Under the pieces are notes generated by a model. That model had not been told where the DNA came from, ran no database searches, and was given only the letters and a program-made list of their open reading frames with translations. Shown here piece after piece: positions 1 through 64,000 of a stretch of 64,000 nucleotides of DNA. The stretch covers positions 310,001 to 374,000 of the forward strand of contig NZ_JQMJ01000004.1 in the NCBI RefSeq assembly GCF_000744655.1, written 5' to 3'. Both the position numbers and the translations under genes were made by a program. Source of the DNA: Streptacidiphilus rugosus AM-16 (GTDB lineage Bacteria > Actinomycetota > Actinomycetes > Streptomycetales > Streptomycetaceae). The first letter of the stretch is position 1. Each line of letters opens with the position of its first letter.

Positions 1-152
1 GCGACCGGCGGCTGCGAGGCCGCGGCCGCTTGCTGGTGTCGGGCCGCGACCCGTCCGGAGACGGCCGTGGCGGTGCCGGCGACGACGGCCGTGCGGGCTG
101 CGGTGCCGATGAGTCCGGGGCGCCCGCCCCGGCCGACGCGACGACCAATCAT
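1..152 (-). CDS. SHOCT-type small protein, N-terminal part (runs off the left edge)
   Basis: Only the first 50 codons are inside the window. The visible N-terminus starts MIGRRVGRGG, is arginine- and glycine-rich, and has an alanine/valine stretch (TAVVAGTATAVSG) that could be a short hydrophobic segment, followed by a basic, Gln/Ala-rich region. Small actinobacterial proteins with this N-terminus usually end in a SHOCT domain and usually lie next to a DUF6325 gene, as here (gap 82 bp, same strand). The ATG is supported by an AGGAG site about 7 nt upstream (plus-strand 153-165). The SHOCT domain itself is outside the window, so the family name is inference. Confidence 0.6.
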   Translation of the reverse strand, partial: MIGRRVGRGGRPGLIGTAARTAVVAGTATAVSGRVAARHQQAAAASQPPV

Positions 153-234
153 GATCTTCTCCTCGTCTCCACGGTCTCCACGGCGAAGCAGTTCGGCCGT
201 GACCCCGCCGGAGCGGCGCTTCCGGGCGGAGACG

Positions 235-657
235 TCACTGGCCGATGGCGGCCAGGTCCTCGGCCACCACGCTGGCGGGTACCTGCTCGCGCGCGACGAG
301 CACACCGCCCGCCTCCCTCAGCGCGCGCGTGAGCCGCGCCGCCCAGGAGTTCTCCCAGACGATGATCGCCGCGGAGCTGTCGGGCGGGATCTCCTCGCAG
401 ATCGAGGCGAGGTCCTCGTCGCTGAGCAGCCCGCCGATCTCGCCGTCGACGTCCGCGAAGGCCGCGGCCTCGTCGGCCGGCAGCGCGTCGAGCTCGAGGA
501 TCTCGACGGTGCCGTCGACGTCCCGCTTGATGAACGTCAGATCGATGATGCGGACGACGCCCTCGGTCGTCAGGCGCCGCAGCTCGGGGGCGATGTCGCC
601 CTTGAACTTGTTCCCGGGGAAGGCGATCACCGCGTATTCGACCGGTCCGATGTCCAT
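235..657 (-). CDS. DUF6325 family protein
   Basis: A 140-residue soluble, acidic protein beginning MDIGPVEYAVIAFPGNKF. The opening (GPVEY.VIAFPGN.F.G.I.P.L..L...G.VRIIDL.FI.KD) and the later AAIIVWENSWA are typical of the DUF6325/DUF1269-like proteins found throughout actinobacteria, whose function is unknown. I chose the internal ATG at 657 over the longer reading frame because a GGAGGG site lies 6-8 nt upstream and family members start at this point. It is followed on the same strand by the partial SHOCT-type gene, and the two probably form a small operon. A stress or envelope role is often assumed for such pairs but nothing in the sequence proves it. Confidence 0.75.
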   Translation of the reverse strand: MDIGPVEYAVIAFPGNKFKGDIAPELRRLTTEGVVRIIDLTFIKRDVDGTVEILELDALPADEAAAFADVDGEIGGLLSDEDLASICEEIPPDSSAAIIVWENSWAARLTRALREAGGVLVAREQVPASVVAEDLAAIGQ

Positions 658-766
658 CGTCGCCCTCCACTCCATGAGCCCTGGCGGCGGGCCCTTCCCT
701 CCATCCTCCGCCCGCCGCATGCTCCGGGCGACCGGGGCTCCCTCCTCACGGGCGGGTCGGGCGCGG

Positions 767-1480
767 TCAGCCGACGAGCAGGGCCAGCGAGCCGTCCGCC
801 TCCACCAGGAGCCCGACCTGGGAGAGATCCGTGGCGAGCACGTCGGCGGCGAGCTCTCCCGGGTCGTGCGTGGTCGTCAGGGCGATGGTGTGCATCCCCG
901 CCGCCCGTCCGGCGGCCAGTCCGGCCGGGGAGTCCTCGACCACGACGCAGCGGTTCGGCGCCACGCCGAGCCGCCCGGCGGCTTTCAGGTAGGCCTCCGG
1001 GTGCGGCTTGCCGCGGCTGACGTCCTCCGCGCCGACCAGCATGGGCACGGTGAGGCCGAGGGCGGACAGCCGGCGCAGCGCCACCGTCCGCGCCGCCGCC
1101 GTGACGACGGCCCAGCGGTCCCTGGGCAGCAGCGAGAGCAACTCCTCGGTGCCGGGCAGCAGTCTGGTGCGGGCGGCGTCCGCCAGCTCGAGCTGCTGCA
1201 CCCTGGCCACGGCCGCGTCCGCCTCGGGCCCGGGCAGCAGATCCGCGATCACCTCCCGGGCCGGACGGCCGATGTAGCCGACCTCGTCCAGCCGCGCCGC
1301 ACCCACGCCGAACTCCTCCGACCACCGGCGCCAGCATCTGCGCACGGAGTCCAGGGAGTCGATGAGGGTGCCGTCGTTGTCGAAAAGCACGGCATCGGCG
1401 GTCAGCACAGCGGGGGCGGAGAGGTGCGCGCTCACAGCGGGGACTGGTCCTTCGCGTCCGGGAGGGTGGTCGGTTACCAC
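767..1480 (-). CDS. HAD family hydrolase (subfamily IA phosphatase)
   Basis: A 237-residue cytoplasmic phosphohydrolase. Motif I is FDNDGTL (nucleophile Asp34, acid/base Asp36), motif II is the threonine in VVTAAAR, motif III the lysine in RGKPHPE and motif IV VVEDSPAG. The helical cap between motifs I and II and the GKPHPE-EDSPAG pattern are those of the sugar-phosphate/phosphoglycolate phosphatase branch (GPP/DOG-like), so a small phosphorylated sugar is a likely substrate; the exact one cannot be read. The GTG start at 1480 has an AGAGG site; a second GTG at 1435 is also possible and would give 222 residues. The gene follows the ArsR-type regulator at 1557-2318 on the same strand with a 76-nt gap. 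Confidence 0.8.
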   Translation of the reverse strand: MVTDHPPGREGPVPAVSAHLSAPAVLTADAVLFDNDGTLIDSLDSVRRCWRRWSEEFGVGAARLDEVGYIGRPAREVIADLLPGPEADAAVARVQQLELADAARTRLLPGTEELLSLLPRDRWAVVTAAARTVALRRLSALGLTVPMLVGAEDVSRGKPHPEAYLKAAGRLGVAPNRCVVVEDSPAGLAAGRAAGMHTIALTTTHDPGELAADVLATDLSQVGLLVEADGSLALLVG

Positions 1481-1556
1481 TCCAGCCTCTCCCGAATCAG
1501 CGGATCATCCAAGGGGCCTAAGTCCTCTTCCGCCCCGTCCGACGCGGAGCGGGCCG

Positions 1557-2318
1557 TCAGGCCCCGCTGCCGTACATGAGCGAGCCCGGCGTGGTGAGCA
1601 GCTCCCCCGATTCCAGCCAGGTCTTCAGGCCGGAAAGTATCATCGGCCAGCCGCCGTACAGCTCCTCGTTGGCACCCTCGCGGAGCTGGTCGTGGGTGAC
1701 GGTGAGCCGGCAGGAGTCGCCGACCGGCTCGATCTCCCAGGTGACCCTGGTCGTACCCTCCGCCTTGACCTCGTCGCTCCAGAGCGCCGTCATGCTCTGC
1801 ACCAGCCGACGCGGCGGATCGACCTCCAGATGGACGCCCTCCCCGAGAGGGCCCGGCGCGCCGGGCGCGGACATCCGGAACGCGCCGCCGGGCACCGGCT
1901 CGCCCGTGATCCGGGCGCCGAAGTTGTACTTGGCCCGGATCTCCGGGTCGGTGATCGCCTGCCACAGGCGTTCGGGAGTGGTGCGGATGTAGATCTCGAA
2001 GACCTTTTCCATGGTCGACTCCAGATTGCGCTTGAGATCGCTCAGCGCCGCAGCCCAGGGCTCGGCGTACTTGCTGACCCAGCGGTCGTGGACCAGCCGG
2101 ATCGGGACGGGGTTGAGAAAGTGCAGCTTCTCCCGGCCCTGGCGTCGGGTGACGACCAGGCCCGCCTGCTCCAACTGCTTCAGGTGCTTCATCACGGCGA
2201 AGCGACTCGTCTCGAACCTTGCTTCCAGCGCACTCAGCGTCTGGCCGTCGCTCTCGAACAGCGCGTCGAGGAGGGCGCGCCTGGTGGGATCGGCCAGGGC
2301 TTTGAATACCTCGTCCAC
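1557..2318 (-). CDS. ArsR-family regulator fused to an SRPBCC (AHSA1-like) domain
   Basis: A 253-residue two-domain protein. Residues 1-95 form an ArsR winged helix (DEVFKALADPTRRALLD, then SRFAVMKHLKQLEQAGLV as recognition helix). Residues about 105-240 are an SRPBCC/AHSA1 domain (VFEIYIRTTPERLWQAITDPE, later WEIEPVGDSCRLTVTHDQL and GWPMILSGLKTWLE). No cysteine metal site is evident, so the ligand is more likely a hydrophobic molecule held by the SRPBCC cavity. The GTG at 2318 gives the usual family start (V/MDEVFKALADPTRR) and lies at the expected transcription start of the promoter at 2325-2354, so the mRNA is probably leaderless; a longer ATG start at 2339 would lie upstream of the -10 element. 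Confidence 0.85.
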   Translation of the reverse strand: MDEVFKALADPTRRALLDALFESDGQTLSALEARFETSRFAVMKHLKQLEQAGLVVTRRQGREKLHFLNPVPIRLVHDRWVSKYAEPWAAALSDLKRNLESTMEKVFEIYIRTTPERLWQAITDPEIRAKYNFGARITGEPVPGGAFRMSAPGAPGPLGEGVHLEVDPPRRLVQSMTALWSDEVKAEGTTRVTWEIEPVGDSCRLTVTHDQLREGANEELYGGWPMILSGLKTWLESGELLTTPGSLMYGSGA

Positions 2319-2324
2319 GCCTCG

Positions 2325-2354
2325 ACCATAGGTGACCATTCGGTCACATGTCAA
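2325..2354 (-). promoter_or_regulatory. Promoter with embedded operator for the ArsR-SRPBCC gene
   Basis: On the minus strand TTGACA (2354-2349) and TATGGT (2330-2325) are separated by 18 bp. The spacer contains an inverted repeat GTGACC-N4-GGTCAC (2332-2347). The first base expected to be transcribed falls on the GTG start codon at 2318. A regulator bound here would block RNA polymerase, so negative autoregulation is the natural reading. Confidence 0.7.
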
Positions 2355-2384
2355 GGAATGGGTGATTTTTCCCGGTCGGGGCTT

Positions 2385-3377
2385 GTGACCAGCGGCAACA
2401 ACAGGGCAGCATGTCCGCAACCTCCCCACGCACGCTGCGAGGTCCCCCTGTTCTCCATTCAGCGCAGCCCTGTCCGGCGCGACCCGGCGCGGCCTCTCCC
2501 CGGCCAGCGCCGATCAGATCGGCGGGAGCCTGCCCTCCTGGCCCGCCCCTCGGACCTCCCCCCGCAGGAGACCCTCTCGCCGCCGGCGGCCGCCGCGCCG
2601 ACCGCCGCGGGCGACCGGCGCCGTTCCACCCGCCCCGCCGTCGCCTGGCTGGTCGCGCTGGCCCTGGCGGGAGCCACCGGCGCGGCGATGCCGAGCGAGG
2701 AGCTCGGCAATCCGCACACCGCCCCCGCGAACCGGGTCGACGACCGCGTCGGCGCGCTCTTCACCGGCGGCCTGGGCGGCACCCACTACTGCACCGCCAG
2801 CGTGGTGGACAGCCCCGAGGGCAACATGATCGTCACGGCGGCCCACTGCCTCAGCGGCACGGACCAGGACAAGGTCTTCGTCCCCGGCTACCGCGACGGC
2901 AACGCTCCGCTGGGCGTCTGGCAGATCGCCTCGACCGTCGAGGACCCGACCTGGACCGCGGACGGCGACGCCGACGTCGACGTCGCCTTCGCGTTGCTCA
3001 AGCCGCTCGACGGACGCACGGTGGAGCAGGTCGTGGGCGCCAACAGGATCGCGGTCGACGAGGGCTTCGACCACCTGGTCACCATCACCGGCTACCCGGA
3101 CGTCTCCGACGAACCGATCACCTGCTCGAACCTGGTCGACCGCTTCAGCGCCACCCAGATGCGGATCGACTGCACCGGCTACAGCGACGGCACCAGCGGC
3201 AGCCCGTGGCTGATTCCCGGCCAGGGCGGCCCCACCGGCGACGAGGGCACCGTCGTGGGGGTGATCGGCGGCTTCGAGGAGGGCGGCTACACCGACGACA
3301 TCTCCTACAGCTCCTACTTCAGCGACCGCGTCGCCACCCTCTACCGCGCCGCGATCGCCCGCGCCCGGAACGTCTAG
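2385..3377 (+). CDS. Secreted trypsin-like serine protease
   Basis: Serine protease of the chymotrypsin/V8-like fold. The catalytic triad is visible: His in VTAAHC, Asp in DADVDVAFALL and Ser in GTSGSPW. A hydrophobic stretch VAWLVALALAGATGAA after a basic run (RRRSTRP) is the probable signal sequence or anchor, so the enzyme acts outside the membrane. Two Cys pairs (C in HYCTAS with TAAHC; ITCSN with IDCTG) suggest disulfides. The start is uncertain: the frame is open far upstream, and no ATG lies close before the signal region; the GTG at 2385 after a GGGG run is the best I can offer. The C-terminal GVIGGFEEGGYTDDISYSSYF is shared with the lipoprotein protease at 6283-7236, making the two paralogues. 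Confidence 0.75.
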   Translation: MTSGNNRAACPQPPHARCEVPLFSIQRSPVRRDPARPLPGQRRSDRREPALLARPSDLPPQETLSPPAAAAPTAAGDRRRSTRPAVAWLVALALAGATGAAMPSEELGNPHTAPANRVDDRVGALFTGGLGGTHYCTASVVDSPEGNMIVTAAHCLSGTDQDKVFVPGYRDGNAPLGVWQIASTVEDPTWTADGDADVDVAFALLKPLDGRTVEQVVGANRIAVDEGFDHLVTITGYPDVSDEPITCSNLVDRFSATQMRIDCTGYSDGTSGSPWLIPGQGGPTGDEGTVVGVIGGFEEGGYTDDISYSSYFSDRVATLYRAAIARARNV

Positions 3378-3441
3378 CGGAACGCCCGGCGGGACATCGG
3401 GCGGAACGCATGTCGCACAGGCGCCGGCGCGGGCCGCGGGG

Positions 3442-3729
3442 TCAGGCGCCCGGGTACCAGGCCAGGGCGTGCGCCTCGGCGAGGGTGTCGCGGACCTGGC
3501 TGCGATAGCGGCTGGCCTGCTGGGGGTCGGCTTCGGCCAGGGCCGCCGCGGCCAGCGCCGCCGCCGAGGTCGACCAGGCGAGCAGGCGCACCGCGTCCTG
3601 GCGGTCGGCGTCGAGCAGGCGTTCGTCGGGCAGGTCGGCCGCGTGCCGGGCCAGCAGGGTCGACAGCACCCGCAGATGGGTTCTGGTCACCGCCGGAGGC
3701 GGAAGGGGTTCGTTGGCATGACGGCCCAC
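3442..3729 (-). CDS. Small hypothetical protein (95 aa)
   Basis: I do not recognise this gene. The product is alanine-, leucine- and arginine-rich and almost wholly helical in appearance (RLLAWSTSAAALAAAALAEADPQQASRYRSQVRDTLAEAHALAWYPGA), with no cysteine, signal or clear membrane segment. Small Streptomyces proteins of this composition are common. I chose the GTG at 3729 because GGGAG lies 10 nt upstream; an alternative TTG at 3780 with a closer AGAGG would add 17 residues. It is divergent from the acyl-CoA ligase and convergent with the protease. Function unknown. Confidence 0.55.
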   Translation of the reverse strand: MGRHANEPLPPPAVTRTHLRVLSTLLARHAADLPDERLLDADRQDAVRLLAWSTSAAALAAAALAEADPQQASRYRSQVRDTLAEAHALAWYPGA

Positions 3730-3886
3730 GTCGACGGCTCTCCCGGGCGAGTTCGGGTTCGGACAATCATCATGGCGCAATTGCCTCTGGCATGTACGCG
3801 CATTCCTTCAATAAATCCGCACACGTTCCGCTCGGCATGATCACAATCTGACGGAGCCTCAGGCAGGTGCCCACGCCGAGTCGCCG

Positions 3887-3915
3887 TCGACACGACCGGA
3901 CCCCTCCCCTAGGCT
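3887..3915 (+). promoter_or_regulatory. Promoter of the acyl-CoA ligase gene
   Basis: TCGACA (3887-3892) and TAGGCT (3910-3915) are spaced 17 bp apart, a good match to the housekeeping actinomycete consensus. Transcription would begin near 3922, leaving a leader of about 30 nt that contains GGAGAG seven bases before the ATG at 3952. Confidence 0.6.
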
Positions 3916-3951
3916 CCGTTCCACCAAACCCGCCGAACCCGGAGAGTTGTC

Positions 3952-5598
3952 ATGTCCGCTGTCGAGCTTGATCAGCATCTCTCCCACCGACGCGGTGGCA
4001 CCACTCCGCCGCTGCCCGAGGGCACCGTCGGCGCCGACCTCGCCCGTACCGCACGCGCCCACCCCGACCACGATGCGATGGTCGAGTGCGCCTCCGGCCG
4101 GCGCTGGACGTACGCGGAGTTCGACGCCGCCGTCGACGACCTCGCCCGCGGCCTGCTCGCCGCCGGGATCGGCCCCGGCGACCGGGTCGGCATCTGGTCG
4201 CCCAACTGCGCCGAATGGGTGCTCACCCAGTACGCCGCCGCGCGCGCCGGTGCGATTCTGGTCAACCTCAACCCGGCGTACCGCCGTCACGAGATCGCTT
4301 ACGCCCTGCAGCAGTCGGGGACCCGCCTCCTCGTCTCCGCCACCCGGGTCAAGGCGAGCGACTACGTCGCCCTGGTGGACGCGGTGCGCGCGGAGTGCCC
4401 GGCGCTCGAACGAGTGGTGTACATCGGCACCCCCGACTGGGACGCGCTCGTCGAGAGCGGTCACGAGGTCCCCCTCGACCGGCTGCGCGAGCGGGAGGCG
4501 GCGCTCGGCGCGGACGACGCCGCCAACATCCAGTACACCTCGGGGACGACCGGCCGCCCCAAGGGCGCGACGCTGTCGCACCGCAACATCCTGGGCAACG
4601 GCTTCCAGGTCGCCGAGGTGCAGGGCTGGACCGAACAGGACCGGGTCTGCGTTCCGGTGCCCTTCTACCACTGCTTCGGCATGGTGATGGCCAACCTGGG
4701 GGCGACCTCCCACGGTTCCTGCATCGTCATCCCCGGTCAGCTGTTCGACCCCGCCGAGGCGCTGGACGCCGTCCAGGCGGAGCGCTGCTCGGTGCTGTAC
4801 GGCGTGCCGACCATGTTCATCGCCGAACTGGCCCAGCTGGAGGCGCATCCGGGCCGCTGGGATCTCTCCTCCCTGCGCACCGGTGTGATGGCCGGCTCCC
4901 CCTGCCCGGTCGAGGTGATGAAGCGGGTGATGGCCGAGATGGGCATGACCGACGTGACCATCGCCTACGGCATGACCGAGACCTCTCCGGTCTCCACGCA
5001 GACCCACCCCGACGACTCCCTGGAACACCGCGTCGCCACCGTGGGCAGGGTCCACCCGCACGTCGAGGTCAAGGTCGTCGATCCCGAGTCGGGCGCGACG
5101 GTGCCGACCGGCACGCCGGGCGAGCTCTGCACCCGCGGCTACTCGGTCATGCTCGGCTACTGGGAGGAGCCCGAGCGCACCACCGAGGCCGTCGACGCCG
5201 AGGGCTGGATGCACACCGGCGACCTGGCCCAGATGGCCGAGGACGGCTACCTGTCCATCGTGGGCCGGATCAAGGACATGGTCATCCGCGGCGGCGAGAA
5301 CGTCTACCCGCGGGAGGTCGAGGAGTTCCTCTACAGCCACCCGGACATCGAGGACGTGCAGGTCATCGGCGTTCCCGACGCGCGCTACGGCGAGGAGCTG
5401 ATGGCCTGGGTCAAGCTGCGCCCCGGCGCGTCCGACCTGACGGTCGAGCAACTGCGCGCCTACTGCGAGGGCCGGCTGGCCCACTTCAAGATCCCGCGCT
5501 ACCTGCACCTGGTCGACGGCTTCCCGATGACGGTGACCGGGAAGATCCGCAAGGTGGAGATGCGCGAGGAGTCGGTCAGACTGCTCGGCCTCGCCTGA
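3952..5598 (+). CDS. Fatty acyl-CoA ligase (AMP-binding, FadD35/ACSF2-like)
   Basis: A 548-residue ANL-superfamily enzyme that would activate a carboxylic acid through an acyl-adenylate and transfer it to CoA. The P-loop motif [11 protein letters not shown] is at 195-205, YGMTETSPV is the aryl/acyl-AMP motif, HTGDLAQM and [23 protein letters not shown] are the hinge and C-domain core, and Lys531 in TGKIRK is the adenylation lysine. The substrate-pocket sequence PFYHCFGMV and overall length fit medium-chain fatty acid ligases such as M. tuberculosis FadD35 and ACSF2. The start is well set by GGAGAG. No acyl carrier or beta-oxidation gene is adjacent, so the physiological substrate is unknown; a GNAT gene follows on the same strand. 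Confidence 0.88.
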
Positions 5599-5666
5599 CG
5601 CGGGTGACGGCGGTGACCGGTCGAGGTTTTCGCCGGCCGCCTGTTGCCGGCGGGCATACTGCGGCG

Positions 5667-6197
5667 ATGGACCCAGTGACACTCGAGACCGACCGTCTGG
5701 TGCTTCGGGCTTTCGCGCTCGCGGACGTGGACGCGGTGTACGAAGCCTGCCAGGACGAGGACATCCAGTTCTACACCCCCGTGCCGGTGCCGTACCGGCG
5801 CACGGACGCGGAGCAGCTCGTCGTCCGGAAGCTGCCCGCTCAGTGGGCCGAGGACAGGGACTACACCCTCGGCGCGTTCCGTAAGGACAACAACGCCCTG
5901 GTCGGCTCCTACTGCCTGACCCTCGTCAGCCGCGGCGTCTGGGAGCTCGGCTACTGGGCGGTCAGGGAGCAGCGCGGACGCGGCTACTCGGTGGAGGCCG
6001 CTCGGGCCCTGTGCGACTGGGGCTGGGCAGCGCTCGACGTGCACCGCATCGAGTGGTGGGCCATGGCCGGAAACACCGGCTCACGTGCGGTCGCCGAGAA
6101 GCTCGGCTTCACCGTCGAAGGGACACTCCGCAACCGCGGCATCGCCAACGACGGCCAGCCGCACGACTGGTGGGTGGGCGGACTGCTGAGGCCGTGA
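5667..6197 (+). CDS. GNAT family N-acetyltransferase (RimJ/RimL-like)
   Basis: A 176-residue acetyl-CoA-dependent transferase. It opens with LETDRLVLRAFALADVDAVY, the classical RimJ/RimL start, has the acetyl-CoA loop in EQRGRGYSVEAARAL, and ends with the W..A.N..S..VAEKLGF.VEGTLRN motif typical of the subfamily that acetylates protein N-termini or small amines. The start ATG at 5667 is preceded by CATACT 7 nt upstream, a plausible -10 element, and by no Shine-Dalgarno site, so translation may be leaderless. The substrate cannot be inferred. Confidence 0.85.
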   Translation: MDPVTLETDRLVLRAFALADVDAVYEACQDEDIQFYTPVPVPYRRTDAEQLVVRKLPAQWAEDRDYTLGAFRKDNNALVGSYCLTLVSRGVWELGYWAVREQRGRGYSVEAARALCDWGWAALDVHRIEWWAMAGNTGSRAVAEKLGFTVEGTLRNRGIANDGQPHDWWVGGLLRP

Positions 6198-6202
6198 TGC
6201 CC

Positions 6203-6223
6203 CGGCGGGTGCTCGGCCCGCCG
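6203..6223. terminator. Short hairpin between convergent genes
   Basis: Inverted repeat CGGCGGG-N7-CCCGCCG lies between the stop of the GNAT gene (6197) and the stop of the convergent protease (6283). It has no T-tract; in actinomycetes such hairpins often act as terminators, so this is a tentative bidirectional one. Confidence 0.4.
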
Positions 6224-6282
6224 TGCAACGCGACAGTGCAACGGGGCGCTGCAGCCCGGCGCGGGCAGCGCCGGCGGCGCCG

Positions 6283-7236
6283 TCAGCCGCCCTCCGCGAC
6301 CGCGCGGTTGTAGAGGGCGAGCACGTCGTTGTCGAAGTAGGGGCTGTAGGAGACGTCCTCGGTGTCGCCGCCCTCCTGGTAGCCGCCGATGACTCCCATG
6401 ACGGTGCCGGTGCGGGTCTGCTTGTCGAAGGAGGTGAGCCAGGGACTGCCGCTGGTCCCGCCGGGGAAGGACTTGCACTCGATCTTCATCTGGTACGTGC
6501 TCTGCTGCGTCGTCGTGTTGAAGCAGGCGATCGGCTCCCCGGCGTTCGAGGGGTAGCCGGTGAGCGCGACGGTGCGGCCGAAGCCGAGGTTCACCCCGAG
6601 CTTGTTACCGCCCAGCACCGAGGCGATCGGCTTGTTCTGGACGGTGCCGAGCACCAGGAAGGCCACGTCCAGGTCGGGGTCGCTGGAGTCCTCCCAGCGC
6701 TGGTCGACGACGATGCTGCGGACCGGCCACTGCCCCTGCGGCTCGCTGCCGTTGCGGTAGCCGGGGACGAAGACGATGTCGGTGTTGGGGCCGCCGTTCC
6801 TTCCGCCGTCGACGCAGTGGGCCGCCGTCAGCACGATGCTCTGCCCCTTGCTCTGCACCACGCTGCCGGTGCAGAAGTGGTCGCCCTTGCCGCTCTGCGA
6901 GAAGATCGCGCCGACCCGCGCGGTGACCACGTTCGACTTCGCCGTCCTGGTGTTCCCGCCGTGGTCGGAGAGCGCCTTCTGCAGTCGCTCCTGCGTCCAG
7001 GGTGAGGGCGTGGGGACGGCGGTGACGACCGCGCCGCCCGAAGGGCTGGGCGCCGTCGCCGGGGCCGATGCGGCACCCGAGGCGGCGCCGGAGTCCGCAG
7101 GCGCGGAGCCGGCGACGTGCTGCGCGCCCGCCCCGCTCGTGCATCCCGCGAGCGCCGCCAGCAGCAGCGCCGCGGCCGTTCCCGCGGCGGCGGTCCGGCC
7201 GCGGCCCGCCCGTGCGTTCTGCCTCGTCACACCCAT
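6283..7236 (-). CDS. Trypsin-like serine protease, lipoprotein
   Basis: A 317-residue secreted protease. The N-terminus has a basic region (RQNARAGRGR), a hydrophobic core and a lipobox LAGC with Cys32, so the mature protein should be lipid-anchored on the outer face of the membrane. A Ser/Ala/Pro-rich linker (about 33-80) precedes the protease domain, with catalytic His140 in LTAAHC, Asp190 in DPDLDVAFLVL and Ser264 in GTSGSPW. GGAGAG upstream supports the ATG at 7236 rather than the in-frame start at 7272. The protein is a paralogue of the protease at 2385-3377: VPGYR.G, LTGYPS and GVIGG..EGG.T.D.SYS.YF are shared. The target is unknown. Confidence 0.85.
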   Translation of the reverse strand: MGVTRQNARAGRGRTAAAGTAAALLLAALAGCTSGAGAQHVAGSAPADSGAASGAASAPATAPSPSGGAVVTAVPTPSPWTQERLQKALSDHGGNTRTAKSNVVTARVGAIFSQSGKGDHFCTGSVVQSKGQSIVLTAAHCVDGGRNGGPNTDIVFVPGYRNGSEPQGQWPVRSIVVDQRWEDSSDPDLDVAFLVLGTVQNKPIASVLGGNKLGVNLGFGRTVALTGYPSNAGEPIACFNTTTQQSTYQMKIECKSFPGGTSGSPWLTSFDKQTRTGTVMGVIGGYQEGGDTEDVSYSPYFDNDVLALYNRAVAEGG

Positions 7237-7322
7237 GCGCCGCTCTCCGTTCGTGGACCCGACACCGCCCATCCTGGGCCGCCGTCCTGGTCAACGCTCG
7301 TCGGCACGCCGACAACTGACGT

Positions 7323-7396
7323 TCTTGCAAGAGGTAGACCAGTAATCAACAAGTTCATGTCGAGATCTTGCGGCGAAGCATCGCAGACATTACGGT
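7323..7396 (+). promoter_or_regulatory. Promoter and possible LacI-type operator for the glycoside hydrolase
   Basis: TTGCGG (7368-7373) and TACGGT (7391-7396) are 17 bp apart, with the GTG start at 7469 preceded by AGGAG. About 45 bp upstream, TCTTGCAAGA (7323-7332) is a perfect palindrome. CTTGCAAG/CTTGCAG elements are bound by MalR-like LacI regulators of glucan-degrading genes in Streptomyces, as I recall, so substrate-dependent repression is possible. Confidence 0.4.
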
Positions 7397-7468
7397 CCCC
7401 CTTGCGCCGCCCCTCGCGCCGTCCCCCCGGCGCCGTCGCTCCTCCACCCACCTGTCCTAGGAGCAAAG

Positions 7469-10400
7469 GTGTTCAGAACCATCCGAGATCCACGGCGGGC
7501 CCTCGTGCTCACCGCCGGATCCACCCTGCTGGCCGCCGCAGCCGTGGTCGTCCCAGGCGGCCAGGCCGCCTGGGCGGCGGCCACCGGCGGCAGTGGCGCC
7601 GCCCTGCCGTACGCCGAGGTCCAGGCCGAGAGCTCGGCCACCAACGGCACTGTCATCGGCCCCAGTTACACCCAGGGCCAACTGGCCGACGAGGCCTCGG
7701 GCCGCAAGGCGGTGACCCTGGCCGGCAACGGCAGCGGCCAGTACGTCACCTTCACCACGCCGGTGGCCACCAACTCGATCGACTTCCGCTACAGCATCCC
7801 CGACACCGCGGGCGGTTCCGTCTACTCCGCTCCGCTCTCGCTCTACATCAACGGGACCCGGCAGAGCGACTTCAGCCTCACCAACGCCTACAGCTGGTAC
7901 TACGGCAGCTACCCCTTCACCAACTCGCCCGGAAGCAACCCGCACCACTTCTACGACGAGGTGCACCGCCTGCTGCCGACGACCTATCCGAAGGGCACCA
8001 CCTTCACCCTCCAGGTCGACTCCGGCGACAGCGCCTCCTCCTACACCGTCGACCTGGCCGACTTCGAGCAGGTGGGCGCGGCGCTGACGCAGCCCGCCGG
8101 TTCGGTCTCGGTCACCAGCAAGGGCGCGGACGCCACCGGGGCGACGGACTCCACCAGCGCGTTCAACGCGGCCATCGCCGCGGCCGGGTCGGGCGGCACG
8201 GTGTGGATCCCGCCGGGCACCTTCGACATCCCCGGCCACATCGCGGTCAACAACGTCACCATCGCCGGCGCGGGCATGTGGTACTCGACCGTCACCGGCA
8301 CGGCGCCCGGCTTCTACGGCAACTCGGCGCCCAACCCCAGCACCAACGTGCACCTGCAGAACTTCGCGATCTTCGGCAACGTCCAGGAGCGCGACGACAG
8401 CGCCCAGGTGAACGGCATCGGCGGCGCGCTCAGCAACTCCACGGTGTCGAACCTGTGGATCGAGCACGACAAGGTCGGGGCCTGGATGGACGGCCCGATG
8501 GACGGGCTGACCTTCTCCGGGATGCGGATCCGCGACACCACCGCGGACGGGATCAACTTCCACGGCGGCGTCACCAACTCCAAGGTGACCAACAGCGATC
8601 TGCGCAACACCGGTGACGACGGCATCGCCACCTGGGCCGACTCCAGCCTGGGCGCGGACGCCAACGACACCATCTCGAACAACACGGTGCAGTTGCAGAT
8701 CCTGGCCAACGGCATCGCGATCTACGGCGGGCACGACAATACGGTCACCGGCAACCTGGTCGAGGACAGCGGCATCGCCCAGGGCGGCGGCATCCACGTC
8801 GGCCAGCGCTTCACCTCGACGCCGGTCGGCACCACCACGATCTCGAACAACACCCTGATCCGTGACGGCGACCTCGACCCGAACTGGCAGTTCGGCGTCG
8901 GCGCGCTCTGGTTCGACGGCAGCCAGGGGGCGATCACCGGACCGATCAACGTGAGCAACGCGCTGATCGAGCAGAGCCCCTTCGAAGCGGTCGAGTGGGT
9001 CGAGGGCACCATCAGCGGGGTCAACCTCAACAACGTCACCATCGCGGGCACCGGCACCTACGCGCTGCAGGAGCAGACCGGCGGCGCGGCGAGCTTCACC
9101 AACGTCACCGCCACCGGCATCGGCGCCCCCTCGCCGGTCTACAACTGCGAGGGCGGCAACTTCGTCGTCACCGACGGCGGCGGCAACTCCGGCATCAGCG
9201 GCACTCCGTACTGCGGTCCCTGGCCGACCCCGGTCTACCCGCCGTACCCGGTCACCGGTGTGACGGCCAGTCCGAGCGCGCTGAGCTTCGGCTCGGTGGC
9301 GACGGGCGCGACCAGCGCCGCGCAGACCGTGACCGTCACCAACCCGACCGGCTCGGCCGCGGCCGTCTCCTCGATCGCGGCGACCGGCGACTTCGCCCAG
9401 ACCAACACCTGCGGCAGCTCCATCGCCGCCAACGGCTCCTGCACCGTCTCGGTGACCTTCTCCCCCACCGCTACCGGCTCGCGCAGCGGCAGCCTGACCG
9501 TCAACGCGGGCGGCGTCACCAACACCGTGGCCCTCTCCGGCACGGGCACCGCACCCGGTCCGGTGCTGGCCGCCGCCCCCGGCAGCCTGAACTTCGCGAG
9601 CACCGTGGTCGGTTCCTCGGCCGCGCCGCAGACGGTGACGGTGACCAACTCGGGCACCACCGCGGCGACGGTCTCCGGCGTCTCGGTGTCCGGTGACTAC
9701 AGCCAGACCAACAACTGCTCCTCCGTCGCCGTCGGCGCGTCCTGCGCGGTGACCGTCACCTTCAAGCCGACCACGGGCGGCTCCCGCACCGGCACGCTCA
9801 CGGTGACCAGCAACGCGAACAACAGCCCGACCACGGTCTCGCTCAGCGGCACCGGCATCGACAGCACCACCGACATTGCCGCCGGCCGCCCGGCCTCGGC
9901 GAGCTCCAGCAACGGCTCCTACACCCCCGCCAATCTGACCGACGCCGACCCGTCCACGTACTGGGAGAGCGCCAACGGCTCCTTCCCGCAGTGGGCGCAG
10001 GTGGACCTCGGCCAGAGCTACGGCGTCGGCAAGGTCGTCCTCAAGCTCCCGCCGGCCACCGCCTGGGCGGCCCGCACCGAGACGCTTTCGGTCCTCGGCT
10101 CCACCGACGGGACCAACTTCTCGACGATCGTCGGCTCGGCCGGCTACAACTTCGACCCCAACGCCAACAACAACACCGTCACCATCCCGTTCGGCGCGAC
10201 CAGCGTCCGCTACCTGCGGGTCAACGTCACCGGCAACACCGGCTGGTCGGCCGCGCAGCTCTCGGACCTGGAGGTCTTCCCGAGCGCGGGCGGCTCCTCC
10301 TCGGCCACGCTGTCGGCCGCGCCGACCTCGCTGAGCTTCGCCGCCCAGACGCTGAACAGCACCAGCTCGGCCCAGGCGGTGACGGTGACCGACACGGGCA

Positions 10401-11038
10401 GCGCCGCCGCCTCGATCAGCTCGGTCACCACCACGGGCGACTTCGCGCAGACCAACACCTGCGGCAGCTCGCTGGCCGCCGGCGCGTCCTGCACGGTCAA
10501 CGTCACCTTCACCCCGACCGCGTCCGGCACCCGCACGGGCACGCTCACCGTCAACGGCAACGCCACCAACAGCCCGCTCACCGTCGCCCTGACCGGCACC
10601 GGCGCGGGCACGGTGGCCACCAACCTGGCCGCGGGCAAGGCCACCGGAGAGTCCAGCCACACCCAGACCTACGGCTCGTCCAACGTGACCGACGGCAACC
10701 AGAGCACCTACTGGGAGAGCAACAACAACGCCTTCCCGCAGTGGGTCCAGGTCGACCTGGGCTCGGCCCAGAGCGCGAGCCGGGTGGTGCTGGAGCTCCC
10801 GGCCGGCACCAGCTGGGGCGCCCGCAACCAGACGCTGTCGCTCCTCGGCAGCACCGACGGCACCAACTTCAGCACCGTGGTGGCCTCGGCGACCTACACC
10901 TTCGACCCCAACGTCAACAGCAACACCGTCACCCTGACCTTCCCGGCGAGCACCGAGCGGTACTGGCGGATCAACGTCACCGCGAACACCGGATGGCCCG
11001 CCGGCCAGCTCTCGGAGTTCCAGGTCTGGAACGTCTGA
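7469..11038 (+). CDS. Secreted multidomain beta-helix glycoside hydrolase (GH87 mycodextranase-like)
   Basis: An 1189-residue exported protein. Order: signal peptide (1-36, cleaved near AWAA); CBM6-like jelly roll (about 45-205, with YSWYYGSYPFTN and HHFYDEVH); right-handed parallel beta-helix (about 215-590); choice-of-anchor-D/ASH immunoglobulin-like module (597-695); a second such module (699-800); F5/8-type C (discoidin) module (802-943); third anchor-D module (945-1047); second F5/8 C module (1049-1189). The helix carries TADGINFHGG and NTGDDGIATW, the Asp-rich motifs expected of GH87 alpha-1,3-glucanases and related pectate-lyase-fold enzymes. The N-terminal pair of domains resembles annotated mycodextranases, so fungal alpha-1,3-glucan is the likeliest substrate; this is inference. 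AGGAG supports the GTG start and a strong terminator follows. Confidence 0.8.
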   Translation: MFRTIRDPRRALVLTAGSTLLAAAAVVVPGGQAAWAAATGGSGAALPYAEVQAESSATNGTVIGPSYTQGQLADEASGRKAVTLAGNGSGQYVTFTTPVATNSIDFRYSIPDTAGGSVYSAPLSLYINGTRQSDFSLTNAYSWYYGSYPFTNSPGSNPHHFYDEVHRLLPTTYPKGTTFTLQVDSGDSASSYTVDLADFEQVGAALTQPAGSVSVTSKGADATGATDSTSAFNAAIAAAGSGGTVWIPPGTFDIPGHIAVNNVTIAGAGMWYSTVTGTAPGFYGNSAPNPSTNVHLQNFAIFGNVQERDDSAQVNGIGGALSNSTVSNLWIEHDKVGAWMDGPMDGLTFSGMRIRDTTADGINFHGGVTNSKVTNSDLRNTGDDGIATWADSSLGADANDTISNNTVQLQILANGIAIYGGHDNTVTGNLVEDSGIAQGGGIHVGQRFTSTPVGTTTISNNTLIRDGDLDPNWQFGVGALWFDGSQGAITGPINVSNALIEQSPFEAVEWVEGTISGVNLNNVTIAGTGTYALQEQTGGAASFTNVTATGIGAPSPVYNCEGGNFVVTDGGGNSGISGTPYCGPWPTPVYPPYPVTGVTASPSALSFGSVATGATSAAQTVTVTNPTGSAAAVSSIAATGDFAQTNTCGSSIAANGSCTVSVTFSPTATGSRSGSLTVNAGGVTNTVALSGTGTAPGPVLAAAPGSLNFASTVVGSSAAPQTVTVTNSGTTAATVSGVSVSGDYSQTNNCSSVAVGASCAVTVTFKPTTGGSRTGTLTVTSNANNSPTTVSLSGTGIDSTTDIAAGRPASASSSNGSYTPANLTDADPSTYWESANGSFPQWAQVDLGQSYGVGKVVLKLPPATAWAARTETLSVLGSTDGTNFSTIVGSAGYNFDPNANNNTVTIPFGATSVRYLRVNVTGNTGWSAAQLSDLEVFPSAGGSSSATLSAAPTSLSFAAQTLNSTSSAQAVTVTDTGSAAASISSVTTTGDFAQTNTCGSSLAAGASCTVNVTFTPTASGTRTGTLTVNGNATNSPLTVALTGTGAGTVATNLAAGKATGESSHTQTYGSSNVTDGNQSTYWESNNNAFPQWVQVDLGSAQSASRVVLELPAGTSWGARNQTLSLLGSTDGTNFSTVVASATYTFDPNVNSNTVTLTFPASTERYWRINVTANTGWPAGQLSEFQVWNV

Positions 11039-11049
11039 GTCCGAGGACA

Positions 11050-11093
11050 GGTCGGCCCCGCTCCCGTGCCTGGGAGCGGGGCCGACCCGTTTT
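11050..11093 (+). terminator. Rho-independent terminator after the glycoside hydrolase
   Basis: A perfect 16-bp stem (11050-11065 with 11072-11087, core GGTCGGCCCCGCTCCC) and 6-nt loop begin 11 nt after the stop codon and are followed by CGTTTTCC. The T-run is on the plus strand, so it ends the hydrolase transcript; the convergent reductase gene may also use the stem. Confidence 0.85.
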
Positions 11094-11112
11094 CCGCTGT
11101 CCGCGGCGTGCG

Positions 11113-11673
11113 TCAGGCGGCGACGGTGTCCGTCGCGGCGGCGATCCGGCCGAGGACGGCGGCCAGCTGCTCGGCGACCTCCGCATCGTCGGCCGGGTGG
11201 GTCTCGGCGAAGCGGACCACGGAGCCCGGCACGGAGAGCTTGACCTCCTCCAGCACCGTGCCGCCGGCGATACCCGCGGCCTTGCGGGCCTCGTCCTGGG
11301 CCCACAGGCCGCCGAACTGGCCGTAGGCGGTGCCGACGACCGCCACCGGCTTGCCGGTGAGCGCGCCGGCGCCGTAGGGGCGCGACAGCCAGTCGATCGC
11401 GTTCTTCAGCACGGCCGGCATGGTGCCGTTGTACTCCGGCGAGAAGAGCAGCACGGCGTCGGCGGCGGCGACCGTCTCCCGCAGGGCGGCCGCAGCGGCC
11501 GGGGCGCCGTCGGCGACGTCGATGTCCTCGTTGTAGAACGGCACCTCGGCCAGGCCGTCCACGATGATGACGTCGACGCCCTCGGGGGCGAGCTTGACGG
11601 CGGCCTCGGCGAGCTGGCGGTTGTGCGACCCGGCGCGGAGACTGCCGACGAGGGCGGCGATGCGAACGGACAT
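11113..11673 (-). CDS. NADPH-dependent FMN reductase / NAD(P)H quinone reductase
   Basis: A 186-residue flavodoxin-fold reductase. RIAALVGSLRAGSHNRQLAEA is the phosphate-binding loop for FMN, and LLFSPEYNGTMPAVLKNAIDWLSRP is the conserved SPEYN motif of the YieF/ChrR/azobenzene reductase family; GKPVAVVGTA..GQFGG also fits. Such enzymes reduce FMN, quinones or chromate with NAD(P)H in the cytoplasm. The ATG at 11673 has GGGAG upstream and gives the standard family N-terminus. It is divergent from a TetR gene across 118 bp that contain two related inverted repeats, so it is probably the repressor's target. Confidence 0.88.
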   Translation of the reverse strand: MSVRIAALVGSLRAGSHNRQLAEAAVKLAPEGVDVIIVDGLAEVPFYNEDIDVADGAPAAAAALRETVAAADAVLLFSPEYNGTMPAVLKNAIDWLSRPYGAGALTGKPVAVVGTAYGQFGGLWAQDEARKAAGIAGGTVLEEVKLSVPGSVVRFAETHPADDAEVAEQLAAVLGRIAAATDTVAA

Positions 11674-11711
11674 GAGATCTCCCGGAGGAAGGAGTGGGCG
11701 GAGAGTCTTAG

Positions 11712-11761
11712 CGGACCAAGGTCCGGTTATTAGAAGTAACACACGAAACGGACCGCGGTCC
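11712..11761. promoter_or_regulatory. Two operator-like inverted repeats between reductase and TetR genes
   Basis: CGGACC-AA-GGTCCG (11712-11725) and GGACC-GC-GGTCC (11750-11761) share the pattern GGACC-N2-GGTCC and lie 38 bp apart. The second sits just upstream of the expected -35 region of the TetR gene, whose -10 is TACGCT (11780-11785). Both fit the length of a TetR dimer site. Confidence 0.65.
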
Positions 11762-11791
11762 AGTTCGTCCGCGTCGCGCTACGCTGGGCTC

Positions 11792-12424
11792 ATGACCCCG
11801 CCGACCCCAGCGGCAGCCACCCCGCCCCCCGAGCCGATCGCGCTGCTCTCCTCCCCCGTCCCCGAACGGGCCGACGCCGCCCGCAACCGGGCCAAGCTGC
11901 TCGCGGCCGCCGCCGAGCTGATCCGCGAGCAGGGCGCCGAACGGATGACCATGGACGCCGTCGCCTGCGCGGCCAAGGTCGGCAAGGGCACAGTCTTCCG
12001 CCGGTTCGGCGACCGGGTCGGCCTGCTGCTGGCCGTGCTCGACCAGGCCGAGAGCGACTTCCAGCACGCGTTCATGTTCGGGCCGCCGCCGCTGGGCCCC
12101 GGCGCACCGCCGGTCGAGCGGCTGCGCGCCTTCGGCGTGGCCGCGCTGCGGCATCTGCGGCAGCACAGGGACGTCTACGTCGAGGCGGACAAGAGCGCCT
12201 CGCACCGCTACAGCGCGCCCGCCCGTCTGGTGCGCGAACGCCACCTCGTGCTGCTGCTCGGCCAGGCGGGCGTCACCGGCGACCGCGAGCTGCTGGCCGG
12301 CGCCCTGCTCAGCTCACTCGATCCCGGCCTGGTCGACCATCTGCTGACCGTCCGTGGACGCGGCGCGCAGGAGCTGGAAGCCGGCTGGCTCGACCTGGTC
12401 GCCCGCGTCACCGGGACCGCGTAG
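11792..12424 (+). CDS. TetR/AcrR family transcriptional regulator
   Basis: A 210-residue repressor. The helix-turn-helix (residues about 28-75) reads RNRAKLLAAAAELIREQGAERMTMDAVACAAKVGKGTVFRRFGDRVGLLLAVL, here cited by position as residues 28-80, with the TetR signature GKGTVFRRFGDR. The C-terminal part is a helical ligand domain without a recognisable ligand signature. TACGCT at 11780-11785 places the transcription start at or next to the ATG, so the gene is likely leaderless. The twin GGACC-N2-GGTCC repeats in the divergent region are the expected operators. The last 37 codons overlap the 3' end of the convergent DUF2142 gene by 111 bp, which is unusual. Confidence 0.88.
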   Translation: MTPPTPAAATPPPEPIALLSSPVPERADAARNRAKLLAAAAELIREQGAERMTMDAVACAAKVGKGTVFRRFGDRVGLLLAVLDQAESDFQHAFMFGPPPLGPGAPPVERLRAFGVAALRHLRQHRDVYVEADKSASHRYSAPARLVRERHLVLLLGQAGVTGDRELLAGALLSSLDPGLVDHLLTVRGRGAQELEAGWLDLVARVTGTA

Positions 12425-13999
12425 CGGCCCGGGCCGCCCGGCGGTGCGCCACACCAGCACGCCGAGCGCGGCCAGCCCGGCCGCCGCCAGGGCGAGCGGC
12501 AGCTGCGGGCCGAGGGGCGGCAGCCAGGCGCCCTTGAAGGGGTTCACCGGCATCACCGGGATCGGGTCGGCGGGCTGCAGGCCCCGCTGGTACCTGAGCA
12601 TCGCCGCGTAGAGCGTGAGCAGTTGCAGCGGCAGCAGGACGACGACGTAACAGCGGGCGAGCCTGGCGAGCGAGGAGTCGTCCAGGACGCCGCGCTCGGC
12701 GAGCAGATAAGCGCCGAGGATCGGCACTCCCGCCAGGACGGGCAGCGCGTAGCGACCCTGCGACAGGTACCAGCCCTGGCTGATGGGCCCGACGTCGACC
12801 GCGAGCGAGAGCGCGGCCGTCCCGGCGATCGGCAGCAACAGCCGGATCCGGTCCCGCCGGCGGGTCAGCGCCACCGCGCCGAACAGCACGACGCCGAAGG
12901 CGCAGAACCACACCGGGAAGACCAGGCCGGGCGGGGAGGTGTCCCCGAAGCCGACCAGCCCGACCACGCCGTCGACCAGGTACTCGCCGCGTCCCCAGAC
13001 GTCGATGTTCAGCGCGTTGGCGACCAGGTTCCACCGCGACTGTCCCGGCTGCAGCGTCAGCGCCTGGCCGGTCGGGTTCTGCCAGGCGTTCCAGCCCGCG
13101 CCCGCCACCACCGCGAGCGCCACCAGGGCGGCCCAGCGGCGGACGGCGCCCTCGCGGGCCAGCCGCCGCGCATGACGCCGACTCAGGCCCAGCGCCCCCA
13201 CCAGCAGGATCAGCGCCAGCCACGCCAGGCCGCCGGCCCTGACGACGGCCAGCACCGCCGCGCCGACCCCGCAGGCCCGCACCAACCAGGGCGAGGTCAT
13301 CCGACCGTCCACCAGCAGCACGAGCGCGGACCAGAGCAGCACCGCGCCGGCTATCTCCAGGCCCGCCGGATTGATCGCCGCCGACAGGTTCAGCGCCACC
13401 GGGGTCAGCGCGACCAGCAGGCCGCTCAGCAGCCGTCGGCCGCGCGCGGCCGACGCGGTGACCGCGAACGCGGCCGCGAACAGGGCGCTGACCATCGCGT
13501 CGGACAACGTCCTGGCCAGGTAGATGCCGCGGTTGTCCGGCCACAGCCGCAGCGGCTGGCCGACGATCGCGTAGTAGAGGGGGTTGTACCGACCGGCGCC
13601 CGTGGCGATCGTGACCATGCGTCGCCCGTCCGAGCGCAGCCCCGCCGGGGGCGAGCAGGCGGCGGATATCTGGGGGTGCTGCTGGAAGCAGGCCGAGTTC
13701 GCGGGCGCGTTCGGTGCGAGGCTCTTCGGCGCGGTGATCAGCGGCGTTCCGTCGCCCTGCACGGGGCCGTGGAACACCAGCGCGCCGCCCGCCGCCGACC
13801 AGGCCCGCACGGTGTGCCGCGCCTCGTCGGCGAAGCCGTCGTAGGGCACGGCCAGACACCAGCCGCAGCCCACCGTGAAGAGCGCGACGAACGCCCAGAG
13901 GAACGTCCGTCCGGCCGACACCTGACGGGCGGCGCCGGCTATGGACTCCCGCCGCCGGACTCCCGAGGCACCGCCCGGGCCGTCACCGCTGCCAGTCAC
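12314..13999 (-). CDS. DUF2142 polytopic membrane protein
   Basis: A 561-residue integral membrane protein with about 10-12 hydrophobic segments. The N-terminal loop after the first membrane helix (VPYDGFADEARHTVRAWSA) and FADEA/H.R motif, the RYNPLYYAIVGQPLRL segment and the late SQGRYALPVLAGVPIL are typical of DUF2142 proteins, which resemble GT-C glycosyltransferases and occur in cell-surface polysaccharide loci. The GTG at 13999 has GAGGAG upstream and gives a compact N-terminus. Its 3' end overlaps the convergent TetR gene by 111 bp; the C-terminal tail encoded there (from about residue 525) is hydrophilic and lacks family character, so a lost earlier stop or extension is possible. Confidence 0.8.
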   Translation of the reverse strand: MTGSGDGPGGASGVRRRESIAGAARQVSAGRTFLWAFVALFTVGCGWCLAVPYDGFADEARHTVRAWSAAGGALVFHGPVQGDGTPLITAPKSLAPNAPANSACFQQHPQISAACSPPAGLRSDGRRMVTIATGAGRYNPLYYAIVGQPLRLWPDNRGIYLARTLSDAMVSALFAAAFAVTASAARGRRLLSGLLVALTPVALNLSAAINPAGLEIAGAVLLWSALVLLVDGRMTSPWLVRACGVGAAVLAVVRAGGLAWLALILLVGALGLSRRHARRLAREGAVRRWAALVALAVVAGAGWNAWQNPTGQALTLQPGQSRWNLVANALNIDVWGRGEYLVDGVVGLVGFGDTSPPGLVFPVWFCAFGVVLFGAVALTRRRDRIRLLLPIAGTAALSLAVDVGPISQGWYLSQGRYALPVLAGVPILGAYLLAERGVLDDSSLARLARCYVVVLLPLQLLTLYAAMLRYQRGLQPADPIPVMPVNPFKGAWLPPLGPQLPLALAAAGLAALGVLVWRTAGRPGPLRGPGDAGDQVEPAGFQLLRAASTDGQQMVDQAGIE

Positions 14000-14459
14000 A
14001 CCCGCTCCTCCCGGTCGCCCGCGCCCGCCCCCTGGACCCAGCCTGCGGGCAGCGCGCCGTTCCCGCCTCCGCACAACCCTCCGGGCGGACGTCGGAAGAG
14101 AGGGTGACTCAGGCGGCGAAGACGCAGCGGGTCACGGCCCGTCAGCGCGAGGAGCGGGCCCCCGGCGCACGGCGTCGAGGGGATCAGGCGCCGGAGGGGG
14201 CCCACGGGGCGTCAACGCCCGGCAGAACGAGCCCCCAGCGCACCGCCGGGCGGGCGTGGGAGCCCGAGGTGACTCAGGAAGCGGGCGCGGCGGGTCAGTT
14301 CCCGTCGGTGCCCGGCCGACCGGGAGTTGCGGCGCGGAGCCGGGCGGGCCTCCGGTGCGGGAGCACGCCGGAAGGTCGGGTGGCGCAGGCGATCGGCCGG
14401 ACGGGTGGCAGGGTCCGTCAGCGGCCGGTGCGCACGGGCGTCGGACGGCCGGCCGGTCG
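14000..14459. other. 460-bp stretch without a convincing gene
   Basis: Open frames here run through from neighbouring shadows and have no plausible start or family. The segment has two similar blocks, each beginning GTGACTCAGG (near 14103 and 14271) followed by a GC-rich tract and a CGGGTCA element, 168 bp apart. It must hold the promoter of the DUF2142 gene and the 3' region of the methyltransferase gene. Confidence 0.4.
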
Positions 14460-15305
14460 TCAGCGGCTGGTGAAGCGGAGCAGGGTGACGGTCGGTCGCC
14501 GGTTCGACAGTGGCCCGCGGGCGGCCAGGCGCGGTGCGAGCGTGCCCCAGACCAGGCCGCGGCCGGGCGGCAGGGGGATCGCGTGCACCTCGGCGACGCG
14601 CGGGTCCGCCTCGCGCAGTCGAGCGCGCTGGTCCGCGTTCATGCCCCAGGGCATTTCAGGGGCGGGGTAGCCGCTCGGGGTGCGCAGCCGGCCGCGCCGC
14701 GTCCCGGCGGCGAACCAGCGCGGGACCGCGTCGAAGACCAGGCCGCCGCCCGGGAAACTGCAGGCGCACAGGGCGATCAGGTCCCGCACCTCCTGCGGCC
14801 GCAGGTACATCAGCAGTCCCTGCGCGGTGACCAGCGTGGGACGGGCGGGCGGCACGGCCCCGGTCCAGCGCGGGTCGCGTGCGTCGCAGGCCAGCACCCT
14901 GCGCCGGCCCTCGGCCGGGAGCAGCGTCTCGCGTACCCGCAGCGGTTCGGGCAGGTCGACGGTGAGCCACTGGACCCGCCCGTTGTCGACCCGCCAGAAC
15001 GCGGTCTCCAGCCCCTCCCCGAGGGCCACCACCGTCCCGTAGGGGAACTCGCGGAGGAAGGCGCGCACGACGCCGTCGAACGCGGCGGCCCGCAGCGCGA
15101 TCGACTGCGCGAGCAGACCGTAGGCCGGGCCGAAGCGCGCCACGAACGGGTAGTCGAGGCGACGGCACAGCTCCATCGCCCACGGGTCCTCCAGCACCGG
15201 GTCCGGCCTGGCGGCCTCGCTCGCCCGCTGGAAGAGCGTCCACAGCATCGTCTCCGGCACCCCGCTGAGGTCGGGGACGACCGGGTGGTGCCGCTGAGGC
15301 GTCAT
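14460..15305 (-). CDS. Class I SAM-dependent methyltransferase (LCMT/PPM1-type)
   Basis: A 281-residue enzyme of the leucine carboxyl methyltransferase-like group, which in actinomycetes includes many O-methyltransferases of unknown or polyketide substrates (TcmP type). Diagnostic parts are DLSGVPETMLWTLFQRASEA and DPWAMELCRRLDYPF at the N-terminus, YGTVVALGEGLETAFWRVDNG (SAM motif I region, with GEGLETAFWRV being the family hallmark), WLTVDLPEPLRVRE and LVTAQGLLMYL. Two ATGs, 15314 and 15305, are possible; the second has GGGA close by. It follows the GT39-like gene on the same strand with a gap of about 80 nt. Substrate unknown. Confidence 0.82.
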   Translation of the reverse strand: MTPQRHHPVVPDLSGVPETMLWTLFQRASEAARPDPVLEDPWAMELCRRLDYPFVARFGPAYGLLAQSIALRAAAFDGVVRAFLREFPYGTVVALGEGLETAFWRVDNGRVQWLTVDLPEPLRVRETLLPAEGRRRVLACDARDPRWTGAVPPARPTLVTAQGLLMYLRPQEVRDLIALCACSFPGGGLVFDAVPRWFAAGTRRGRLRTPSGYPAPEMPWGMNADQRARLREADPRVAEVHAIPLPPGRGLVWGTLAPRLAARGPLSNRRPTVTLLRFTSR

Positions 15306-15388
15306 GCGTCCCATGGTGCCGGGCTGCCGCCCCGCGGGCACCCTGTTCCCCGAACGCGGTACGGACGCCGCCGCCGGGAGCTCACCGC

Positions 15389-17539
15389 CTACGGGGCCGT
15401 TCCCGCGCTCGCGCAGGAGTAGAGCAGGTGGCTGGTCGGGGCCGCGCTCGGCAGGGGCCGGCACAGTCGCTCGATCAGCAGGACGCGCGGGTCCTGGCTG
15501 GTGTAGACGTCCGGCCCGGGCACGATGGCCAGAAAGACGGCGCCGGAACGCAGCTCCGCTTCGAGCCGGCCGACGGTCGGGAAGGGGATGTCCCCGGAGA
15601 ACCCTCCGATCGGCTCGACCGAGGAGACCCCGGAGAGGACGACGGAAGAGGCCGCCGCCGAGGTGAAGACCAGCAGCCGGGTGTGGCGGGCGCTCTCCAG
15701 CGCCTGCGTCTGCCGGCCGTGGCTCAGCAGCGCGGCCCAGTAACCCGTCGGAGTCTCCGGCAGCAGGGTGCCCACGTACCGGCCCGGCATCTCCCTGCGC
15801 GCCGCCTCCGCCGCATGGCTCGGGCGGGCCAGGGTGCCTTCCGCCGCGAACGGGGTGTCGAAGGGTCCGCCGTCGTGGCGCAGCAGCCACTGGTCGGCGA
15901 CCAGCGGCCCGGCGAGGGCGCTCAGCGCCAGCACGGCCGCTACGCCCCTGAGCCCGGCGGCCCTGCGCCGGTCGCCACTGCTGCCTGCGGCGTCCGGCTG
16001 TGACGGCGGCTCGCCCGTGGCCGAGCGCCGGATCCGCCCCGACCGGAACACCAGCCCGACCCCGAGTCCGGCGAGCACACCCGCGCCCGCCACCAGCGCA
16101 CCGGGGACGGCCTGTCCGCCCGCGAACAGCAGCAGGGCACTCCACCCCGCGGCCACCACCGCGGCGACGGTGAGCAGGCGCGCCGCGCGACGGCCGCCGA
16201 TTTCGGCCGCGCGCCAGAGCGCGGAGGCGCCCAGGCCGGTCAGAGCCGCGAGCGCCGGGGCGAGACTGGCCAGATAGTAGTCGTGGACCAGGTGCGAGGC
16301 GCTGAACACGCCCCCGAAGGTGAGCAGCCAGACCACCCACAGCCAGGCGGCGGCGCGACGCGGATCCCCGTTCCGTCCCGCGGTGGCCGGCATCCCCCTG
16401 ACCTTCCTCCACCGGGCCGGACGCCGACGCAGCAGAACGGCCGCGCCGAGCAGGGCGCCGGGCAGCAGCCACGCGGTGTCCGGGGCGAGCCCGCCGACGA
16501 ACAGCCGCTCCACCGAGGGCTTCGACCGGTTGGCGGTGCCCAGGCCGGCCGCCAGCGCAGGGCTGTCGACCTCCGCCGCCGCGCCGACCGCGGAAGGGCT
16601 CGGGGCGCCGAGCGGGCGCAGACCGAACAGGTTGTCCCCGTCGAAGCGGTGCACACCGTTGTAGAGGAAGACCTGCTCCCACACCGAGTCGTGCGTGCTG
16701 CCGTCGACGAACGGACGTGACCCGGCCGGGACCAGGGAGATCCCGACGACCCACACCAGCGAGAGCGCGACGGCGGTCACCGCGACGGCGACGGCCTTCA
16801 GTGCCGCCCGGCCCCGGCGACCGGCCGAAGCCCCCGCGAGCACGGCCGCGGCCAGGGCGGGCAGCACCAGCCAGGCCTCGGCCATCTTCGCCTGGAAGCC
16901 GAGGGCGATCCAGCACGCGGCGGCCACCGCTGCCCGGCGTCGCCCGTGCAGCACGTACCGCATCACCGCGTCGGCCGCGAGGACCAGGCACAGCAGGTAG
17001 AGCGGCTCGGACAGGTTGCCGGCGGTCGACGAGACGACCACGGGCGTCACCGAGAAGAGCGCGGCCGCGGTCAGCCCTGCCCTGGTCCCGGCGACCCGCC
17101 GCACCGCCCGGTACAGCACACAGACGGTCAGGGCGCCCTCGACCACCTGCGGGAGCACCAACGACCGGACCGAGAAGCCGAAGGCCCGCACCGACAGCGC
17201 CTGCACCCAGAGGGAACCTGGCAGCTTGTCCATCGAGATCGTGCCGCGCGGATCGAAGGCGGCGAAGAGGAAGTCGTGCCAACTCCCGGCCATGCTCCGC
17301 ACGCCGGCGGCGTAGTACGTCTCCAACCCCGCGGAATCGATCGACCAGCCCGAGAGGCAGACGAACACCGCGACGATCAGGCCCAGCGCCAGCCGGGCCG
17401 GTGTCACCGGTCGGGGCAGGGTCGGGCGCCGTCGTGGCGACACGGGGGCGGACGGAGTACCGTCCGCCGCGGCGTCGGGTCCGATGTCACCGGATATGGG
17501 CCCGGCCGCCACTGTTCGGTTCACGCTGCCGCCACTCAC
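15389..17539 (-). CDS. GT39/ArnT-like polytopic glycosyltransferase
   Basis: A membrane protein of about 716 residues in the GT-C fold. After a Pro/Arg-rich cytoplasmic tail, the first helix (ARLALGLIVAVFVCLSGW) leads to a long extracytoplasmic loop with YYAAGVRSMAGSWHDFLFAAFDPRGTISMDKLPGS (positions about 75-110): the FDP.G.I..DK.PG motif is that of dolichyl/polyprenyl-phosphate-mannose transferases of PMT/ArnT type in actinobacteria. About ten further membrane segments follow and a C-terminal extracytoplasmic domain carries FSGDIPFPT. It would move a sugar from a polyprenyl phosphate to a surface acceptor. The start is uncertain: GTGs at 17590, 17539 and 17524 are all in frame and none has a strong ribosome site. 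Confidence 0.82.
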   Translation of the reverse strand: MSGGSVNRTVAAGPISGDIGPDAAADGTPSAPVSPRRRPTLPRPVTPARLALGLIVAVFVCLSGWSIDSAGLETYYAAGVRSMAGSWHDFLFAAFDPRGTISMDKLPGSLWVQALSVRAFGFSVRSLVLPQVVEGALTVCVLYRAVRRVAGTRAGLTAAALFSVTPVVVSSTAGNLSEPLYLLCLVLAADAVMRYVLHGRRRAAVAAACWIALGFQAKMAEAWLVLPALAAAVLAGASAGRRGRAALKAVAVAVTAVALSLVWVVGISLVPAGSRPFVDGSTHDSVWEQVFLYNGVHRFDGDNLFGLRPLGAPSPSAVGAAAEVDSPALAAGLGTANRSKPSVERLFVGGLAPDTAWLLPGALLGAAVLLRRRPARWRKVRGMPATAGRNGDPRRAAAWLWVVWLLTFGGVFSASHLVHDYYLASLAPALAALTGLGASALWRAAEIGGRRAARLLTVAAVVAAGWSALLLFAGGQAVPGALVAGAGVLAGLGVGLVFRSGRIRRSATGEPPSQPDAAGSSGDRRRAAGLRGVAAVLALSALAGPLVADQWLLRHDGGPFDTPFAAEGTLARPSHAAEAARREMPGRYVGTLLPETPTGYWAALLSHGRQTQALESARHTRLLVFTSAAASSVVLSGVSSVEPIGGFSGDIPFPTVGRLEAELRSGAVFLAIVPGPDVYTSQDPRVLLIERLCRPLPSAAPTSHLLYSCASAGTAP

Positions 17540-17765
17540 CAGAGGTCGTCGAATCGCACGGTCGACCACACGCCTGGCACGCTGCCGCACCCGTCGTAGG
17601 CCCCGTTCGACGACGCATCATGGCGAATCCGCGCCACGTGATCAAGGTGATTCCGGTCCTGCCCGGGGGCTTGTGGGCAATCGCCCGGATTGCCGCCCCC
17701 GTCCCACCGCCTCCAGAGCGCGGCGGCGGTGCGGCGCAGCGTCTCCGCCCGGTCGGCCGGGGCTC

Positions 17766-18410
17766 TCAGGCGACCAGGTCGTAGATGCTCCTGGCCGTCA
17801 GCCACAGACCGGCCAGCAGGGACAGCGTGACCAGGAGCTGCTCCTGGTGGCGCTCCAGCCAACTGCGCAGGGCGGTCAGCCGGGCGTCGGCGGCTTCCGG
17901 CGCCCAGACCGTGTACATCTCCATCACGATCAGGCTGAGCGTGGCCAGCAGGCAGTAGCCGACCAGGGCGAACCAGGTCGCGGTCGCGGACAGGTCGGCG
18001 TCGACGACGGTGGCCGCGCCGGCGCCCACGAGGGCCCACGGCTGCAGCAGCCAGGCGATCCCGGCCGCCGAACCGAGCGAGAGGCCGTCCACCCTGGCGG
18101 CCCACTTCGGCGGCCGGGGCGGCCCGCTCGGACGGCGGCGCCGGTGGGCCCCGAAGACCACCAGGACCACGCCGAACGCCAGCTTGGCGGCAAGAGCGGC
18201 CGTGGAGGGGGCGCTGTGGGCGGCGGGGGGCTTGCCGCCGGTGAGCAGCACCACGCAGGCGACCACGGCGACCAGATTGGCGAGCCAGGACAGCAGGAAC
18301 GACGCGCCCTTGCGGACGCCGCGCCGGGAGCAGAGCAAGAGGATGAAGGCGCTGTTGTGCAGCGGGCCGAGCGTGATGGCGGTGCCGATCACGAGCAAGT
18401 CGAGGACCAT
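17766..18410 (-). CDS. GAP family membrane protein (Sap/sulfolipid-1-addressing type)
   Basis: A 214-residue protein with six hydrophobic segments, beginning MVLDLLVIGTAITLGPLHN, a typical GAP (GPL-addressing protein) N-terminus in which the glycine/proline loop lies in the first helix. GAP-family proteins in mycobacteria help move glycolipids to the surface, and Streptomyces has many uncharacterised members. A basic loop (HRRRRPSGPPRPPKW) separates two halves, each starting with a GxxLGP/GxAWLLQP-like element, consistent with LysE-superfamily duplication. The ATG at 18410 has GGGAG 10 nt upstream. It lies downstream of the modC gene on the same strand, but with a different apparent role. Confidence 0.75.
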   Translation of the reverse strand: MVLDLLVIGTAITLGPLHNSAFILLLCSRRGVRKGASFLLSWLANLVAVVACVVLLTGGKPPAAHSAPSTAALAAKLAFGVVLVVFGAHRRRRPSGPPRPPKWAARVDGLSLGSAAGIAWLLQPWALVGAGAATVVDADLSATATWFALVGYCLLATLSLIVMEMYTVWAPEAADARLTALRSWLERHQEQLLVTLSLLAGLWLTARSIYDLVA

Positions 18411-18519
18411 CGGTGCGGACGCTCCCAACCGCTGCGGGTCACACCGTGGCGCCCGGGGACGGAGACCTTCTGCTCACTCCTTCGATTACGCGCCGCCGAC
18501 GACGAGCCCGCAAGTCGTG

Positions 18520-20022
18520 TCAGGCGGGGTAGGCCCGGGTCTGCGCGGCCTTGACGGATGCCCAGACCTCGCTGCCCTCGCTCAGTCCGAGTTCCGCGAC
18601 GGCCGCGGGAGTGAGGTCCGCCGTGAGCCGCAACGGACCGGCGAGGTCCAGCCGCACCTGGTCGCCGTGGAGTTCCATGCCGACGACGGTGACCGGCCAG
18701 GCGTTGCGTGCGCTGGTGTCGGGGCGGCTGCGGTGGACGGTGACGGCGGCGGGGGCGAAGGCCGCGAAGACCGGGCCCTCGTTGCTGTCGTCGGTGGCGA
18801 GCGGCGTCCCCGCCTCGACGGTCCCGGACTCGCCGTCCAGCCGCACCTGGTGTCCCTCGGCGGTGCCGCGGAACAGGTTCAGGCCGACCAGACGGGCGAT
18901 GTAGTCGCTGCGCGGGCGGCGGGCGATGTCGGCCGGAGCGCCCTCCTGGACGGCCCGGCCCTGTTCGAGCACCACCAGCCGGTCGGCCAGCACCATGGCG
19001 TCCAGCGGGTCGTGGGTGACCAGCACGGCCACGGCGTCGAAGGCCGCCAGGTGTCGGCGCAGCGTGGTGCGCACCTCCAGCCGGGTGCGCGCGTCGAGCG
19101 CGGCCATCGGCTCGTCGAGGAGCAGCAGGCGCGGCTCGGGGGCGAGCGCCCGCGCCAGCGCGACGCGCTGGGCCTGGCCGCCGGACAGGGCGCGGGGACG
19201 GGCGCCCGCGTGCTCGGCGAGGCCGACCCGGTCGAGCCAGGCGCGTGCCTCCTCGCGCGCCTCGGCCTTGCCGCGGCCGTGCGTGCGCAGTCCGAAGGCG
19301 ACGTTGTCGAGCGCGGACAGGTGCGGGAAGAGCAGGTAGTCCTGGAAGACGACGCCGACCGGCCGACGCTCGGTGGGCACGGAGAGCCGGGAGGCGGGCT
19401 CCTCCAGAGTCTCGCCGTCGAGGCGCAGATGGCCGCCGGTGAGCGGGACGAGCCCGGCGAGCGCGCGCAGGGCCGTGGTCTTGCCGGCCCCGTTCGGCCC
19501 CAGCAGGGCGACGACCTCGCCGGGGGCCACGGTCAGGGCCAGATCGAGCGAGAACGTGCCCCTGTCGACGACCAGACGCGCCTCCAGCGCGACAGGCTGC
19601 ACGGCCGAGGCCTCCGGCCCGGACGTCTGCGGGCGGGGCGTCGCCTCGCTGGGCGCCTCCGGGCCAGGGATCTCCGGGGCGGACACCCCGGGGCCAGACG
19701 TCTGCACGCCAGACGTCGGCCCGCCGGGCGACCGCACACCGGGCTGCGCCTGCGCGGGCGAAGACTCCGAGCCGCCCGCCTGCCGGCCGGACGCCTCCGG
19801 GCCAGACGTCTGCACGCCAGACGCCTCCGGGGCAGACGCCTCCGGGCGGGGCGTCGGCCCGCCGGGCGGCCGCGCACCGGGCTGCGCCTGCGCAGGCGAC
19901 GACTCCGAGCCGCTCGCCTGCCGGCCGGACGCCTCCGGGCCACGGACCTGCGGGCCGGACGTCGGCCCGCCGGGCGGCCGCGTGTCGGGCGTCTGCTGGG
20001 GCTGGGTCTCCGATGTGCTCAT
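18520..20022 (-). CDS. modC: Molybdate ABC transporter ATP-binding protein with repeat-rich N-terminal extension
   Basis: A 500-residue protein. Residues 1-140 are a Pro/Ser/Gly/Ala-rich extension built from near-tandem repeats; residues 141-500 are a normal ModC. Walker A GPNGAGKTT starts at 175, the signature is LSGGQAQRVALARAL, Walker B LLLLDEPMAALDA and the H-loop VLVTHDP; a TOBE/Mop domain fills the C-terminus (from about 400). It supplies energy for molybdate uptake with ModB and ModA upstream in the same operon. The ATG at 20022 has GGGAGG 11-12 nt upstream. A GTG at 19602 (Val141) has GGAGG at ideal spacing and would give a normal-size ModC, but GGAGG recurs in the repeat because PEA is encoded CCGGAGGC, so that site may be coincidental. 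Confidence 0.85.
   Translation of the reverse strand: MSTSETQPQQTPDTRPPGGPTSGPQVRGPEASGRQASGSESSPAQAQPGARPPGGPTPRPEASAPEASGVQTSGPEASGRQAGGSESSPAQAQPGVRSPGGPTSGVQTSGPGVSAPEIPGPEAPSEATPRPQTSGPEASAVQPVALEARLVVDRGTFSLDLALTVAPGEVVALLGPNGAGKTTALRALAGLVPLTGGHLRLDGETLEEPASRLSVPTERRPVGVVFQDYLLFPHLSALDNVAFGLRTHGRGKAEAREEARAWLDRVGLAEHAGARPRALSGGQAQRVALARALAPEPRLLLLDEPMAALDARTRLEVRTTLRRHLAAFDAVAVLVTHDPLDAMVLADRLVVLEQGRAVQEGAPADIARRPRSDYIARLVGLNLFRGTAEGHQVRLDGESGTVEAGTPLATDDSNEGPVFAAFAPAAVTVHRSRPDTSARNAWPVTVVGMELHGDQVRLDLAGPLRLTADLTPAAVAELGLSEGSEVWASVKAAQTRAYPA
19712..19991. repeat. Minisatellite-like direct repeats at the 5' end of modC
   Basis: A block of about 93 bp at 19712-19804 recurs at 19850-19942 (offset 138 bp, so 46 codons, in frame) with only a handful of mismatches, and a third partial copy begins at 19958. 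The repeats encode the units PEASGRQ, GSESSPAQAQPG and R(P/S)PGGPT of the ModC extension. Confidence 0.85.
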
Positions 20023-20098
20023 GCCGCTGCTCGTCCTCCCTCGCTCCGTCGGCCCGCGGCTCCCACGTCCAGTCTTCCGCCGCCGCGCCCGCTCGCGC

Positions 20099-20974
20099 TC
20101 ATGCCTGTGCTCCGGTCGCCCAGCGGCCGCGCAGGGCGAACAGGACCGCCAGCGAGACCACGAGCAGCACCAGGCTGAGGGCGATCGCCGCGTCCGGGTT
20201 GTCCTGCAGGGCCAGGTAGACCGCCAGCGGCATGGTCTGGGTCGTGCCGGGGAAGTTGCCCGCGAAAGTGATCGTCGCACCGAACTCGCCCAGCGCGCGC
20301 GCCCAGGCCAGTACCGCGCCCGCTCCGACGCCGGGGGCGATCAAGGGCAGCGTCACCCGCCGGAAGACGGTGAACCTGGACGCCCCCAGGGTCAGCGCGG
20401 CCTCCTCGTAGCGGGTGTCCGCGCCGCGGAGCGCGCCCTCGACGCTGAGCACCAGGAAGGGCATCGCCACGAAGGCCTCGGCCACCACCACGCCCGCCGT
20501 GGTGAACGGGAGGGTGATGCCGAAGGCCGAGTCCAGCCACTGTCCGACCAGGCCGTTGCGGCCGAAGACGAGCAGCAGCGCCACGCCGCCGACCACGGGC
20601 GGCATCACCAGCGGAAGCGTCACCAGGGTGCGCGCCAGCCGCAGCCCGGGGAACTGCGTCCGGGCCAGCAGCCAGGCCAGCGGGACGCCGAGCAGCAGTG
20701 ACACCGCCGTCGCGGCGGTCGCGGTGATGAGCGACAGACGCAGGGCCGGCCACACGGCGTCCCCGCCGAGCAGCGAGAGCATGTCGCTCCAGGGCGCCCT
20801 GACCAGGAGTCCGATCAGGGGCAGCACCAGGAACGCCAGGCCGATCGCGGCCGGAAGCAGCAGGGGGAGCGGGGCCCCGCCGCCCACCCCGCCGCGCAGC
20901 CGACGGGCCGCGCGGCGGGGCCTGCTCTCGAGCACCTCGGGCTCGTCGAGCCGGGTGGCGGGCCCGTTCGTCAC
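20099..20974 (-). CDS. modB: Molybdate ABC transporter permease
   Basis: A 291-residue integral membrane protein with about six helices after a short cytoplasmic tail. The ABC permease EAA loop is EEAALTLGASRFTVFRRVTLP, followed by ARALGEFGATITFAGNFPGTTQTMPLAVY, the ModB/CysT-type hallmark (residues about 220-250). The GTG start overlaps the modA stop as GTGA (20974-20971), giving translational coupling. ModB forms the channel for molybdate together with two copies of ModC. The gap to modC is 76 nt. Confidence 0.92.
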   Translation of the reverse strand: MTNGPATRLDEPEVLESRPRRAARRLRGGVGGGAPLPLLLPAAIGLAFLVLPLIGLLVRAPWSDMLSLLGGDAVWPALRLSLITATAATAVSLLLGVPLAWLLARTQFPGLRLARTLVTLPLVMPPVVGGVALLLVFGRNGLVGQWLDSAFGITLPFTTAGVVVAEAFVAMPFLVLSVEGALRGADTRYEEAALTLGASRFTVFRRVTLPLIAPGVGAGAVLAWARALGEFGATITFAGNFPGTTQTMPLAVYLALQDNPDAAIALSLVLLVVSLAVLFALRGRWATGAQA

Positions 20975-21825
20975 GGCGCCTGGAAGCCGGCGGCGGCGAG
21001 CACCTGCTCGCCCTCGGGCGAGGCGACGTACGCGGCGAAGGCCTGCGCGGCGGCCGCGTTGGTGCTGCCCTTGAGGGCGGTGATCGGGTAGGTGGTGATC
21101 GCCTTGGCGGCCTCGGGGAAGTCGACGCCGGTGACCTTGCCGGCCGCGCCCTTCACGTCCGTCTGGTAGACCAGCGCCGCGTCGACCTCGCCGAGCTCGA
21201 CCTTGGTCAGCGCCGAGGTCACGTCCTGCTCCAGGGTGACCGGGGTGAGCTTGACGTTGGCCGCGGTCAGCGCCTTCTGGGCGGCCGCGCCGCACGGCAC
21301 GGTCTTGGCGCAGAGGGCGACCTTGACGCCGGATCCGGTCAGCTGGGACAGCGTGGTGAGGTGCTTGGGGTTGCCGGAGGCGACGGCGATCTCCAGCTCG
21401 TTCTTGGCGAAGTCGACGGGGGCGGCGGCGTTGTCGCCCTTGTCGACGACCGTCTTCATGGTGGCCGTGCTCGCGGAGGCGAAGACGTCCGCCGGGGCGC
21501 CGGAGACGATGGACGCCGCGAGCGTGTCGCTGCCGCCGAAGTTGAAGGTCACGGTGACCCCGGGGTGGGCGGCCTCGAAGGCCTTGCCGAGCTCGGTGAA
21601 GGTCTTCTTCAGCGAGGCGGCGGCGAAGACCGTCACCTTGCCGCTCAGCGCGGCGCTGGAGCTCGTCGCCGCGCTCGTGGCGGAGCTGGTCGCCGCGCTG
21701 CCCGCGGTCGAGGAGGAGGACGAGCCACAGGCCGCGAGGCCGAGCAGTGCCAGCGCGGCTGTCGCGGCGGCGGCGGCGCGGCGGGCGCGCGGCGCGGAGA
21801 GGCGGGACAGGCTGGAACGGGACAT
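20971..21825 (-). CDS. modA: Molybdate-binding lipoprotein
   Basis: A 284-residue periplasm-equivalent binding protein. The signal ends in the lipobox LAAC (Cys33), followed by a Ser/Ala/Thr-rich linker to about 60. The core starts VTVFAAASLKKTFTELGKAF and contains GGSDTLAASIVSGAPADVFASAS, the ModA/WtpA oxyanion-site motif (cited by position, about 97-120), and VLVYQTD-like ALVYQTDVKGA. It captures molybdate (or tungstate) outside the cell for ModBC. The ATG follows a short purine-rich leader; the gene is first in the modABC operon and is preceded, on the same strand, by the HTH-TOBE regulator gene with a 52-nt gap. Confidence 0.92.
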   Translation of the reverse strand: MSRSSLSRLSAPRARRAAAAATAALALLGLAACGSSSSSTAGSAATSSATSAATSSSAALSGKVTVFAAASLKKTFTELGKAFEAAHPGVTVTFNFGGSDTLAASIVSGAPADVFASASTATMKTVVDKGDNAAAPVDFAKNELEIAVASGNPKHLTTLSQLTGSGVKVALCAKTVPCGAAAQKALTAANVKLTPVTLEQDVTSALTKVELGEVDAALVYQTDVKGAAGKVTGVDFPEAAKAITTYPITALKGSTNAAAAQAFAAYVASPEGEQVLAAAGFQAP

Positions 21826-21877
21826 CGGAGAACCCCCACGGTTCGGCTGGGGCGGCCAGGCTCCGGCGGGACGCCGG

Positions 21878-22273
21878 TCAGGTCCGCTCGACTACGACAT
21901 TGGTCGACTTGATGACAGCCACGGCCGAGACCCCCGGCTCCAGACCCAGCTCCTCCGCGGACTCGCGGCTGATGAGCGAGACCACGCGAAAGGGCCCGGC
22001 CTGGATCTCCACCTGGGCGGCGACGTCGCCCAGGAGCACCTGGGTGACGATGCCGCGAAAGCGGTTGCGGGCGGAGGAGGGCAGGCCCTCGGCCGCCGCG
22101 GTCTCCGGCTTGGCGAGCTCGCGCGCGAAGGCGGCGAGATCAGGACCGGGCACGATGCGGTGGCCGTGCTCGTCCCTGTCGGCACGCAGGCGGCCCGCGT
22201 CGACCCAGCGCCTCATGGTGTCGGCGCTGACTCCGAGCAGGGCGGCTGCCTCGCCGATCCGGTAGCTGTTCAC
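21878..22273 (-). CDS. HTH (MerR/excisionase-like) plus TOBE molybdate-binding regulator
   Basis: A 131-residue protein. Residues 2-50 form a small winged helix-turn-helix (SYRIGEAAALLGVSADTMRRWVDAGRL then RI-PGPDLAAF, given by position), and residues 66-131 form a Mop/TOBE domain (ARNRFRGIVTQVLLGDVAAQVEIQAG ... ISRESAEELGLEPGVSAVAVIKSTNVVVE). This architecture, a DNA-binding domain on a single molybdate-binding TOBE unit, is found beside modABC in actinomycetes and is a simple counterpart of ModE. It probably senses molybdate and controls the operon. The GTG at 22273 has AGGA 9 nt upstream; a GTG 21 nt earlier is possible. Confidence 0.85.
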   Translation of the reverse strand: MNSYRIGEAAALLGVSADTMRRWVDAGRLRADRDEHGHRIVPGPDLAAFARELAKPETAAAEGLPSSARNRFRGIVTQVLLGDVAAQVEIQAGPFRVVSLISRESAEELGLEPGVSAVAVIKSTNVVVERT

Positions 22274-22513
22274 GTGACGATCATCCTGTCGCACTTACTA
22301 GCCATTCGTCACTCGTAGCATGGCACAAGCGAGTGCCCCGATGCAGCCAGGCTCGCATGTGCGGGGATCCATGCGGAACCCCGCCTCTCACCTGGCCGAT
22401 TCTGTCCATTCCACAGCATGGGGCAGAACCCGGGACAGCATGGGGCGGACCCCTGGCCGTGGGCGCGCTCCCATCGCTAGGATCTTGGTCTGTACCAGCG
22501 CCCTGGGGGTGGA

Positions 22514-23716
22514 GTGAGCAGCCAGCCGTCACTGCGGCGGGCCCGGATATCCGTGTCCGCCGTTTTCGTCATCCACGGCGCCGTCACCGGGAGCTTCGCG
22601 ACCCGGATCCCATGGATCAAGGACCATCTGCACCTGAGTCCCGGGCAGCTCGGACTCGCACTGGTCGCCCCCGCCGTCGGCTCCTTCGCCGCCATGCCGC
22701 TCGCCGGACGGCTGCTGCACGCGCGCGGCCACCGGGCCGGCATCCGGCTGCTGATGGTGCTCTGGTCCGCGGCCCTGGCCCTGCCGGCCCTGGCGCCGAA
22801 CCTTCCGGCGCTCGCCCTGGCACTGCTCTGCTACGGCGCGACCGCGGGCGTGGCGGACGTCGCGATGAACGCGCAGGGCGTGGAGGTGGAGGCGCGGCTC
22901 GGCCGGTCGATCATGTCCGGGCTGCACGGCATGTGGAGCCTCGGGGGCCTGATCGGCTCGGCCGTCGGCGTGGCCGCCGCCGCGCTGGCGGTCCCGGCCC
23001 CCCTCCATCTCTCCGTGATGGCCGCCGTGTTCGTCGCCGCCTCCCTGCTCGCCTGCCGCAACCTGCTCGACGTGCGCCCCGAACCCGAGGAGGAGGCGCC
23101 GCCGCGGTTCACCCTGCCGCCCAGGTCGGCGCTGGCCATCGGCCTGGTCGGTTTCTGCGCCGTCTTCGCCGAGGGCGCCTCGAACGACTGGAGCGGCGTC
23201 TACCTGCGCACCGTCGCCGGCGCGAGCCCGGCGGTCGCCGCGGGGAGCTTCACCGCCTTCGCCTGCACGATGGCCGCGGCCAGACTGGTCGGCGACTGGG
23301 CCGTGCGCCGCTTCGGCACGGTGCCCACCGTCCGCGGCAGCGGCGCGCTGGCGCTGGCCGGCGGCGCACTGGTGGCCACCGCTCGAGGGCCGGTCGAGGC
23401 GATCTCCGGGTTCGCCCTGCTGGGGATCGGCATCGCCGTCGTCGTGCCGCTCTGCTTCGCCGCGGCCGGGCACAGCGGTGACAACCCGAGCCGCGCCATC
23501 GCCGGCGTCGCGACGGTCACCTACACCTCCAGCCTGATCGCGCCCGCGACGATCGGCGCGATCGCCCAAGCCAGCTCACTGCGCGTGAGCTTCGGCGTGA
23601 TCACCGCCCTGACGACGGGTCTGATCCTGGGCGCCCGACTGCTCGCCCCGCGCACCCGCGTCCGGGACGCGGAGGCCCCGGCGCAGCAGCAGACCGCCGC
23701 CCAATCGAATACCTGA
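22514..23716 (+). CDS. MFS transporter
   Basis: A 400-residue protein with 12 predicted membrane helices. The N-terminal HGAVTGSFATRIPWIKDHL and the loop ALLCYGATAGVADVAMNAQGV, with MNAQG and the following SGLHGMWSLGGLIGS, are characteristic of the YbjJ/FucP-like MFS group (cited by position, about 110-150). Members are annotated as sugar or drug transporters; the substrate here is unknown. GTG start with GGTGGA just upstream; TAGGAT at 22478-22483 is a plausible -10. It is divergent from the HTH-TOBE regulator across 240 bp. Confidence 0.85.
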   Translation: MSSQPSLRRARISVSAVFVIHGAVTGSFATRIPWIKDHLHLSPGQLGLALVAPAVGSFAAMPLAGRLLHARGHRAGIRLLMVLWSAALALPALAPNLPALALALLCYGATAGVADVAMNAQGVEVEARLGRSIMSGLHGMWSLGGLIGSAVGVAAAALAVPAPLHLSVMAAVFVAASLLACRNLLDVRPEPEEEAPPRFTLPPRSALAIGLVGFCAVFAEGASNDWSGVYLRTVAGASPAVAAGSFTAFACTMAAARLVGDWAVRRFGTVPTVRGSGALALAGGALVATARGPVEAISGFALLGIGIAVVVPLCFAAAGHSGDNPSRAIAGVATVTYTSSLIAPATIGAIAQASSLRVSFGVITALTTGLILGARLLAPRTRVRDAEAPAQQQTAAQSNT

Positions 23717-24240
23717 ACGATTTCGAATATGCCGATTTCCGATTCTTCTCACTAATCCGATGGCCGCTTTACGCCCGAACCGCAATCATGGGCGCATGAC
23801 ACCGCCGAACCCACCGGAGCCGAAGGAGCATCAGGCCGCCATTCCCGCCCGGGATCCGCGGTCCGATGCGACGCGCGTCCGGAGCGGGCGGATCGGCGGA
23901 GCCACCGGCGAGTAGGGAACCTTCCCGGCCCACGTGCGACAAAACCGGGCCATTGGGGAAGTCAGCTGTTTCAGTGAGTGATTATTCGTACTTCTGTTCG
24001 AATGGAACCATCCCAATCGGTATCGCGTCCGAACGAATCGTCAGAATGATTGACACAGACGGCGCGGCGAGGCGTCCGGACGGGTGCCTTGTCGGTGATC
24101 AATGCGATACTCGGACAGCGCGATGGGAATGAGCCAGCGCAACATGCGGTACGAGCAACACAGGCAGCATCAGCAAGCAGCACGGGCGTGCCTCACCGCA
24201 CGCATCACACGGGGTAGCAGGACGGATGGGGAGGTTGGGC
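23717..24240. other. 524-bp low-GC intergenic region upstream of the sepF-like gene
   Basis: GC content falls visibly here (TTTCGAATATG, GATTATTCGTACTTC and similar tracts). A small frame at 23796-23915 (ATG to TAG, 39 codons, Pro-rich N-terminus) has no clear ribosome site and is unproven. TTGACA occurs at 24050-24055 and GATACT near 24107, but not at promoter spacing to each other. The stretch probably holds the regulatory region of the sepF-like gene. Confidence 0.5.
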
Positions 24241-24639
24241 ATGGGAGCAGCACTGCGTGACGACTACCGCGGGTGGCTGGCGCCGTCGGGGCGGTACCCG
24301 GTGGCGGTCCCGGACTACGAGGAGCCGTGGGACTCCCCGGAGCTCGAACCCGCCGCCCCGCCCGCGCCGCACATCACCCAGGTGCGTCCGACGAGCTTCG
24401 AGTCGGCCCGTGAGATCGGCGAGCACGTCCGCGTGGGCACGCCCGTCATCATGGACCTCACCCAGATGGCCGACCCCGACGCCAAGCGTCTGATCGACTT
24501 CGCCTCCGGGCTGGTGTTCGGCACCCGCGGCACCATGGAGCGGATCGCCCGCCGGGTCTTCCTGCTCGCGCCGCCGGAGATCGAGGTCATGGTCATCGAC
24601 AACGCCTCGGACGGGTCCGGCTTCTACAACCAGAGCTGA
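24241..24639 (+). CDS. SepF-like cell division protein
   Basis: A 132-residue protein. The C-terminal two thirds match SepF: ITQVRPTSFESAREIGEHVRVGTPVIMDLTQM, then DAKRLIDFASGLVFGTRGTMERIARRVFLLAPPEIEV (by position, about 45-125), the conserved G/F residues of the SepF dimer. SepF bridges FtsZ to the membrane. The N-terminus is short and lacks the clear amphipathic membrane-binding helix of the main SepF, so this is more likely one of the SepF-like (Slf/Sfl) paralogues that streptomycetes carry. GGAGG 7 nt upstream fixes the ATG. A strong hairpin follows. It stands alone, away from ftsZ. Confidence 0.82.
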   Translation: MGAALRDDYRGWLAPSGRYPVAVPDYEEPWDSPELEPAAPPAPHITQVRPTSFESAREIGEHVRVGTPVIMDLTQMADPDAKRLIDFASGLVFGTRGTMERIARRVFLLAPPEIEVMVIDNASDGSGFYNQS

Positions 24640-24653
24640 GCACACTCCTCCTG

Positions 24654-24690
24654 CCGCCGGCATCCGCGCCCCCGTCGCGGATGCCGGCGG
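24654..24690 (+). terminator. Terminator after the sepF-like gene
   Basis: A 15-bp perfect stem (24654-24668 with 24676-24690, core CCGCCGGCATCCGCG) with a 7-nt loop starts 15 nt after the stop codon and is followed by TTGTGCGTG. It separates sepF-like from the helicase gene. Confidence 0.8.
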
Positions 24691-24773
24691 TTGTGCGTGC
24701 TGTCAGTGCCGCTGCTTAGGCTGCAGGACCGCGAGGTGGGCGGCCACCTCGACGACCGAGAGCGAGTTCCTCG

Positions 24774-27700
24774 ATGTTCGCACTGCACGGGCTGTGGCGC
24801 GCCGACCGCCGCCTCGCCCTGTGGGCCGAGGACGCCGCCCGCCCCTCCGACCACGCCCCGGCCGAGGGCCGCCACCCGTTCGCCTGCCCGCCCGAGGCCC
24901 TCCGGACGTTGCTCGGCGCGGTGAGCCCCGGCCTGGAATGGCTCGCCGGCCTGGCCGACGAGGACGACACCCGGCTGCTGCTGCCGACGCTCGAAGGCCG
25001 GCCGCTGCCCTCCCCCGAGCTCGCGTTCCCCGCCCCTCGCTCCGGCCCCACCGGCGCGCTGCTCACCCCCTGGCGGGTCCCCTCGCTGCTCTTCGACGCC
25101 GACGAGGCGGCCCAACTTCTCGGCGCGCTCCACGATCCCGAGCGTCAGGCGGTCCATCCCGACCTGCCCGGCCTCGGCCCGGTCGAGGCCGCCTTCGGCG
25201 CCTCGCTGCGCTGGCTGACGGCCCTTCACGATCTCGCCTGGCGCCTGGTCGGACGCGGCCGCGTGCTACCGGTCGTGGAGCCGGACCGGGCTGTGTGGCG
25301 TCCCGCCCCGGGGCCCGCCGAGGCCCGTGAGCTCGCCGGGCTGACCGCCGCCTGCCCGCCGGTGGCCCGCGCCGAGGCGGGCGCCCGGCGCGGCGCCGCG
25401 GGCCTGGCCGACGAGCTCCTCGCCGTCCTGGTCGACCGCGAGGCCCGCGCCTGCCTCACCGCCCTCCGCGCCCCGGCCCCCACCGGCCCCGCCGAATGCC
25501 TCGTCGCCGCCCTCGTCTCCGCCGACGGCCGGCTCACCGGCGCGCCGGCCGACCGGCAGCCGCTCGCCGAGGCACTCGGCCGCCTCCTCGCCGCCGTCGG
25601 CGGTACGGCCACGGCGCCGCTCCGCCTGGGCTTCCGCCTGGTCGAGCCCCAGGGCGAGGCCGAGACGGAACCAGAGTCCGAGGACCGCTGGTGGCTCGAA
25701 CTCGTCATGAACCCCGCCGAGGAACCGTCCCAACTGGTCACCGCCGCCGAGCTCTGGGCCGGCGGCCCCGGGGCCGACGTGCTCGCCGAGAGCATGACCG
25801 CGCCGCACGCCGCCTTCGCCCTGGAGCTGACCCGCGCCGCCCGCTGCCATCGCCTCCTGGCCCGCCTCGCCGAGGAGGCCCGTGCCCAGGGCCTCTGGCT
25901 GGACCGCGCCGACGCGCTGCTCTTCCTGCGCGAGGCCGCCCCCGTCCTGACCGAGGCCGGATTCCTGGTGCTGCTCCCCTCCTGGTGGCGGGAGCCGCCC
26001 GCGCTCGGCATGCTGCTCGCGGCCCACCCCGCCCAGGCCGGGGTCGTGGAGCGGGAGAGCCTGGTGGGCCGCGACGAGATGCTCGCGTTCCAGTGGCAGC
26101 TCGCCCTCGGCGGCGAACCGCTCACCGGGGAGGAGCTCGCCCACCTCGCCGCCGCCAAGGGCACCCTGGTCCGCATCCGCGGCCACTGGCTCGTCGCCGA
26201 CGCGGACCGGCTCGCCGCGGCCGCCGCGTTCCTCGACCGGGAGGGCTCGGGCTCGATGGCCGCTCGTGAGGTGCTCGAACTGGTCCTCGACGCCCGCGAG
26301 CCGGCCGGGCTGCCGGTGATCGCCGTGGAGGTCGGCGGCCGACTCCGGGCCCTCGTCGCCGCGCTCACCCCCACCGGCCCGCCACCCGACGCCGCCGACC
26401 CGCCCGCCCGGGTCGAGCTGCCTGCGTCCTTCACCACCGAGCTGCGCCCCTACCAGCGCACCGGCGTCGACTGGCTCGCCTCGCTGTCCCGGCTCGGGAT
26501 CGGCGCGGTCCTCGCGGACGACATGGGCCTGGGCAAGACCGTGCAGACGCTCGCCCTGCTCGCCGCCGAGTACGCCTCCGCCGAACCGCCCGCCGCGCCG
26601 ACGCTGGTCGTGGTGCCGATGTCCCTGCTGGGCAACTGGGAGCGCGAGTGCGACCGCTTCGCGCCCGGGCTCCGCGTCCACGTGCACCACGGCGCGGGGC
26701 GCGGCGGCGCGGCGCGGATCCGGCAGGCGGCGCTCGCCGCCGACCTGGTCCTCACCACCTACGGACTGGCCGCCCGCGACGTCGAGGCGCTGCGCGGGAT
26801 CGACTGGCACCGGGTGGTGGCCGACGAGGCGCAGAACATCAAGAACGCCGCCACCCTCCAGTCACGCGCCGTCCGCGCGCTGCCCGCCGCACACCGCATC
26901 GCGCTCACCGGGACGCCCGTCGAGAACCGGCTGGCCGAGCTCCACTCCATCCTCGACTTCGCCAACCCCGGCCTGTTCGGCACCGCGGAACGCTTCAAGG
27001 AGCGCTACTCCGTGGCGATCGAACGCAACGCCAGCGTCCGCGCCACCGCACTGCTGCGGCAGCGGACCGCGCCGTTCGTGCTGCGCCGCCGGAAGACCGA
27101 TCCGGCGATCGCGGCGGAACTGCCGCGCAAGCAGGAGATGACGGTGCTGTGCAATCTGACGGCGGAACAGGCCGCCCTCTACCGCGCGGTCGTGGCCCAG
27201 CTGCTGCAGCGCATCAAGGGCATGGGCTACACCCGCGACCTGGAGCGGCGCGGCCACGTGCTGGCCGCGCTGACCCGGCTCAAGCAGATCTGCAACCATC
27301 CCGCCCACTTCACCGGCGAGGGCGCGCGCGGAGCGGCCGTCAGGCTCGCCGGCCGCTCGGGCAAGCTTGCCCGGCTGGAGGAGATCCTGGAGGAGGCGCT
27401 GGCCGAGGGCGACAGCACCCTCTGCTTCACCCAGTACGCCCAGTTCGGCGCCCTGTTGCAGCCCTACCTGCAGCGGCGGCTCGGCTGCACGGTCCGCTTC
27501 CTGCACGGCGGCGTCCCCGAGCGGTCGCGGCGGCAGCTGGTGGACGCCTTCCAGGACGACGACCACCCCTCGGTCTTCCTGCTCTCGCTGAAGGCCGGCG
27601 GCACCGGACTGAACCTCACCGCCGCCAACCAGGTCGTCCACGTCGACCGCTGGTGGAACCCGGCCGTGGAGGAGCAGGCCACCGACCGGGCCCACCGCCT

Positions 27701-27911
27701 GGGCCAGCAGCGCGACGTCCAGGTGCGCAGGCTCGTCTGCGTGGGCACGATCGAGGAACGCGTGGACGAACTCCTCACCGCCAAGCGCGCGCTGGTGGAC
27801 GCGGTCATCGGCGCCGGCTCCCCCGGCGCGCTCGACGAGCTCACCGCGCTCGCCCCGGAGGCGCTGCGCGAGGTGCTGACCCTGGCCGAGGAGGCGGTGA
27901 GCGAGCTGTGA
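24774..27911 (+). CDS. SNF2-family DEAD/DEAH-box helicase (HepA/RapA-like)
   Basis: A 1045-residue ATPase. The N-terminal 450 residues are the actinobacterial SNF2-associated region; then motif I DDMGLGKT (about 582), motif Ia VVPMSLLGNWERE, motif II DEAQNIKN (684), motif III LTGTPVENRL, and in the second RecA lobe FTQYAQFG, LHGGVPERSRR and SLKAGGTGLNLTAAN..VHVDRWWNPAVEEQATDRAHRLGQ (motifs IV-VI, by position 880-980). Such proteins are DNA-dependent ATPases that remodel protein-DNA or RNA polymerase complexes. The next gene, with a SWIM zinc finger, overlaps by 4 nt, a partnership seen across actinobacteria. The N-terminal half is Ala/Arg/Pro-rich and poorly conserved. Confidence 0.9.
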   Translation: MFALHGLWRADRRLALWAEDAARPSDHAPAEGRHPFACPPEALRTLLGAVSPGLEWLAGLADEDDTRLLLPTLEGRPLPSPELAFPAPRSGPTGALLTPWRVPSLLFDADEAAQLLGALHDPERQAVHPDLPGLGPVEAAFGASLRWLTALHDLAWRLVGRGRVLPVVEPDRAVWRPAPGPAEARELAGLTAACPPVARAEAGARRGAAGLADELLAVLVDREARACLTALRAPAPTGPAECLVAALVSADGRLTGAPADRQPLAEALGRLLAAVGGTATAPLRLGFRLVEPQGEAETEPESEDRWWLELVMNPAEEPSQLVTAAELWAGGPGADVLAESMTAPHAAFALELTRAARCHRLLARLAEEARAQGLWLDRADALLFLREAAPVLTEAGFLVLLPSWWREPPALGMLLAAHPAQAGVVERESLVGRDEMLAFQWQLALGGEPLTGEELAHLAAAKGTLVRIRGHWLVADADRLAAAAAFLDREGSGSMAAREVLELVLDAREPAGLPVIAVEVGGRLRALVAALTPTGPPPDAADPPARVELPASFTTELRPYQRTGVDWLASLSRLGIGAVLADDMGLGKTVQTLALLAAEYASAEPPAAPTLVVVPMSLLGNWERECDRFAPGLRVHVHHGAGRGGAARIRQAALAADLVLTTYGLAARDVEALRGIDWHRVVADEAQNIKNAATLQSRAVRALPAAHRIALTGTPVENRLAELHSILDFANPGLFGTAERFKERYSVAIERNASVRATALLRQRTAPFVLRRRKTDPAIAAELPRKQEMTVLCNLTAEQAALYRAVVAQLLQRIKGMGYTRDLERRGHVLAALTRLKQICNHPAHFTGEGARGAAVRLAGRSGKLARLEEILEEALAEGDSTLCFTQYAQFGALLQPYLQRRLGCTVRFLHGGVPERSRRQLVDAFQDDDHPSVFLLSLKAGGTGLNLTAANQVVHVDRWWNPAVEEQATDRAHRLGQQRDVQVRRLVCVGTIEERVDELLTAKRALVDAVIGAGSPGALDELTALAPEALREVLTLAEEAVSEL

Positions 27912-28594
27912 CGATCCCCGGCCCCCCGCGCGCCTGGTCCGAGCGCTTCCTCGCGCGGGTGGAGTCCCTCGGCGTCGGGCTGCTCGCCGACCAGATGCGC
28001 GGGGCGGGCGGTTCCGCGCGGGTCAGGGATGTCGTCGTCGCGCCGGGCACGGCCCGTGCCCGGGTCGGCGGGGTGGAGGCCTGGGCGGATCTGGCCGTCT
28101 TCGACGCCGGGCAGTGGGAACGGGCCGAGGCGGCCCTGCTACCGGTCCGCGACCGGCTGCTCGCCCACGACCTGCCTCCGGACGTCGACGCGCTGCTCGC
28201 ACGGGTCGGCCTGCCGCTGCTGCCGGGGCAGGCGCGGGAGCTGACCCTGGACTGCGCCTGCGGCCGGGCCGACGGCGCCTGCCGCCATGTCGCCGCGTTG
28301 CTGGGCGCGGTCGCACGCGCCTTCGACCAGGACCCTTTCCTGCTGCTGCGCTGGCGCGGCCGGGACGAGACCCGGCTGCTGGCCCGGCTGCGCCGCGGCC
28401 CGGGCCTGGTGGGGCCCGAGCCCCTCTCCGCCCGCGGCTTCTGGACCGAACCCGCCCCCTACCCCACGCCGGGCCGCGACGACCTGCCGCCCGACCCCGC
28501 CCTCACCGGGCTCGGCGGCTCCGCCCCCGACCGCGCCCTGGAGCGCGCGCTGCGCCCCCTCTACGACGCCATGACCGCGCCCGACCAGGGCTGA
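27908..28594 (+). CDS. SWIM zinc finger protein (helicase partner)
   Basis: A 228-residue protein that begins inside the stop of the SNF2 gene (GTGA at 27908-27911), so the two are translationally coupled. The zinc site is CACGRADGACRHVAALL (C-x-C-x(n)-C-x-H, about residues 115-125), the SWIM signature; an N-terminal WSERFLARVESLGVG.LLADQMRGAGG and DVVVAPGTARARV..GVEA segment is typical of the SWIM protein paired with SNF2 helicases. The zinc finger may bind DNA or protein and guide the helicase. The C-terminal part is Pro/Arg-rich with the WTEP/PP motif region. Confidence 0.88.
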   Translation: MTIPGPPRAWSERFLARVESLGVGLLADQMRGAGGSARVRDVVVAPGTARARVGGVEAWADLAVFDAGQWERAEAALLPVRDRLLAHDLPPDVDALLARVGLPLLPGQARELTLDCACGRADGACRHVAALLGAVARAFDQDPFLLLRWRGRDETRLLARLRRGPGLVGPEPLSARGFWTEPAPYPTPGRDDLPPDPALTGLGGSAPDRALERALRPLYDAMTAPDQG

Positions 28595-28624
28595 GAGAAA
28601 GTCCGCAGGAAATCCCGGGGCGGC

Positions 28625-28651
28625 TGTCGGAACGGGAAGGAGCTGTTCGTT
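28625..28651 (+). promoter_or_regulatory. Candidate ECF42-type promoter upstream of the DGPF gene
   Basis: TGTCGG (28625-28630), 17 bp, then CGTT (28648-28651), 58 bp upstream of the DGPF start codon. The motif reported for ECF42 sigma factors in Streptomyces venezuelae is, as I recall, TGTCGA in the -35 region and CGA/TC in the -10 region, so this is a near match one base off in each part. Confidence 0.4.
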
Positions 28652-28708
28652 GCACTGGTGAACGGCCGCCCGCCAGGGGCGTCCCCGGAGCTCAGGAGAT
28701 GAGCCGAG

Positions 28709-29032
28709 ATGCAGTACCTGCTTTCTGTGATCACCGACAGTGCCGCTCTCGCCGACGACGAGGAGGCGGCCGCGATCGACGTCTTCAACGAGGGAATGCA
28801 GCGGGACGGCCACTGGGTCTTCGCCGCGGGCCTCGCCGGTCCCGACAACACCACCGTCGTCGACAACCGGGGCGGGCAGGCGCTGCTGACCGACGGACCC
28901 TTCGTCGAGTCGAAGGAGTACCTGATCGGCTTCTGGATCGTCGAGGCCCCCGACCTGGACGTGGCGCTCAAGCTGGCCGCCGGCGGCTCGAAGGCCTGCA
29001 ACCGCAAGGTCGAGGTCCGACCGATCCTGTGA
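28709..29032 (+). CDS. DGPF-domain (YCII-related) protein
   Basis: A 107-residue protein with the YciI-like alpha/beta fold. LLTDGPFVESKEYLIGFWIVEAPD (by position, about 60-83) contains the DGPF motif that names the group, and MQYLLSVITD at the start is standard. DGPF proteins are co-encoded with and controlled by ECF42 sigma factors; their activity is not established. Its stop overlaps the start of the sigma gene (GTGA at 29029-29032). The ATG has AGGAG 10 nt upstream. Confidence 0.9.
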   Translation: MQYLLSVITDSAALADDEEAAAIDVFNEGMQRDGHWVFAAGLAGPDNTTVVDNRGGQALLTDGPFVESKEYLIGFWIVEAPDLDVALKLAAGGSKACNRKVEVRPIL

Positions 29033-30273
29033 ACGCCATCCAGGTGCAGGACGCGATCGCCCGGACCCACCGCGAGGAGTGGGGCCGGGTGGTCGCCGCG
29101 TTGGCGCGGCGCTTCGGGGATCTCGACGTCGCGGAGGAGGCGGCGGCCGAGGCGTTCGCCGCGGCCGTGGAGCGGTGGCCGGACGAGGGTGTGCCGCCGA
29201 ACCCCGGTGGCTGGCTGACCACGACCGCGCACCGCAGGGCGCTCGACCGGATCCGGCGCGAGAGCAAGCGCGACGCCAAGCAGCGGGAGGCTCAGTTGTC
29301 CTACGACGAACCGTCCGAGCCGCCCGAGCCGGTGGGCGTGATCGAGGACGAACGGCTGCGGCTGATCTTCACCTGCTGTCATCCGGCTCTCGCGCCCGAG
29401 GCCAGGGTGGCGCTGACGCTGCGCATGCTCGGCGGGCTGACCGTGGCCGAGATCGCCCGGGCGTTCCTGGTGCAGGAGGCCGCGATGGGGCAGCGCATCA
29501 CCCGGGCCAAGGCGAAGATCAGGACGGCGCGCATTCCCTACCGGGTGCCGTCCGCCGAGGATCTGCCCGATCGGGTCTCCGGTGTGCTCGCCGTCCTTTT
29601 CCTGGTCTTCAACGAGGGCTATCTGGCCACCGGCCCCGGCACCGAGCCGGTCCGGCAGGAGCTGACCGCCGAGGCGATCCGGCTCGCCCGGCTGCTGCGC
29701 GCACAGCTGCCCGGGGACGGCGAGGTGGCCGGGCTGCTGGCGCTGATGCTGCTGACCGAGGCGCGCCGGACCGCCAGGGTCTCCTCCGGCGGCGAGCTGG
29801 TCGCGCTGGGCGAGCAGGACCGCGCCGCCTGGGACGCGGCTCTGATCGCCGAGGGGCACCGGCTGGTGCGCGAGCGGCTGGCCACCGGTGCGGCTCCGGG
29901 CCGGTACCAGATCCTGGCGGCGATCAACGCGGTGCACACCTCGGCCCGGCGGGTGGAGGACACCGACTGGTCGCAGGTGGTCGCGCTCTACGACCAGCTC
30001 GTGCGGCTGGACCCGTCACCGGTCGTCGCGCTCAACCGGGCCGTCGCGATCGCGGAGCTCGACGGCCCCCAGGTGGCCCTGGCGGCCGTCGACCGGCTCG
30101 GTGACCGGCTGTCCGGCTACCACCCGTTCCACGCGACCCGCGCGGATCTGCTGCGCCGGCTGGGCCACGACGCCGAGGCCCGAGCCGCGTACGACCGCGC
30201 CGTCGAGCTGGCGGGCAACACGGCCGAGTCGGCCGCCCTGACCCGCCGTCGGAACGAGCTGGGGGCCGGGTAG
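29029..30273 (+). CDS. ECF42-group sigma factor with long TPR-like C-terminal extension
   Basis: A 414-residue RNA polymerase sigma factor. Residues about 8-80 are region 2 (WGRVVAALARRFGDLDVAEEAAAEAF and ..GWLTTTAHRRALDRIRRE), residues about 105-165 region 4 (RVALTLRMLGGLTVAEIARAFLVQEAAMGQRITRAKAKIR), and the remaining 240 residues form the DUF6596/TPR extension (RYQILAAINAVHTSA, VVALNRAVAIAELDGPQVAL, YHPFHATRADLLRRLG). No anti-sigma gene is present; ECF42 factors are thought to be controlled by their extension. It probably activates the upstream DGPF gene with which it is coupled, through the motif at 28625-28651. Its stop is 6 bp from the stop of the convergent GT2 gene. Confidence 0.92.
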   Translation: MNAIQVQDAIARTHREEWGRVVAALARRFGDLDVAEEAAAEAFAAAVERWPDEGVPPNPGGWLTTTAHRRALDRIRRESKRDAKQREAQLSYDEPSEPPEPVGVIEDERLRLIFTCCHPALAPEARVALTLRMLGGLTVAEIARAFLVQEAAMGQRITRAKAKIRTARIPYRVPSAEDLPDRVSGVLAVLFLVFNEGYLATGPGTEPVRQELTAEAIRLARLLRAQLPGDGEVAGLLALMLLTEARRTARVSSGGELVALGEQDRAAWDAALIAEGHRLVRERLATGAAPGRYQILAAINAVHTSARRVEDTDWSQVVALYDQLVRLDPSPVVALNRAVAIAELDGPQVALAAVDRLGDRLSGYHPFHATRADLLRRLGHDAEARAAYDRAVELAGNTAESAALTRRRNELGAG

Positions 30274-30279
30274 GGCCGG

Positions 30280-31311
30280 TCAGGCCCTGGTCAGCATCCG
30301 GCGCAGCGCCCAGTAGCGCTGCTGGACCCGCTGCAGCAGGACCAGGGTGCCGATGTGGTCGGTGAGGGTGAGGCGGTACTTCAGGCGCAGCGGGCCGCTG
30401 AGCGCCTCCAGCCGGTCCGGGCCCATCTCCTGGAGCAGGCGGCTGACGTGCTGCTGGTAGGCGAGCCGGAAGGGCCGGTCGCCGCGGCTGACCCAGGCGA
30501 AGAACATGGGGATCTCTTCGCGCAGCGTGTTGGCGTCGTAGGCGCGCAGGTAGGTCTCGTTCTCGGGCTCGGGGCGGGCCGCCAGCCAGCCGCGGACGAG
30601 TTCGATCGAGTGGACCCGGTCGACCAGGCCCTGGGGGTCGGTGCGCTTCTGGGTGATCGACAGCGCCCCGGCCTCGCGGATCCGCCAGTGGTAGACCGGC
30701 TCGCTGAAGACGTCGACGCTGGTCGCGGCGAAGTGCAGCGGGATGCTGACTGGCGCGTCCTCGTAGAGCATGCCCTCGGGGTAGAGCAGGCCCGCGCCGT
30801 CGAAGAAGCTGCGGCGGTAGACCTTGTTCCAGGCCGTGCGGTCCCGCACCAGGGTCGGCAGCTGGGTGACGTGGGTGGCCTGCAGCTCGGTGCGGAAGGG
30901 CTCCAGGTGCACCCGGGAGGGGACCAGCTCGTCGGAGACCAGGCGGAGCACGTTGCCGGCGGCGAAGTCGGAGCCGCTCTTGTCGAGGGAGTTGATCATC
31001 CGCTCGTACGCGTCGGCCGGCACGATGTCGTCGCTGTCGACGAAGGTCAGGTACTCGGCGTCGGCGGAGGCGTTGCGCCATCCGGTGTTCCTGGCGGCTC
31101 CGAGGCCCTGGTTCTGCTGGCGCACCAGGCGGAAGCGCGGGTCGGTCGAGGCGTAGGCCTCGGCCATCGCCGCCGATCCGTCGGTGGACCCGTCGTCGAC
31201 CATGACGCACTCGAAGTCGGCGAAGGTCTGGGCGGCGATCGAGTCCAGGCATTCCTGGAGGTAGGACTCGACGTTGTAGATCGGAACGACGACGGAGAGC
31301 CTCGGAGCCAT
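30280..31311 (-). CDS. Family 2 glycosyltransferase
   Basis: A 343-residue GT-A enzyme. SVVVPIYNVESYLQECLDSI and VMVDDGSTDGS (nucleotide-binding Asp), NQGLGAARNTG and the metal-binding FVDSDDIVP motif are complete. The rest, including ARTAWNKVYRRSFF and EDAPVSIPLHFAA, matches GT2 proteins of TagF/CDP-glycerol-type and teichoic-acid or capsule loci in streptomycetes. It acts at the inner face of the membrane on a nucleotide sugar; donor and acceptor are unknown. The ATG at 31311 gives the normal start; the frame is open 70 codons further but that part has no family character. No neighbouring surface-polymer genes are present. Confidence 0.85.
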   Translation of the reverse strand: MAPRLSVVVPIYNVESYLQECLDSIAAQTFADFECVMVDDGSTDGSAAMAEAYASTDPRFRLVRQQNQGLGAARNTGWRNASADAEYLTFVDSDDIVPADAYERMINSLDKSGSDFAAGNVLRLVSDELVPSRVHLEPFRTELQATHVTQLPTLVRDRTAWNKVYRRSFFDGAGLLYPEGMLYEDAPVSIPLHFAATSVDVFSEPVYHWRIREAGALSITQKRTDPQGLVDRVHSIELVRGWLAARPEPENETYLRAYDANTLREEIPMFFAWVSRGDRPFRLAYQQHVSRLLQEMGPDRLEALSGPLRLKYRLTLTDHIGTLVLLQRVQQRYWALRRMLTRA

Positions 31312-31503
31312 CAGCGGTGGGGCCTTTTTGTCAGGGGGGCAGAGGTCTCGGAAGGAGACGCGAACGGGCACGGCAGATGTTGCACCAGCGGGTTGTGCGC
31401 ACCGCATCCCTCCGATGAAGAGCTGATGAACAGTCTCCGGCGGAGGATTTCCCTCCGCCACCCACACTCCGGATCTGCCCTCCGTCAGCGAAGACCGCCG
31501 ATC

Positions 31504-31538
31504 CTCACTTGAGACAATCATGTCTCACTTGATATAGT
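31504..31538 (+). promoter_or_regulatory. Promoter and operator of the TetR-MFS pair
   Basis: TTGAGA (31509-31514) and TATAGT (31533-31538) are spaced 18 bp. Inverted repeat GAGACA-N4-TGTCTC (31511-31526) fills the spacer. In addition CTCACTTGA occurs twice with a 20-bp period (31504-31512, 31524-31532). The start codon at 31547 is 8 nt after the -10, so the transcript is leaderless or nearly so. Confidence 0.75.
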
Positions 31539-31546
31539 CTTGCATC

Positions 31547-32092
31547 ATGGCCACCGACCGCGAATCCGTCCTCCTCGCCGCCGTCGCGCTGCTCTCCCGG
31601 CAGCCGACCGCGCCGATGGACGAGATCGCGCGCGCCGCCGGCATCAGCCGGGCGACGCTGCACCGCCACTTCCCCGGCCGTGACGCGCTGATCCGCGAGA
31701 TCGGCGCGCTGGCGCTGGTCCGGATGGACGCGGCGCTGGACACGGCCGCGATCGAGGAGGGCGACCCGGTGGAGGCGGTCCGCAGGCTGGCCGAGGCCCT
31801 GATCCCCGACGCCCAGCTCGCCGCCTTCCTGGCGGGCGAGAACCGGCTGTTCGAAGACACCGGGATCACCGACGCCTGGGACCGGATGGACGCCCGGGTC
31901 GCCGCGCTCTTCCTGCGCGGCCAGCAGTCCGGCGCGTTCCGCGTGGAACTTCCGGCGTCCTGGCTCAGTGAGGCGTTCTTCGACCTCCTGGCGGGCGTCG
32001 GCTGGGCCGTCCAGGACGGCCGCCTGGCGCAGCGCGACAGCACCCGCGCCCTGACCGAGCTCTTCCTCGGCGGCGCGGCCCGCACGGCCTGA
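31547..32092 (+). CDS. TetR family regulator (short N-terminal HTH)
   Basis: A 181-residue repressor. The DNA-binding domain starts almost at once: ESVLLAAVALLSRQPTAPMDEIARAAGISRATLHRHFPGRDALI (residues about 6-48), with ISRATLHRHFPGR as recognition helix. The C-terminal domain is helical (ENRLFEDTGITDAWDRMDARVAALF) with no known ligand signature. It lies 74 bp upstream of an MFS exporter gene on the same strand, the usual arrangement for an efflux pump controlled by its own repressor. The operator-promoter at 31504-31538 makes negative autoregulation likely. Confidence 0.88.
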   Translation: MATDRESVLLAAVALLSRQPTAPMDEIARAAGISRATLHRHFPGRDALIREIGALALVRMDAALDTAAIEEGDPVEAVRRLAEALIPDAQLAAFLAGENRLFEDTGITDAWDRMDARVAALFLRGQQSGAFRVELPASWLSEAFFDLLAGVGWAVQDGRLAQRDSTRALTELFLGGAARTA

Positions 32093-32166
32093 CCCGGCCT
32101 CCCGACCTCGCTGCTTCCTTTCCCTCCCTCGACTTCCTCTCGTACTTCGGCTCTCAGGAGAGAGAC

Positions 32167-33750
32167 ATGCCCACCGACATGACGGTCCCCCAGACGACTT
32201 CTGCCTACCGATATATCCAGCCCGGCGCCCGCAGCCCGCGCGCCCGCTGGGTGGCCCTCGGCGTGCTCGTCCTGGCCGTCCTGCTCGTGGCCGTGGACGC
32301 GACGGTGCTCGTCCTCGCGCTGCCCTTCATCAGCGAGAGCCTGAACCCCTCCGCACCGCAGCTGCTCTGGATCGGCGACATCTACTCCTTCGTCATCGCC
32401 GGTCTGCTGGTCAGCATGGGCTCGCTCAGCGACCGGATCGGCCGCAGGCGACTGCTGCTGATCGGCGCGGCCGCCTTCGGCGCGGCGTCCCTCCTGGGCG
32501 CCTACGCGCCCAGTGCGGCCTGGCTGATCGCGGCCCGTGCGCTGCTCGGCGTCGCCGGTGCGACGATCATGCCGTCCACCCTGTCACTGATCCGCACCCT
32601 CTTCCCCGAGGACCGTGAGCGCGCCCGCGCCATCGGCATCTGGGGCGCCGCGGCCACGGCCGGCGCGGCGGCCGGTCCGCTGCTGGGCGGCGTGCTGCTG
32701 GAGCACTTCTGGTGGGGCTCGGTCTTCCTGATCAACGTCCCGCTGGTGCTCGTGCTGATCGTGCTCGGCCGCCGGCTGCTGCCCGAGTCCCGTGACCCGA
32801 AGCCGGGCGCCTGGGACCTGCTCAGCGTGGTGCTGTCGCTGGTCGGCATCATCGGCGCGGTCTACGCCGTCAAGGAGGCCGCCGTCTCCGGCCTGGCCCG
32901 CCCCGACGTCTGGCCGGCCGCGGTGCTCGGCGTGGGCTGCCTGGTCGCCTTCTGGCGTCGTCAGCTGCGGCTGCCGATGCCGCTGCTCGACGTCAGGCTC
33001 TTCGGCGACCGCCGCTTCACCGCCGCCGTGCTGGCGGCGCTGATCGCGCTGATCGGGCTCTCCGGCGTGGTCTTCTTCCTCTCCCAGTACTTCCAGCTGG
33101 TGCGTGGCTACTCGCCGCTGCAGGCCGGGCTCGCCGACCTGCCGGCCTTCGCCGGTTCGACGCTGGGCGCGCTGGCCGCGGCCTGGCTCGCGGGGCGCTT
33201 CGGCCACCGGCGCGCCCTGGCCGGCGGGCTGCTGGCCATGGGGCTCGGCCTCGGCCTGCTGGGCTGGGTCGACGCGTCGACCCCCTACCTGCTGATCGGC
33301 GCGGCCTTCGCGGCGATCGGCCTGGTCGAGGGCGTCGTCTACGCGATGTCCACGACGATGGTGCTGGACGCGGCGCCCGCCGCGAAGTCCGGCGCGGCCA
33401 GCGCGGTCTCGGAGACCGCGTACGAGCTGGGCACGGCCCTCGGTATCGCCCTGGTCGGCACCGTGGTCACGGCCATCTACCGCTCGGGTCTGGTCCTGCC
33501 GGCCGGCGTGCCCGCGGGCAGCGCCGCCGACGCGAAGAACTCACTGGGCGGGGCCGTCCAGACGGCCCACAGTCTGCCGGGTGCGACCGGCGAGGCCCTG
33601 CTGCACTCCGCGCAGACCTCGTTCGTCCACGGCATGAACGTCGCGGCGCTGCTCTCGGGCGGCCTGCTGGTCGCGGCCGCGGTGCTCACCTGGGCGCTGC
33701 TCGGCCGCCGCAGGGCGGCCCGGGGGCAGGAGCTCACGCCCAGGAGCTGA
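32167..33750 (+). CDS. MFS exporter, DHA2 family (SmvA/LfrA/QacA-like)
   Basis: A 527-residue protein with 14 predicted membrane helices. LVAVDATVLVLALPFISESL and IGDIYSFVIAGLLVSMGSLSDRIGRRRLL are the helix 1-2 region and motif A of DHA2 drug exporters; ARALLGVAGATIMPSTLSLIR is motif B/C-like and WGAAATAGAAAGPLLGGVLLEHFWWGSVFLINVP the antiporter motif C (by position, about 158-193). SmvA and LfrA export quaternary ammonium compounds, dyes and quinolones by proton exchange. AGGAGAG lies 5-9 nt before the ATG. Its 3' end overlaps the stop of the convergent transketolase gene by 17 bp. Confidence 0.88.
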   Translation: MPTDMTVPQTTSAYRYIQPGARSPRARWVALGVLVLAVLLVAVDATVLVLALPFISESLNPSAPQLLWIGDIYSFVIAGLLVSMGSLSDRIGRRRLLLIGAAAFGAASLLGAYAPSAAWLIAARALLGVAGATIMPSTLSLIRTLFPEDRERARAIGIWGAAATAGAAAGPLLGGVLLEHFWWGSVFLINVPLVLVLIVLGRRLLPESRDPKPGAWDLLSVVLSLVGIIGAVYAVKEAAVSGLARPDVWPAAVLGVGCLVAFWRRQLRLPMPLLDVRLFGDRRFTAAVLAALIALIGLSGVVFFLSQYFQLVRGYSPLQAGLADLPAFAGSTLGALAAAWLAGRFGHRRALAGGLLAMGLGLGLLGWVDASTPYLLIGAAFAAIGLVEGVVYAMSTTMVLDAAPAAKSGAASAVSETAYELGTALGIALVGTVVTAIYRSGLVLPAGVPAGSAADAKNSLGGAVQTAHSLPGATGEALLHSAQTSFVHGMNVAALLSGGLLVAAAVLTWALLGRRRAARGQELTPRS

Positions 33751-34621
33751 TCCGTTCGCGCAGCGAGCGGGCGTCCAGGCCGTGGGCGGCGATGTGCTCG
33801 TCCATCGTGCCGTAGTGCCGCAGCTCCTCACGGGAGACGCCGAGGCCGAGCACCCGGTGCGGCCGGTCCGCCAGCGCCTCGCTGACGAACGGCGTGGAGG
33901 TGCCGGCCAGGTAGGGCTCGACGAGGACCACGTCGGCGCTCGCCCGGCCGGCGAGCGCGGTGCGCAGCGCGGCGTGGTCGAAGGGGCGGACGGTCGCGGC
34001 GTACAGGACCGTGGCGTCCAGCCCCGCCACGGCGCGCAGTACCTCGTCCAGGACCGGCCCCACCGCGACGACCACGGGGCCGGTCGCGCTCTCCCTGACC
34101 GTCAGGAACCGTCCGGGGGTGATCGGCCGTGCGCTCGCGTTGGTCTGGGCGGAGAGCCGCAGGTAGACCAGGCCGTCGCCGGCCGCGGCGTCGCGCAGCA
34201 GCAGGTCGGCCTCGTCGGCGTGGCCGGGCACGTGCACGGTCCAGCCGGGCAGGGTGTCCAGCAGTGCGACGTCGGCCGGGGACATGTGGGTGCGGCCGCC
34301 GGCCGGCCAGTCGTACGAGCCCAGCGCGCTGACCAGCACCGCGCCGACGCCCTGGTGTCCGAGGTCGAGCTTGACCTGCTCGAAGGGCCGTTCGACCAGG
34401 AAGCTGGCGAAGGTGTGCGCGATGGGCCGCATGCCGGTCAGCGCGAGCCCGCCGGTGGCCCCGATCAGCAACTGCTCCCTGATTCCGACGTTCAGCACGC
34501 GGTCGGGGTGCGCGGCAGCGGCCGAGTCGAATCCGGCGGCGGAGATGTCGGCGAGGACGACGGCGAGCCGGGGGTCCTCGTCCAGCAGGGCGGTGGCGGT
34601 GGAGATGAAACGGTCACGCAT
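33734..34621 (-). CDS. Transketolase, C-terminal subunit (split type)
   Basis: A 295-residue protein carrying the pyrimidine-binding and C-terminal domains of transketolase. DRFISTATALLDEDPRLAVVLADI, then RVLNVGIREQLLIGATGGLAL holds the catalytic Glu (GIREQ), followed by THMSPADVALLDTLPG and the C-domain PFDHAALRTAL. It must pair with the N-terminal subunit encoded 50 bp upstream to give an active thiamine-diphosphate enzyme of the pentose phosphate pathway or a related ketol-transfer reaction. The ATG has AGGAG 8-9 nt upstream. Its stop overlaps the MFS gene by 17 bp. Split transketolases are often specialised paralogues, so the substrate could differ from the central-pathway enzyme. Confidence 0.88.
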   Translation of the reverse strand: MRDRFISTATALLDEDPRLAVVLADISAAGFDSAAAAHPDRVLNVGIREQLLIGATGGLALTGMRPIAHTFASFLVERPFEQVKLDLGHQGVGAVLVSALGSYDWPAGGRTHMSPADVALLDTLPGWTVHVPGHADEADLLLRDAAAGDGLVYLRLSAQTNASARPITPGRFLTVRESATGPVVVAVGPVLDEVLRAVAGLDATVLYAATVRPFDHAALRTALAGRASADVVLVEPYLAGTSTPFVSEALADRPHRVLGLGVSREELRHYGTMDEHIAAHGLDARSLRERISSWA

Positions 34622-34671
34622 GGCGGGTGCTCCTGGGTCTGGGTGGGGCGGGTTCGGGGGCGCGCGTCGGA

Positions 34672-35370
34672 TCAGTTCTTGGGCTCGACGACCGCGACGA
34701 CGGCGTGCGGGCGGTCGGGGTGGGGTCGGGTGTACGCCTCGAGGAGGGCGTCGTGGTCGCGGCCGTCGACGGTCACCGCGGACCAGCCGGCGGCGGTGAA
34801 GCGGGAGGCGATGCCGCCGGTCCAGCCGTGGGTGGCGGACTGGTTGTCGATGACGATCGTGTGCAGCCGGTCCAGCCCCGCCGCACCGGCGTAGGCCAGG
34901 GCCTCGTGATTGCTGCCCTCGTCGAGCTCCGCGTCGCCGATCAGCACCCAGACCGCGGGGTCGGTCAGCCCCTGGGCCCGAAGTCCGAGCGCGGTGCCGA
35001 CGCCGAGCGGCAGGCCGTGGCCGAGGGAACCGCTGCCGATCTCCACGCCGGGGATCAGGGTCCTGTCCGGGTGGTGGCCGAGCGGCGAGTCGTAGCGGCC
35101 GAAGGTGTCCAGCACGGCGGGGTCGAGAAAGCCCTTGGCGGCCAGGACGGCGTAGTAGGCCATCGGCCCGTGGCCCTTGGACAGCAGGAAGCGGTCGCGG
35201 TCCTGGGCGTCGGCGGTGTCGGGGGTGATCCGCAGCACCCGGTCGTACAGGACCCAGAGCGCGTCGAGGGTGGAGCTCGCGGCCGGGCCGTGCTTCTCGG
35301 CGCCGGTCATGCGGCTCATCAGGTGGGCGAGGTCGGTGGCGGTGCAGGCATCTGCCGTGGTCAACGTCAT
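34672..35370 (-). CDS. Transketolase, N-terminal subunit (split type)
   Basis: A 232-residue thiamine-diphosphate binding domain. SKGHGPMAYYAVLAAKGF carries the conserved SKGH, GSLGHGLPLGVGTALG follows, and GDAELDEGSNHEALAYAGAAGLDRLHTIVIDNQ is the ThDP/Mg motif (GD-x(n)-N; by position, about 150-182). ATG 35370 lies 7 nt after the CACGAT -10 of the SoxR-type promoter, so the mRNA is probably leaderless; a GTG at 35397 would lie upstream of the start point. It is the first gene of the transketolase pair and is divergent from soxR, separated by the SoxR-like operator. Confidence 0.88.
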   Translation of the reverse strand: MTLTTADACTATDLAHLMSRMTGAEKHGPAASSTLDALWVLYDRVLRITPDTADAQDRDRFLLSKGHGPMAYYAVLAAKGFLDPAVLDTFGRYDSPLGHHPDRTLIPGVEIGSGSLGHGLPLGVGTALGLRAQGLTDPAVWVLIGDAELDEGSNHEALAYAGAAGLDRLHTIVIDNQSATHGWTGGIASRFTAAGWSAVTVDGRDHDALLEAYTRPHPDRPHAVVAVVEPKN

Positions 35371-35376
35371 GGCATG

Positions 35377-35407
35377 ATCGTGCAACTTCAAGCGCACTTG
35401 AAGTCAA
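35377..35407 (-). promoter_or_regulatory. SoxR-type promoter/operator for the split transketolase
   Basis: On the minus strand TTGACT (35407-35402) and CACGAT (35382-35377) are 19 bp apart, the long spacing typical of MerR-family activated promoters. The spacer region contains a perfect palindrome ACTTCAAG-N4-CTTGAAGT (35385-35404), close to SoxR boxes (CCTCAAG...CTTGAGG type). The soxR gene lies directly on the other side. Confidence 0.7.
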
Positions 35408-35470
35408 GCGGCGGATCCGAAATGATCGAAAGCCGGGAGGGAACCTGGTCGAAGGAAGGGAAGGGCTCCG

Positions 35471-35947
35471 ATGACGGCGCTTCGGGACCGGCTGACGATC
35501 GGCGAACTCGCCGCCCGCAGCGGACTGGCCACCTCCGCGCTGCGCTACTACGAGGAGCTGGGCCTGATCAGCTCGGAGCGCACGGCGGGCGGTCAGCGGC
35601 GCTACCACCGGGCGATGCTGCGCCGGGTCGCCTTCGTGCGCGCGGCGCAGCGGGTGGGCCTCTCCCTGGAGGAGGTCGGCGCGGCGTTGGCCAGGCTGCC
35701 GCAGGACCACGCCCCGACGGCCACCGAGTGGGCCCCGGTCGCCCGTGCCTGGCAGCACAGGATCGACGACCAGATCGCCGAACTGCAGCTGCTGCGCCGG
35801 AAACTGGGCGGCTGCATCGGGTGCGGCTGCCTCTCGCTGAAGACCTGCGGTCTCTACAACCCCGACGACACCGCCGCCGAGAACGGCGCGGGAGCCCGCT
35901 ACCTGCTGGGCGACCAGCCGCCGACGCCCTCGCCGGCGGCCAAGTAG
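35471..35947 (+). CDS. soxR: Redox-sensitive transcriptional activator SoxR
   Basis: A 158-residue MerR-family protein. The HTH is at 8-50 (LTIGELAARSGLATSALRYYEELGLI, then SERTAGGQRRYHRAML), followed by the dimer helix and the [2Fe-2S] cluster site Cys115-x2-Cys118-x-Cys120-x5-Cys126 (CIGCGCLSLKTC), the defining feature of SoxR. Oxidation of the cluster by redox-cycling compounds turns it into an activator. In streptomycetes SoxR responds to endogenous antibiotics such as actinorhodin. Here its neighbour across a SoxR-like palindrome is a split transketolase, an unusual target. AGGGAAGGG precedes the ATG. Confidence 0.93.
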   Translation: MTALRDRLTIGELAARSGLATSALRYYEELGLISSERTAGGQRRYHRAMLRRVAFVRAAQRVGLSLEEVGAALARLPQDHAPTATEWAPVARAWQHRIDDQIAELQLLRRKLGGCIGCGCLSLKTCGLYNPDDTAAENGAGARYLLGDQPPTPSPAAK

Positions 35948-35978
35948 GACACGGCCGAGCAGGACACACCTTGGGAGT

Positions 35979-36788
35979 TCACGGCGCGAGCAGGTCCCCG
36001 GGACCGGCCGCGGGCGCGGCGCCCGGGCCGGGGCGGAACAGGTACCACTCCGTGCCCAGGAACAGCTCGCGCAGCCGCGCGTCCTCGAAGGCGGTGACCC
36101 GCCCGCCTCGCGCGAACTCCGAGGCGTGGGCCCTGACGGCCGCCCACTTCACGTCGAGCCACGGCCGCACGTCGACCACCGCCGCGATCCGCTCGTCGGG
36201 CGTGCAGGGAAGTGAGGGCGGCGCCGTGGTGTCGGAAACCGCGTCGGACGGCGGTCCAGCGGCCGCGCGGAGCCGGGACTCGGCGATCGTCGCCAGCCAG
36301 AGCGAGGGCGCGGCCCACGCGGGCCCCGCCTCGGGCTCGACATACCGGTTCGCCGCCGCCTCGACGGCGGCCAGTACCGCGCGGTGGACCCGGACGTGGT
36401 CGGGATGGCCGGAGATCCCGGCCGCGTCGTAGGTCACCACCGCCGCCGGACGCAGCGCCCTGATCCGCTCCACCAGGCGCGTCACCAACTCGTCGAAGGG
36501 CGCGGCACAGAGCGAGCCGCGGCCCGCGCCGAGGTGGCCGGAGTCCCGGTACGGGAGCACCGAGGACTCCGCGACGCCCAGCACCCCGAGCGCCTCGGCC
36601 AGCTCGCCGACCCGGGTACCGGGTGCGGCGGCCGAGGTTCCGTCCGCCAGCTCGCCGTTCGTGCAGGTGACCACGGCCGTGGCCCGGCCGCGTGCGGCGT
36701 ACCGGGCGAGCAGGCCGCCGGTCCACAGCGACTCGTCGTCCGGATGCGCGTGCACGGCGAGCAGCGCGTGGCCCGGCTCCCTGGTCAT
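35979..36788 (-). CDS. PIG-L/LmbE family deacetylase
   Basis: A 269-residue zinc-dependent N-acetylglucosaminide deacetylase-like protein. HPDDE at 15-19 and HPDH at 128-131 provide the metal ligands and catalytic Asp; GISGHPDHVRVHRAV and YDAAG fit MshB and other actinobacterial LmbE proteins. Length and C-terminus (FLGTEWYLF) are similar to the mycothiol-type enzymes, but the main mshB is normally elsewhere, so the substrate here may be another amido sugar or a conjugate. Same strand and 16 bp after the PBP4-like gene; ATG at 36788 preceded by GGGAGGAGCAG. Confidence 0.85.
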   Translation of the reverse strand: MTREPGHALLAVHAHPDDESLWTGGLLARYAARGRATAVVTCTNGELADGTSAAAPGTRVGELAEALGVLGVAESSVLPYRDSGHLGAGRGSLCAAPFDELVTRLVERIRALRPAAVVTYDAAGISGHPDHVRVHRAVLAAVEAAANRYVEPEAGPAWAAPSLWLATIAESRLRAAAGPPSDAVSDTTAPPSLPCTPDERIAAVVDVRPWLDVKWAAVRAHASEFARGGRVTAFEDARLRELFLGTEWYLFRPGPGAAPAAGPGDLLAP

Positions 36789-36804
36789 CCCTGCTCCTCC
36801 CGGG

Positions 36805-38049
36805 CTACCAGCAGCCCTCGACCGTCGCCGCCAACGCGTCCTCGCCGCCGCGGGCGGCGGTGATGTTCGGCGCGCTGTTCTCCACGAAGGCGAAGGACTT
36901 CCAGCGCCCGTCCTTGCCGACCGTCACTCCGGCCAGGGCTATGGCGTCGTGCAGGGTGCCGGTCTTCGCCCGGACCTTGCCCTTCGCGCAGTCGCTCGGC
37001 CAGGTGGTGAACCGGCCGTAGCCGGGGCCGAGCGTCCCGTCGACGCCCGCGACCGGAAGCCCCGGCAGGATCGGCCACAGGACCGCGTTGTAGCGGGCGT
37101 CCACCGCCAGCCCGGCCAGGGTGACCAGCGCGGACGCGGTCATCCTGTCGCTGCGCGACAGGCCGCTCGCGTCGTACATGACCACCCCGCTCTGCGGCAC
37201 GCCGTAGCGCGTCATCGCCCAGCGGACGGCGGCCGTGGCCCCGCGCCAGTCGGCGGTGCGGCCCTGGGCCAGCGCGGTGAGCCTGGCGAAGCCCTCGGCG
37301 TTGTCGTTGTCGCTCTCCTTGAGCATGTACTCGATCTCGGAGGCGAGCGAGCCGGAGGTGTGCGCGGCGAGCAGCCGTGAGCCGCCCGGTGCGGTGGCGT
37401 GTCCGGCCGAGGTGGCGTGGATCCCGTGGGTGCCGAGCTGGTAGGCGAAGACGGTGCCCGCGTGCAGCGAGGTGTCCATCACCCGGTCCCCCAGCAGCGC
37501 CAGCGCCCGGACCGGCGCTATCTCGCCCGGGTAGTAGCTCGACGGCCAGCCGGGCGACAGCGTCGGCGCGGGAAAGAGCGAGTCGTCCACGCGCAGCGTG
37601 ACCGAGGTGCGGTGCTGCGCCTTCAGTGCGGCGGCCGTGGCCGCGGCGAGGGCGTTCAGGTCGGCGCTGGTCAGGTGCTGGTCGCCGCCGCCGACGAGGT
37701 AGAGGGTGCTGCCGTCCAGGAGCGCGCGGGTCTGCTCGGTGTGACGGGTCCCCAGCACCGTCAGCGCCGCCAGCGCCGTGGCCAGCTTGGCGCTCGACGC
37801 GGGCATCAGCGTCGTCCCGGCGTTGCGGGACCAGACGACGCGTCCGGCGGCGACGTCCATCACCTCCCCGCCCGCGTGCGCGCCCAGATGCTCCGCGGGG
37901 AAACGGGAGTTGAGCTTGGCCGCGATGGTCCGGTCGGCGGCGGTAGGGCCGCCCGCGGCGGTCGCGGTCGTCACGCCGAGCGACAGCGCGGAGAGGGCCG
38001 CGACCGCGGTCAGGCAGGCGTTGCGAAGAGTACGGCGAGGCCGAGACAT
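36805..38049 (-). CDS. dacB: D-alanyl-D-alanine carboxypeptidase/endopeptidase, PBP4 (S13) family
   Basis: A 414-residue exported peptidoglycan hydrolase. A signal peptide ends near TTATAAG (residue about 32). The three penicillin-binding motifs are Ser85-x2-Lys88 (SSAK), Ser246-Asp-Asn248 (SDN) and Lys362-Thr-Gly364 (KTG). The large insertion between the first and second motifs (about 120-240) is typical of PBP4. It trims or cuts peptide cross-links outside the membrane. It is followed on the same strand by the PIG-L gene after 16 bp and is probably co-transcribed. Not essential as a class; homologous Streptomyces genes are annotated dacB. Confidence 0.9.
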   Translation of the reverse strand: MSRPRRTLRNACLTAVAALSALSLGVTTATAAGGPTAADRTIAAKLNSRFPAEHLGAHAGGEVMDVAAGRVVWSRNAGTTLMPASSAKLATALAALTVLGTRHTEQTRALLDGSTLYLVGGGDQHLTSADLNALAAATAAALKAQHRTSVTLRVDDSLFPAPTLSPGWPSSYYPGEIAPVRALALLGDRVMDTSLHAGTVFAYQLGTHGIHATSAGHATAPGGSRLLAAHTSGSLASEIEYMLKESDNDNAEGFARLTALAQGRTADWRGATAAVRWAMTRYGVPQSGVVMYDASGLSRSDRMTASALVTLAGLAVDARYNAVLWPILPGLPVAGVDGTLGPGYGRFTTWPSDCAKGKVRAKTGTLHDAIALAGVTVGKDGRWKSFAFVENSAPNITAARGGEDALAATVEGCW

Positions 38050-38220
38050 GACTCCCCCACGACCGCGCTGATCGGGTCAGCCGGCCGGCTGGTCTCAGTG
38101 GGCGGGACGGGCGGGACTGCACGAGGTGACAGACCGACCGAGTCTGCCAGGACCGCGCGTCCGACGGTAGATCAACACTCCGGGTCAGAACGCCCGATAC
38201 CGCCCGGCGCCCCCGAAGCC

Positions 38221-38263
38221 GTCGGCCCCGTCAGGGGCGCGAGGAACTGCCCGAGCAACCACC
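38221..38263. repeat. Streptomyces-type short intergenic repeat
   Basis: The segment has TCAGGGGCGCGAGGAACTGC (38231-38250) flanked by GGCCCCG and CCGAGCAACCACC. Intergenic elements of the form GGGGCGCGGGGAACTGCGCGA...CCAC are scattered through many Streptomyces genomes; this copy differs at a few positions. GGCCCCG and CAGGGGC can pair. Function unknown; often lies in 3' regions. Confidence 0.6.
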
Positions 38264-38334
38264 CTGAGCGAATGCGCCCTTCACGTTCAGAACCATCCCG
38301 GTGCCGAGCCCGCCCGACGGCCCGCCGGGGGTGG

Positions 38335-39312
38335 TCACTGCACCGCGGCCGCCACCGCCAGGCGGTCCACCGCCGCCCGCAGGCTCGCCGGGCGCAGGCT
38401 CGACGGGGGACCGGTCACGGACCGCCAGCCCGGGCCTCCCAGCAGCAGCAGCGGGGTGTGCCGCGCCCCGGCGACCCCGAGCGGAAGACCCATCAGATCG
38501 GCTGCCAGCTGGGGCCCCGCGGTGGCGCGGGACTGCGACCAGAGCAGCACGGCCGCCGGGCCCAGGCGGCGGTACGCCTGCGCCAGCGCCAGCGGCGGAA
38601 CCGCCGCTCCGAGCATCCGGAACGCGACGCCCCTGGCGGCCAGGGCCGCCGCCACCGCGTCCAGCGGCAGGGTGTGCTCCTCGCCGGGGGTCGCCGCCAG
38701 CAGCACCACCGGTCCGCGCCGCGGCACGACCGCGGCGTGGCGCCGCAGCTCGGCGGCGACGTGCCAGGACAGCAGGTGCTCGACCTCGACGTAGGTCTCC
38801 CCCAGCGCCGTCCAGCGCCGGCCGGCCGCACGCAGGGCCGGGGCGATGACGTTCTCCCAGGCGCCCTCCACACCCCAGTGGTCCAGGGCCGCCGAGAGGA
38901 GCTCCTGCACGGCCGGCGCGTCGAGCCGGTCCGCCGCCCGGATCAGCCCCCGCGCCTGCCGCCTGCCCGCCGCGTCGCCCCCGCCCTGCTCGCGCCGGTC
39001 GCCGCCCCCGGCGTCCCGGCCCGCCGGACGGGATTCGTCCGGATCGGGCTCTGACGCCCACGCGGGAAGCGGCCCGAGAACGGCACTGCGCGCGGCCTCG
39101 GCCGGGGGGTGGCCCTGGGCGGTGAGCCGGCACATCACCTCCAGCCGGGCGATGTCCGCCGCCGTCCAGCGGCGGTGGTGTCCCTCGGCGCGCTGCGCCG
39201 GTCCGATGCCGTACCGCCGTTCCCAGGAACGCAGTGTGACCGGCGAGACGCCGAGGCGGCGCGCCACCTCCCCGGTCGGCAGGCCGATCTCCGGAGCGGT
39301 GTGAGCAGGCAT
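38335..39312 (-). CDS. litR: MerR-type regulator with B12-binding domain (LitR/CarH class light sensor)
   Basis: A 325-residue two-domain protein. Residues 12-75 are a MerR HTH (LPTGEVARRLGVSPVTLRSWERRYG...HRRWTAADIARLEVMCRL). After a charged Gly-rich linker (85-118), residues 120-325 form a helical bundle plus a Rossmann-like cobalamin domain. The light-sensing motif W-x(n)-EH is present as Trp167...Glu178-His179 (one residue longer than the W-x9-EH of CarH), and the lower cobalt ligand is His213 in PGEEHTLPL. Such proteins bind adenosylcobalamin, repress DNA as tetramers in the dark and fall apart in light. GGAGG fixes the ATG. It is divergent from the SDR-DUF2867 gene; the intervening repeats look like its operator. 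Confidence 0.85.
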   Translation of the reverse strand: MPAHTAPEIGLPTGEVARRLGVSPVTLRSWERRYGIGPAQRAEGHHRRWTAADIARLEVMCRLTAQGHPPAEAARSAVLGPLPAWASEPDPDESRPAGRDAGGGDRREQGGGDAAGRRQARGLIRAADRLDAPAVQELLSAALDHWGVEGAWENVIAPALRAAGRRWTALGETYVEVEHLLSWHVAAELRRHAAVVPRRGPVVLLAATPGEEHTLPLDAVAAALAARGVAFRMLGAAVPPLALAQAYRRLGPAAVLLWSQSRATAGPQLAADLMGLPLGVAGARHTPLLLLGGPGWRSVTGPPSSLRPASLRAAVDRLAVAAAVQ

Positions 39313-39372
39313 GGGCTTCCTCCGGGTGCGTGCTACTGGGACCACCCTGTCCGAGAACGAACGGAGGGCACC

Positions 39373-39415
39373 CATCGCATCGATCCTGCATCGTCCTTAT
39401 CGATGCGGCATCGCT
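39373..39415. promoter_or_regulatory. Probable LitR/CarH operator (repeated CATCG units)
   Basis: CATCG occurs at 39373, 39378, 39389 and 39409 with TATCG at 39398; spacings of 11 (39378 to 39389; 39398 to 39409) match the 11-bp direct repeat spacing known for CarH. GCATCGAT (39377-39384) and ATCGATGC (39399-39406) are also an inverted pair. It lies in the 168-bp region between litR and the SDR gene. Confidence 0.6.
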
Positions 39416-39480
39416 GCCCTTCGTGGTCCCCCGCGCCCGGCGGGACCCTGGAAGGGCATTCCGTCGACCAGGGAGGGCCC

Positions 39481-41037
39481 ATGGTGAACGCCTCGTCTCC
39501 CCCGCCTGCCACCGCAACCGGGGCGTTGTGCCTGGTCACCGGTGCCACCGGCTACATCGGAGGACGTCTGGTCCGCGAGCTGCTGGCCGCCGGACACCGG
39601 GTCCGCTGCCTGAGCCGGGATCCGGACCGGCTGCGCGACCAGCCCTGGGCCGACCGGGTCGAACGGGTGCGCGGCGACCTGTGCGACCCGGCCACGCTCG
39701 GTCCGGCCCTGAAGGACGTCGAGGTGGTCCACTACCTGGTGCACTCGCTCGGGAGCGGCCCCGACTTCGAGCGCACCGAGGCGACCGCGGCGCGCAACCT
39801 CGCCGAGGCCGCCGCGGCGGCGAACGTCCGCCGGATCGTCTTCCTCGGCGGGCTGCTGCCGAGCGGCGTCGCCCCCGAGGCGCTCTCCCCGCACCTGCGC
39901 TCGCGGGCCAGGGTCGGGGAGATCCTGCGGTCAGGGCCGGTGCCGACGGCAGAGCTGCGGGCCGCCGTGGTGCTGGGCTCGGGATCGGCCTCGTTCGAGA
40001 TGCTGCGGCACCTGACCGAGCGGCTGCCGGTGATGGTGACGCCCCGTTGGGTCCGCACGCTGATCCAGCCCATCGCGGTCCGCGACGTGCTGCGCTACCT
40101 GGTCGCGGCGGGCGAGCTGCCGCCCGAAGTGAACCGCAGCTTCGACATCGGCGGCCCCGACGTGCTGAGCTACCGGGACATGATGCTGCGTTACGCCCGC
40201 GTCGCCGGGCTGCCGCACCGCGTCGTGCTGCCCGTCCCGGTGCTGACGCCGGCGCTGTCCAGCCTGTGGGTGGGTCTGGTCACCCCCGTGCCCGGCGGTC
40301 TGGCGCGGCCGCTGGTGGAGTCGCTGCGGCACGAGGTCGTCTGCCGGGAGAGCGACATCCGGCGCTGGATCCCCGATCCGCCCGAGGGCCTGGTCGGCTT
40401 CGAGGACGCCGTCCGCCTCGCCCTGGCACGGATCAAGGACGCCGACGTGGCGACCCGCTGGTCCTCGGCGCCGGTCCCCGGCGCGCCCAGCGATCCGCTC
40501 CCCACCGACCCGGACTGGGCGGGCGGTTCGCTCTACGAGGACGTGCGGCAGTCGGCCGTCGGGGCGAGCCCGGCGGACCTGTGGCGGGTGGTCGAGGGCA
40601 TCGGCGGCGAGAACGGCTGGTACTCCTTCCCGCTCGCCTGGGCGCTGCGCGGCGTGCTGGACCGGGTGGTGGGCGGGGTCGGCCTGCGGCGGGGCCGCCG
40701 CGACCCGCACCGGCTGCGGATCGGCGACTCGCTGGACTTCTGGCGGGTCGAGGAGATCGATGCGGGCAGCCTGCTGCGGCTGCGCGCCGAGATGCGGCTG
40801 CCGGGTCTGGCCTGGCTGGAGCTGCGGGTGCAGCCGGACGGGCCGCTGCGCTCCCGCTACCTTCAGCGGGCCGTCTTCCACCCGCGCGGCCTGGCCGGGC
40901 ACCTGTACTGGTGGAGCGTGGCGCCCTTCCACGGCATCGTCTTCGGCGGGATGGTGCGCAACATCGCCCGCGAGGCCGCCCGCGAGCGCCCTGACCCGGC
41001 GCGGCGAAGGCAGGGAAGCCTGGTCGGCCGGATCTGA
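39481..41037 (+). CDS. SDR-DUF2867 fusion protein (NAD(P)-binding oxidoreductase)
   Basis: A 518-residue protein. Residues 17-330 form an extended SDR/NmrA-like Rossmann domain (LVTGATGYIGGRLVRELLAAGH, VEVVHYLVHSLG, RIVFLGGLLPSG); residues 345-510 are DUF2867, a START-like fold (LYEDVRQSAVGASPADLWRVVEGIGGENGWY, RIGDSLDFWRVEEID, MRLPGLAWLELRV). SDR-DUF2867 proteins often lie in light-induced clusters with LitR-type regulators, and this one is divergent from litR. The reaction is unknown; a role in lipid or isoprenoid reduction has been suggested for such proteins. GGAGGG 6 nt upstream sets the ATG. Confidence 0.85.
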   Translation: MVNASSPPPATATGALCLVTGATGYIGGRLVRELLAAGHRVRCLSRDPDRLRDQPWADRVERVRGDLCDPATLGPALKDVEVVHYLVHSLGSGPDFERTEATAARNLAEAAAAANVRRIVFLGGLLPSGVAPEALSPHLRSRARVGEILRSGPVPTAELRAAVVLGSGSASFEMLRHLTERLPVMVTPRWVRTLIQPIAVRDVLRYLVAAGELPPEVNRSFDIGGPDVLSYRDMMLRYARVAGLPHRVVLPVPVLTPALSSLWVGLVTPVPGGLARPLVESLRHEVVCRESDIRRWIPDPPEGLVGFEDAVRLALARIKDADVATRWSSAPVPGAPSDPLPTDPDWAGGSLYEDVRQSAVGASPADLWRVVEGIGGENGWYSFPLAWALRGVLDRVVGGVGLRRGRRDPHRLRIGDSLDFWRVEEIDAGSLLRLRAEMRLPGLAWLELRVQPDGPLRSRYLQRAVFHPRGLAGHLYWWSVAPFHGIVFGGMVRNIAREAARERPDPARRRQGSLVGRI

Positions 41038-41148
41038 GCGGGCGAGCGATTCCTTTTCCCTCCGACGGCGGTCTACCTGGTCGAGGGGCCGGCCCGGCGA
41101 AGGGGCGGCCCGCCGACGAAGGCCGAGAGCGAAGAGGAGCTGATCGCC

Positions 41149-42153
41149 GTGAGCGTTCCCGCCACCATGCGCGCGCTGGAGCAGAGGTCGCACGGAGGTC
41201 CGCAGGACCTGCGGCTGGTCGCCGACACGCCGGTCCCGGTGCCGGGCCCCGGCGAGGTCCTGGTCAAGGTCGCCGTCGCGGGGGTGAACTTCGCCGACGT
41301 CTCCCGGTCCCGTGGGACGTTCCTCGGTGGCCCGCAGCCGCCCTACCTGGCGGGCTTCGAGGCCGCAGGGGAGGTCGTGGCGGCAGGGGAGGTCGTGGCT
41401 GCGGCGGGCACCGGCCCGCGCGCCGGGTCGCTGGTCGCGGGCGTCGGGGAGGGGGCCTTCGCGGAGTACCTGGTCCTGCCCGCGGCGGGGGCGATGCCGG
41501 TGCCCGAGGGATGGACGGCCGAACAGGCGCTGGGCCTGGTGGTGAACTGGCCCGCCGCGCTCGCCGCACTGCGGCCGCTCGGCCGGCTCGCCGCCGGGGA
41601 GACCGCGCTGATCCACGCGGCGGCGGGTGCGACCGGTCAGGCCGCGGTGCGGATGGCGAAGCACTACGGCGCGACGGTCATCGCGACCGCGTCGCGGGGC
41701 AAGCACGACACCGTGCGTGCACTCGGGGCCGACCACGTGCTGGACTCCAGGAGCGGCGACCTCGCCGCCGAGGTGCTGCGGCTGACCGGCGGCGCGGGCG
41801 CCGATCTGGTGCTGGAGTCGGCAGGCGGATCGGCGTTCGAGGCCTCGCTGGCCGCGGCCAGGCGGGTGACCGGCCGCGTGGTCGTCCTCGGGCTGGCGGG
41901 CGGGGAGGCCGCGGTCACCAACCGGGATCTGGTCTACCGGCACCAGGTCCAGCTCGTCGGCCTCAACATCGGGGTGCTGATCGGGGCCGCGCCGCAGGTC
42001 TTCGGCGAGGTCATGGGCGAGCTCTCGACGTTGGTCTCCGCCGGTGTCCTGCCGCCCGCCGCGCCCACCGTCCGTCCGCTCGCCGACGGCCCCGAGGTCC
42101 TCGCCGAGCTGGAGGCCAGGGCGACCGTCGGCAAGCTCGCGCTGCGCCCGTGA
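41149..42153 (+). CDS. NADPH:quinone oxidoreductase (MDR, zinc-free)
   Basis: A 334-residue medium-chain reductase. MRALEQRSHGGPQDLRLV..PVPVPGPGEVLVKVAVAGVNFADV is the quinone-reductase N-terminus; the nucleotide-binding loop is AAAGATGQAAVRMAKHYGATVIAT and YRHQVQLVGLNIG the substrate region. Zinc ligands of alcohol dehydrogenases are absent. It would reduce quinones or enones with NADPH in the cytoplasm. An 18-bp tandem duplication (41365-41400) doubles the hexapeptide AGEVVA. GTG start with AGGAG 8-9 nt upstream. It lies 111 bp after the SDR gene on the same strand and may share its transcript. Confidence 0.88.
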   Translation: MSVPATMRALEQRSHGGPQDLRLVADTPVPVPGPGEVLVKVAVAGVNFADVSRSRGTFLGGPQPPYLAGFEAAGEVVAAGEVVAAAGTGPRAGSLVAGVGEGAFAEYLVLPAAGAMPVPEGWTAEQALGLVVNWPAALAALRPLGRLAAGETALIHAAAGATGQAAVRMAKHYGATVIATASRGKHDTVRALGADHVLDSRSGDLAAEVLRLTGGAGADLVLESAGGSAFEASLAAARRVTGRVVVLGLAGGEAAVTNRDLVYRHQVQLVGLNIGVLIGAAPQVFGEVMGELSTLVSAGVLPPAAPTVRPLADGPEVLAELEARATVGKLALRP

Positions 42154-42227
42154 CGGCGACCGCGACGGCCGCCGCCCCGGCGGCCGTCTCCCCGGCCGGG
42201 TCGGTTCTCCCGTCCTACACTCGCGGC

Positions 42228-43241
42228 ATGACGGCGCATCCGCAGGAGGCCGCGGACCAGGAGCGCTTCACCGCGGAGACCGAGCGGTTCCGCAGGGAAC
42301 TGCTGGCGCACTGCTACCGCATGGTCGGTTCGGCGCAGGACGCCGAGGACCTGGTGCAGGAGACGTATCTGCGGGCCTGGCGTTCCTACCAGGGCTTCGA
42401 GGGCCGCGCGTCGGTGCGGACCTGGCTCTACCGGATCGCCACCAACGTCTGCCTCACGGCGCTGGAACCGCGCCGGATCCGGGTGCTGCCCTCGGGACTG
42501 ACCGGGCCGTGCGACGGGTCCGAGGGGCGGCCGCGGCAGGTGCCACCGGGTGAGGTGGCGTGGCTGGAACCGCTGCCGGAGCGCTGGATCGCTTCGGCCG
42601 GCGACGATCAAGCCGGACGGGATCCCGCCGCCGCGGTGGTCGCCCGAGAGTCGCTGCGGCTGGCGCTCATCGCGGGGCTGCAGCACCTGCCCGCGCGCCA
42701 GCGCGCGATCCTGCTGCTCCGCGAGGTGCTGGTGTTCTCCGCGAACGAGACCGCGGAGATCCTGGGCACCACCGCGGCGGCGGTCAAGAGCGGGCTGCAG
42801 CGCGCCCGCGCCCGGCTGGACGAACTCGACCCCGAACCCGAGGCCCTGCTGGAGCCGACCGACGAGCGGGCGCGGGCGCTGCTCGACGGCTACGTCGCCG
42901 CTTTCGAGCACGCCGACGCGCGGCTGCTGGAGGCCGTGCTGCGCGCGGACGCGACGCTGGAGGCGACGCCGTTCCGCGACTGGCAGGCGGGCCGGGTGAA
43001 CTGCCTCCGGATGCTCGACGCGTACGTCCTGGGCGCGCCGGGCGACTGGCGGATGCTCGCCACCACGGCCAACGGCCAGCCGGCCGCGGTCGAGTACCGG
43101 CGGGACGCCGACGGGGTGCTGCGCGCGCAGGGGGTCGTGGTGCTGACCCCGACGGCGGGCGGCGTCGCCTCCGTGGTCTCCTTCCACGATCCCGCGCTGG
43201 TCGCGGTGTTCGGCTTCCCCGAGGTGCTCGCGCCGCGCTGA
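42228..43241 (+). CDS. ECF sigma factor with C-terminal SnoaL-like domain
   Basis: A 337-residue sigma factor of the SigG/SigJ-like type. Region 2 is at about 20-85 (LLAHCYRMVGSAQDAEDLVQETYLRAWRSYQGFEG then SVRTWLYRIATNVCLTAL), region 4 at about 150-205 (LQHLPARQRAILLLREVLVFSANETAEILGTTAAAVKSGLQRARARL), and the last 125 residues are a SnoaL/NTF2-like extension (LLDGYVAAFEHADARLLEAVL ... FRDWQAGR). No anti-sigma gene is next to it; the extension normally controls such factors. Position beside litR and the photolyase gene suggests the role held by LitS in S. coelicolor, but I cannot prove orthology. TACACT (42216-42221) lies 7 nt before the ATG, so the gene is likely leaderless. Confidence 0.87.
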   Translation: MTAHPQEAADQERFTAETERFRRELLAHCYRMVGSAQDAEDLVQETYLRAWRSYQGFEGRASVRTWLYRIATNVCLTALEPRRIRVLPSGLTGPCDGSEGRPRQVPPGEVAWLEPLPERWIASAGDDQAGRDPAAAVVARESLRLALIAGLQHLPARQRAILLLREVLVFSANETAEILGTTAAAVKSGLQRARARLDELDPEPEALLEPTDERARALLDGYVAAFEHADARLLEAVLRADATLEATPFRDWQAGRVNCLRMLDAYVLGAPGDWRMLATTANGQPAAVEYRRDADGVLRAQGVVVLTPTAGGVASVVSFHDPALVAVFGFPEVLAPR

Positions 43242-43266
43242 ACCGCGCCTCGGCGAACCGCTGCGC

Positions 43267-43289
43267 GAACGATGCGCTGTGCATCGTTC
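43267..43289. promoter_or_regulatory. Perfect inverted repeat sharing the GCATCGT core with the litR operator
   Basis: GAACGATGC-N5-GCATCGTTC (43267-43289), 9-bp arms, lies 26 bp after the sigma gene stop and 164 bp before the photolyase ATG. There is no T-tract. The half-site GCATCGT also occurs at 39388-39394 in the litR operator. It could be a second LitR site upstream of the photolyase gene or a terminator of the sigma gene. Confidence 0.5.
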
Positions 43290-43453
43290 CTCGGGCCTGG
43301 ATTTGCTGGGGCGTGGCGAGGGCCTCCCCCGACGGCACGTCCGTAGGCTCTCGCTGCGCGGCGGCCGGAACGGCCGAAATGGCGGGCCCGTCCCCGGCCG
43401 CCGCACCACGGGGTGACGCGACGGGTGTCCCCTGCCAGGAAAGGCGCCACGGC

Positions 43454-44821
43454 ATGACGGTCCGGATCTGCCTGTTCACCCGCGATCTGCGGCTCGCCGA
43501 CAATCCGGTGCTGTTCGCGGCCTCGGCGGGCGGAAGGGCGGACGTCGTCCCGGTGTTCGTCAGCGATCCCGCCGTCGCGGCCGCCGGGTTCGCGGCCCTG
43601 AACCGGCTGGCCTTCCTGCACGACTGCCTGGCCGATCTGGACCGGGGTCTGCGCGCCTGCGGCAGCCGGCTGGTGGTGCGTCACGGACCGGTCGCCGAGG
43701 ACGTCGCGCGGCTGGTGGAGCAGACCGGCGCGGTCGAGGTGCACACGGCCGCCGACCACAGCGCGTTCGCCCTCGCCCGCGAGGAGCGGCTCCGCGCGGC
43801 CCTGAACGGTCTCGGGGCCAGGCTGGTCACCCACGAGGCCGTGCTGACGGCCGTCGCGCCGGGCACGGCGGTGCCGACCGGCTCCGACCACTACGCGGTC
43901 TTCACCCCGTACCTGCGCCGCTGGTCCACGGTGCCGCTGCGGACGCCGCTGCCCGCGCCGCGCCGGCTGCGGACCCCGGCCGAGCCCGCGTCGGAGGCGT
44001 TGCCGGCCCGCCCAGGACCGAGTTCGCTCTCACCGCTGCTGGCGGCCGGCGGGGAGGTGGCCGGGCGTCGCCGGATGACCCAGTGGCTGGACCACCACCT
44101 GGACGCGTACGAGGACGAACACGACGCCCTGGCGGACGACCTGACCTCGCGTCTCTCCCCCGACCTGCACTTCGGCACGCTGTCCGCCGCTGAACTCGTC
44201 CAGCGGGCCAGGTCCGCGCCGAGCGCCGGGGCGCAGGCCTTCGAACGGCAGGTGGCCTGGCGCGACTTCCACCACCAGGTGCTCGCCGCCCGGCCGCAGG
44301 CCTCGCGGCAGGACTACCGTCCCCGTCACGACACCTGGCGGGACGCTCCCGAGGAGCTGCGGGCCTGGCAGGAGGGTCGTACCGGGTACCCGCTGGTGGA
44401 CGCGGGCATGCGGCAGCTGGCCGCGGAGGGGTGGATGCACAACCGGGCCCGCATGGTCACGGCGAGCTTCCTGTGCAAGACCCTCGGGATCGACTGGCGG
44501 GAGGGGGCGCGCCACTTCCTCTCCCTTCTGGTCGACGGCGACGTGGCCAACAACCAGATGAACTGGCAGTGGGTCGCGGGTACCGGCACCGACACCCGGC
44601 CGAACCGCGTGCTCAACCCCACGGCCCAGGCCAAGCGCTACGACCCCGAGGGCGAGTACGTCCGCCGCTGGGTGCCCGAGCTGGCCCGGCTCAGTGCGCC
44701 CGCGATCCACGAGCCGTGGAAGCTGCCCCCGGGTCTGCGGGCCGAACTCGGCTACCCGGAACCGCTGGTGGCGCTCGACGAGGCCCTCGCCAGGTTCCGC
44801 CGCCGACGGGGCGCCGACTGA
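43454..44821 (+). CDS. phr: Deoxyribodipyrimidine photolyase
   Basis: A 455-residue flavoprotein of the class I CPD photolyase family. The N-terminal alpha/beta domain starts ICLFTRDLRLADNPVLFAAS; the FAD-binding helical domain has FERQVAWRDFHHQVLAARP, GYPLVDAGMRQLAAEGWMHNRARMVTASFLCKTLGIDW (by position about 310-350), and DVANNQMNWQWVAGTGTDTRPNRVLNPTAQAKRYDPEGEYVRRW, with the conserved N/W residues of the FAD and lesion site. It repairs UV-induced cyclobutane dimers using blue light. A photolyase gene beside a LitR regulator is a classical light-induced pairing. GGAAAGG lies upstream of the ATG, and the inverted repeat at 43267-43289 precedes it. Confidence 0.93.
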   Translation: MTVRICLFTRDLRLADNPVLFAASAGGRADVVPVFVSDPAVAAAGFAALNRLAFLHDCLADLDRGLRACGSRLVVRHGPVAEDVARLVEQTGAVEVHTAADHSAFALAREERLRAALNGLGARLVTHEAVLTAVAPGTAVPTGSDHYAVFTPYLRRWSTVPLRTPLPAPRRLRTPAEPASEALPARPGPSSLSPLLAAGGEVAGRRRMTQWLDHHLDAYEDEHDALADDLTSRLSPDLHFGTLSAAELVQRARSAPSAGAQAFERQVAWRDFHHQVLAARPQASRQDYRPRHDTWRDAPEELRAWQEGRTGYPLVDAGMRQLAAEGWMHNRARMVTASFLCKTLGIDWREGARHFLSLLVDGDVANNQMNWQWVAGTGTDTRPNRVLNPTAQAKRYDPEGEYVRRWVPELARLSAPAIHEPWKLPPGLRAELGYPEPLVALDEALARFRRRRGAD

Positions 44822-44889
44822 CACCGCCCGGCCCGCTACTGTTGCCTACCGACTGGTAACCAAGCGCGCCCGAGTCCCCGAGGTGTCCG

Positions 44890-45297
44890 ATGACCGACAG
44901 CACCCCCGCCCCCGCCGCCGCGTCCCCCGCCGCTCCGTCCGCCACCGCGCTGGCGGGGCTGCTCGCCGTCGCTGGGGCGACGCACTTCCTCGCGCCCAAG
45001 CCCTTCGACGCGATCGTGCCGCGGGCCCTGCCGGGGCGGGCCAGGACCTGGACGTACGTGAGCGGCGTGGCCGAGCTGACGGTCGCGGCGGCGCTGGCCA
45101 ACCCTCGGACCCGCAGGGCGGGCGGCTGGATGGCCGCCGGTCTCTTCCTGGCCGTGCTGCCCGCGAACGTGCAGATGGCGCTGGACTGGCAGGACCGGGC
45201 CCCGGCGCTGCGGGCCGCGGCCTGGGGCCGGGTGCCGCTCCAGGTCCCGCTGGTGGTGCGGTCGCTGCGGATCGCGCGGGCCGGCCGTCGCGGCTGA
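44890..45297 (+). CDS. DoxX-like small membrane protein
   Basis: A 135-residue protein with four probable hydrophobic segments. GLLAVAGATHFLAPKPFDAIVPRALPGRARTWTYVSGVAELTVAAAL (by position, about 23-70) has the THF..P..FD.IVP..LPG motif of DoxX/MauE-like proteins in actinobacteria. DoxX proteins are quinone- or thiosulfate-linked membrane subunits or parts of oxidative stress complexes; here the function is open. It follows the photolyase gene by 68 bp on the same strand and could belong to the light response. Confidence 0.75.
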   Translation: MTDSTPAPAAASPAAPSATALAGLLAVAGATHFLAPKPFDAIVPRALPGRARTWTYVSGVAELTVAAALANPRTRRAGGWMAAGLFLAVLPANVQMALDWQDRAPALRAAAWGRVPLQVPLVVRSLRIARAGRRG

Positions 45298-45464
45298 CCG
45301 ACCGGGCCGACCCGCCCCGGTCGTCAGCACCGGTCTCGTCCACCCCTCAGGGCCAGGGACGGGCCGAGTCGGCTGACGGGCCTGGCCGAGGTCTGCCGGC
45401 GGGGTCGACCGCCGACGGGCACCCCGATCATGCGTGCCGTGGGGGCGCGCCGTAGTCTGCAGGC

Positions 45465-46103
45465 ATGAGTGACTCCATGGCACGGACTCCCCGGGAAACC
45501 TTCGACCTGCTGATGGCGGGCAACCAGCGCTTCGTCGCGGGCTCGCCGGAGCACCCGAACCAGGACGCCGCCCGCCGTGCCGAGGTGGCCCCCGGCCAGA
45601 GCCCCTTCGCGGTGCTGTTCGGCTGCTCCGACTCGCGCCTGGCCGCCGAGATCATCTTCGACCGCGGCCTGGGCGACCTGTTCGTCGTCCGCACCGCCGG
45701 TCACGTGATGGGTCCCGAGGTGCTCGGCAGCATCGAGTACGGCGTGAGCCTGCTGGGCTGCCCGCTGGTGATCGTGCTGGGCCACGACTCCTGCGGCGCG
45801 GTGGGCGCGGCGCGTGACGCCGTCGGCGGGGCTCCCGCGGCGGAGGGCTACGTGCGCGACGTGATCGAGCGTGTCACGCCGAGCATCCTGGCCTCCCGCG
45901 CCGCCGGGCACACCGAGGACTCCGACTTCATAGCGGAACACGTCCGCGCCTCCGTCGACCTGCTGCTGGACCGCTCCCGCGCGCTCAGCGAGGCGGTGGA
46001 CGCCGGCCGCACGGCGGTGGTCGGCCTGTCCTACCGGCTCACCGACGGCACCGCGAACGTCGTCACCACCCGCGGCCTCGACGCGGTCGGCGCCGCCGTC
46101 TGA
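45465..46103 (+). CDS. Beta-carbonic anhydrase
   Basis: A 212-residue zinc enzyme interconverting CO2 and bicarbonate. Zinc ligands Cys54, His107 and Cys110 are in LFGCSDSRLAAE and LGHDSCGAVGAA; Asp56-Arg58 form the catalytic dyad. The protein begins FDLLMAGNQRFVAGSPEHPN, a usual Streptomyces form. TAGTCT (45453-45458) lies 6 nt before the ATG and there is no ribosome site, so a leaderless mRNA is likely. It is the last plus-strand gene before the convergent lipid operon. Bicarbonate is a bound cofactor in cyclopropane synthases, which gives a possible but unproven link to its neighbours. Confidence 0.92.
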   Translation: MSDSMARTPRETFDLLMAGNQRFVAGSPEHPNQDAARRAEVAPGQSPFAVLFGCSDSRLAAEIIFDRGLGDLFVVRTAGHVMGPEVLGSIEYGVSLLGCPLVIVLGHDSCGAVGAARDAVGGAPAAEGYVRDVIERVTPSILASRAAGHTEDSDFIAEHVRASVDLLLDRSRALSEAVDAGRTAVVGLSYRLTDGTANVVTTRGLDAVGAAV

Positions 46104-46128
46104 CGTCCGCCCCGCCCGCCGCGCCCGG

Positions 46129-46947
46129 TCAGACCCGGCGCGGCGGACGGGGGAAGAAGCCGCTGGTGCGGGCCCGGTAGGCGGCGTAGCCGGGACGGTC
46201 GGCCATGTGCCGCTCCAGCAGCGCCTTGCCGCTGCCCGCGGTGAGCAGGAAGGTCATCGTCAGCGGCGAGACCACGGTGGCGGCGGCGACCGCGAGGCCG
46301 GTGCAGGCGAGCAGGTACAGGCCCCACCAGACCAGGAAGTCGCCGAAGTAGTTGGGGTGCCTGGTCCAGGCCCACAACCCCCGGTCCATGATCCGGCCGC
46401 GGTTCGCCGGATCGGCCTTGAAGGCGCGCAACTGCCAGTCGCCGACCGCCTCGAAGGCGACACCGGCCCCCCAGACCAGCGCCGCCACCACGGCGAGCAC
46501 GCCGACCGGCTCGGGCGCGTAGCAGGCCGCCTGCACCGGGAGCGAGATCAGCCACACCAGCGCGGCCTGCAGCAGGTAGACCATCCGCAGCGCGTACCAG
46601 GCCCGGCGGGCGGCCCCCGGCCCGGCCTTGGCGAGCATCCGCTCGTAGCGCGGGTCCTCGCCGTGGCCGCGCCCGCGCCAGGCGATGTGCAGGCACAGCC
46701 GCAGCCCCCACGCCACCGTCAGCGCGGTGACCAGCGCGCGCCGTCCGGGGTCCCCGTGGCCTCCCGCCGCCGCGACGGCGCAGGAGGTCACCGCGACGGC
46801 CGCGAAGGCGAGCCCCCAGGCGCTGTCGACGATCCGGTGGATCCCCTTGACCAGGGCGATCGCGAAGGTCGCCAGCAGTACGGCGAGCGCCGCGCCCGCG
46901 GCGGCGGCGAGGTTCGCCGCGAACGCCGCCCACGGGAAGGCGTTCAC
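46129..46947 (-). CDS. DUF1295 membrane protein (steroid 5-alpha-reductase-like)
   Basis: A 272-residue protein with six or seven membrane helices. The C-terminal GDWQLRAFKADPANRGRIMDRGLWAWTRHPNYFGDFLVWWGLYL (by position, about 175-220) is the NAD(P)H/isoprenylcysteine methyltransferase-like core of DUF1295 and steroid 5-alpha-reductases, with the HPNYFG motif. It is the last gene of the five-gene operon (GTGA overlap with the preceding methyltransferase at 46944-46947). In Mycobacterium tuberculosis the counterpart Rv0446c lies next to ufaA1 and sigK. It could reduce a double bond left by the methyltransferases, for example a 10-methylene acyl chain; this is inference. Confidence 0.87.
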   Translation of the reverse strand: MNAFPWAAFAANLAAAAGAALAVLLATFAIALVKGIHRIVDSAWGLAFAAVAVTSCAVAAAGGHGDPGRRALVTALTVAWGLRLCLHIAWRGRGHGEDPRYERMLAKAGPGAARRAWYALRMVYLLQAALVWLISLPVQAACYAPEPVGVLAVVAALVWGAGVAFEAVGDWQLRAFKADPANRGRIMDRGLWAWTRHPNYFGDFLVWWGLYLLACTGLAVAAATVVSPLTMTFLLTAGSGKALLERHMADRPGYAAYRARTSGFFPRPPRRV

Positions 46948-48284
46948 CGCGCCGACCTCGGCTCCGGCCGACCGGGGCCGTCCCACCCGTCGCGCTCCTC
47001 GCCCCGCCCGGCGGATCCGGCCGGACGGCGGGCCAGGATCTGGTCGACGCCCATCCTGCCCTGCTCGAAGGCGAGCGAGCCGCCGACGAGATAGAGCCGC
47101 CAGACCCGCGCGGTGACCTCGCCGACCATGGCGGTGAACTCCTCCCAGCGCTCCTCGAGCGTGTCGTGCCAGGCGTCGACGGTGGCCACGTAGTGCTCGC
47201 GCAGCGCCTGCACGTCCCGGATCTCGAAGCCGGCCCGCTCCAGCAGCGCCAGCGTCCCGCTGAGCGGCCGCATGTGCATGTCCGGGGCGATGAAGGACTC
47301 GATGAACGCGCCGCCGCCGGGGGCGTTCGCGCCGCGCGACATCTGCTGGACCAGCAGCCGGCCGCCCGGAGCCAGAGCCCGGTGCAGCAGCCCCGCGAAG
47401 TCGGGGTACTGGTCGTCCCCGACGTGCTCGCCCATCTCGATCGTGGTGACCGCGTCGAACCCGGCCGCCTCGACGTCGCGCCAGTGCTGGTGCCGGATCT
47501 CGACGCGGTCGCCCAGGCCCTGCTCCTTCACCCGGTCGCGGACGAAGCGGGCCTGCTCCGCGGCCAGAGTGACGCCGGTGGCGTGGACGCCGTGGTGCCG
47601 GGCCGCATGCAGGACCAGCGCGCCCCAGCCGCAGCCGATGTCCAGCAGCCGCATGCCGGGGCGCAGTTCGAGCTTGCGGCAGATCAGGTCGAGCTTGTCG
47701 CGCTGCGCGTCGGCGAGGGTGTACCCGTGCTCGTCGCTCGCCCAGTAGGCGCAGGAGTAGGCCATCGAGGGGTCGAGCAGCAGCGCGTAGAAGTCGTTGG
47801 ACAGGTCGTAGTGGTGACTGATCGCCGCCCGGTCCCTGGTCCGGCTGTGCAGCGCACCGCGCAGCCTGGCCTGCCCCTGCGGCGCGGCCGGGCGTGGGCC
47901 GACCGCGCCGAGCCGGGCCGCGGTGACCGCGGCCCGCGCCAGCGGCCCGACCCCGGGCCGCTGCCGCACCAGCCCACGCTGCTCCACGGCCTGACGGACC
48001 GCCCGCAGCGCCTCGCGCAGGTCCCCCTCGGCGTCCAGCTCGCCGCTCACGTAGGCCTGGGCGAGGCCGAGTTCGTCCGGCTGCCACAGCAGACGGCGCA
48101 GCGCCCGCCGGGAGCGCAGGACCAGGGTGGGCGCACCCGGTGCACCGGCGGTGCTGCCGTCCCAGGCGCGCACCCGCAGCGGCGCGGGCGAGCCGGTGAG
48201 CTCCTCGATCAGCGGCAGCAGCCGGGCCGCCGCGCCCGACTCCGCGCGGCGGTCGCGGGCGCCGCGGTCCGCGGTGGTGGTCAT
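46944..48284 (-). CDS. Cyclopropane-fatty-acyl-phospholipid synthase family methyltransferase (second copy)
   Basis: A 446-residue SAM-dependent enzyme. Residues 20-120 form the N-terminal lipid-binding region (LRVRAWDGS...GLAQAYVSGELD); SAM motif I is LLDIGCGWG (213-221). The active-site Cys is present (Cys178 in YSCAYW) and EHVG (286-289) carries the bicarbonate-binding Glu; the position of E. coli His266 is Gln (LVQQMS, about 311-316), so the bicarbonate site is altered. C-terminal REHY supplies the Tyr. It would methylenate or methylate acyl-chain double bonds of membrane phospholipid. ATGA overlap with the preceding gene (48281-48284). It has no counterpart in the M. tuberculosis block. 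Confidence 0.9.
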   Translation of the reverse strand: MTTTADRGARDRRAESGAAARLLPLIEELTGSPAPLRVRAWDGSTAGAPGAPTLVLRSRRALRRLLWQPDELGLAQAYVSGELDAEGDLREALRAVRQAVEQRGLVRQRPGVGPLARAAVTAARLGAVGPRPAAPQGQARLRGALHSRTRDRAAISHHYDLSNDFYALLLDPSMAYSCAYWASDEHGYTLADAQRDKLDLICRKLELRPGMRLLDIGCGWGALVLHAARHHGVHATGVTLAAEQARFVRDRVKEQGLGDRVEIRHQHWRDVEAAGFDAVTTIEMGEHVGDDQYPDFAGLLHRALAPGGRLLVQQMSRGANAPGGGAFIESFIAPDMHMRPLSGTLALLERAGFEIRDVQALREHYVATVDAWHDTLEERWEEFTAMVGEVTARVWRLYLVGGSLAFEQGRMGVDQILARRPAGSAGRGEERDGWDGPGRPEPRSAR

Positions 48285-49546
48285 GCGCCCTCCGCGCGGG
48301 TGAGCAGGATCTGCCGGACGTCCAGGTAGCCGGAGCGGAACCCGGCCTCGGAGTAGGCGAGGTAGAGGGTCCACATGCGGCGGAACGCCTCGTCGAAGCC
48401 GAGCTCGGCGACCTCGTCCGCGTGCGCGGTGAACCGCTCGCGCCACAGCCGCAGGGTCTCCGCGTAGTGCTGCCCGAACCCGTTGCCGCCGCTCACCCGC
48501 AGCCGGGTGTGCGCGCGGGTGGCCTCCTCGATGGCCTCGTTGGAGGGCAGCATCCCGCCGGGGAAGATGTACTTGTGGATCCAGGTGTAGGTGCGGCGGG
48601 TGGCCAGCAGCCGGTCGTGCGGCATGGTGATGGCCTGGAGGGCGACCCGGCCGCGCGGGGCGAGCACGGAGTCGAGCGTGCGGAAGTAGGTGGGCCAGTA
48701 CTCGACGCCCACGGCCTCGATCATCTCCACGCTCACCACGGCGTCGAAGCGGCCGTCGCGCAGCGGCTCCAGCCGCCGGTAGTCCTGGAGCCGGATCTCG
48801 ACCGCGTCCGCGACCCCGGCGGCGCGCACCCGGTCGAGCGCGAGGTCGTGCTGCTCCTGGGAGAGCGTCAGCGACAGGACGGTCGCGCCGCGCCTGGCCG
48901 CGCGGATGCACAGCTCCCCCCAGCCGGTGCCGATCTCCAGCACCCGGCTGCCGGGGCCGACCCCGGCCAGGTCCAGCAACCGGTCGATCTTGGCATGCTG
49001 GGCCCGTTCCAAGTCCTCCCAGCGCGCAGGCAGTTCGGCGAAGACGGCGCTGGAGTAGGTGAGCGAGTCGTCCAGGAAGAGCCGGAACAGCTCGTTGGAC
49101 AGGTCGTAGTGGGCACGGATGTTGGTGCGCGAGGCCGCCTCGCTGTTGGCGCCGTGCGGCTGCCGTGACTCCCACAGCCGCCGCAGCCGCTGGAGCGAGG
49201 GCGGCACCAGCGTGGTGAGCTGCTCGGCCATCACGGTCAGCGCGCCGGGCAGGTCGGGCGCGTCCCACTCGCCCGCCTGGTAGGACTCGCCGAAGCCGAT
49301 CAGACCGTCCTCGGCCAGCCGGGCCGTGAACGCCTCGGGGTCGTGCACCTGCAGCAGCGGGCCTCCTCGTCCCAGGATCCGCTCGCCCATCAGGACGCGC
49401 AGCGGAAGCCGGCTCAGTGCGCGGGTGATGACCGCGCGGGCCACGGCCGTGCGCAGCGGTGAACTCTCGGGGACGCGGACGACGTCGGCCCAGCGTTGCG
49501 GGTCGATCCGGTCCCGCAGGAGCGGCTGGGTCTGCTGCAGGGTCAC
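48281..49546 (-). CDS. UfaA1-like fatty-acyl methyltransferase (CFA synthase superfamily, first copy)
   Basis: A 421-residue member of the CFA family but of the UfaA1 type. SAM motif I is VLEIGTGWGELC (202-213) with Thr instead of Cys. The catalytic positions of cyclopropane synthases are changed: YSC is YSS (Ser166), EHVG is EAVG (277-280) and the His266 equivalent is Gln304 (ALQAIT). The PHDRLLATRRTYTWIHKYIFPGG region (309-331) is conserved. Rv0447c (UfaA1) of M. tuberculosis, from the same gene block, is reported to methylate oleoyl chains toward tuberculostearic acid, so a methyl or methylene branch rather than a ring is expected. GTG start overlaps the preceding stop (49543-49546). Confidence 0.9.
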   Translation of the reverse strand: MTLQQTQPLLRDRIDPQRWADVVRVPESSPLRTAVARAVITRALSRLPLRVLMGERILGRGGPLLQVHDPEAFTARLAEDGLIGFGESYQAGEWDAPDLPGALTVMAEQLTTLVPPSLQRLRRLWESRQPHGANSEAASRTNIRAHYDLSNELFRLFLDDSLTYSSAVFAELPARWEDLERAQHAKIDRLLDLAGVGPGSRVLEIGTGWGELCIRAARRGATVLSLTLSQEQHDLALDRVRAAGVADAVEIRLQDYRRLEPLRDGRFDAVVSVEMIEAVGVEYWPTYFRTLDSVLAPRGRVALQAITMPHDRLLATRRTYTWIHKYIFPGGMLPSNEAIEEATRAHTRLRVSGGNGFGQHYAETLRLWRERFTAHADEVAELGFDEAFRRMWTLYLAYSEAGFRSGYLDVRQILLTRAEGA

Positions 49547-50355
49547 TTCATGCCCTCCTGGGGCTGGTGGCGGTTACGCGGGACGACGGGCAGTCCGCGC
49601 AGGTAGAGGCGGATGCCGTGGAAGCGGATGGCGAGGGTCGCGGCCAGCGGCGCGAGCGGGTGGCGCAGCGCGGCGGCGGCCAGGGCCGGGAGGGTGCAGG
49701 GGCGTCCGACGCCCTTCACGGTGGCGGTGAAGGCCCGTGCGGCGTCCAGGTCCAGATGCACGGTCAGGTCGAGGCGCTCGCCCGGAGTGGGCAGCCGCAT
49801 CCGGTAGCGGCCGGCGACCGGGAGGAACGGGGAGACGTAGAAGGCCTTGTCCGCGGCAGCGTCGCGGGCGGCCTCCGGGCCGAGCAGGTAGGCGTGGCGG
49901 CCGCCGTAGGTGTTGTGGACCTCGGCGACGACCTGGCGCAGCGCGCCGTCCTCGTCGTGGCACCAGTAGACGCTGAGCGGGTTGAAGACGTAGCCGAACA
50001 CGCGGGCCTGGGCCAGCATCAGCACCCGTCCGCGCGCGGGCGCGGCCCCCTGCCCGGCGAGGAAGCGGTCCAGACCGGCGCGGATGGTGGGCCCGGCCCC
50101 GTCGAAGTGGTCGCGGCCGCGGAAGCCGGCCAGCGGGCGGAGCGGGCGCGGCAGGACGGGGAGGGCGTCGAGGTCGACGAGCCAGTAGTAGGTGCGGTGG
50201 TCCAGCGCGTAACGCTGCCGTGCGGTCCTGACGTGCCGGACCCGGCTGTCGTAGAGCATCGCGCCGACCGGCGGGGTCGCGCCGGACGCGGTGCCGGCGG
50301 CCCCGGCCGCGGGCCGCGCCGTTCCCTGCTCGGGACCGTGCGCCGTCATGTTCAC
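49543..50355 (-). CDS. DUF1365 family protein
   Basis: A 270-residue protein of unknown activity. RQRYALDHRTYYWLVDLDALP, FNPLSVYWCHDEDGALRQVVAEVHNTYGGRHAYLL (by position, about 120-155) and KAFYVSPFLPVAGRYRMRL are the DUF1365 hallmark. Counterpart of Rv0448c; the family is regularly found with FAD oxidoreductase and CFA-type genes and in singlet-oxygen response loci of Rhodobacter. It may bind or process a modified acyl chain. GTG start overlaps the stop of the FAD gene (GTGA, 50352-50355); an internal ATG two codons later is possible. Confidence 0.88.
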   Translation of the reverse strand: MNMTAHGPEQGTARPAAGAAGTASGATPPVGAMLYDSRVRHVRTARQRYALDHRTYYWLVDLDALPVLPRPLRPLAGFRGRDHFDGAGPTIRAGLDRFLAGQGAAPARGRVLMLAQARVFGYVFNPLSVYWCHDEDGALRQVVAEVHNTYGGRHAYLLGPEAARDAAADKAFYVSPFLPVAGRYRMRLPTPGERLDLTVHLDLDAARAFTATVKGVGRPCTLPALAAAALRHPLAPLAATLAIRFHGIRLYLRGLPVVPRNRHQPQEGMK

Positions 50356-51623
50356 CAGTCGACCCCCAGAGCCGCGGCCGCCGCCACTCCGGAGCGGCAG
50401 CCGTCCTCGTGGAAGCCCCAGCCGTGCCAGGCGCCGGCGAAGGCGCAGACGGGGCTGTTCAGCTCGGGCAGCCGGGCCTGGGCCGCGACGGACCCTGTGG
50501 TGTAGACGGGATGCTCGTACTCCATGCGGTCCAGCACCGTCGCCGGGTCGACGAGCGCGCCGCCGTTGAGCGTGACCAGGAACCGGTCGGGGGTGTCCAG
50601 GCGTTGCAGGCGGTTCATGTCGTAGCTGACCTGGACCGCTCCGGACTCCGCGTCGCAGGCGGGCAGCAGGTGGTTCCAGGACGCCTGCGCGGCGCGGCGG
50701 CGCGGCAGCACCGAGGCGTCCCCGTGCAGCTGGGCGGGGTTGCGCGAGTAGCGGAAGGCGCCGAGCACCTCGCGCTCGGCGCTCGTCGGTGCGTCCAGGA
50801 CGGCGAGCGTCCGGTGCGGATGGAGCGCCAGCACCACGGCCCGGTACGCGCGGACCTCCCCGCTCGCGTCCTCGACCTGCGCGGCGGCGGCCTCCCGCAC
50901 GACCCGGGTCACCGGTGTGCCGGTGCGGACCTGGTGCAGCTGCTTGGCGACCCGGCGCACGTACTCCTGCGACCCGCCGGTGACGGTGCGCCAGGTGGGC
51001 GAGCCGGTGACGGACAGCATGCCGTGGTGCTGCAGGAAGCGGAACAGGTACCTGGCCGGGTAGCCGAGGGCGACGTCGGCCGGGCAGGACCACACCGCGG
51101 AGACCACCGGGGTGAGGAAGTGCGCCACGAAGTAGGGCGAGAAGCCGTGCCGGCGGGCGAACGCGCCGACCGTGTCCGCCGGTCCGCCGGGCTGCTCGGG
51201 GGCCGCCAGGAGGGCGCGGGCGCTGCGGTGGAAGCGCGGCACCTCCGCGAGCATGCGCAGGTACCTGGGGTCGGCGGCGCGGCGCGGCTGCGCGAACAGG
51301 CCGCGCGGCCCGCGCGCGCCCGCGTACTCGAGTCCGCAGCCCTCGCAGCGCACGGACATGCTCATCTCCGACTCCTGCGTGCCGACGCCGAGCTCGGAGA
51401 AGAGCCGGAGCAGGTTCGGATAGGTGCGCCGGTTGTGCACGATGAAGCCGGTGTCCACGCGCTGCAGCACTCCGTGCGCGTCGACCCGGTCATGGGTGTG
51501 CGCGTGCCCGCCGAGCCGGTCGTCGGCCTCGTACAGCGTCACGTCGAACCGCCGCTGCAACACGTGCGCCGCAGTCAGCCCGGCCACCCCGCTGCCGACC
51601 ACCGCGACCCGCTCCCGCTCCAT
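50352..51623 (-). CDS. FAD-dependent NAD(P)/amine-oxidase-type oxidoreductase
   Basis: A 423-residue flavoprotein. The FAD-binding fold is RVAVVGSGVAGLTAAHVLQRRFDVTLYEADDRLGGH (residues about 5-40), with RRTYPNLLRLFSELGV and a C-terminal CAFAGAWHGWGFHEDGCRSGVAAA that closes the flavin site. Cys pairs at RCEGCGLEY may bind metal. Counterpart of Rv0449c and first gene of the operon. It could oxidise or desaturate the acyl chain or the methylene intermediate. The ATG at 51623 has GGAGAG 5-10 nt upstream; a GTG immediately before it is possible. Upstream lies a SigK-like promoter (51665-51691) giving a 35-nt leader. Confidence 0.9.
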   Translation of the reverse strand: MERERVAVVGSGVAGLTAAHVLQRRFDVTLYEADDRLGGHAHTHDRVDAHGVLQRVDTGFIVHNRRTYPNLLRLFSELGVGTQESEMSMSVRCEGCGLEYAGARGPRGLFAQPRRAADPRYLRMLAEVPRFHRSARALLAAPEQPGGPADTVGAFARRHGFSPYFVAHFLTPVVSAVWSCPADVALGYPARYLFRFLQHHGMLSVTGSPTWRTVTGGSQEYVRRVAKQLHQVRTGTPVTRVVREAAAAQVEDASGEVRAYRAVVLALHPHRTLAVLDAPTSAEREVLGAFRYSRNPAQLHGDASVLPRRRAAQASWNHLLPACDAESGAVQVSYDMNRLQRLDTPDRFLVTLNGGALVDPATVLDRMEYEHPVYTTGSVAAQARLPELNSPVCAFAGAWHGWGFHEDGCRSGVAAAAALGVDW

Positions 51624-51664
51624 CACGACTCTCCCCGCGCGCCGTCCGAACCCTCTCGTGGGGT

Positions 51665-51691
51665 ATTCGGGGCAGCGGCGCGCACGGATGG
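51665..51691 (-). promoter_or_regulatory. ECF-type promoter resembling the mycobacterial SigK consensus
   Basis: On the minus strand CCATCC (51691-51686) and CCGAAT (51670-51665) are 15 bp apart. These hexamers match what I recall as the SigK promoter of M. tuberculosis, which drives the homologous Rv0449c block and mpt genes. Predicted start near 51657, 35 nt before the ATG of the FAD oxidoreductase. Confidence 0.55.
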
Positions 51692-51703
51692 GTGCGGAAC
51701 GCC

Positions 51704-51737
51704 GACGGCTCCCCGCCGGGTTCGGCGGGGAGCCGTC
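51704..51737 (-). terminator. Terminator hairpin after the COG4705-like gene
   Basis: A perfect 15-bp stem (51704-51718 with 51723-51737, core GACGGCTCCCCGCCG) and GGTT loop lies 30 nt beyond the stop of the gene at 51768-52547 on the minus strand. It insulates that gene from the SigK-like promoter of the lipid operon. Confidence 0.75.
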
Positions 51738-51767
51738 AGTCGATCGTGGGCCGGGTGTGGCGGCTGC

Positions 51768-52547
51768 TCAGGCGACGTCCTTGCGGGTCACGCCCAGGTA
51801 GCCGACGAGTGCGGCGATGACCGCGGCCAGGACGAGGCTGACCCAGCCGGTCCCCCAGTCCAGACCGCCGCGCTGCTGCGAGACGCCCATCCAGTCCGCG
51901 AAGGAGGCCCCCAGCGGGCGGGTCACCACGTAGGCGAACCAGAACGCGAAGATCGGGTTCAGGCCGGCCTTCCAGTGCCCCAGCGTCGGGATCGCGATCA
52001 GCCCGGCGAAGAGCAGGCCGGAGGAGAAGTAGCCCAGGTGCAGCGTGGTCGCCGTCATGTCGCCGGTGGCGGTGCCGAGGGCGAAGGTGGTGAGCACGGT
52101 GGCCCAGTAGAAGAGCTCGCGCCGGCGGGTGGTGATGCTGTGGATCGAGAGGGTCTTCTCCGTGGCGTACCAGAGCCCGAAGATCGCCGCGAGCACGAGG
52201 GCGAAGAAGGACGCCGACACCACGTAGGCGATCCCGAACTGGACGTGCAGCACGTCCGCCGCCATGGTGCCGAAGACGCTGACCATCACGACCGCGGTCC
52301 AGTAGATCGCGGCCGAGTACCGCTTCACCCCCAGCTGGACGGCCAGCGAGAGCACCAGCACGAGGCCGGCCGCCGCGACGGTCAGCTGCGGGTCGAACCG
52401 CTTCACCAGGAAGTCGGAGGTGGTCTCGCCCATGCCGGTGGTGAGCACCTTGATGATCCAGAAGAGCGCGGTGACTTCCGGAACCTTGCTCAGCGCCTGG
52501 CGGGCCTGGGCGCCGGGACGCGACTGCAGCAGTTGATCTCTCGCCAT
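51768..52547 (-). CDS. COG4705-like polytopic membrane protein
   Basis: A 259-residue protein with eight probable membrane helices. Two internally similar halves carry KVLTTGMGETTSDFLVKRF and ATGDMTATTLHLGYFSSGLLFA, and RPLGASFADWMGV; the TG.GE..SD/TGD..T pattern is that of the uncharacterised COG4705 family. Function unknown; these proteins may be transporters of a small molecule. The ATG at 52547 was preferred to the GTG at 52565 because AAGG lies 10 nt upstream. It lies between the lipid operon and a Gfo/Idh/MocA gene, flanked by hairpins on both sides, so it is a single transcription unit. Confidence 0.75.
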   Translation of the reverse strand: MARDQLLQSRPGAQARQALSKVPEVTALFWIIKVLTTGMGETTSDFLVKRFDPQLTVAAAGLVLVLSLAVQLGVKRYSAAIYWTAVVMVSVFGTMAADVLHVQFGIAYVVSASFFALVLAAIFGLWYATEKTLSIHSITTRRRELFYWATVLTTFALGTATGDMTATTLHLGYFSSGLLFAGLIAIPTLGHWKAGLNPIFAFWFAYVVTRPLGASFADWMGVSQQRGGLDWGTGWVSLVLAAVIAALVGYLGVTRKDVA

Positions 52548-52569
52548 GGAGGGAGAGCCTTCCACACGA

Positions 52570-52601
52570 ACGCGTGCCGCCCGCGCGCGGGCGGCACGCG
52601 T
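52570..52601. terminator. Perfect 32-bp palindrome, terminator-like
   Basis: The 16-bp half ACGCGTGCCGCCCGCG (52570-52585) is followed by its exact reverse complement with no loop. A TTTT tract follows on the plus side (52609-52612). It lies in the 140-bp gap between the Gfo/Idh/MocA gene stop (52688) and the COG4705-like gene start (52547), both minus strand. Confidence 0.65.
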
Positions 52602-52687
52602 GGGGAGATTTTCACCAACTTATGGAATGGGTCATTCCGCCCACGTGCGCCGGAAGGGCGTCAAACCCGACGGCGCAACGTCCCGCG

Positions 52688-53617
52688 TCAGCCCTCGATC
52701 CGGCGCACGATCTCCTCGCACACCTCGTGCGTACGCAGCGCGTCCCGCGCGTCGAGGACCTTGCCCGCCCGAACGGCGTCGAGGAAGGCGAGCACGACCT
52801 GCTCGATCCCGCGCTGCCGCGCGACCGGCACCCAGTCCCCGCGCCTGGTGAGCGTCTGACCGCCGTCGTGGTCGACCACGTCCGCCAGGTTGACGACCAC
52901 CCGCTTGGCGTCGCCCCCGGAGACCTCCAGCACCTCCTCGGTCGAGCCGCTCAGCCGGTTCATGATCCCGAGCGCGGTGAACCCGTCCCCGCCCAGGGTC
53001 AGCACCACGTGCTCCACCAGCCCGTCGCCGTTGCGACGGCAGCGCACGTCCAGGTGCTCGATCTCGCCGGGAACCAGGAACCGCAGCGTGTCGACCACGT
53101 GCACGAAGTCGTCGTAGACCAGCGTCCGCGCCGCCTCGGCCAGCCCCACCCGGTTCTTCTGCAGCACGATCAGATCCCGAGGCGCCTGCCCGGCGCGCAC
53201 GTACCCGGGCGCGTGCCTCCGGTTGAACCCCACCATCAGCGAGCGCCCTCGTCGCTCCGCCAGCTCCACCAGCCGACGCGCGCCCTCCAGCGTGTAGTCG
53301 AGCGGCTTGTCGACGTACACGTCCACGTCCGCCTGGAGCAGCCGCTCGACGATGGGCACGTGCTGGTCCGTCGCGGCGTGCACGAACGCCGCCCGGATCC
53401 CGCTCCCGATCAGCTCCCCCAGATCCGTGAACCGCGCCCCGGCACCGACCCGGTGCGCGTCCCCCAACCGGTCCAGCTTCGCCCGGTCCCGCGTCATCAA
53501 CCGCAGATCCAGCCCCGGCAGCGCCCCGAGCACCGGCAGGTACGCCTTCTGCGCGATGTCCCCCAGACCCACCACTCCCACCGGAAGCAGGTCGTCGGCC
53601 GCCAGGGAATCAGGCAT
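52688..53617 (-). CDS. Gfo/Idh/MocA family oxidoreductase
   Basis: A 309-residue NAD(P)-dependent dehydrogenase. The Rossmann loop is VGVVGLGDIAQKAYLPVLGAL; VDVYVDKPLDYTLEGARRLVE contains the catalytic Lys of the EKP-type motif (here DKP), and VGFNRRHAPGY and DDFVHVVDTLRFL follow, the latter with the HxxD-type pair. Substrates of the family are sugars, inositols or related polyols; none can be named. GGAG 6 nt upstream fixes the ATG at 53617. It is divergent from a small unknown gene by 46 bp and is followed by a hairpin, so it is transcribed alone. Confidence 0.88.
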   Translation of the reverse strand: MPDSLAADDLLPVGVVGLGDIAQKAYLPVLGALPGLDLRLMTRDRAKLDRLGDAHRVGAGARFTDLGELIGSGIRAAFVHAATDQHVPIVERLLQADVDVYVDKPLDYTLEGARRLVELAERRGRSLMVGFNRRHAPGYVRAGQAPRDLIVLQKNRVGLAEAARTLVYDDFVHVVDTLRFLVPGEIEHLDVRCRRNGDGLVEHVVLTLGGDGFTALGIMNRLSGSTEEVLEVSGGDAKRVVVNLADVVDHDGGQTLTRRGDWVPVARQRGIEQVVLAFLDAVRAGKVLDARDALRTHEVCEEIVRRIEG

Positions 53618-53663
53618 GAGCGCTCCAATCGCACGGATCATCGGAAGGATCTGACGGCCTAGC

Positions 53664-54056
53664 ATGCCACCCATGTACGCATGGGAACGGTTCCGGTCCA
53701 TGGTCCTGGCGACGGCCTGGGACGACATCGAGTTCGCCCGCCCCCGGGTCGGGCCCGAGCACGTCGAGGCGCTGGTGGGGTTCTACTGGACGCTGGAGGA
53801 GTGGCCGCAGCGCATCGCGCTGGTGCAGCTGGTGCAGGACAGGAAGGAACCGGCTCTCAAGCCGGTCATGCTCGACGTGCTGCGGGCGCCGCTCACGTCG
53901 GACCGGGAGAACGTGGAGCTGACCATGGCCGCCGCGTTGCGCATCATCGACGACCGCTACGACACGTTCATGAGGTTCTACGAGGACCGGGAGGCCCTGC
54001 ACGCGGCGGTGCGCGAGGCGCGCGAGGCCCACGGCTCTCCCGCCGAGGAAAGGTGA
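53664..54056 (+). CDS. Hypothetical protein (HEAT-like, about 130 aa)
   Basis: I do not recognise a named family. The protein is helical and Trp/Arg/Glu-rich: MYAWERFRSMVLATAWDDIEFARPRVG, then FYWTLEEWPQRIALVQLVQDRKEPALKPVMLDVLRAP and DDRYDTFMRFYEDREAL (by position). The W..R...VQLVQD pattern resembles a single HEAT/armadillo-like repeat unit seen in other Streptomyces hypotheticals. Two ATGs (53664, 53673) are possible; GGAAGGA lies 13 nt before the first. It is divergent from the Gfo/Idh/MocA gene and precedes a membrane-anchored protein gene. No signal sequence. Confidence 0.65.
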   Translation: MPPMYAWERFRSMVLATAWDDIEFARPRVGPEHVEALVGFYWTLEEWPQRIALVQLVQDRKEPALKPVMLDVLRAPLTSDRENVELTMAAALRIIDDRYDTFMRFYEDREALHAAVREAREAHGSPAEER

Positions 54057-54114
54057 TCCACTTGTGACCGGCCGGGGGTCGGCCCGCGGGCTGCGATCAC
54101 TACGGTAGGGCGTT

Positions 54115-54846
54115 GTGCGAGACGACCACCCCACCTCCGACCAGGACCGACTGCCCACGCGGGTCTGGCCGCGCAACCTCGCGCTGGCGCTCGGGGCCGC
54201 CGCGGTGACGTTCGTGGGGCTCAGGACTCTGGAGCCCGCCGCGGACACGTCCGGCACGACGGCCGACCGGCCCGCCCAGGCGGTCGTCACCCCGAAGGCC
54301 TCGGCGTCTGCCTCCGCGTCCGCGCCGGGCGTCTCGACCCGGCCGCAGGTGCCGCTGCGTCAGGCGTTTCCCGCCCAGGTGAAGGCGGGTGGCGCCGTCT
54401 ACACGAAGGTGGGCGCGGCCACCTTGTCCTCGTGCACCCTGGCGGACTCGGTCGGTCCCCGGCTCATCGCGATGATCAACACGAGCCACGGCTGTGTGGG
54501 CGAGCAGGTCGCGCTGTACAAGGACAAGCAGGACGACCAGTTCAACCTGGCGGTCTTCACCATGAAGGACCCCGAGGACACGCTCCGGATGGTCAACGAA
54601 CTCAGCATGGCCTTCCAGGACTTCGAGGTCGGCGCCCAGGCGCCGCCGCCGTCCTCCGGGCTGCGCACCCTGCCGCCGGACAGCACCATGGTCCAGGCGT
54701 TCACCGGCTCCGGGCGGGCGATGGTCGTCGGGCTCGGCCAGTGGTCGGACGGCCGTGCCGCCGACCTCCAGGGGCTGGAGGACCGGCTCCAACCCCTGCA
54801 GGACGCCGTGGGCAGGACCGTCTTCGCCTACGAATCCCACCGCTGA
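54115..54846 (+). CDS. Membrane-anchored hypothetical protein
   Basis: A 243-residue protein. After a hydrophilic N-terminus with RVWPRN, one hydrophobic helix (NLALALGAAAVTFVGL, about 22-40) anchors it, followed by a Ser/Ala/Thr/Pro-rich linker and a globular extracytoplasmic domain with two Cys (LSSCTLADSVG and TSHGCVGEQ). Repeated GQWSDGRAADLQGLEDRLQPLQ near the end. The fold is unknown; Streptomyces has many such proteins. GTG start with TACGGT (54103-54108) just upstream suggests a leaderless mRNA. It lies 22 bp upstream of the ATP-grasp gene and the two may form an operon. Confidence 0.7.
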   Translation: MRDDHPTSDQDRLPTRVWPRNLALALGAAAVTFVGLRTLEPAADTSGTTADRPAQAVVTPKASASASASAPGVSTRPQVPLRQAFPAQVKAGGAVYTKVGAATLSSCTLADSVGPRLIAMINTSHGCVGEQVALYKDKQDDQFNLAVFTMKDPEDTLRMVNELSMAFQDFEVGAQAPPPSSGLRTLPPDSTMVQAFTGSGRAMVVGLGQWSDGRAADLQGLEDRLQPLQDAVGRTVFAYESHR

Positions 54847-54868
54847 GCCCGATCGAGAGGCCTCTCCC

Positions 54869-55732
54869 ATGCCGGCCCGCCCCCGCATCCTGTTCGTGAC
54901 GGACCTCGCCTACCAGGCGCGGGGCCGCCGCTACTGCGACGAGGACATCTTCCTGACCTCCCGGCTGCGGGACGACTTCGACATCGCCCTGTGCCACCCG
55001 CTGGACGCCGTCGCGCTCATGGACGCCTTCTCGGCGGTGGTCGTCCGCAACAGCGGGCCGGTGCTGCACTACCAGGCCGGGTACGAGGCGTTCCGGGCGC
55101 AGGCGGTCGCGCGCGGGACGCGGGTCTACAACCCGCTCACCGGGCGCGGCGACATGGCCGGCAAGCAGTACCTGTTGGACCTGACCGCCGCCGGGTACCC
55201 GGTCATCCCCACCGTCGACCGGCCGCAGGACCTGTACGGGCTGCCCGAGGCCGAGGCGTACGTGGTCAAGCCGAAGGTCGGCGCCGACTCCATCGGGCTC
55301 CACGTCGTCACGCCCGAGCAGCTGGACGGTCTTCCCTTCGGCGACGTCCTGGTCCAGCCGCGGATCGACTTCCGCCACGAGGTGTCGTTCTACTTCGTCG
55401 ACGACACCTGCCGGTACGCCCTGTACGCGCCCGACCCGGAGCGGCGTTGGGCCCTTGCGCCCTACGAGCCGACCGACGCCGACCTCGCCTTCGCCCGCCG
55501 CTTCGTCGACTGGAACACCCTCGACCACGGCGTCCAGCGGGTGGACGCCTGCCGCACCCAGGACGGCGGACTCCTGCTGGTCGAGCTGGAGGACCTCAAC
55601 CCCTACCTGTCGCTGGACCTGCTGACGGACCAGGCCCGCGACGCGTTCGTCACCGACCTGACCGCCTCCCTGCACCGCTTCCTCGACGCGCCGCCGGCCG
55701 ACGGCGCGCACCACGGGGCGGCCCGCGGTTGA
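54869..55732 (+). CDS. ATP-grasp domain protein
   Basis: A 287-residue enzyme of the ATP-grasp superfamily. An N-terminal pre-ATP-grasp Rossmann segment (RILFVTDLAYQARGRRY ... SAVVVRNSGP) leads to a lid and core: AYVVKPKVGADSIGLHVV carries the ATP-binding Lys, FRHEVSFYFVD and VELEDLNPYLS the metal ligands Glu and Asn. It would join a carboxylate and an amine or similar nucleophile via an acyl phosphate; the substrates are unknown. GAGAGG lies 8 nt before the ATG at 54869. The gene is coupled to the preceding anchored protein gene by a short gap. Homologues are widespread among actinomycetes. Confidence 0.8.
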   Translation: MPARPRILFVTDLAYQARGRRYCDEDIFLTSRLRDDFDIALCHPLDAVALMDAFSAVVVRNSGPVLHYQAGYEAFRAQAVARGTRVYNPLTGRGDMAGKQYLLDLTAAGYPVIPTVDRPQDLYGLPEAEAYVVKPKVGADSIGLHVVTPEQLDGLPFGDVLVQPRIDFRHEVSFYFVDDTCRYALYAPDPERRWALAPYEPTDADLAFARRFVDWNTLDHGVQRVDACRTQDGGLLLVELEDLNPYLSLDLLTDQARDAFVTDLTASLHRFLDAPPADGAHHGAARG

Positions 55733-55759
55733 GTACCCGACTGAGTACTGCCGCGTACT
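55732..55759 (+). promoter_or_regulatory. Repeated AGTAC motif upstream of the plsC-like gene
   Basis: AGTAC occurs at 55732-55736 and 55744-55748 (12-bp period), and the reverse complement GTACT at 55755-55759, giving AGTAC-N6-GTACT. TACTTC (55756-55761) would serve as -10, five bases before the ATG at 55767. This looks like an operator covering a leaderless promoter. Confidence 0.45.
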
Positions 55760-55766
55760 TCCACTC

Positions 55767-56540
55767 ATGACCCGCCGCCCCGCCGCACGCGATGATCGCC
55801 CCATGCTCAGTGACCTCGCCCGTTGTGTCGTGCCCGTGCTCGGGCGGTTCCGTGTCGGTCCGGGCCGGCTTCCGCAGGGGCCGTGCATCGTCGCGGTCAA
55901 CCACAGCTCGCTGATCGACCCCGGCGTGGTGCTGGCGGCACTCGGCCGGATGGGCGAGCGTCAGCCGGTGGTGCTGGCCACGGCCGGGCTGTGGCGGATC
56001 CCGGTGCTCGGCCGGGTGCTGCGGGCCGAGGGGCACATCCCGGTGCACCGGGGCACGGCGCAGGCCGCCGCCGCGCTGGAGGCGGCCGAGCGGGAGCTGC
56101 GCCGCGGCCGGGTGGTGGTGATCTACCCGGAGGGACGGATCCCCCCGCGTCCGGACTCCGCCGACGCGACGCCGCAGGAGTTCCGCAGCGGGCTGGCCCG
56201 GCTCGCCCTGGCCACCGGCGCGCCGGTGGTGCCGCTGGGTCAGGCGGGTTCGCGGCGGATCACGTCCGGCAGCACGTTCAAGCAAGTGGCCGGGGTGGCG
56301 ACCGCGCCGGTGCGGCGGCCGCGGGTCCAGGTCTGCCTGGGCGCGCCCATCCGGCTTTCGGGGCCGGTCCCGCAGGCGACGGAGCAGGCCCGGACGGCCG
56401 TGACCGAGGCCTGGCGGACTGCGGTGGACGGACTCGGCGCGAAGCAGCCCCGCCGCCGCTCGTCCCGGCGGCGGGGCGAACGGCCGGCGACCCGCGGCTC
56501 CCTCACCGAGTGCGGAGGGCCGTCCCGGCCGCGAGGATGA
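55767..56540 (+). CDS. 1-acyl-glycerol-3-phosphate acyltransferase (PlsC-like)
   Basis: A 257-residue acyltransferase. Motif I is VNHSSLIDPGVV (H-x4-D, the catalytic pair), motif II is GHIPVHRGTAQA, motif III VVIYPEGRIPP (the PEG phosphate-binding loop) and motif IV VVPLGQAGSRRI. It transfers a fatty acyl group to lysophospholipid or a related acceptor at the membrane surface. The C-terminal 40 residues are Arg/Ser/Gly-rich and look disordered (RRRSSRRRGERP). The SDR gene follows only 4 nt later, so the pair is an operon. The upstream AGTAC repeats may bind a regulator. Confidence 0.87.
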   Translation: MTRRPAARDDRPMLSDLARCVVPVLGRFRVGPGRLPQGPCIVAVNHSSLIDPGVVLAALGRMGERQPVVLATAGLWRIPVLGRVLRAEGHIPVHRGTAQAAAALEAAERELRRGRVVVIYPEGRIPPRPDSADATPQEFRSGLARLALATGAPVVPLGQAGSRRITSGSTFKQVAGVATAPVRRPRVQVCLGAPIRLSGPVPQATEQARTAVTEAWRTAVDGLGAKQPRRRSSRRRGERPATRGSLTECGGPSRPRG

Positions 56541-56544
56541 GGGC

Positions 56545-57375
56545 ATGTCCAGCAAGGTCGTGCTCGTCACCGGAGCCTCGTCCGGCATCGGCGAGGCCGT
56601 CGCCGTCGCCCTGCAGTCACGCGGCTGCACCGTCTACGCCGCGGCCCGGCGGACCGGGCGCATGGCGCACCTGGCCGACCGCGGCATCCGGCCGCTGCCC
56701 CTCGACGTCACCGATCCGGCGTCCTGCCGGACCGCGGTGGAGAAGATCACCGAGGACTGCGGCGGCGTCGACGTCCTGGTGAACAACGCCGGCTACGGCT
56801 CCTACGGCGCCGTCGAGGACGTGCCGCTGCGGGAGGCGCGCGCGCAGTTCGACGTGAACGTCTTCGGCTGCGCGGAGCTGATCCGTCTGGTCCTGCCGCA
56901 CATGCGGGAGCGCCGCAGCGGCCGGATCGTCAACGTCGGCTCGATGGGCGGCCGCATCCACACGCCGCTGGGCGGCTGGTACCACGCCACCAAGTTCGCC
57001 CTGGAGGGGCTCAGCGACTGTCTGCGCCTGGAACTGAAGCCGTTCGGCATCGACGTCGTCGTGGTCGAGCCCGGCAGCATCCGCACCGAGTGGGGCGGCA
57101 TCGCCGCGAAGAAGCTCAGGGAGACCTCCGGTCACGGCCCCTACGCGGGCCAGGCCCAGGCGATGGCCCGGACCCTGGACGGCGAGGCGAACACCCGCTT
57201 CGTCTCACCGCCCTCCGTGGTGGCCGAGGCGGTCGTGCGCGCCGTCACCGCGCCACGCCCTCGCACCCGCTACGTCGTGGGTGCGGGCGCACGCCCGCTG
57301 ATCGTGCTGCGCGGCGTGCTGCCCGACCGGGCGTTCGACACGCTGATGCGCGTCGCCAACCGGCTGCCGGGCTGA
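56545..57375 (+). CDS. Short-chain dehydrogenase/reductase
   Basis: A 276-residue classical SDR. Nucleotide loop TGASSGIG at 9-16, structural NNAG at 80-83 and the catalytic Ser133, Tyr146 and Lys150 (YHATK) are present. The C-terminal part (GIDVVVVEPGSIRTEWGGIA and RYVVGAGARPLIVLRGVLPDRAFDTLMR) is like the oxidoreductases annotated as DltE or ketoacyl reductase type in Streptomyces. It acts on a carbonyl or alcohol; together with the PlsC-like protein 4 bp upstream it may modify a lipid. GAGGA is upstream of the ATG. The gene ends 50 bp before the convergent ABC operon. Confidence 0.9.
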   Translation: MSSKVVLVTGASSGIGEAVAVALQSRGCTVYAAARRTGRMAHLADRGIRPLPLDVTDPASCRTAVEKITEDCGGVDVLVNNAGYGSYGAVEDVPLREARAQFDVNVFGCAELIRLVLPHMRERRSGRIVNVGSMGGRIHTPLGGWYHATKFALEGLSDCLRLELKPFGIDVVVVEPGSIRTEWGGIAAKKLRETSGHGPYAGQAQAMARTLDGEANTRFVSPPSVVAEAVVRAVTAPRPRTRYVVGAGARPLIVLRGVLPDRAFDTLMRVANRLPG

Positions 57376-57425
57376 CCGCGCTCCGGCAGGCGGCCGGTGG
57401 GCCGGCCCGTCGGGAGGCCTCCCGC

Positions 57426-58589
57426 TCATCCGTTGACCCTGCGGCGCAGTCGCACCGTCGCCAGAGCGAGCAGTCCCACGGCGACGGCGGCCAGCACCGC
57501 CAGCTGCCGGGCGATGGAGAGCAGGTCGCCGTGACGCGAGAGCAGCTCGGTCCAGGCGTCGACCGCCCAGGACTGCGGCGTCGCGTGGCCCACGGTTCGC
57601 AACCAGGCGGGGACGATGGCGAGCGGCCACATGCAGCCGCCCAGCATGCCCAGGGTGATGCCGACGGCGGGACCGATCGCGCTCGCCTGTTCCGGGGTCC
57701 GGAACAGCGTCCCCGACAGGACCCCTGCGCCGGTCCCCACCAACGCCCAGACGGCGACCAGCGCGAAGGCGGCGACGGGGTCGCCCCAGTGGACGCCGAA
57801 GGCCACCGCCCCGACCAGCACGATGACCAGGGACTGGAGCAACGCGAGAGCGAGGTAGGCGAGGGTCTCCCCCAGGACGACGGCTCGGGCTCCCGCCGGG
57901 GTCGCCATCACGCGGGCGTAGACGCCAAGCCCTCTGGTCGAGACGATCGACGCCCCGCCGGCCAGGGCGTTGAGGAAGACGAAGAGCACCAGCATCGTCG
58001 GGGTGCTGTAGCTGAACCCCGCGGGCAGGAACTGGCTGCCTCCGCCGACGACCACCTGTTGGACCGTGATCGGCGCGGCCCCGGCCTGCTGCGAGCGGGC
58101 CAGGGCCAGTCTCTGGTCGAAGCCACCGCCCTGCTCGGACAGCGCGAAGCGGGCGGCCTGGATCCTGGCTCCCTGCTCGGCCACGGTGGTGGACACCGCC
58201 GCGGCCGCGGCCGGCCCCGCAGTCCCGTTGCCCTCCACCAGGATCGGCACGCTCACGTTCCGGCCGCCGCGCAGGGCGGAGTCCAGGCCGGGCGGCACCA
58301 GGACCACGGCGTCGAGTTCGCTGCGCCGGAGTGAGGCGCGGGCCTGCGCCTCGTCGGTGTAGTCGTGCACGCGCAGCGCGCTCGACCCGTGCAGTTCGGT
58401 GACCAGCTCCCGGGCCAGCGGTCCGCCACCGGTCTGGACGACGCCGACCCGGAACTGCCCGAATCCGGTCACGGTCGCGCCGATGATGACGATGACCGCG
58501 ACGGGGAGCAGGAAGGCGAAGAACAGCGCGGTGCGGTCGCGGAGCATGCGACGCACGGTGGCGCCGGCGACGGCGAGGGCGGCGGTCAC
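57426..58589 (-). CDS. ABC-2 type transporter permease (second subunit)
   Basis: A 387-residue protein: one N-terminal helix (TALFFAFLLPVAVIVIIG), a large extracytoplasmic domain (about 45-190) and five C-terminal helices. FSYSTPTMLVLFVFLNALAGGASIVSTRGLGVYARVMATP (by position, about 190-230) and GMLGGCMWPLAIVPAWL are typical of ABC-2 permeases in the DrrB/YhhJ-like group. It is the third gene of an operon with the permease and ATPase upstream; GTG start overlaps the previous stop (GTGA, 58586-58589). The two permeases are related but not identical, forming a heterodimeric exporter. Probably an efflux system. Confidence 0.87.
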   Translation of the reverse strand: MTAALAVAGATVRRMLRDRTALFFAFLLPVAVIVIIGATVTGFGQFRVGVVQTGGGPLARELVTELHGSSALRVHDYTDEAQARASLRRSELDAVVLVPPGLDSALRGGRNVSVPILVEGNGTAGPAAAAAVSTTVAEQGARIQAARFALSEQGGGFDQRLALARSQQAGAAPITVQQVVVGGGSQFLPAGFSYSTPTMLVLFVFLNALAGGASIVSTRGLGVYARVMATPAGARAVVLGETLAYLALALLQSLVIVLVGAVAFGVHWGDPVAAFALVAVWALVGTGAGVLSGTLFRTPEQASAIGPAVGITLGMLGGCMWPLAIVPAWLRTVGHATPQSWAVDAWTELLSRHGDLLSIARQLAVLAAVAVGLLALATVRLRRRVNG

Positions 58590-59767
58590 GGCTGCCTCCT
58601 CGACCGGACGACGAGGGCCGTCAGGGCGACGACGACCAGGGAGAAGACCGCGATCCCGAGCAGGGGCGCCCCTACCACGCCGATCCCGCGGGCGCCTGTG
58701 CCGAGGTCGGTGAAGCCTCGCAGTGCCCAGCCGTTGGGCGTGAAGAGAGCCAGGCGGCGCAGCAGCGGCGGCTCCTGCGAGACGAAGACGAAGTTGCCGC
58801 CGGCCAGCACGAGGGCGAACACCACGACCGCCGCCAGGCCCTCCGCCTGACGTTCGGTCCGCGCCAGTGCGATGGTGAGCGCGGTCAGGCAGACCACCGA
58901 GACCGAGATGCCGAGACAGAGCAGCGCGACGGCCGCCGGATTGCCCCAGTCGGCGCCGAAGAGCAGCGTCGAGCCGAGGACCATGGTGGCCAGGCTCGCG
59001 CCGCTGTAGACGAAGGTCGCCAGCGACTTTCCGACCACCGCGACGGTGCGCCCGACCGGCGCGGCCTGGATGCGGTCGAGTGTGCCGTGGGCCTGCTCGA
59101 CGAAGTACCCCCGCGAGGTGTAGCCGACGGCGAACATCACGAAGAAGATGCCCATGGCCGGGGCGACGTAGCTGATCACTTTGAGCTTGTGGTCCGCGGC
59201 GCTCTGCTGGACGGGTGTCTCGGGCAGGCGCTGCTCGACGGCCGAGGCGGTCAGCCGGGCCAGGTCGGCGGGCGGCGCGCCCGCGGCCAGGGCGGTCCGC
59301 ACGGCGAGGCGGTCGGCGTTGACCTGGGCGACGAAGGACTGGGAGACGGCGGTGGCGACCTGTCCGGCCAGGGCGTTGTCGACGTCGGCGCGGACCTGGA
59401 CCGGTCTCGGGGCACCGCCGCCGGTCACCGCGGCGGTGAAGCCGGCCGGGACCACGATCACGGCCTGCACGGTGTGGTGGCCGATGGCCGCGTCGGCGGC
59501 GGCCCGGTCCCGGTAGTCGTGGACGGCGAGGACGCCGGCGAGGTCCGGACTGTGCAGGGTCCGTTCCAGTCCGGCCGCGGCCGGACCGTGGTCGAGGTCG
59601 AGGTAGCCGACGGTGGCGTGGTAGGTGGTGACCTTGCTGAAGGCGAGCGCCATGAGTCCGGCGATCAGCAGCGGGGCGACGAAGCCGAGGACGAGCGCGG
59701 AGCGGTCCCGCAGGCGCTGCCGCAGGTCCTTCCCGGCGATGACGAGGGCGGGGTGCACGGCGCTCAC
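58586..59767 (-). CDS. ABC-2 type transporter permease (first subunit)
   Basis: A 393-residue protein with an N-terminal helix (ALVLGFVAPLLIAGLMALAFS), an extracytoplasmic domain and five C-terminal helices. SYVAPAMGIFFVMFAVGYTSRGYFVEQAHGTLDRIQAAPVGR (about 195-235) and FTPNGWALRGFTDLG are ABC-2 hallmarks. It starts within the stop of the ATPase gene (GTGA, 59764-59767) and pairs with the downstream permease. The substrate is unknown; antibiotics, lipids and polymers are all carried by this type. Confidence 0.87.
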   Translation of the reverse strand: MSAVHPALVIAGKDLRQRLRDRSALVLGFVAPLLIAGLMALAFSKVTTYHATVGYLDLDHGPAAAGLERTLHSPDLAGVLAVHDYRDRAAADAAIGHHTVQAVIVVPAGFTAAVTGGGAPRPVQVRADVDNALAGQVATAVSQSFVAQVNADRLAVRTALAAGAPPADLARLTASAVEQRLPETPVQQSAADHKLKVISYVAPAMGIFFVMFAVGYTSRGYFVEQAHGTLDRIQAAPVGRTVAVVGKSLATFVYSGASLATMVLGSTLLFGADWGNPAAVALLCLGISVSVVCLTALTIALARTERQAEGLAAVVVFALVLAGGNFVFVSQEPPLLRRLALFTPNGWALRGFTDLGTGARGIGVVGAPLLGIAVFSLVVVALTALVVRSRRQP

Positions 59768-60753
59768 TCCCGCAGGGCGGTGCCGGTGAGGTGGAGGAAC
59801 ACCGCCTCCAGGTCCGGCTCGTCGATCTCGACGGCGCGGATCTGCGCGCCGCTGCCGTGGGCGCGGTCCAGCAGAGCGGGCAGCAGGCTGCGCGCCTCGC
59901 GTGCCACGACGTGGACGCCGTCCTCCACGACGTCCGCGGCCTCCACCCCGGCGGTGGCGCGGCAGGCGGCGGCGAGGGCTCCGAGGTCGCCGACGGCGGT
60001 GAGCCGGATCCGGTCGCGCTCGGCGACCAGGGCGACCAGCTCGCGACGGGTTCCCTCGGCGACCAGGCGGCCGTGGTCGATGATGCCGACGCGGTCGCAG
60101 AGTCGCTCGGCCTCCTCCATGTAGTGGGTGGTGTACAGCACGGCCATCCCCGCCTCGCCGAAGCGGCGCACGCTCTCCAGGATGGCGTGGCGGCTCTGCG
60201 GGTCGACGCCCACGGTCGGCTCGTCCAGCACGAGGAGTGTGGGGCTGTGCACCAGCCCGGCGCCGATGTTGAGCCGCCGTCGCATGCCGCCCGAGAGGGA
60301 CTCGACCCGGTCCCCGGCACGGGTGGTGAGATCGACCAGTTCGAGCACCTCCGCGACGCGCTGCTCGAGCCGCCTGCGCGGCATCCGGTGCAGTCGCCCG
60401 AAGAAGCGCAGGTTCTCGCGGACCGTCAGATCGGGGTAGAGGGCCACGTCCTGGGGGACGTAGCCGATGTGCCGCTTGGCCTCGCGCGCTTCGGGCCGCA
60501 CCGGCCGTCCGAGGACGGTGATCCGACCGGCGTCCGCGCGCAGCAGGCCGCAGACGAGCCGGATGGTCGTGGTCTTGCCGGCGCCGTTGGGACCCAGCAG
60601 GCCGTAGGTCTCGCCCGGCCGCACGGCCAGCGAGAGGGCGTCGACGGCGGTGCGCTCGCCGAACCTCCGGACCAGGTGCTCGCACCGGAGCACGGGTGCC
60701 TCGGCTTCCGCGCCCTGGCCGGGCCGCTCGACCGGTGCCGCTTGCGTCTCCAT
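59764..60753 (-). CDS. ABC transporter ATP-binding protein
   Basis: A 329-residue ATPase. Walker A GPNGAGKTT starts at 54, Q-loop YVPQDVALYPDLTVRENLRFF, signature LSGGMRRRLNIG, Walker B LLVLDEPTVGVDPQSR and H-loop YTTHYMEEAERL are all complete. The C-terminal part has VFLHLTG typical of DrrA-like drug-export ATPases. It energises the two permeases encoded downstream, with 4-nt overlaps at both junctions of the operon. The ATG follows GGAGGG almost without a spacer, so a later start is conceivable, but the family core begins at about residue 21. Confidence 0.92.
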   Translation of the reverse strand: METQAAPVERPGQGAEAEAPVLRCEHLVRRFGERTAVDALSLAVRPGETYGLLGPNGAGKTTTIRLVCGLLRADAGRITVLGRPVRPEAREAKRHIGYVPQDVALYPDLTVRENLRFFGRLHRMPRRRLEQRVAEVLELVDLTTRAGDRVESLSGGMRRRLNIGAGLVHSPTLLVLDEPTVGVDPQSRHAILESVRRFGEAGMAVLYTTHYMEEAERLCDRVGIIDHGRLVAEGTRRELVALVAERDRIRLTAVGDLGALAAACRATAGVEAADVVEDGVHVVAREARSLLPALLDRAHGSGAQIRAVEIDEPDLEAVFLHLTGTALRE

Positions 60754-60845
60754 CCCTCCACCGTGCGGTCCCGCCCACTGCCCCGGGAGGGCCGGACAGC
60801 CCCTCGAACCGCCGCCGAGCGGCCCCGGTCGGGTGCGCCCGGCCC

Positions 60846-60874
60846 GGGGCCTGTGCCCCGGCGGCGCGTAGCGT
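60846..60874 (+). promoter_or_regulatory. DevR/OsdR-like box and -10 of the phosphoribosyltransferase-hydrolase gene
   Basis: GGGGC-CTGT-GCCCC (60846-60859) fits the pattern GGG-N-C-N4-G-N-CCC associated with dormancy regulators (DevR/DosR; OsdR in Streptomyces). Its 5' edge is 23 bp before the -10 candidate TAGCGT (60869-60874), so it covers the -35 area, as for activator sites. TAGCGTGGAA also occurs at 63519 upstream of the DUF1876 gene. Confidence 0.5.
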
Positions 60875-60925
60875 GGAAAGGGGTCGTTGGCGGCGCAGTG
60901 CGCGCCCGACGCAGGAGGCCGGACC

Positions 60926-62241
60926 ATGTACTTCGCCGACCGGACCGAGGCTGGACGACGCTTGGCCGGGCGTCTGCGGGAGGCGAAGGCCGCCACGGGG
61001 ACGTGGTGGTGCTGGGCCTGCCCCGGGGCGGTGTGCCGGTCGCGGCGGAGGTCGCGGAAGCGCTGGGCGCGCCGCTCGACGTCCTCGTCGTCCGGAAGCT
61101 GGGGGTTCCGTTCCAGCCCGAACTCGGCATGGGCGCGATCGGCGAGGAGGGTGTCCGCGTCGTCAACGAGGCCGTCGTCCGAACCGCGCGGACCGCACCG
61201 GACGAGCTGGCGGAGGTCGAGGCACGCGAGCGGGCCGAGCTGGAGCGGAGGGTGCGCCGCTACCGCGGCGACCGCCCGCCTCTTCCCCTTGACGGCCGGA
61301 CGGTCATCATCGTGGACGACGGCGTCGCGACCGGTTCGACGGCCCGCGCCGCCTGCCTGATCGCCCGCCGTCGGGGCGCGTCCCGGGTGATGCTGGCTGT
61401 TCCCGTCGCCCCGCGCGACTGGGCGGTCGGACTGCGCGAGGTGGCCGACGCACTCGTCTGTCTGGACAACCCCAGCCCGTTCTTCGGCATCGGCCAGTTC
61501 TACGAGGACTTCAGCCAGACCACCGACGAACAGGTCGCCGCCTGCCTGCGCGAGGTCCCCGGCGCGGCCGGCGGAGCAGGAACCTCGCCGTCGAGGCGGG
61601 CCGGAGACCCGGCCGATCCCGAGGTGTCCGTGCCGGCGGGCGAGGTCGACCTGGCCGGGCGGCTGGCGACGCCGTCGCACGCCACCGGCGTCGTGGTCTT
61701 CGCGCACGGCAGCGGCAGCAGCCGGCACAGCCCTCGAAACCGTCAGGTCGCTGACGCCCTGGGCCGGGCCGGGCTGGCCACCCTCCTGTTCGACCTGCTC
61801 ACCGCGGACGAGGAGCACGACCGCGCCAACGTCTTCGACACCGCGCTGCTCGCCGAGCGGCTGACCGGAGCGACCCGCTGGCTCGAGAGCCGCCGGGAGG
61901 TCCGCGGCCTTCCCCTCGGATACTTCGGCGCCAGCACCGGTGCCGCCGCGGCACTGTGGGCAGCGGCGGAGCCCGGCTCGCCGGTGGGGGCCGTCGTCTC
62001 ACGCGGCGGTCGCCCCGATCTCGCGGACGGACGGCTGCCTGAGGTCGCCGCACCCACCCTGCTCGTCGTCGGCGGTCGCGACCCTCTGGTGCTCGACCTC
62101 AACCGCCGCGCCCAGAGCATGCTGCGCTGCGAGAACCGACTCGCGGTCGTGCCCGGCGCCACCCATCTGTTCGAGGAACCCGGCGCCCTGGAGACCGTGG
62201 CGGATCTGGCCGCCGAGTGGTTCACCCGGCACCTGCGGTGA
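60926..62241 (+). CDS. Phosphoribosyltransferase-alpha/beta-hydrolase fusion, with apparent frameshift
   Basis: The frame from ATG 60926 encodes MYFADRTEAGRRLAGRLREAK, a normal PRTase N-terminus, but the rest (DVVVLGLPRGGVPVAAEVAEALG onward) lies in another frame; the switch is at the GGGG run 60997-61000, where one base seems missing. The PRTase domain (to about residue 205) contains RKLGVPFQPELGMGAIGE and VIIVDDGVATGSTARAA, the PRPP loop. The second domain is a dienelactone-hydrolase-like alpha/beta fold with FAHGSGSSRHSPRN and GYFGASTGAAAALWAA (nucleophile Ser), and HLF near the end. The same fusion is Rv0571c, a DosR-regulon gene. A sequencing error, a real mutation or a shorter in-frame start (GTG 61003) are all possible. 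Confidence 0.75.
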
Positions 62242-62266
62242 CCCGCCCGCCGCCGCGCCGAGGCGT

Positions 62267-62476
62267 TCAGGTGGTGGGCGCGTTCCCGCGCCCGTCTCCG
62301 GCTTCGAGCTCGCAGTCCGATCCGGGGAAGACCTCCCCGCGATGGCCGTCCTCGAACTCCACGAGATACGGCGGCCCCCCGTCCGGACCCCGTACCTCCA
62401 CGATCCGCCCCAGCCGGTCGTGGTCGCCCACCCGGTGGCTGAGGAATCTCAACCTGTCTCCCACGGTGGCGTTCAT
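62267..62476 (-). CDS. DUF1918 domain protein
   Basis: A 69-residue protein: MNATVGDRLRFLSHRVGDHDRLGRIVEVRGPDGGPPYLVEFEDGH is the DUF1918 pattern (V.V.V.DG.PPY.V.W.DGH, beta-rich) with an acidic C-terminus (residues by position 1-45 and 46-69). Small DUF1918 proteins are associated with stress regulons in actinobacteria; their function is unknown. GGAGG lies 5 nt before the ATG. It follows the OsmC gene by 58 bp on the same strand and is likely co-transcribed. Confidence 0.85.
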   Translation of the reverse strand: MNATVGDRLRFLSHRVGDHDRLGRIVEVRGPDGGPPYLVEFEDGHRGEVFPGSDCELEAGDGRGNAPTT

Positions 62477-62534
62477 GTCTTCCTCCGTTCCGTCGGGGTC
62501 GGTGCGGTGAGCTGTCCTCCCGGCCGACTGCTCG

Positions 62535-63284
62535 TCATCCATCCTGTTCGAGCCGTTCGGGACGCCGCGGCGGACCGCCCCGCCGACTCGTCCGATCGTC
62601 AGGGCCCGGCTTGTCCGGCCGGGTCCGAGCGCGGTGGGCAAGGCGCAGCTCGATCCCGACCCTCGGCGGTTGCTGGAGGGAGTTCACGACGGTGCACCGG
62701 TTGAGCACGTCGCGCACACCCTCACGGTCGCTCAGGCCCAACGGCGTGCGCAGCCTGACCGCGAGGCGGATGGCGGTCACCCGTGCCGGCCCCGTGCCAC
62801 GGCTTTCGTAGTGGGCACGGACCTCGACGTGGCGTCGACTCAACCCGCGCGACTCCAGGTACTCGCCCACGCGCGCGGCCGCGCAGACGGCGGCCGAGGC
62901 CGCCAGAAGCTCCGCGCCGGTGGGCGCCAGGCCGAAAGGCCCGCCTGCGGTGGTGAAGACGTGCCGCCCGTCCGCCGTCGCGCACCACGCGCTGTAGCCC
63001 GTGGCCTGCGCCTCGACGGTTCCCTGCTCGCGGCATGTGAGGGCCCGATCTCCGAACTCCGCGCGGGCGGCCTCACCCATGAGCCGGCCCGCGAGGAGGC
63101 GGGCCTGCGCCGGGGTCAGCTCCGCGCGGGCTCCCGGGAGAGGGGAGTCCGGGGGCCCGATGCCCACGACGACACGGCCGTCCGGCCGTTCCTGCTCCTT
63201 CTGACGAACGACGCTCACGTGTACCGGATCCGCGGAGGGCTCACGCGACGTGCTCGCCGCGAGCCGCGTGTCGGTTTCCTGCAT
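62535..63284 (-). CDS. OsmC family protein with N-terminal extension
   Basis: A 249-residue protein. Residues 1-85 are an extension of no known fold (SVVRQKEQERPDGRVVVGIGPPDS) with a segment ELTPAQARLLAGRLMGEAARAEFG that occurs in DUF1876-like partners. Residues about 88-225 form the OsmC domain: GGPFGLAPTGAELLAASAAVCAAARVGEYLESRGLS contains the first redox Cys, and VLNRCTVVNSLQQPPRVGIEL the second. OsmC proteins reduce organic hydroperoxides. GGGAG is 8 nt before the ATG at 63284. The gene is divergent from the DUF1876 gene across 322 bp and upstream of DUF1918. Confidence 0.82.
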   Translation of the reverse strand: MQETDTRLAASTSREPSADPVHVSVVRQKEQERPDGRVVVGIGPPDSPLPGARAELTPAQARLLAGRLMGEAARAEFGDRALTCREQGTVEAQATGYSAWCATADGRHVFTTAGGPFGLAPTGAELLAASAAVCAAARVGEYLESRGLSRRHVEVRAHYESRGTGPARVTAIRLAVRLRTPLGLSDREGVRDVLNRCTVVNSLQQPPRVGIELRLAHRARTRPDKPGPDDRTSRRGGPPRRPERLEQDG

Positions 63285-63606
63285 GGTGCTCACTCCCAGG
63301 TCCGTTCCGTCCGACGGCCCCCGCTGTCCCCACGGTCCCAACCGGCCACGGGTCGGCCCAGAGCCGTCAGGGCCCTTCACCGACCGCCGACCGGCCCCAT
63401 CACCGGACGGGGACGGGCGGTCACCGGCCGTACAGGGAGCACGGGCGACCGCCCTGGGTGCCGGCAGAACCCGCCCGCGTCCGGGCCCGGTCGGCAGGTC
63501 GGGCCGAGGGCACGCGGGTAGCGTGGAAGGCATCTGCAGGACACCGCTCCCAGCGGCCCGACCAAGGCGGCGCACCGGCGGCGACCACACGATGGGAAAC
63601 CCTGCC
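63285..63606. other. 322-bp divergent promoter region between OsmC and DUF1876 genes
   Basis: No gene seen. TAGCGT at 63519-63524, within TAGCGTGGAAGG, is the -10 candidate for the DUF1876 gene and repeats the element before the phosphoribosyltransferase gene. GGGAC-N4-GGTCA (63410-63423) is a weak partial match to the DevR/OsdR pattern and could serve the divergent pair. Confidence 0.4.
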
Positions 63607-63888
63607 ATGACATCCCCGACCACACCCGCACCGCTCAGCGCCAAGCGCTGGAACCTCAGCCTCGACCTCTTCGAGGAGGGCGACGAGACCAAGGCCCACG
63701 CCGTGCTGGAGACCCAGGAACGCACCCTAGAGGGCCGGGGCTCGGCGCACCGCAATCCCCACGACGCCTCGATCCCGGAGATCGGCGACGAGTACGCGGC
63801 CGGCCGGGCCCTGATCGAACTCGGCAGGCAGCTCCTGCGCGCCGGGGAGACCGACGCCGCCGCGGAGTCGGACGGCCGCTTCGGCTGA
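63607..63888 (+). CDS. DUF1876 domain protein
   Basis: A 93-residue protein. AKRWNLSLDLFEEGDETKAHAVLETQERTLEGRGSAHRNPHD (about 10-51) and IPEIGDEYAAGRALIELGRQLL define DUF1876, whose member Rv1738 of the M. tuberculosis DosR regulon resembles ribosome hibernation factors in fold. It may bind ribosomes or RNA in non-growing cells. The ATG at 63607 gives the family length; an ATG 15 nt earlier is possible. Stands next to OsmC, DUF1918 and the Rv0571c-like gene, a dormancy-type set. Confidence 0.87.
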   Translation: MTSPTTPAPLSAKRWNLSLDLFEEGDETKAHAVLETQERTLEGRGSAHRNPHDASIPEIGDEYAAGRALIELGRQLLRAGETDAAAESDGRFG

Positions 63889-64000
63889 CCGCGGTGTCAG
63901 CCGCTGAGGTGGCCGGATCCCCGGTCCCGCGCTTGGATCGAGGTGGCGGCACCCGCCGCGCCCCCGTCGCCCCCGTCGCCCCCGCGGAGTCGTCCCCCTC

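What the first reader, a model, noticed from the sequence alone, without database searches (positions are those of the whole stretch)
46129..51691. Lipid-modifying operon equivalent to the M. tuberculosis Rv0449c-Rv0446c block, with an added methyltransferase and a SigK-like promoter
Seen: FAD oxidoreductase, DUF1365, CFA-type, CFA-type, DUF1295 in one minus-strand operon; upstream CCATCC-N15-CCGAAT with a start point 35 nt before the ATG. Known: in M. tuberculosis the same order without the second methyltransferase lies beside sigK, and SigK recognises a promoter of this kind (from memory). Inference: the block is an ECF-controlled acyl-chain modification pathway (10-methyl/methylene or furan-type product) used in a streptomycete for photo-oxidative stress.
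Basis: partly seen in the sequence, partly recalled or inferred. Interest (0 to 1): 0.8.

Follow-up and report, generated by a model that had tools for sequence, protein, structure and literature searches.

The report
SigK-controlled furan fatty acid operon
A Streptacidiphilus-type soil bacterium carries a five-gene operon, preceded by the same promoter motif as its own SigK sigma-factor gene, that likely makes oxygen-ring (furan) fatty acids in the membrane, which would tie the SigK switch known from tuberculosis bacteria to defence against light damage.

Summary
In detail: five abutting minus-strand genes (46129-51623) and an exact CCATCC-N15-CCGAAT (51691-51665). Within one mismatch the motif lies upstream of ufaD in 30 of 32 Streptomycetaceae loci (shuffles 2 of 640), but in only 6 of 23 more distant ones. 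The genome has six matches; one precedes a sigK-rskA pair 196 kb away, another a molybdoenzyme-fasciclin pair. In 61 family genomes all 28 with UfaO have sigK, 18 within 8 kb. The genes match furan fatty acid enzymes UfaD, UfaO and UfaM; MT1 falls in the UfaM clade and shares its loss of the cyclopropane-synthase bicarbonate histidine. MT2 is a duplicate of a family paralog that lost the same histidine and is found only in UfaO genomes (16 of 28 against 0 of 33). In Proteobacteria the cassette often sits beside ECF-ChrR (singlet-oxygen) or photolyase/MerR genes. I predict that SigK-RskA, whose signal is called unknown in print, answers photo-oxidative stress and makes furan lipids. Product and signal are inferred, not shown.

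The parts
51665..51691 (-). SigK-type promoter motif CCATCC-N15-CCGAAT
   Evidence: exact; 6 genome matches against 0 control; upstream of ufaD in 30 of 32 Streptomycetaceae loci within one mismatch
50352..51623 (-). ufaD-like FAD oxidoreductase (Amino_oxidase PF01593); ATG 51623, GGGGAG 7 nt upstream (GTG 51626 also possible)
   Evidence: 43% identical to the Azospirillum and 35% to the Qingshengfaniella gene in ECF-cupin/ChrR-linked loci
49543..50349 (-). ufaO-like DUF1365 protein (ATG 50349; GTG 50355 also possible)
   Evidence: PF07103 E 4.9e-65; AlphaFold model mean pLDDT 87
48281..49546 (-). MT1, UfaM-type SAM methyltransferase (CMAS)
   Evidence: clade with proteobacterial post-UfaO CMAS genes 99/97; H266->Q and C139->S
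46944..48284 (-). MT2, second CMAS-type methyltransferase, duplicate of a family paralog with H266->Q and I268->M
46129..46947 (-). DUF1295 membrane protein (steroid-reductase-like)
   Evidence: PF06966 E 1.5e-66; in the neighbourhood in 29 of 31 relatives
51704..51737 (-). 15-bp perfect inverted repeat between the DUF347 gene and the promoter, terminator-like but without a T run
   Evidence: read from sequence; not tested

Best explanation
This five-gene operon carries the promoter motif of the host's own SigK gene and encodes relatives of the furan fatty acid enzymes UfaD, UfaO and UfaM, so it likely makes furan fatty acids on membrane lipids when SigK is released, predictably under photo-oxidative (singlet-oxygen) stress. 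Shown by computation: the operon layout, its SigK-type motif, the sigK-rskA pair with the same motif, the shared candidate regulon genes, the enzyme family memberships. Inferred steps: (1) RskA, a membrane anti-sigma factor, holds SigK until a photo-oxidative signal removes it; (2) SigK transcribes sigK-rskA, the ufa operon, a molybdoenzyme-fasciclin pair and a secreted-protein/sortase group; (3) MT1 methylates the double bond of a mono-unsaturated phospholipid chain without closing a ring, UfaD adds a second double bond, UfaO inserts O2-derived oxygen to close the furan; (4) MT2 adds a further methyl, as FufM does in Rhodopseudomonas; (5) DUF1295 does a reductive step, unknown which; (6) the furans scavenge singlet oxygen and, by analogy with the ChrR system, may also help to signal it.
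For: Promoter conservation. SigK identity: best solved relative SigK 4nqw E 4.1e-47, next R. sphaeroides RpoE 2q1z E 3.8e-21; the alignment keeps both cysteines that correspond to M. tuberculosis C133 and C183 (offset of 17 inferred by me); RskA_C PF10099 E 3.5e-28 in the next gene. Co-occurrence 28/28 against 10/33, Fisher 2.8e-9 (species not independent); sigK within 8 kb of UfaO in 18 of 28. Neighbourhoods of up to 20 kb in 31 relatives: sigK label 20 (one, L246, only a 35% match without rskA), rskA 19, photolyase 10, LitR-type MerR 10 (either of the two 17), fasciclin 8, molybdoenzyme 6. Annotated relatives: Tsukamurella ufaD-ufaO-CMAS-lipocalin-sigK-rskA with an exact motif; Streptomyces NBC_00069 rskA-sigK divergent from ufaD-ufaO-CMAS-DUF1295. 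UfaM assignment. Same cassette with ECF plus ChrR in 48 of 80 proteobacterial loci, photolyase in 18, MerR in 5. Literature: UfaM/UfaD/UfaO chemistry (PMC7380195, passages and section 18); R. sphaeroides RpoE regulon holds these genes, a photolyase and a fasciclin (PMC7074977, passages); R. capsulatus singlet-oxygen-induced RpoE/ChrR resemble SigK/RskA (same paper); light raises mpk83/mpk70, which have putative SigK sites, in M. kansasii (PMC9861118, section 10); UV lowers RskA in Nesterenkonia (PMC8965627, passages).
Against: No lipid, transcript or start-site data. UfaD and UfaO are only 33-43% identical to the two ECF-linked proteobacterial relatives compared, and the characterised R. sphaeroides/R. 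palustris sequences were not among the loci returned. Streptomycetes are (from memory) rich in saturated branched chains, so the unsaturated substrate is unclear. The motif was not found before photolyase (0/10) or LitR (0/10) neighbours and before only 2 of 8 fasciclin and 11 of 20 sigK labels. Outside the family the footprint weakens: 6 of 23 class loci within one mismatch; the Streptomyces NBC_00069 ufaD site has two mismatches and the Rhodococcus plasmid block has no sigK within the 12.7 kb seen. In M. kansasii 14 genes rose after 20 min of light and none of them is of the ufa block; mpk83/mpk70 rose less than crt and photolyase genes. For M. tuberculosis SigK, reduction rather than oxidation is reported to release it, and contact with macrophages is the only condition its authors found to activate mpt70p (PMC7509140, passages).
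Confidence: 0.68

Rival explanations
1. The operon makes 10-methyl or 10-methylene branched fatty acids (tuberculostearate type), with the FAD enzyme as reductase.
For: A mycobacterial CMAS protein of this block is named UfaA1 and was linked to this chemistry (recalled; a related paper PMC5660069 seen in a search listing only).
Against: UfaO is in 76 of 80 loci fetched by ufaD and has no known part in 10-methyl chemistry (recalled); UfaD is of the amine-oxidase family; MT1 groups with the methylases that follow UfaO.
Confidence: 0.13
2. The operon is driven by the ECF gene inside the light island of the window (42150-43241, TIGR02960) or by another ECF, not by SigK.
For: It ends 2.9 kb from the operon beside a LitR-type regulator and photolyase.
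Against: That ECF was the best label of no ORF (E 1e-12) in the neighbourhoods of 31 other genomes, while sigK was in 19-20; the motif precedes sigK itself in 11 of 20 such loci and in this genome.
Confidence: 0.07
3. MT1 and MT2 are ordinary cyclopropane fatty acid synthases for acid or general stress in an acid-tolerant genus.
For: Both are CMAS-family proteins whose best solved matches are named cyclopropane synthases.
Against: The bicarbonate-site histidine is Gln in MT1 52/52 and MT2 12/12, while the family paralog keeps it 7/7; an intact paralog exists in the same genome (L212).
Confidence: 0.1

Closest known systems
Furan fatty acid pathway UfaM-UfaD-UfaO of Rhodobacter sphaeroides and Rhodopseudomonas palustris (PMC7380195)
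   Same: Same three enzyme families; ufaD, ufaO, ufaM adjacent by locus number in R. palustris (RPA2571-2569); ECF control in R. sphaeroides
   Different: Actinobacterial; SigK-RskA instead of RpoE-ChrR; extra DUF1295; second methyltransferase of different descent from the clades tested
SigK-RskA regulon of Mycobacterium (sigK-rskA, Rv0449c block, mpt70/mpt83)
   Different: Here sigK lies 196 kb away; MT2 added; molybdoenzyme-fasciclin pair in place of mpt83-dipZ-mpt70
RpoE-ChrR (ECF11) singlet-oxygen regulon
   Same: Regulon shares ufaD, ufaO, UfaM, fasciclin (PMC7074977 Table 1, passage)
   Different: Cupin-type zinc anti-sigma ChrR against RskA; no SigK-type motif within one mismatch upstream of ufaD in Qingshengfaniella or Azospirillum
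FufM (RPA0924), 9M5-FuFA methylase
   Same: Second CMAS-type methylase reported in only a subset of furan-pathway organisms
   Different: FufM is 26% identical to UfaM (PMC7380195); its sequence was not on hand, and MT2 descends from a streptomycete paralog

Membership tests
Furan fatty acid pathway | UfaD-family FAD enzyme | tested here: met
   35-43% to ECF-linked proteobacterial genes; shared invariant columns in 9 sequences
Furan fatty acid pathway | UfaO (DUF1365) adjacent to UfaD | tested here: met
   PF07103
Furan fatty acid pathway | UfaM-clade methylase | tested here: met
   MT1 with post-UfaO CMAS genes 99/97 in a tree of 88 of 161 sequences; H266Q in 54/54 alignable of 56 and in 52/52 MT1
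Furan fatty acid pathway | direct match to the characterised R. sphaeroides or R. palustris proteins | not tested
   neither was among the 80 loci
Furan fatty acid pathway | furan product | not testable with these tools
   needs GC-MS
FufM | MT2 orthologous to FufM | not tested
   FufM sequence not on hand; MT2 is sister to a Streptomycetaceae paralog
Cyclopropane fatty acid synthase | bicarbonate site C139, E239, H266, I268, Y317 (positions recalled) | tested here: not met
   MT1 S,E,Q,I,Y; MT2 C,E,Q,M,Y
SigK-RskA regulon | SigK-type ECF in the genome | tested here: met
SigK-RskA regulon | RskA encoded after sigK | tested here: met
SigK-RskA regulon | shared promoter motif on sigK, ufaD and a fasciclin operon | tested here: met
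SigK-RskA regulon | transcription dependent on SigK | not testable with these tools
   needs mutant or in vitro transcription
M. tuberculosis Rv0449c-Rv0446c block | sequence and promoter alignment with that block | not tested
   not fetched; the Mycobacteriales relative Tsukamurella has ufaD-ufaO-CMAS, then lipocalin-sigK-rskA, and an exact motif

The most novel reading that the evidence does not exclude
SigK-RskA, the antigen-regulon switch of mycobacteria whose signal is unknown, is the actinobacterial singlet-oxygen system: its regulon (furan fatty acid operon plus fasciclin) is the counterpart of RpoE-ChrR's, and furan lipids made by the operon are both its shield and its sensor. Streptomycetes add a home-grown second methylase (MT2) that convergently lost the ring-closing histidine and would make dimethyl-furan lipids.
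Probability: 0.38. Interest if true: 0.85.

Novelty: new variant of a known kind. Interest (0 to 1): 0.72.

Why it matters
A 2020 paper on SigK-RskA states that the nature of the activating signal is still unknown (PMC7509140, passages). The candidate regulon found here, in a soil bacterium, points to one testable signal and one testable product. It would also extend bacterial furan fatty acids to actinobacteria and give a residue signature (Gln for His266 in the CMAS fold) that separates UfaM-type methylases from cyclopropane synthases; in the protein search for MT2 many relatives carried cyclopropane-synthase names.
Full report
What is there. The window (G000:C4:310001-374000 of an unnamed 9.0-Mb genome) holds five minus-strand genes from 51623 down to 46129 whose ends overlap or nearly touch. 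Pfam gives an amine-oxidase-type FAD enzyme, DUF1365, two CMAS-type methyltransferases and DUF1295. The named proteins closest to its DUF1365 are from Streptacidiphilus (74-83% identity). CCATCC-N15-CCGAAT lies at 51691-51665.

The promoter is supported by conservation. The genome has six matches to CCATCC-N14-17-CCGAAT and none to the reversed pattern. Two lie inside predicted coding sequence (L009, L011). The other four precede (a) a 221-aa ECF gene, (b) this operon, (c) a molybdopterin oxidoreductase followed by a fasciclin lipoprotein, (d) at about 200 nt, a secreted protein with sortase and cupredoxin genes behind it. Across 55 actinobacterial UfaO loci (14 of the genus, 18 more of the family, 23 more of the class) the best upstream site is exact in 19 and within one mismatch in 36, reversed control 0 and 0. 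In the 32 Streptomycetaceae loci it is 18 exact and 30 within one mismatch; 640 dinucleotide shuffles gave 0 and 2, and the antisense strand 2 of 32. In the 23 class loci it is 1 and 6, two of them contig-cut. The family footprint reads about CMATCCG-N14-CCGAAT.

The sigma factor. The ECF of site (a) matches solved SigK (4nqw) at E 4.1e-47, the next being RpoE (2q1z) at 3.8e-21; the alignment keeps two cysteines that I place at M. tuberculosis C133 and C183. The gene after it is RskA (PF10099 E 3.5e-28). It lies 196 kb from the operon. In 61 family genomes UfaO is in 28 and SigK in 38; all 28 have SigK, and 10 of the other 33 do (Fisher 2.8e-9; species are not independent); sigK is within 8 kb of UfaO in 18 of 28. 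In neighbourhoods of 13-20 kb in 31 other genomes, best labels at E 1e-12 were sigK 20 (one, L246, a 35% match without rskA), rskA 19, MT1 29, DUF1295 29, MT2 12, photolyase 10, LitR-type MerR 10 (either of these two in 17), DUF2867 10, fasciclin 8, molybdoenzyme 6. So genes that carry the motif while scattered in this genome are often clustered in relatives. There the motif (one mismatch allowed) precedes ufaD in 29 of 31, sigK 11 of 20, the molybdoenzyme 5 of 6, fasciclin 2 of 8, and photolyase 0 of 10, LitR 0 of 10, inner operon genes none; reversed control 0 throughout. The light genes next door are thus neighbours, not visible SigK targets.

The chemistry. In R. sphaeroides UfaM, UfaD and UfaO turn vaccenate into a methyl-furan fatty acid; UfaO is a DUF1365 protein and the ring oxygen comes from O2; R. 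palustris FufM adds a second methyl (PMC7380195, passages and section 18). A UfaM of Halomonas has been expressed in E. coli with the expected methyl-alkene (PMC12089945, passages). UfaD and UfaO here are 35-43% and 33-35% identical to genes beside rpoE-chrR in a Qingshengfaniella plasmid and ECF-cupin in an Azospirillum plasmid; the Qingshengfaniella order (rpoE-chrR divergent from FAD enzyme, DUF1365, MFS, DUF2177) resembles the RSP1091-1087 operon. A tree of 88 of 161 collected methyltransferases joins MT1 to proteobacterial CMAS genes that follow UfaO (99/97; the clade also holds one class-D row and four rows of unassigned position); MT2 is sister to a Streptomycetaceae paralog (100/100 for the pair). 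At the E. coli Cfa bicarbonate site (positions recalled), His266 is Gln in 54 of 54 alignable UfaM-class (56 in all) and 52 of 52 MT1 proteins, Cys139 is Ser or Ala in 54 of 56 and 52 of 52; the paralog keeps C, E, H, I, Y in 7 of 7; MT2 has C, E, Q, M, Y in 12 of 12. MT2 therefore looks like a duplicate that lost ring closure on its own. Its close group is found in 16 of 28 UfaO genomes and 0 of 33 others (Fisher 1.5e-7), 12 of the 16 within 1.6 kb of UfaO. Whether it equals FufM in function is untested.

The signal. Of 80 proteobacterial ufaD loci, 48 hold ECF plus ChrR, 18 a photolyase, 5 a MerR, 27 a DUF1295, and 22 neither ECF, ChrR nor MerR (nearest relatives of one query, some cut by contig ends). 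Salinivibrio has MerR-photolyase-NTF2-SDR-ufaD-ufaO-CMAS and Azoarcus a divergent MerR. The R. sphaeroides RpoE regulon, induced by singlet oxygen, holds ufaM (as cfaS), ufaD, ufaO, a photolyase and a fasciclin (PMC7074977 Table 1 passage); the R. capsulatus pair, also induced, is nearer to M. tuberculosis SigK-RskA than to R. sphaeroides RpoE-ChrR. Light raises mpk83 and mpk70 in M. kansasii, less than it raises crt and photolyase genes; none of the 14 induced genes is of the ufa block (PMC9861118, section 10). UV lowers RskA in Nesterenkonia (PMC8965627, passages). Against: reduction, not oxidation, is reported to release M. tuberculosis SigK, macrophage contact is the only activating condition its authors found, and the signal is called unknown (PMC7509140, passages).

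Verdict. A described enzyme cassette under a described sigma factor, in a combination that the listings I searched did not show, plus a new lineage-specific methylase. The wiring is well supported; the furan product is likely; the light signal is a testable inference.

Noticed in passing
window 38335-46103: Light island beside the operon: LitR/CarH-type MerR with B12 domain (38335-39375 -), NmrA/DUF2867 and ADH genes, an ECF of TIGR02960 type with long C-terminal part (within 42150-43241 +), photolyase (ends 44821 +), MauE-like and carbonic anhydrase genes. In 31 relatives LitR or photolyase lie near the ufa block in 10 each, either in 17.
   Followed up: partly
27 loci, e.g. L140-L145, L163-L172: Many proteobacterial loci carry a DUF1295 gene, often with a second, deeply separate CMAS gene (class D), beside ECF-ChrR or ufaD; its His266 is kept (15/16) but Ile268 is Phe (15/16). 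Product unknown.
   Followed up: partly
G055:C26 and G062:C3: In two family genomes MT2 sits away from the ufa operon but 2.3 and 3.2 kb from an extra sigK copy, as if sigK-MT2 were a module of its own.
   Followed up: no
L008 (G000:C4:4867000-4878000): A SigK-type site precedes a secreted protein of no Pfam family, a sortase, and a cupredoxin; a similar protein near ufa in one relative (L242, 37%) also has the motif.
   Followed up: partly
window 49543-50349: UfaO model is a confident beta-rich fold (pLDDT 87); the weak best matches are nitrobindin-like and lipid-binding barrels, at a level that may mean nothing.
   Followed up: partly
window 51768-52565: A DUF347 (four-repeat membrane) gene lies 144 nt upstream of the ufaD ATG on the same strand behind a 15-bp inverted repeat; it was labelled near the ufa block in none of 31 relatives.
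   Followed up: no
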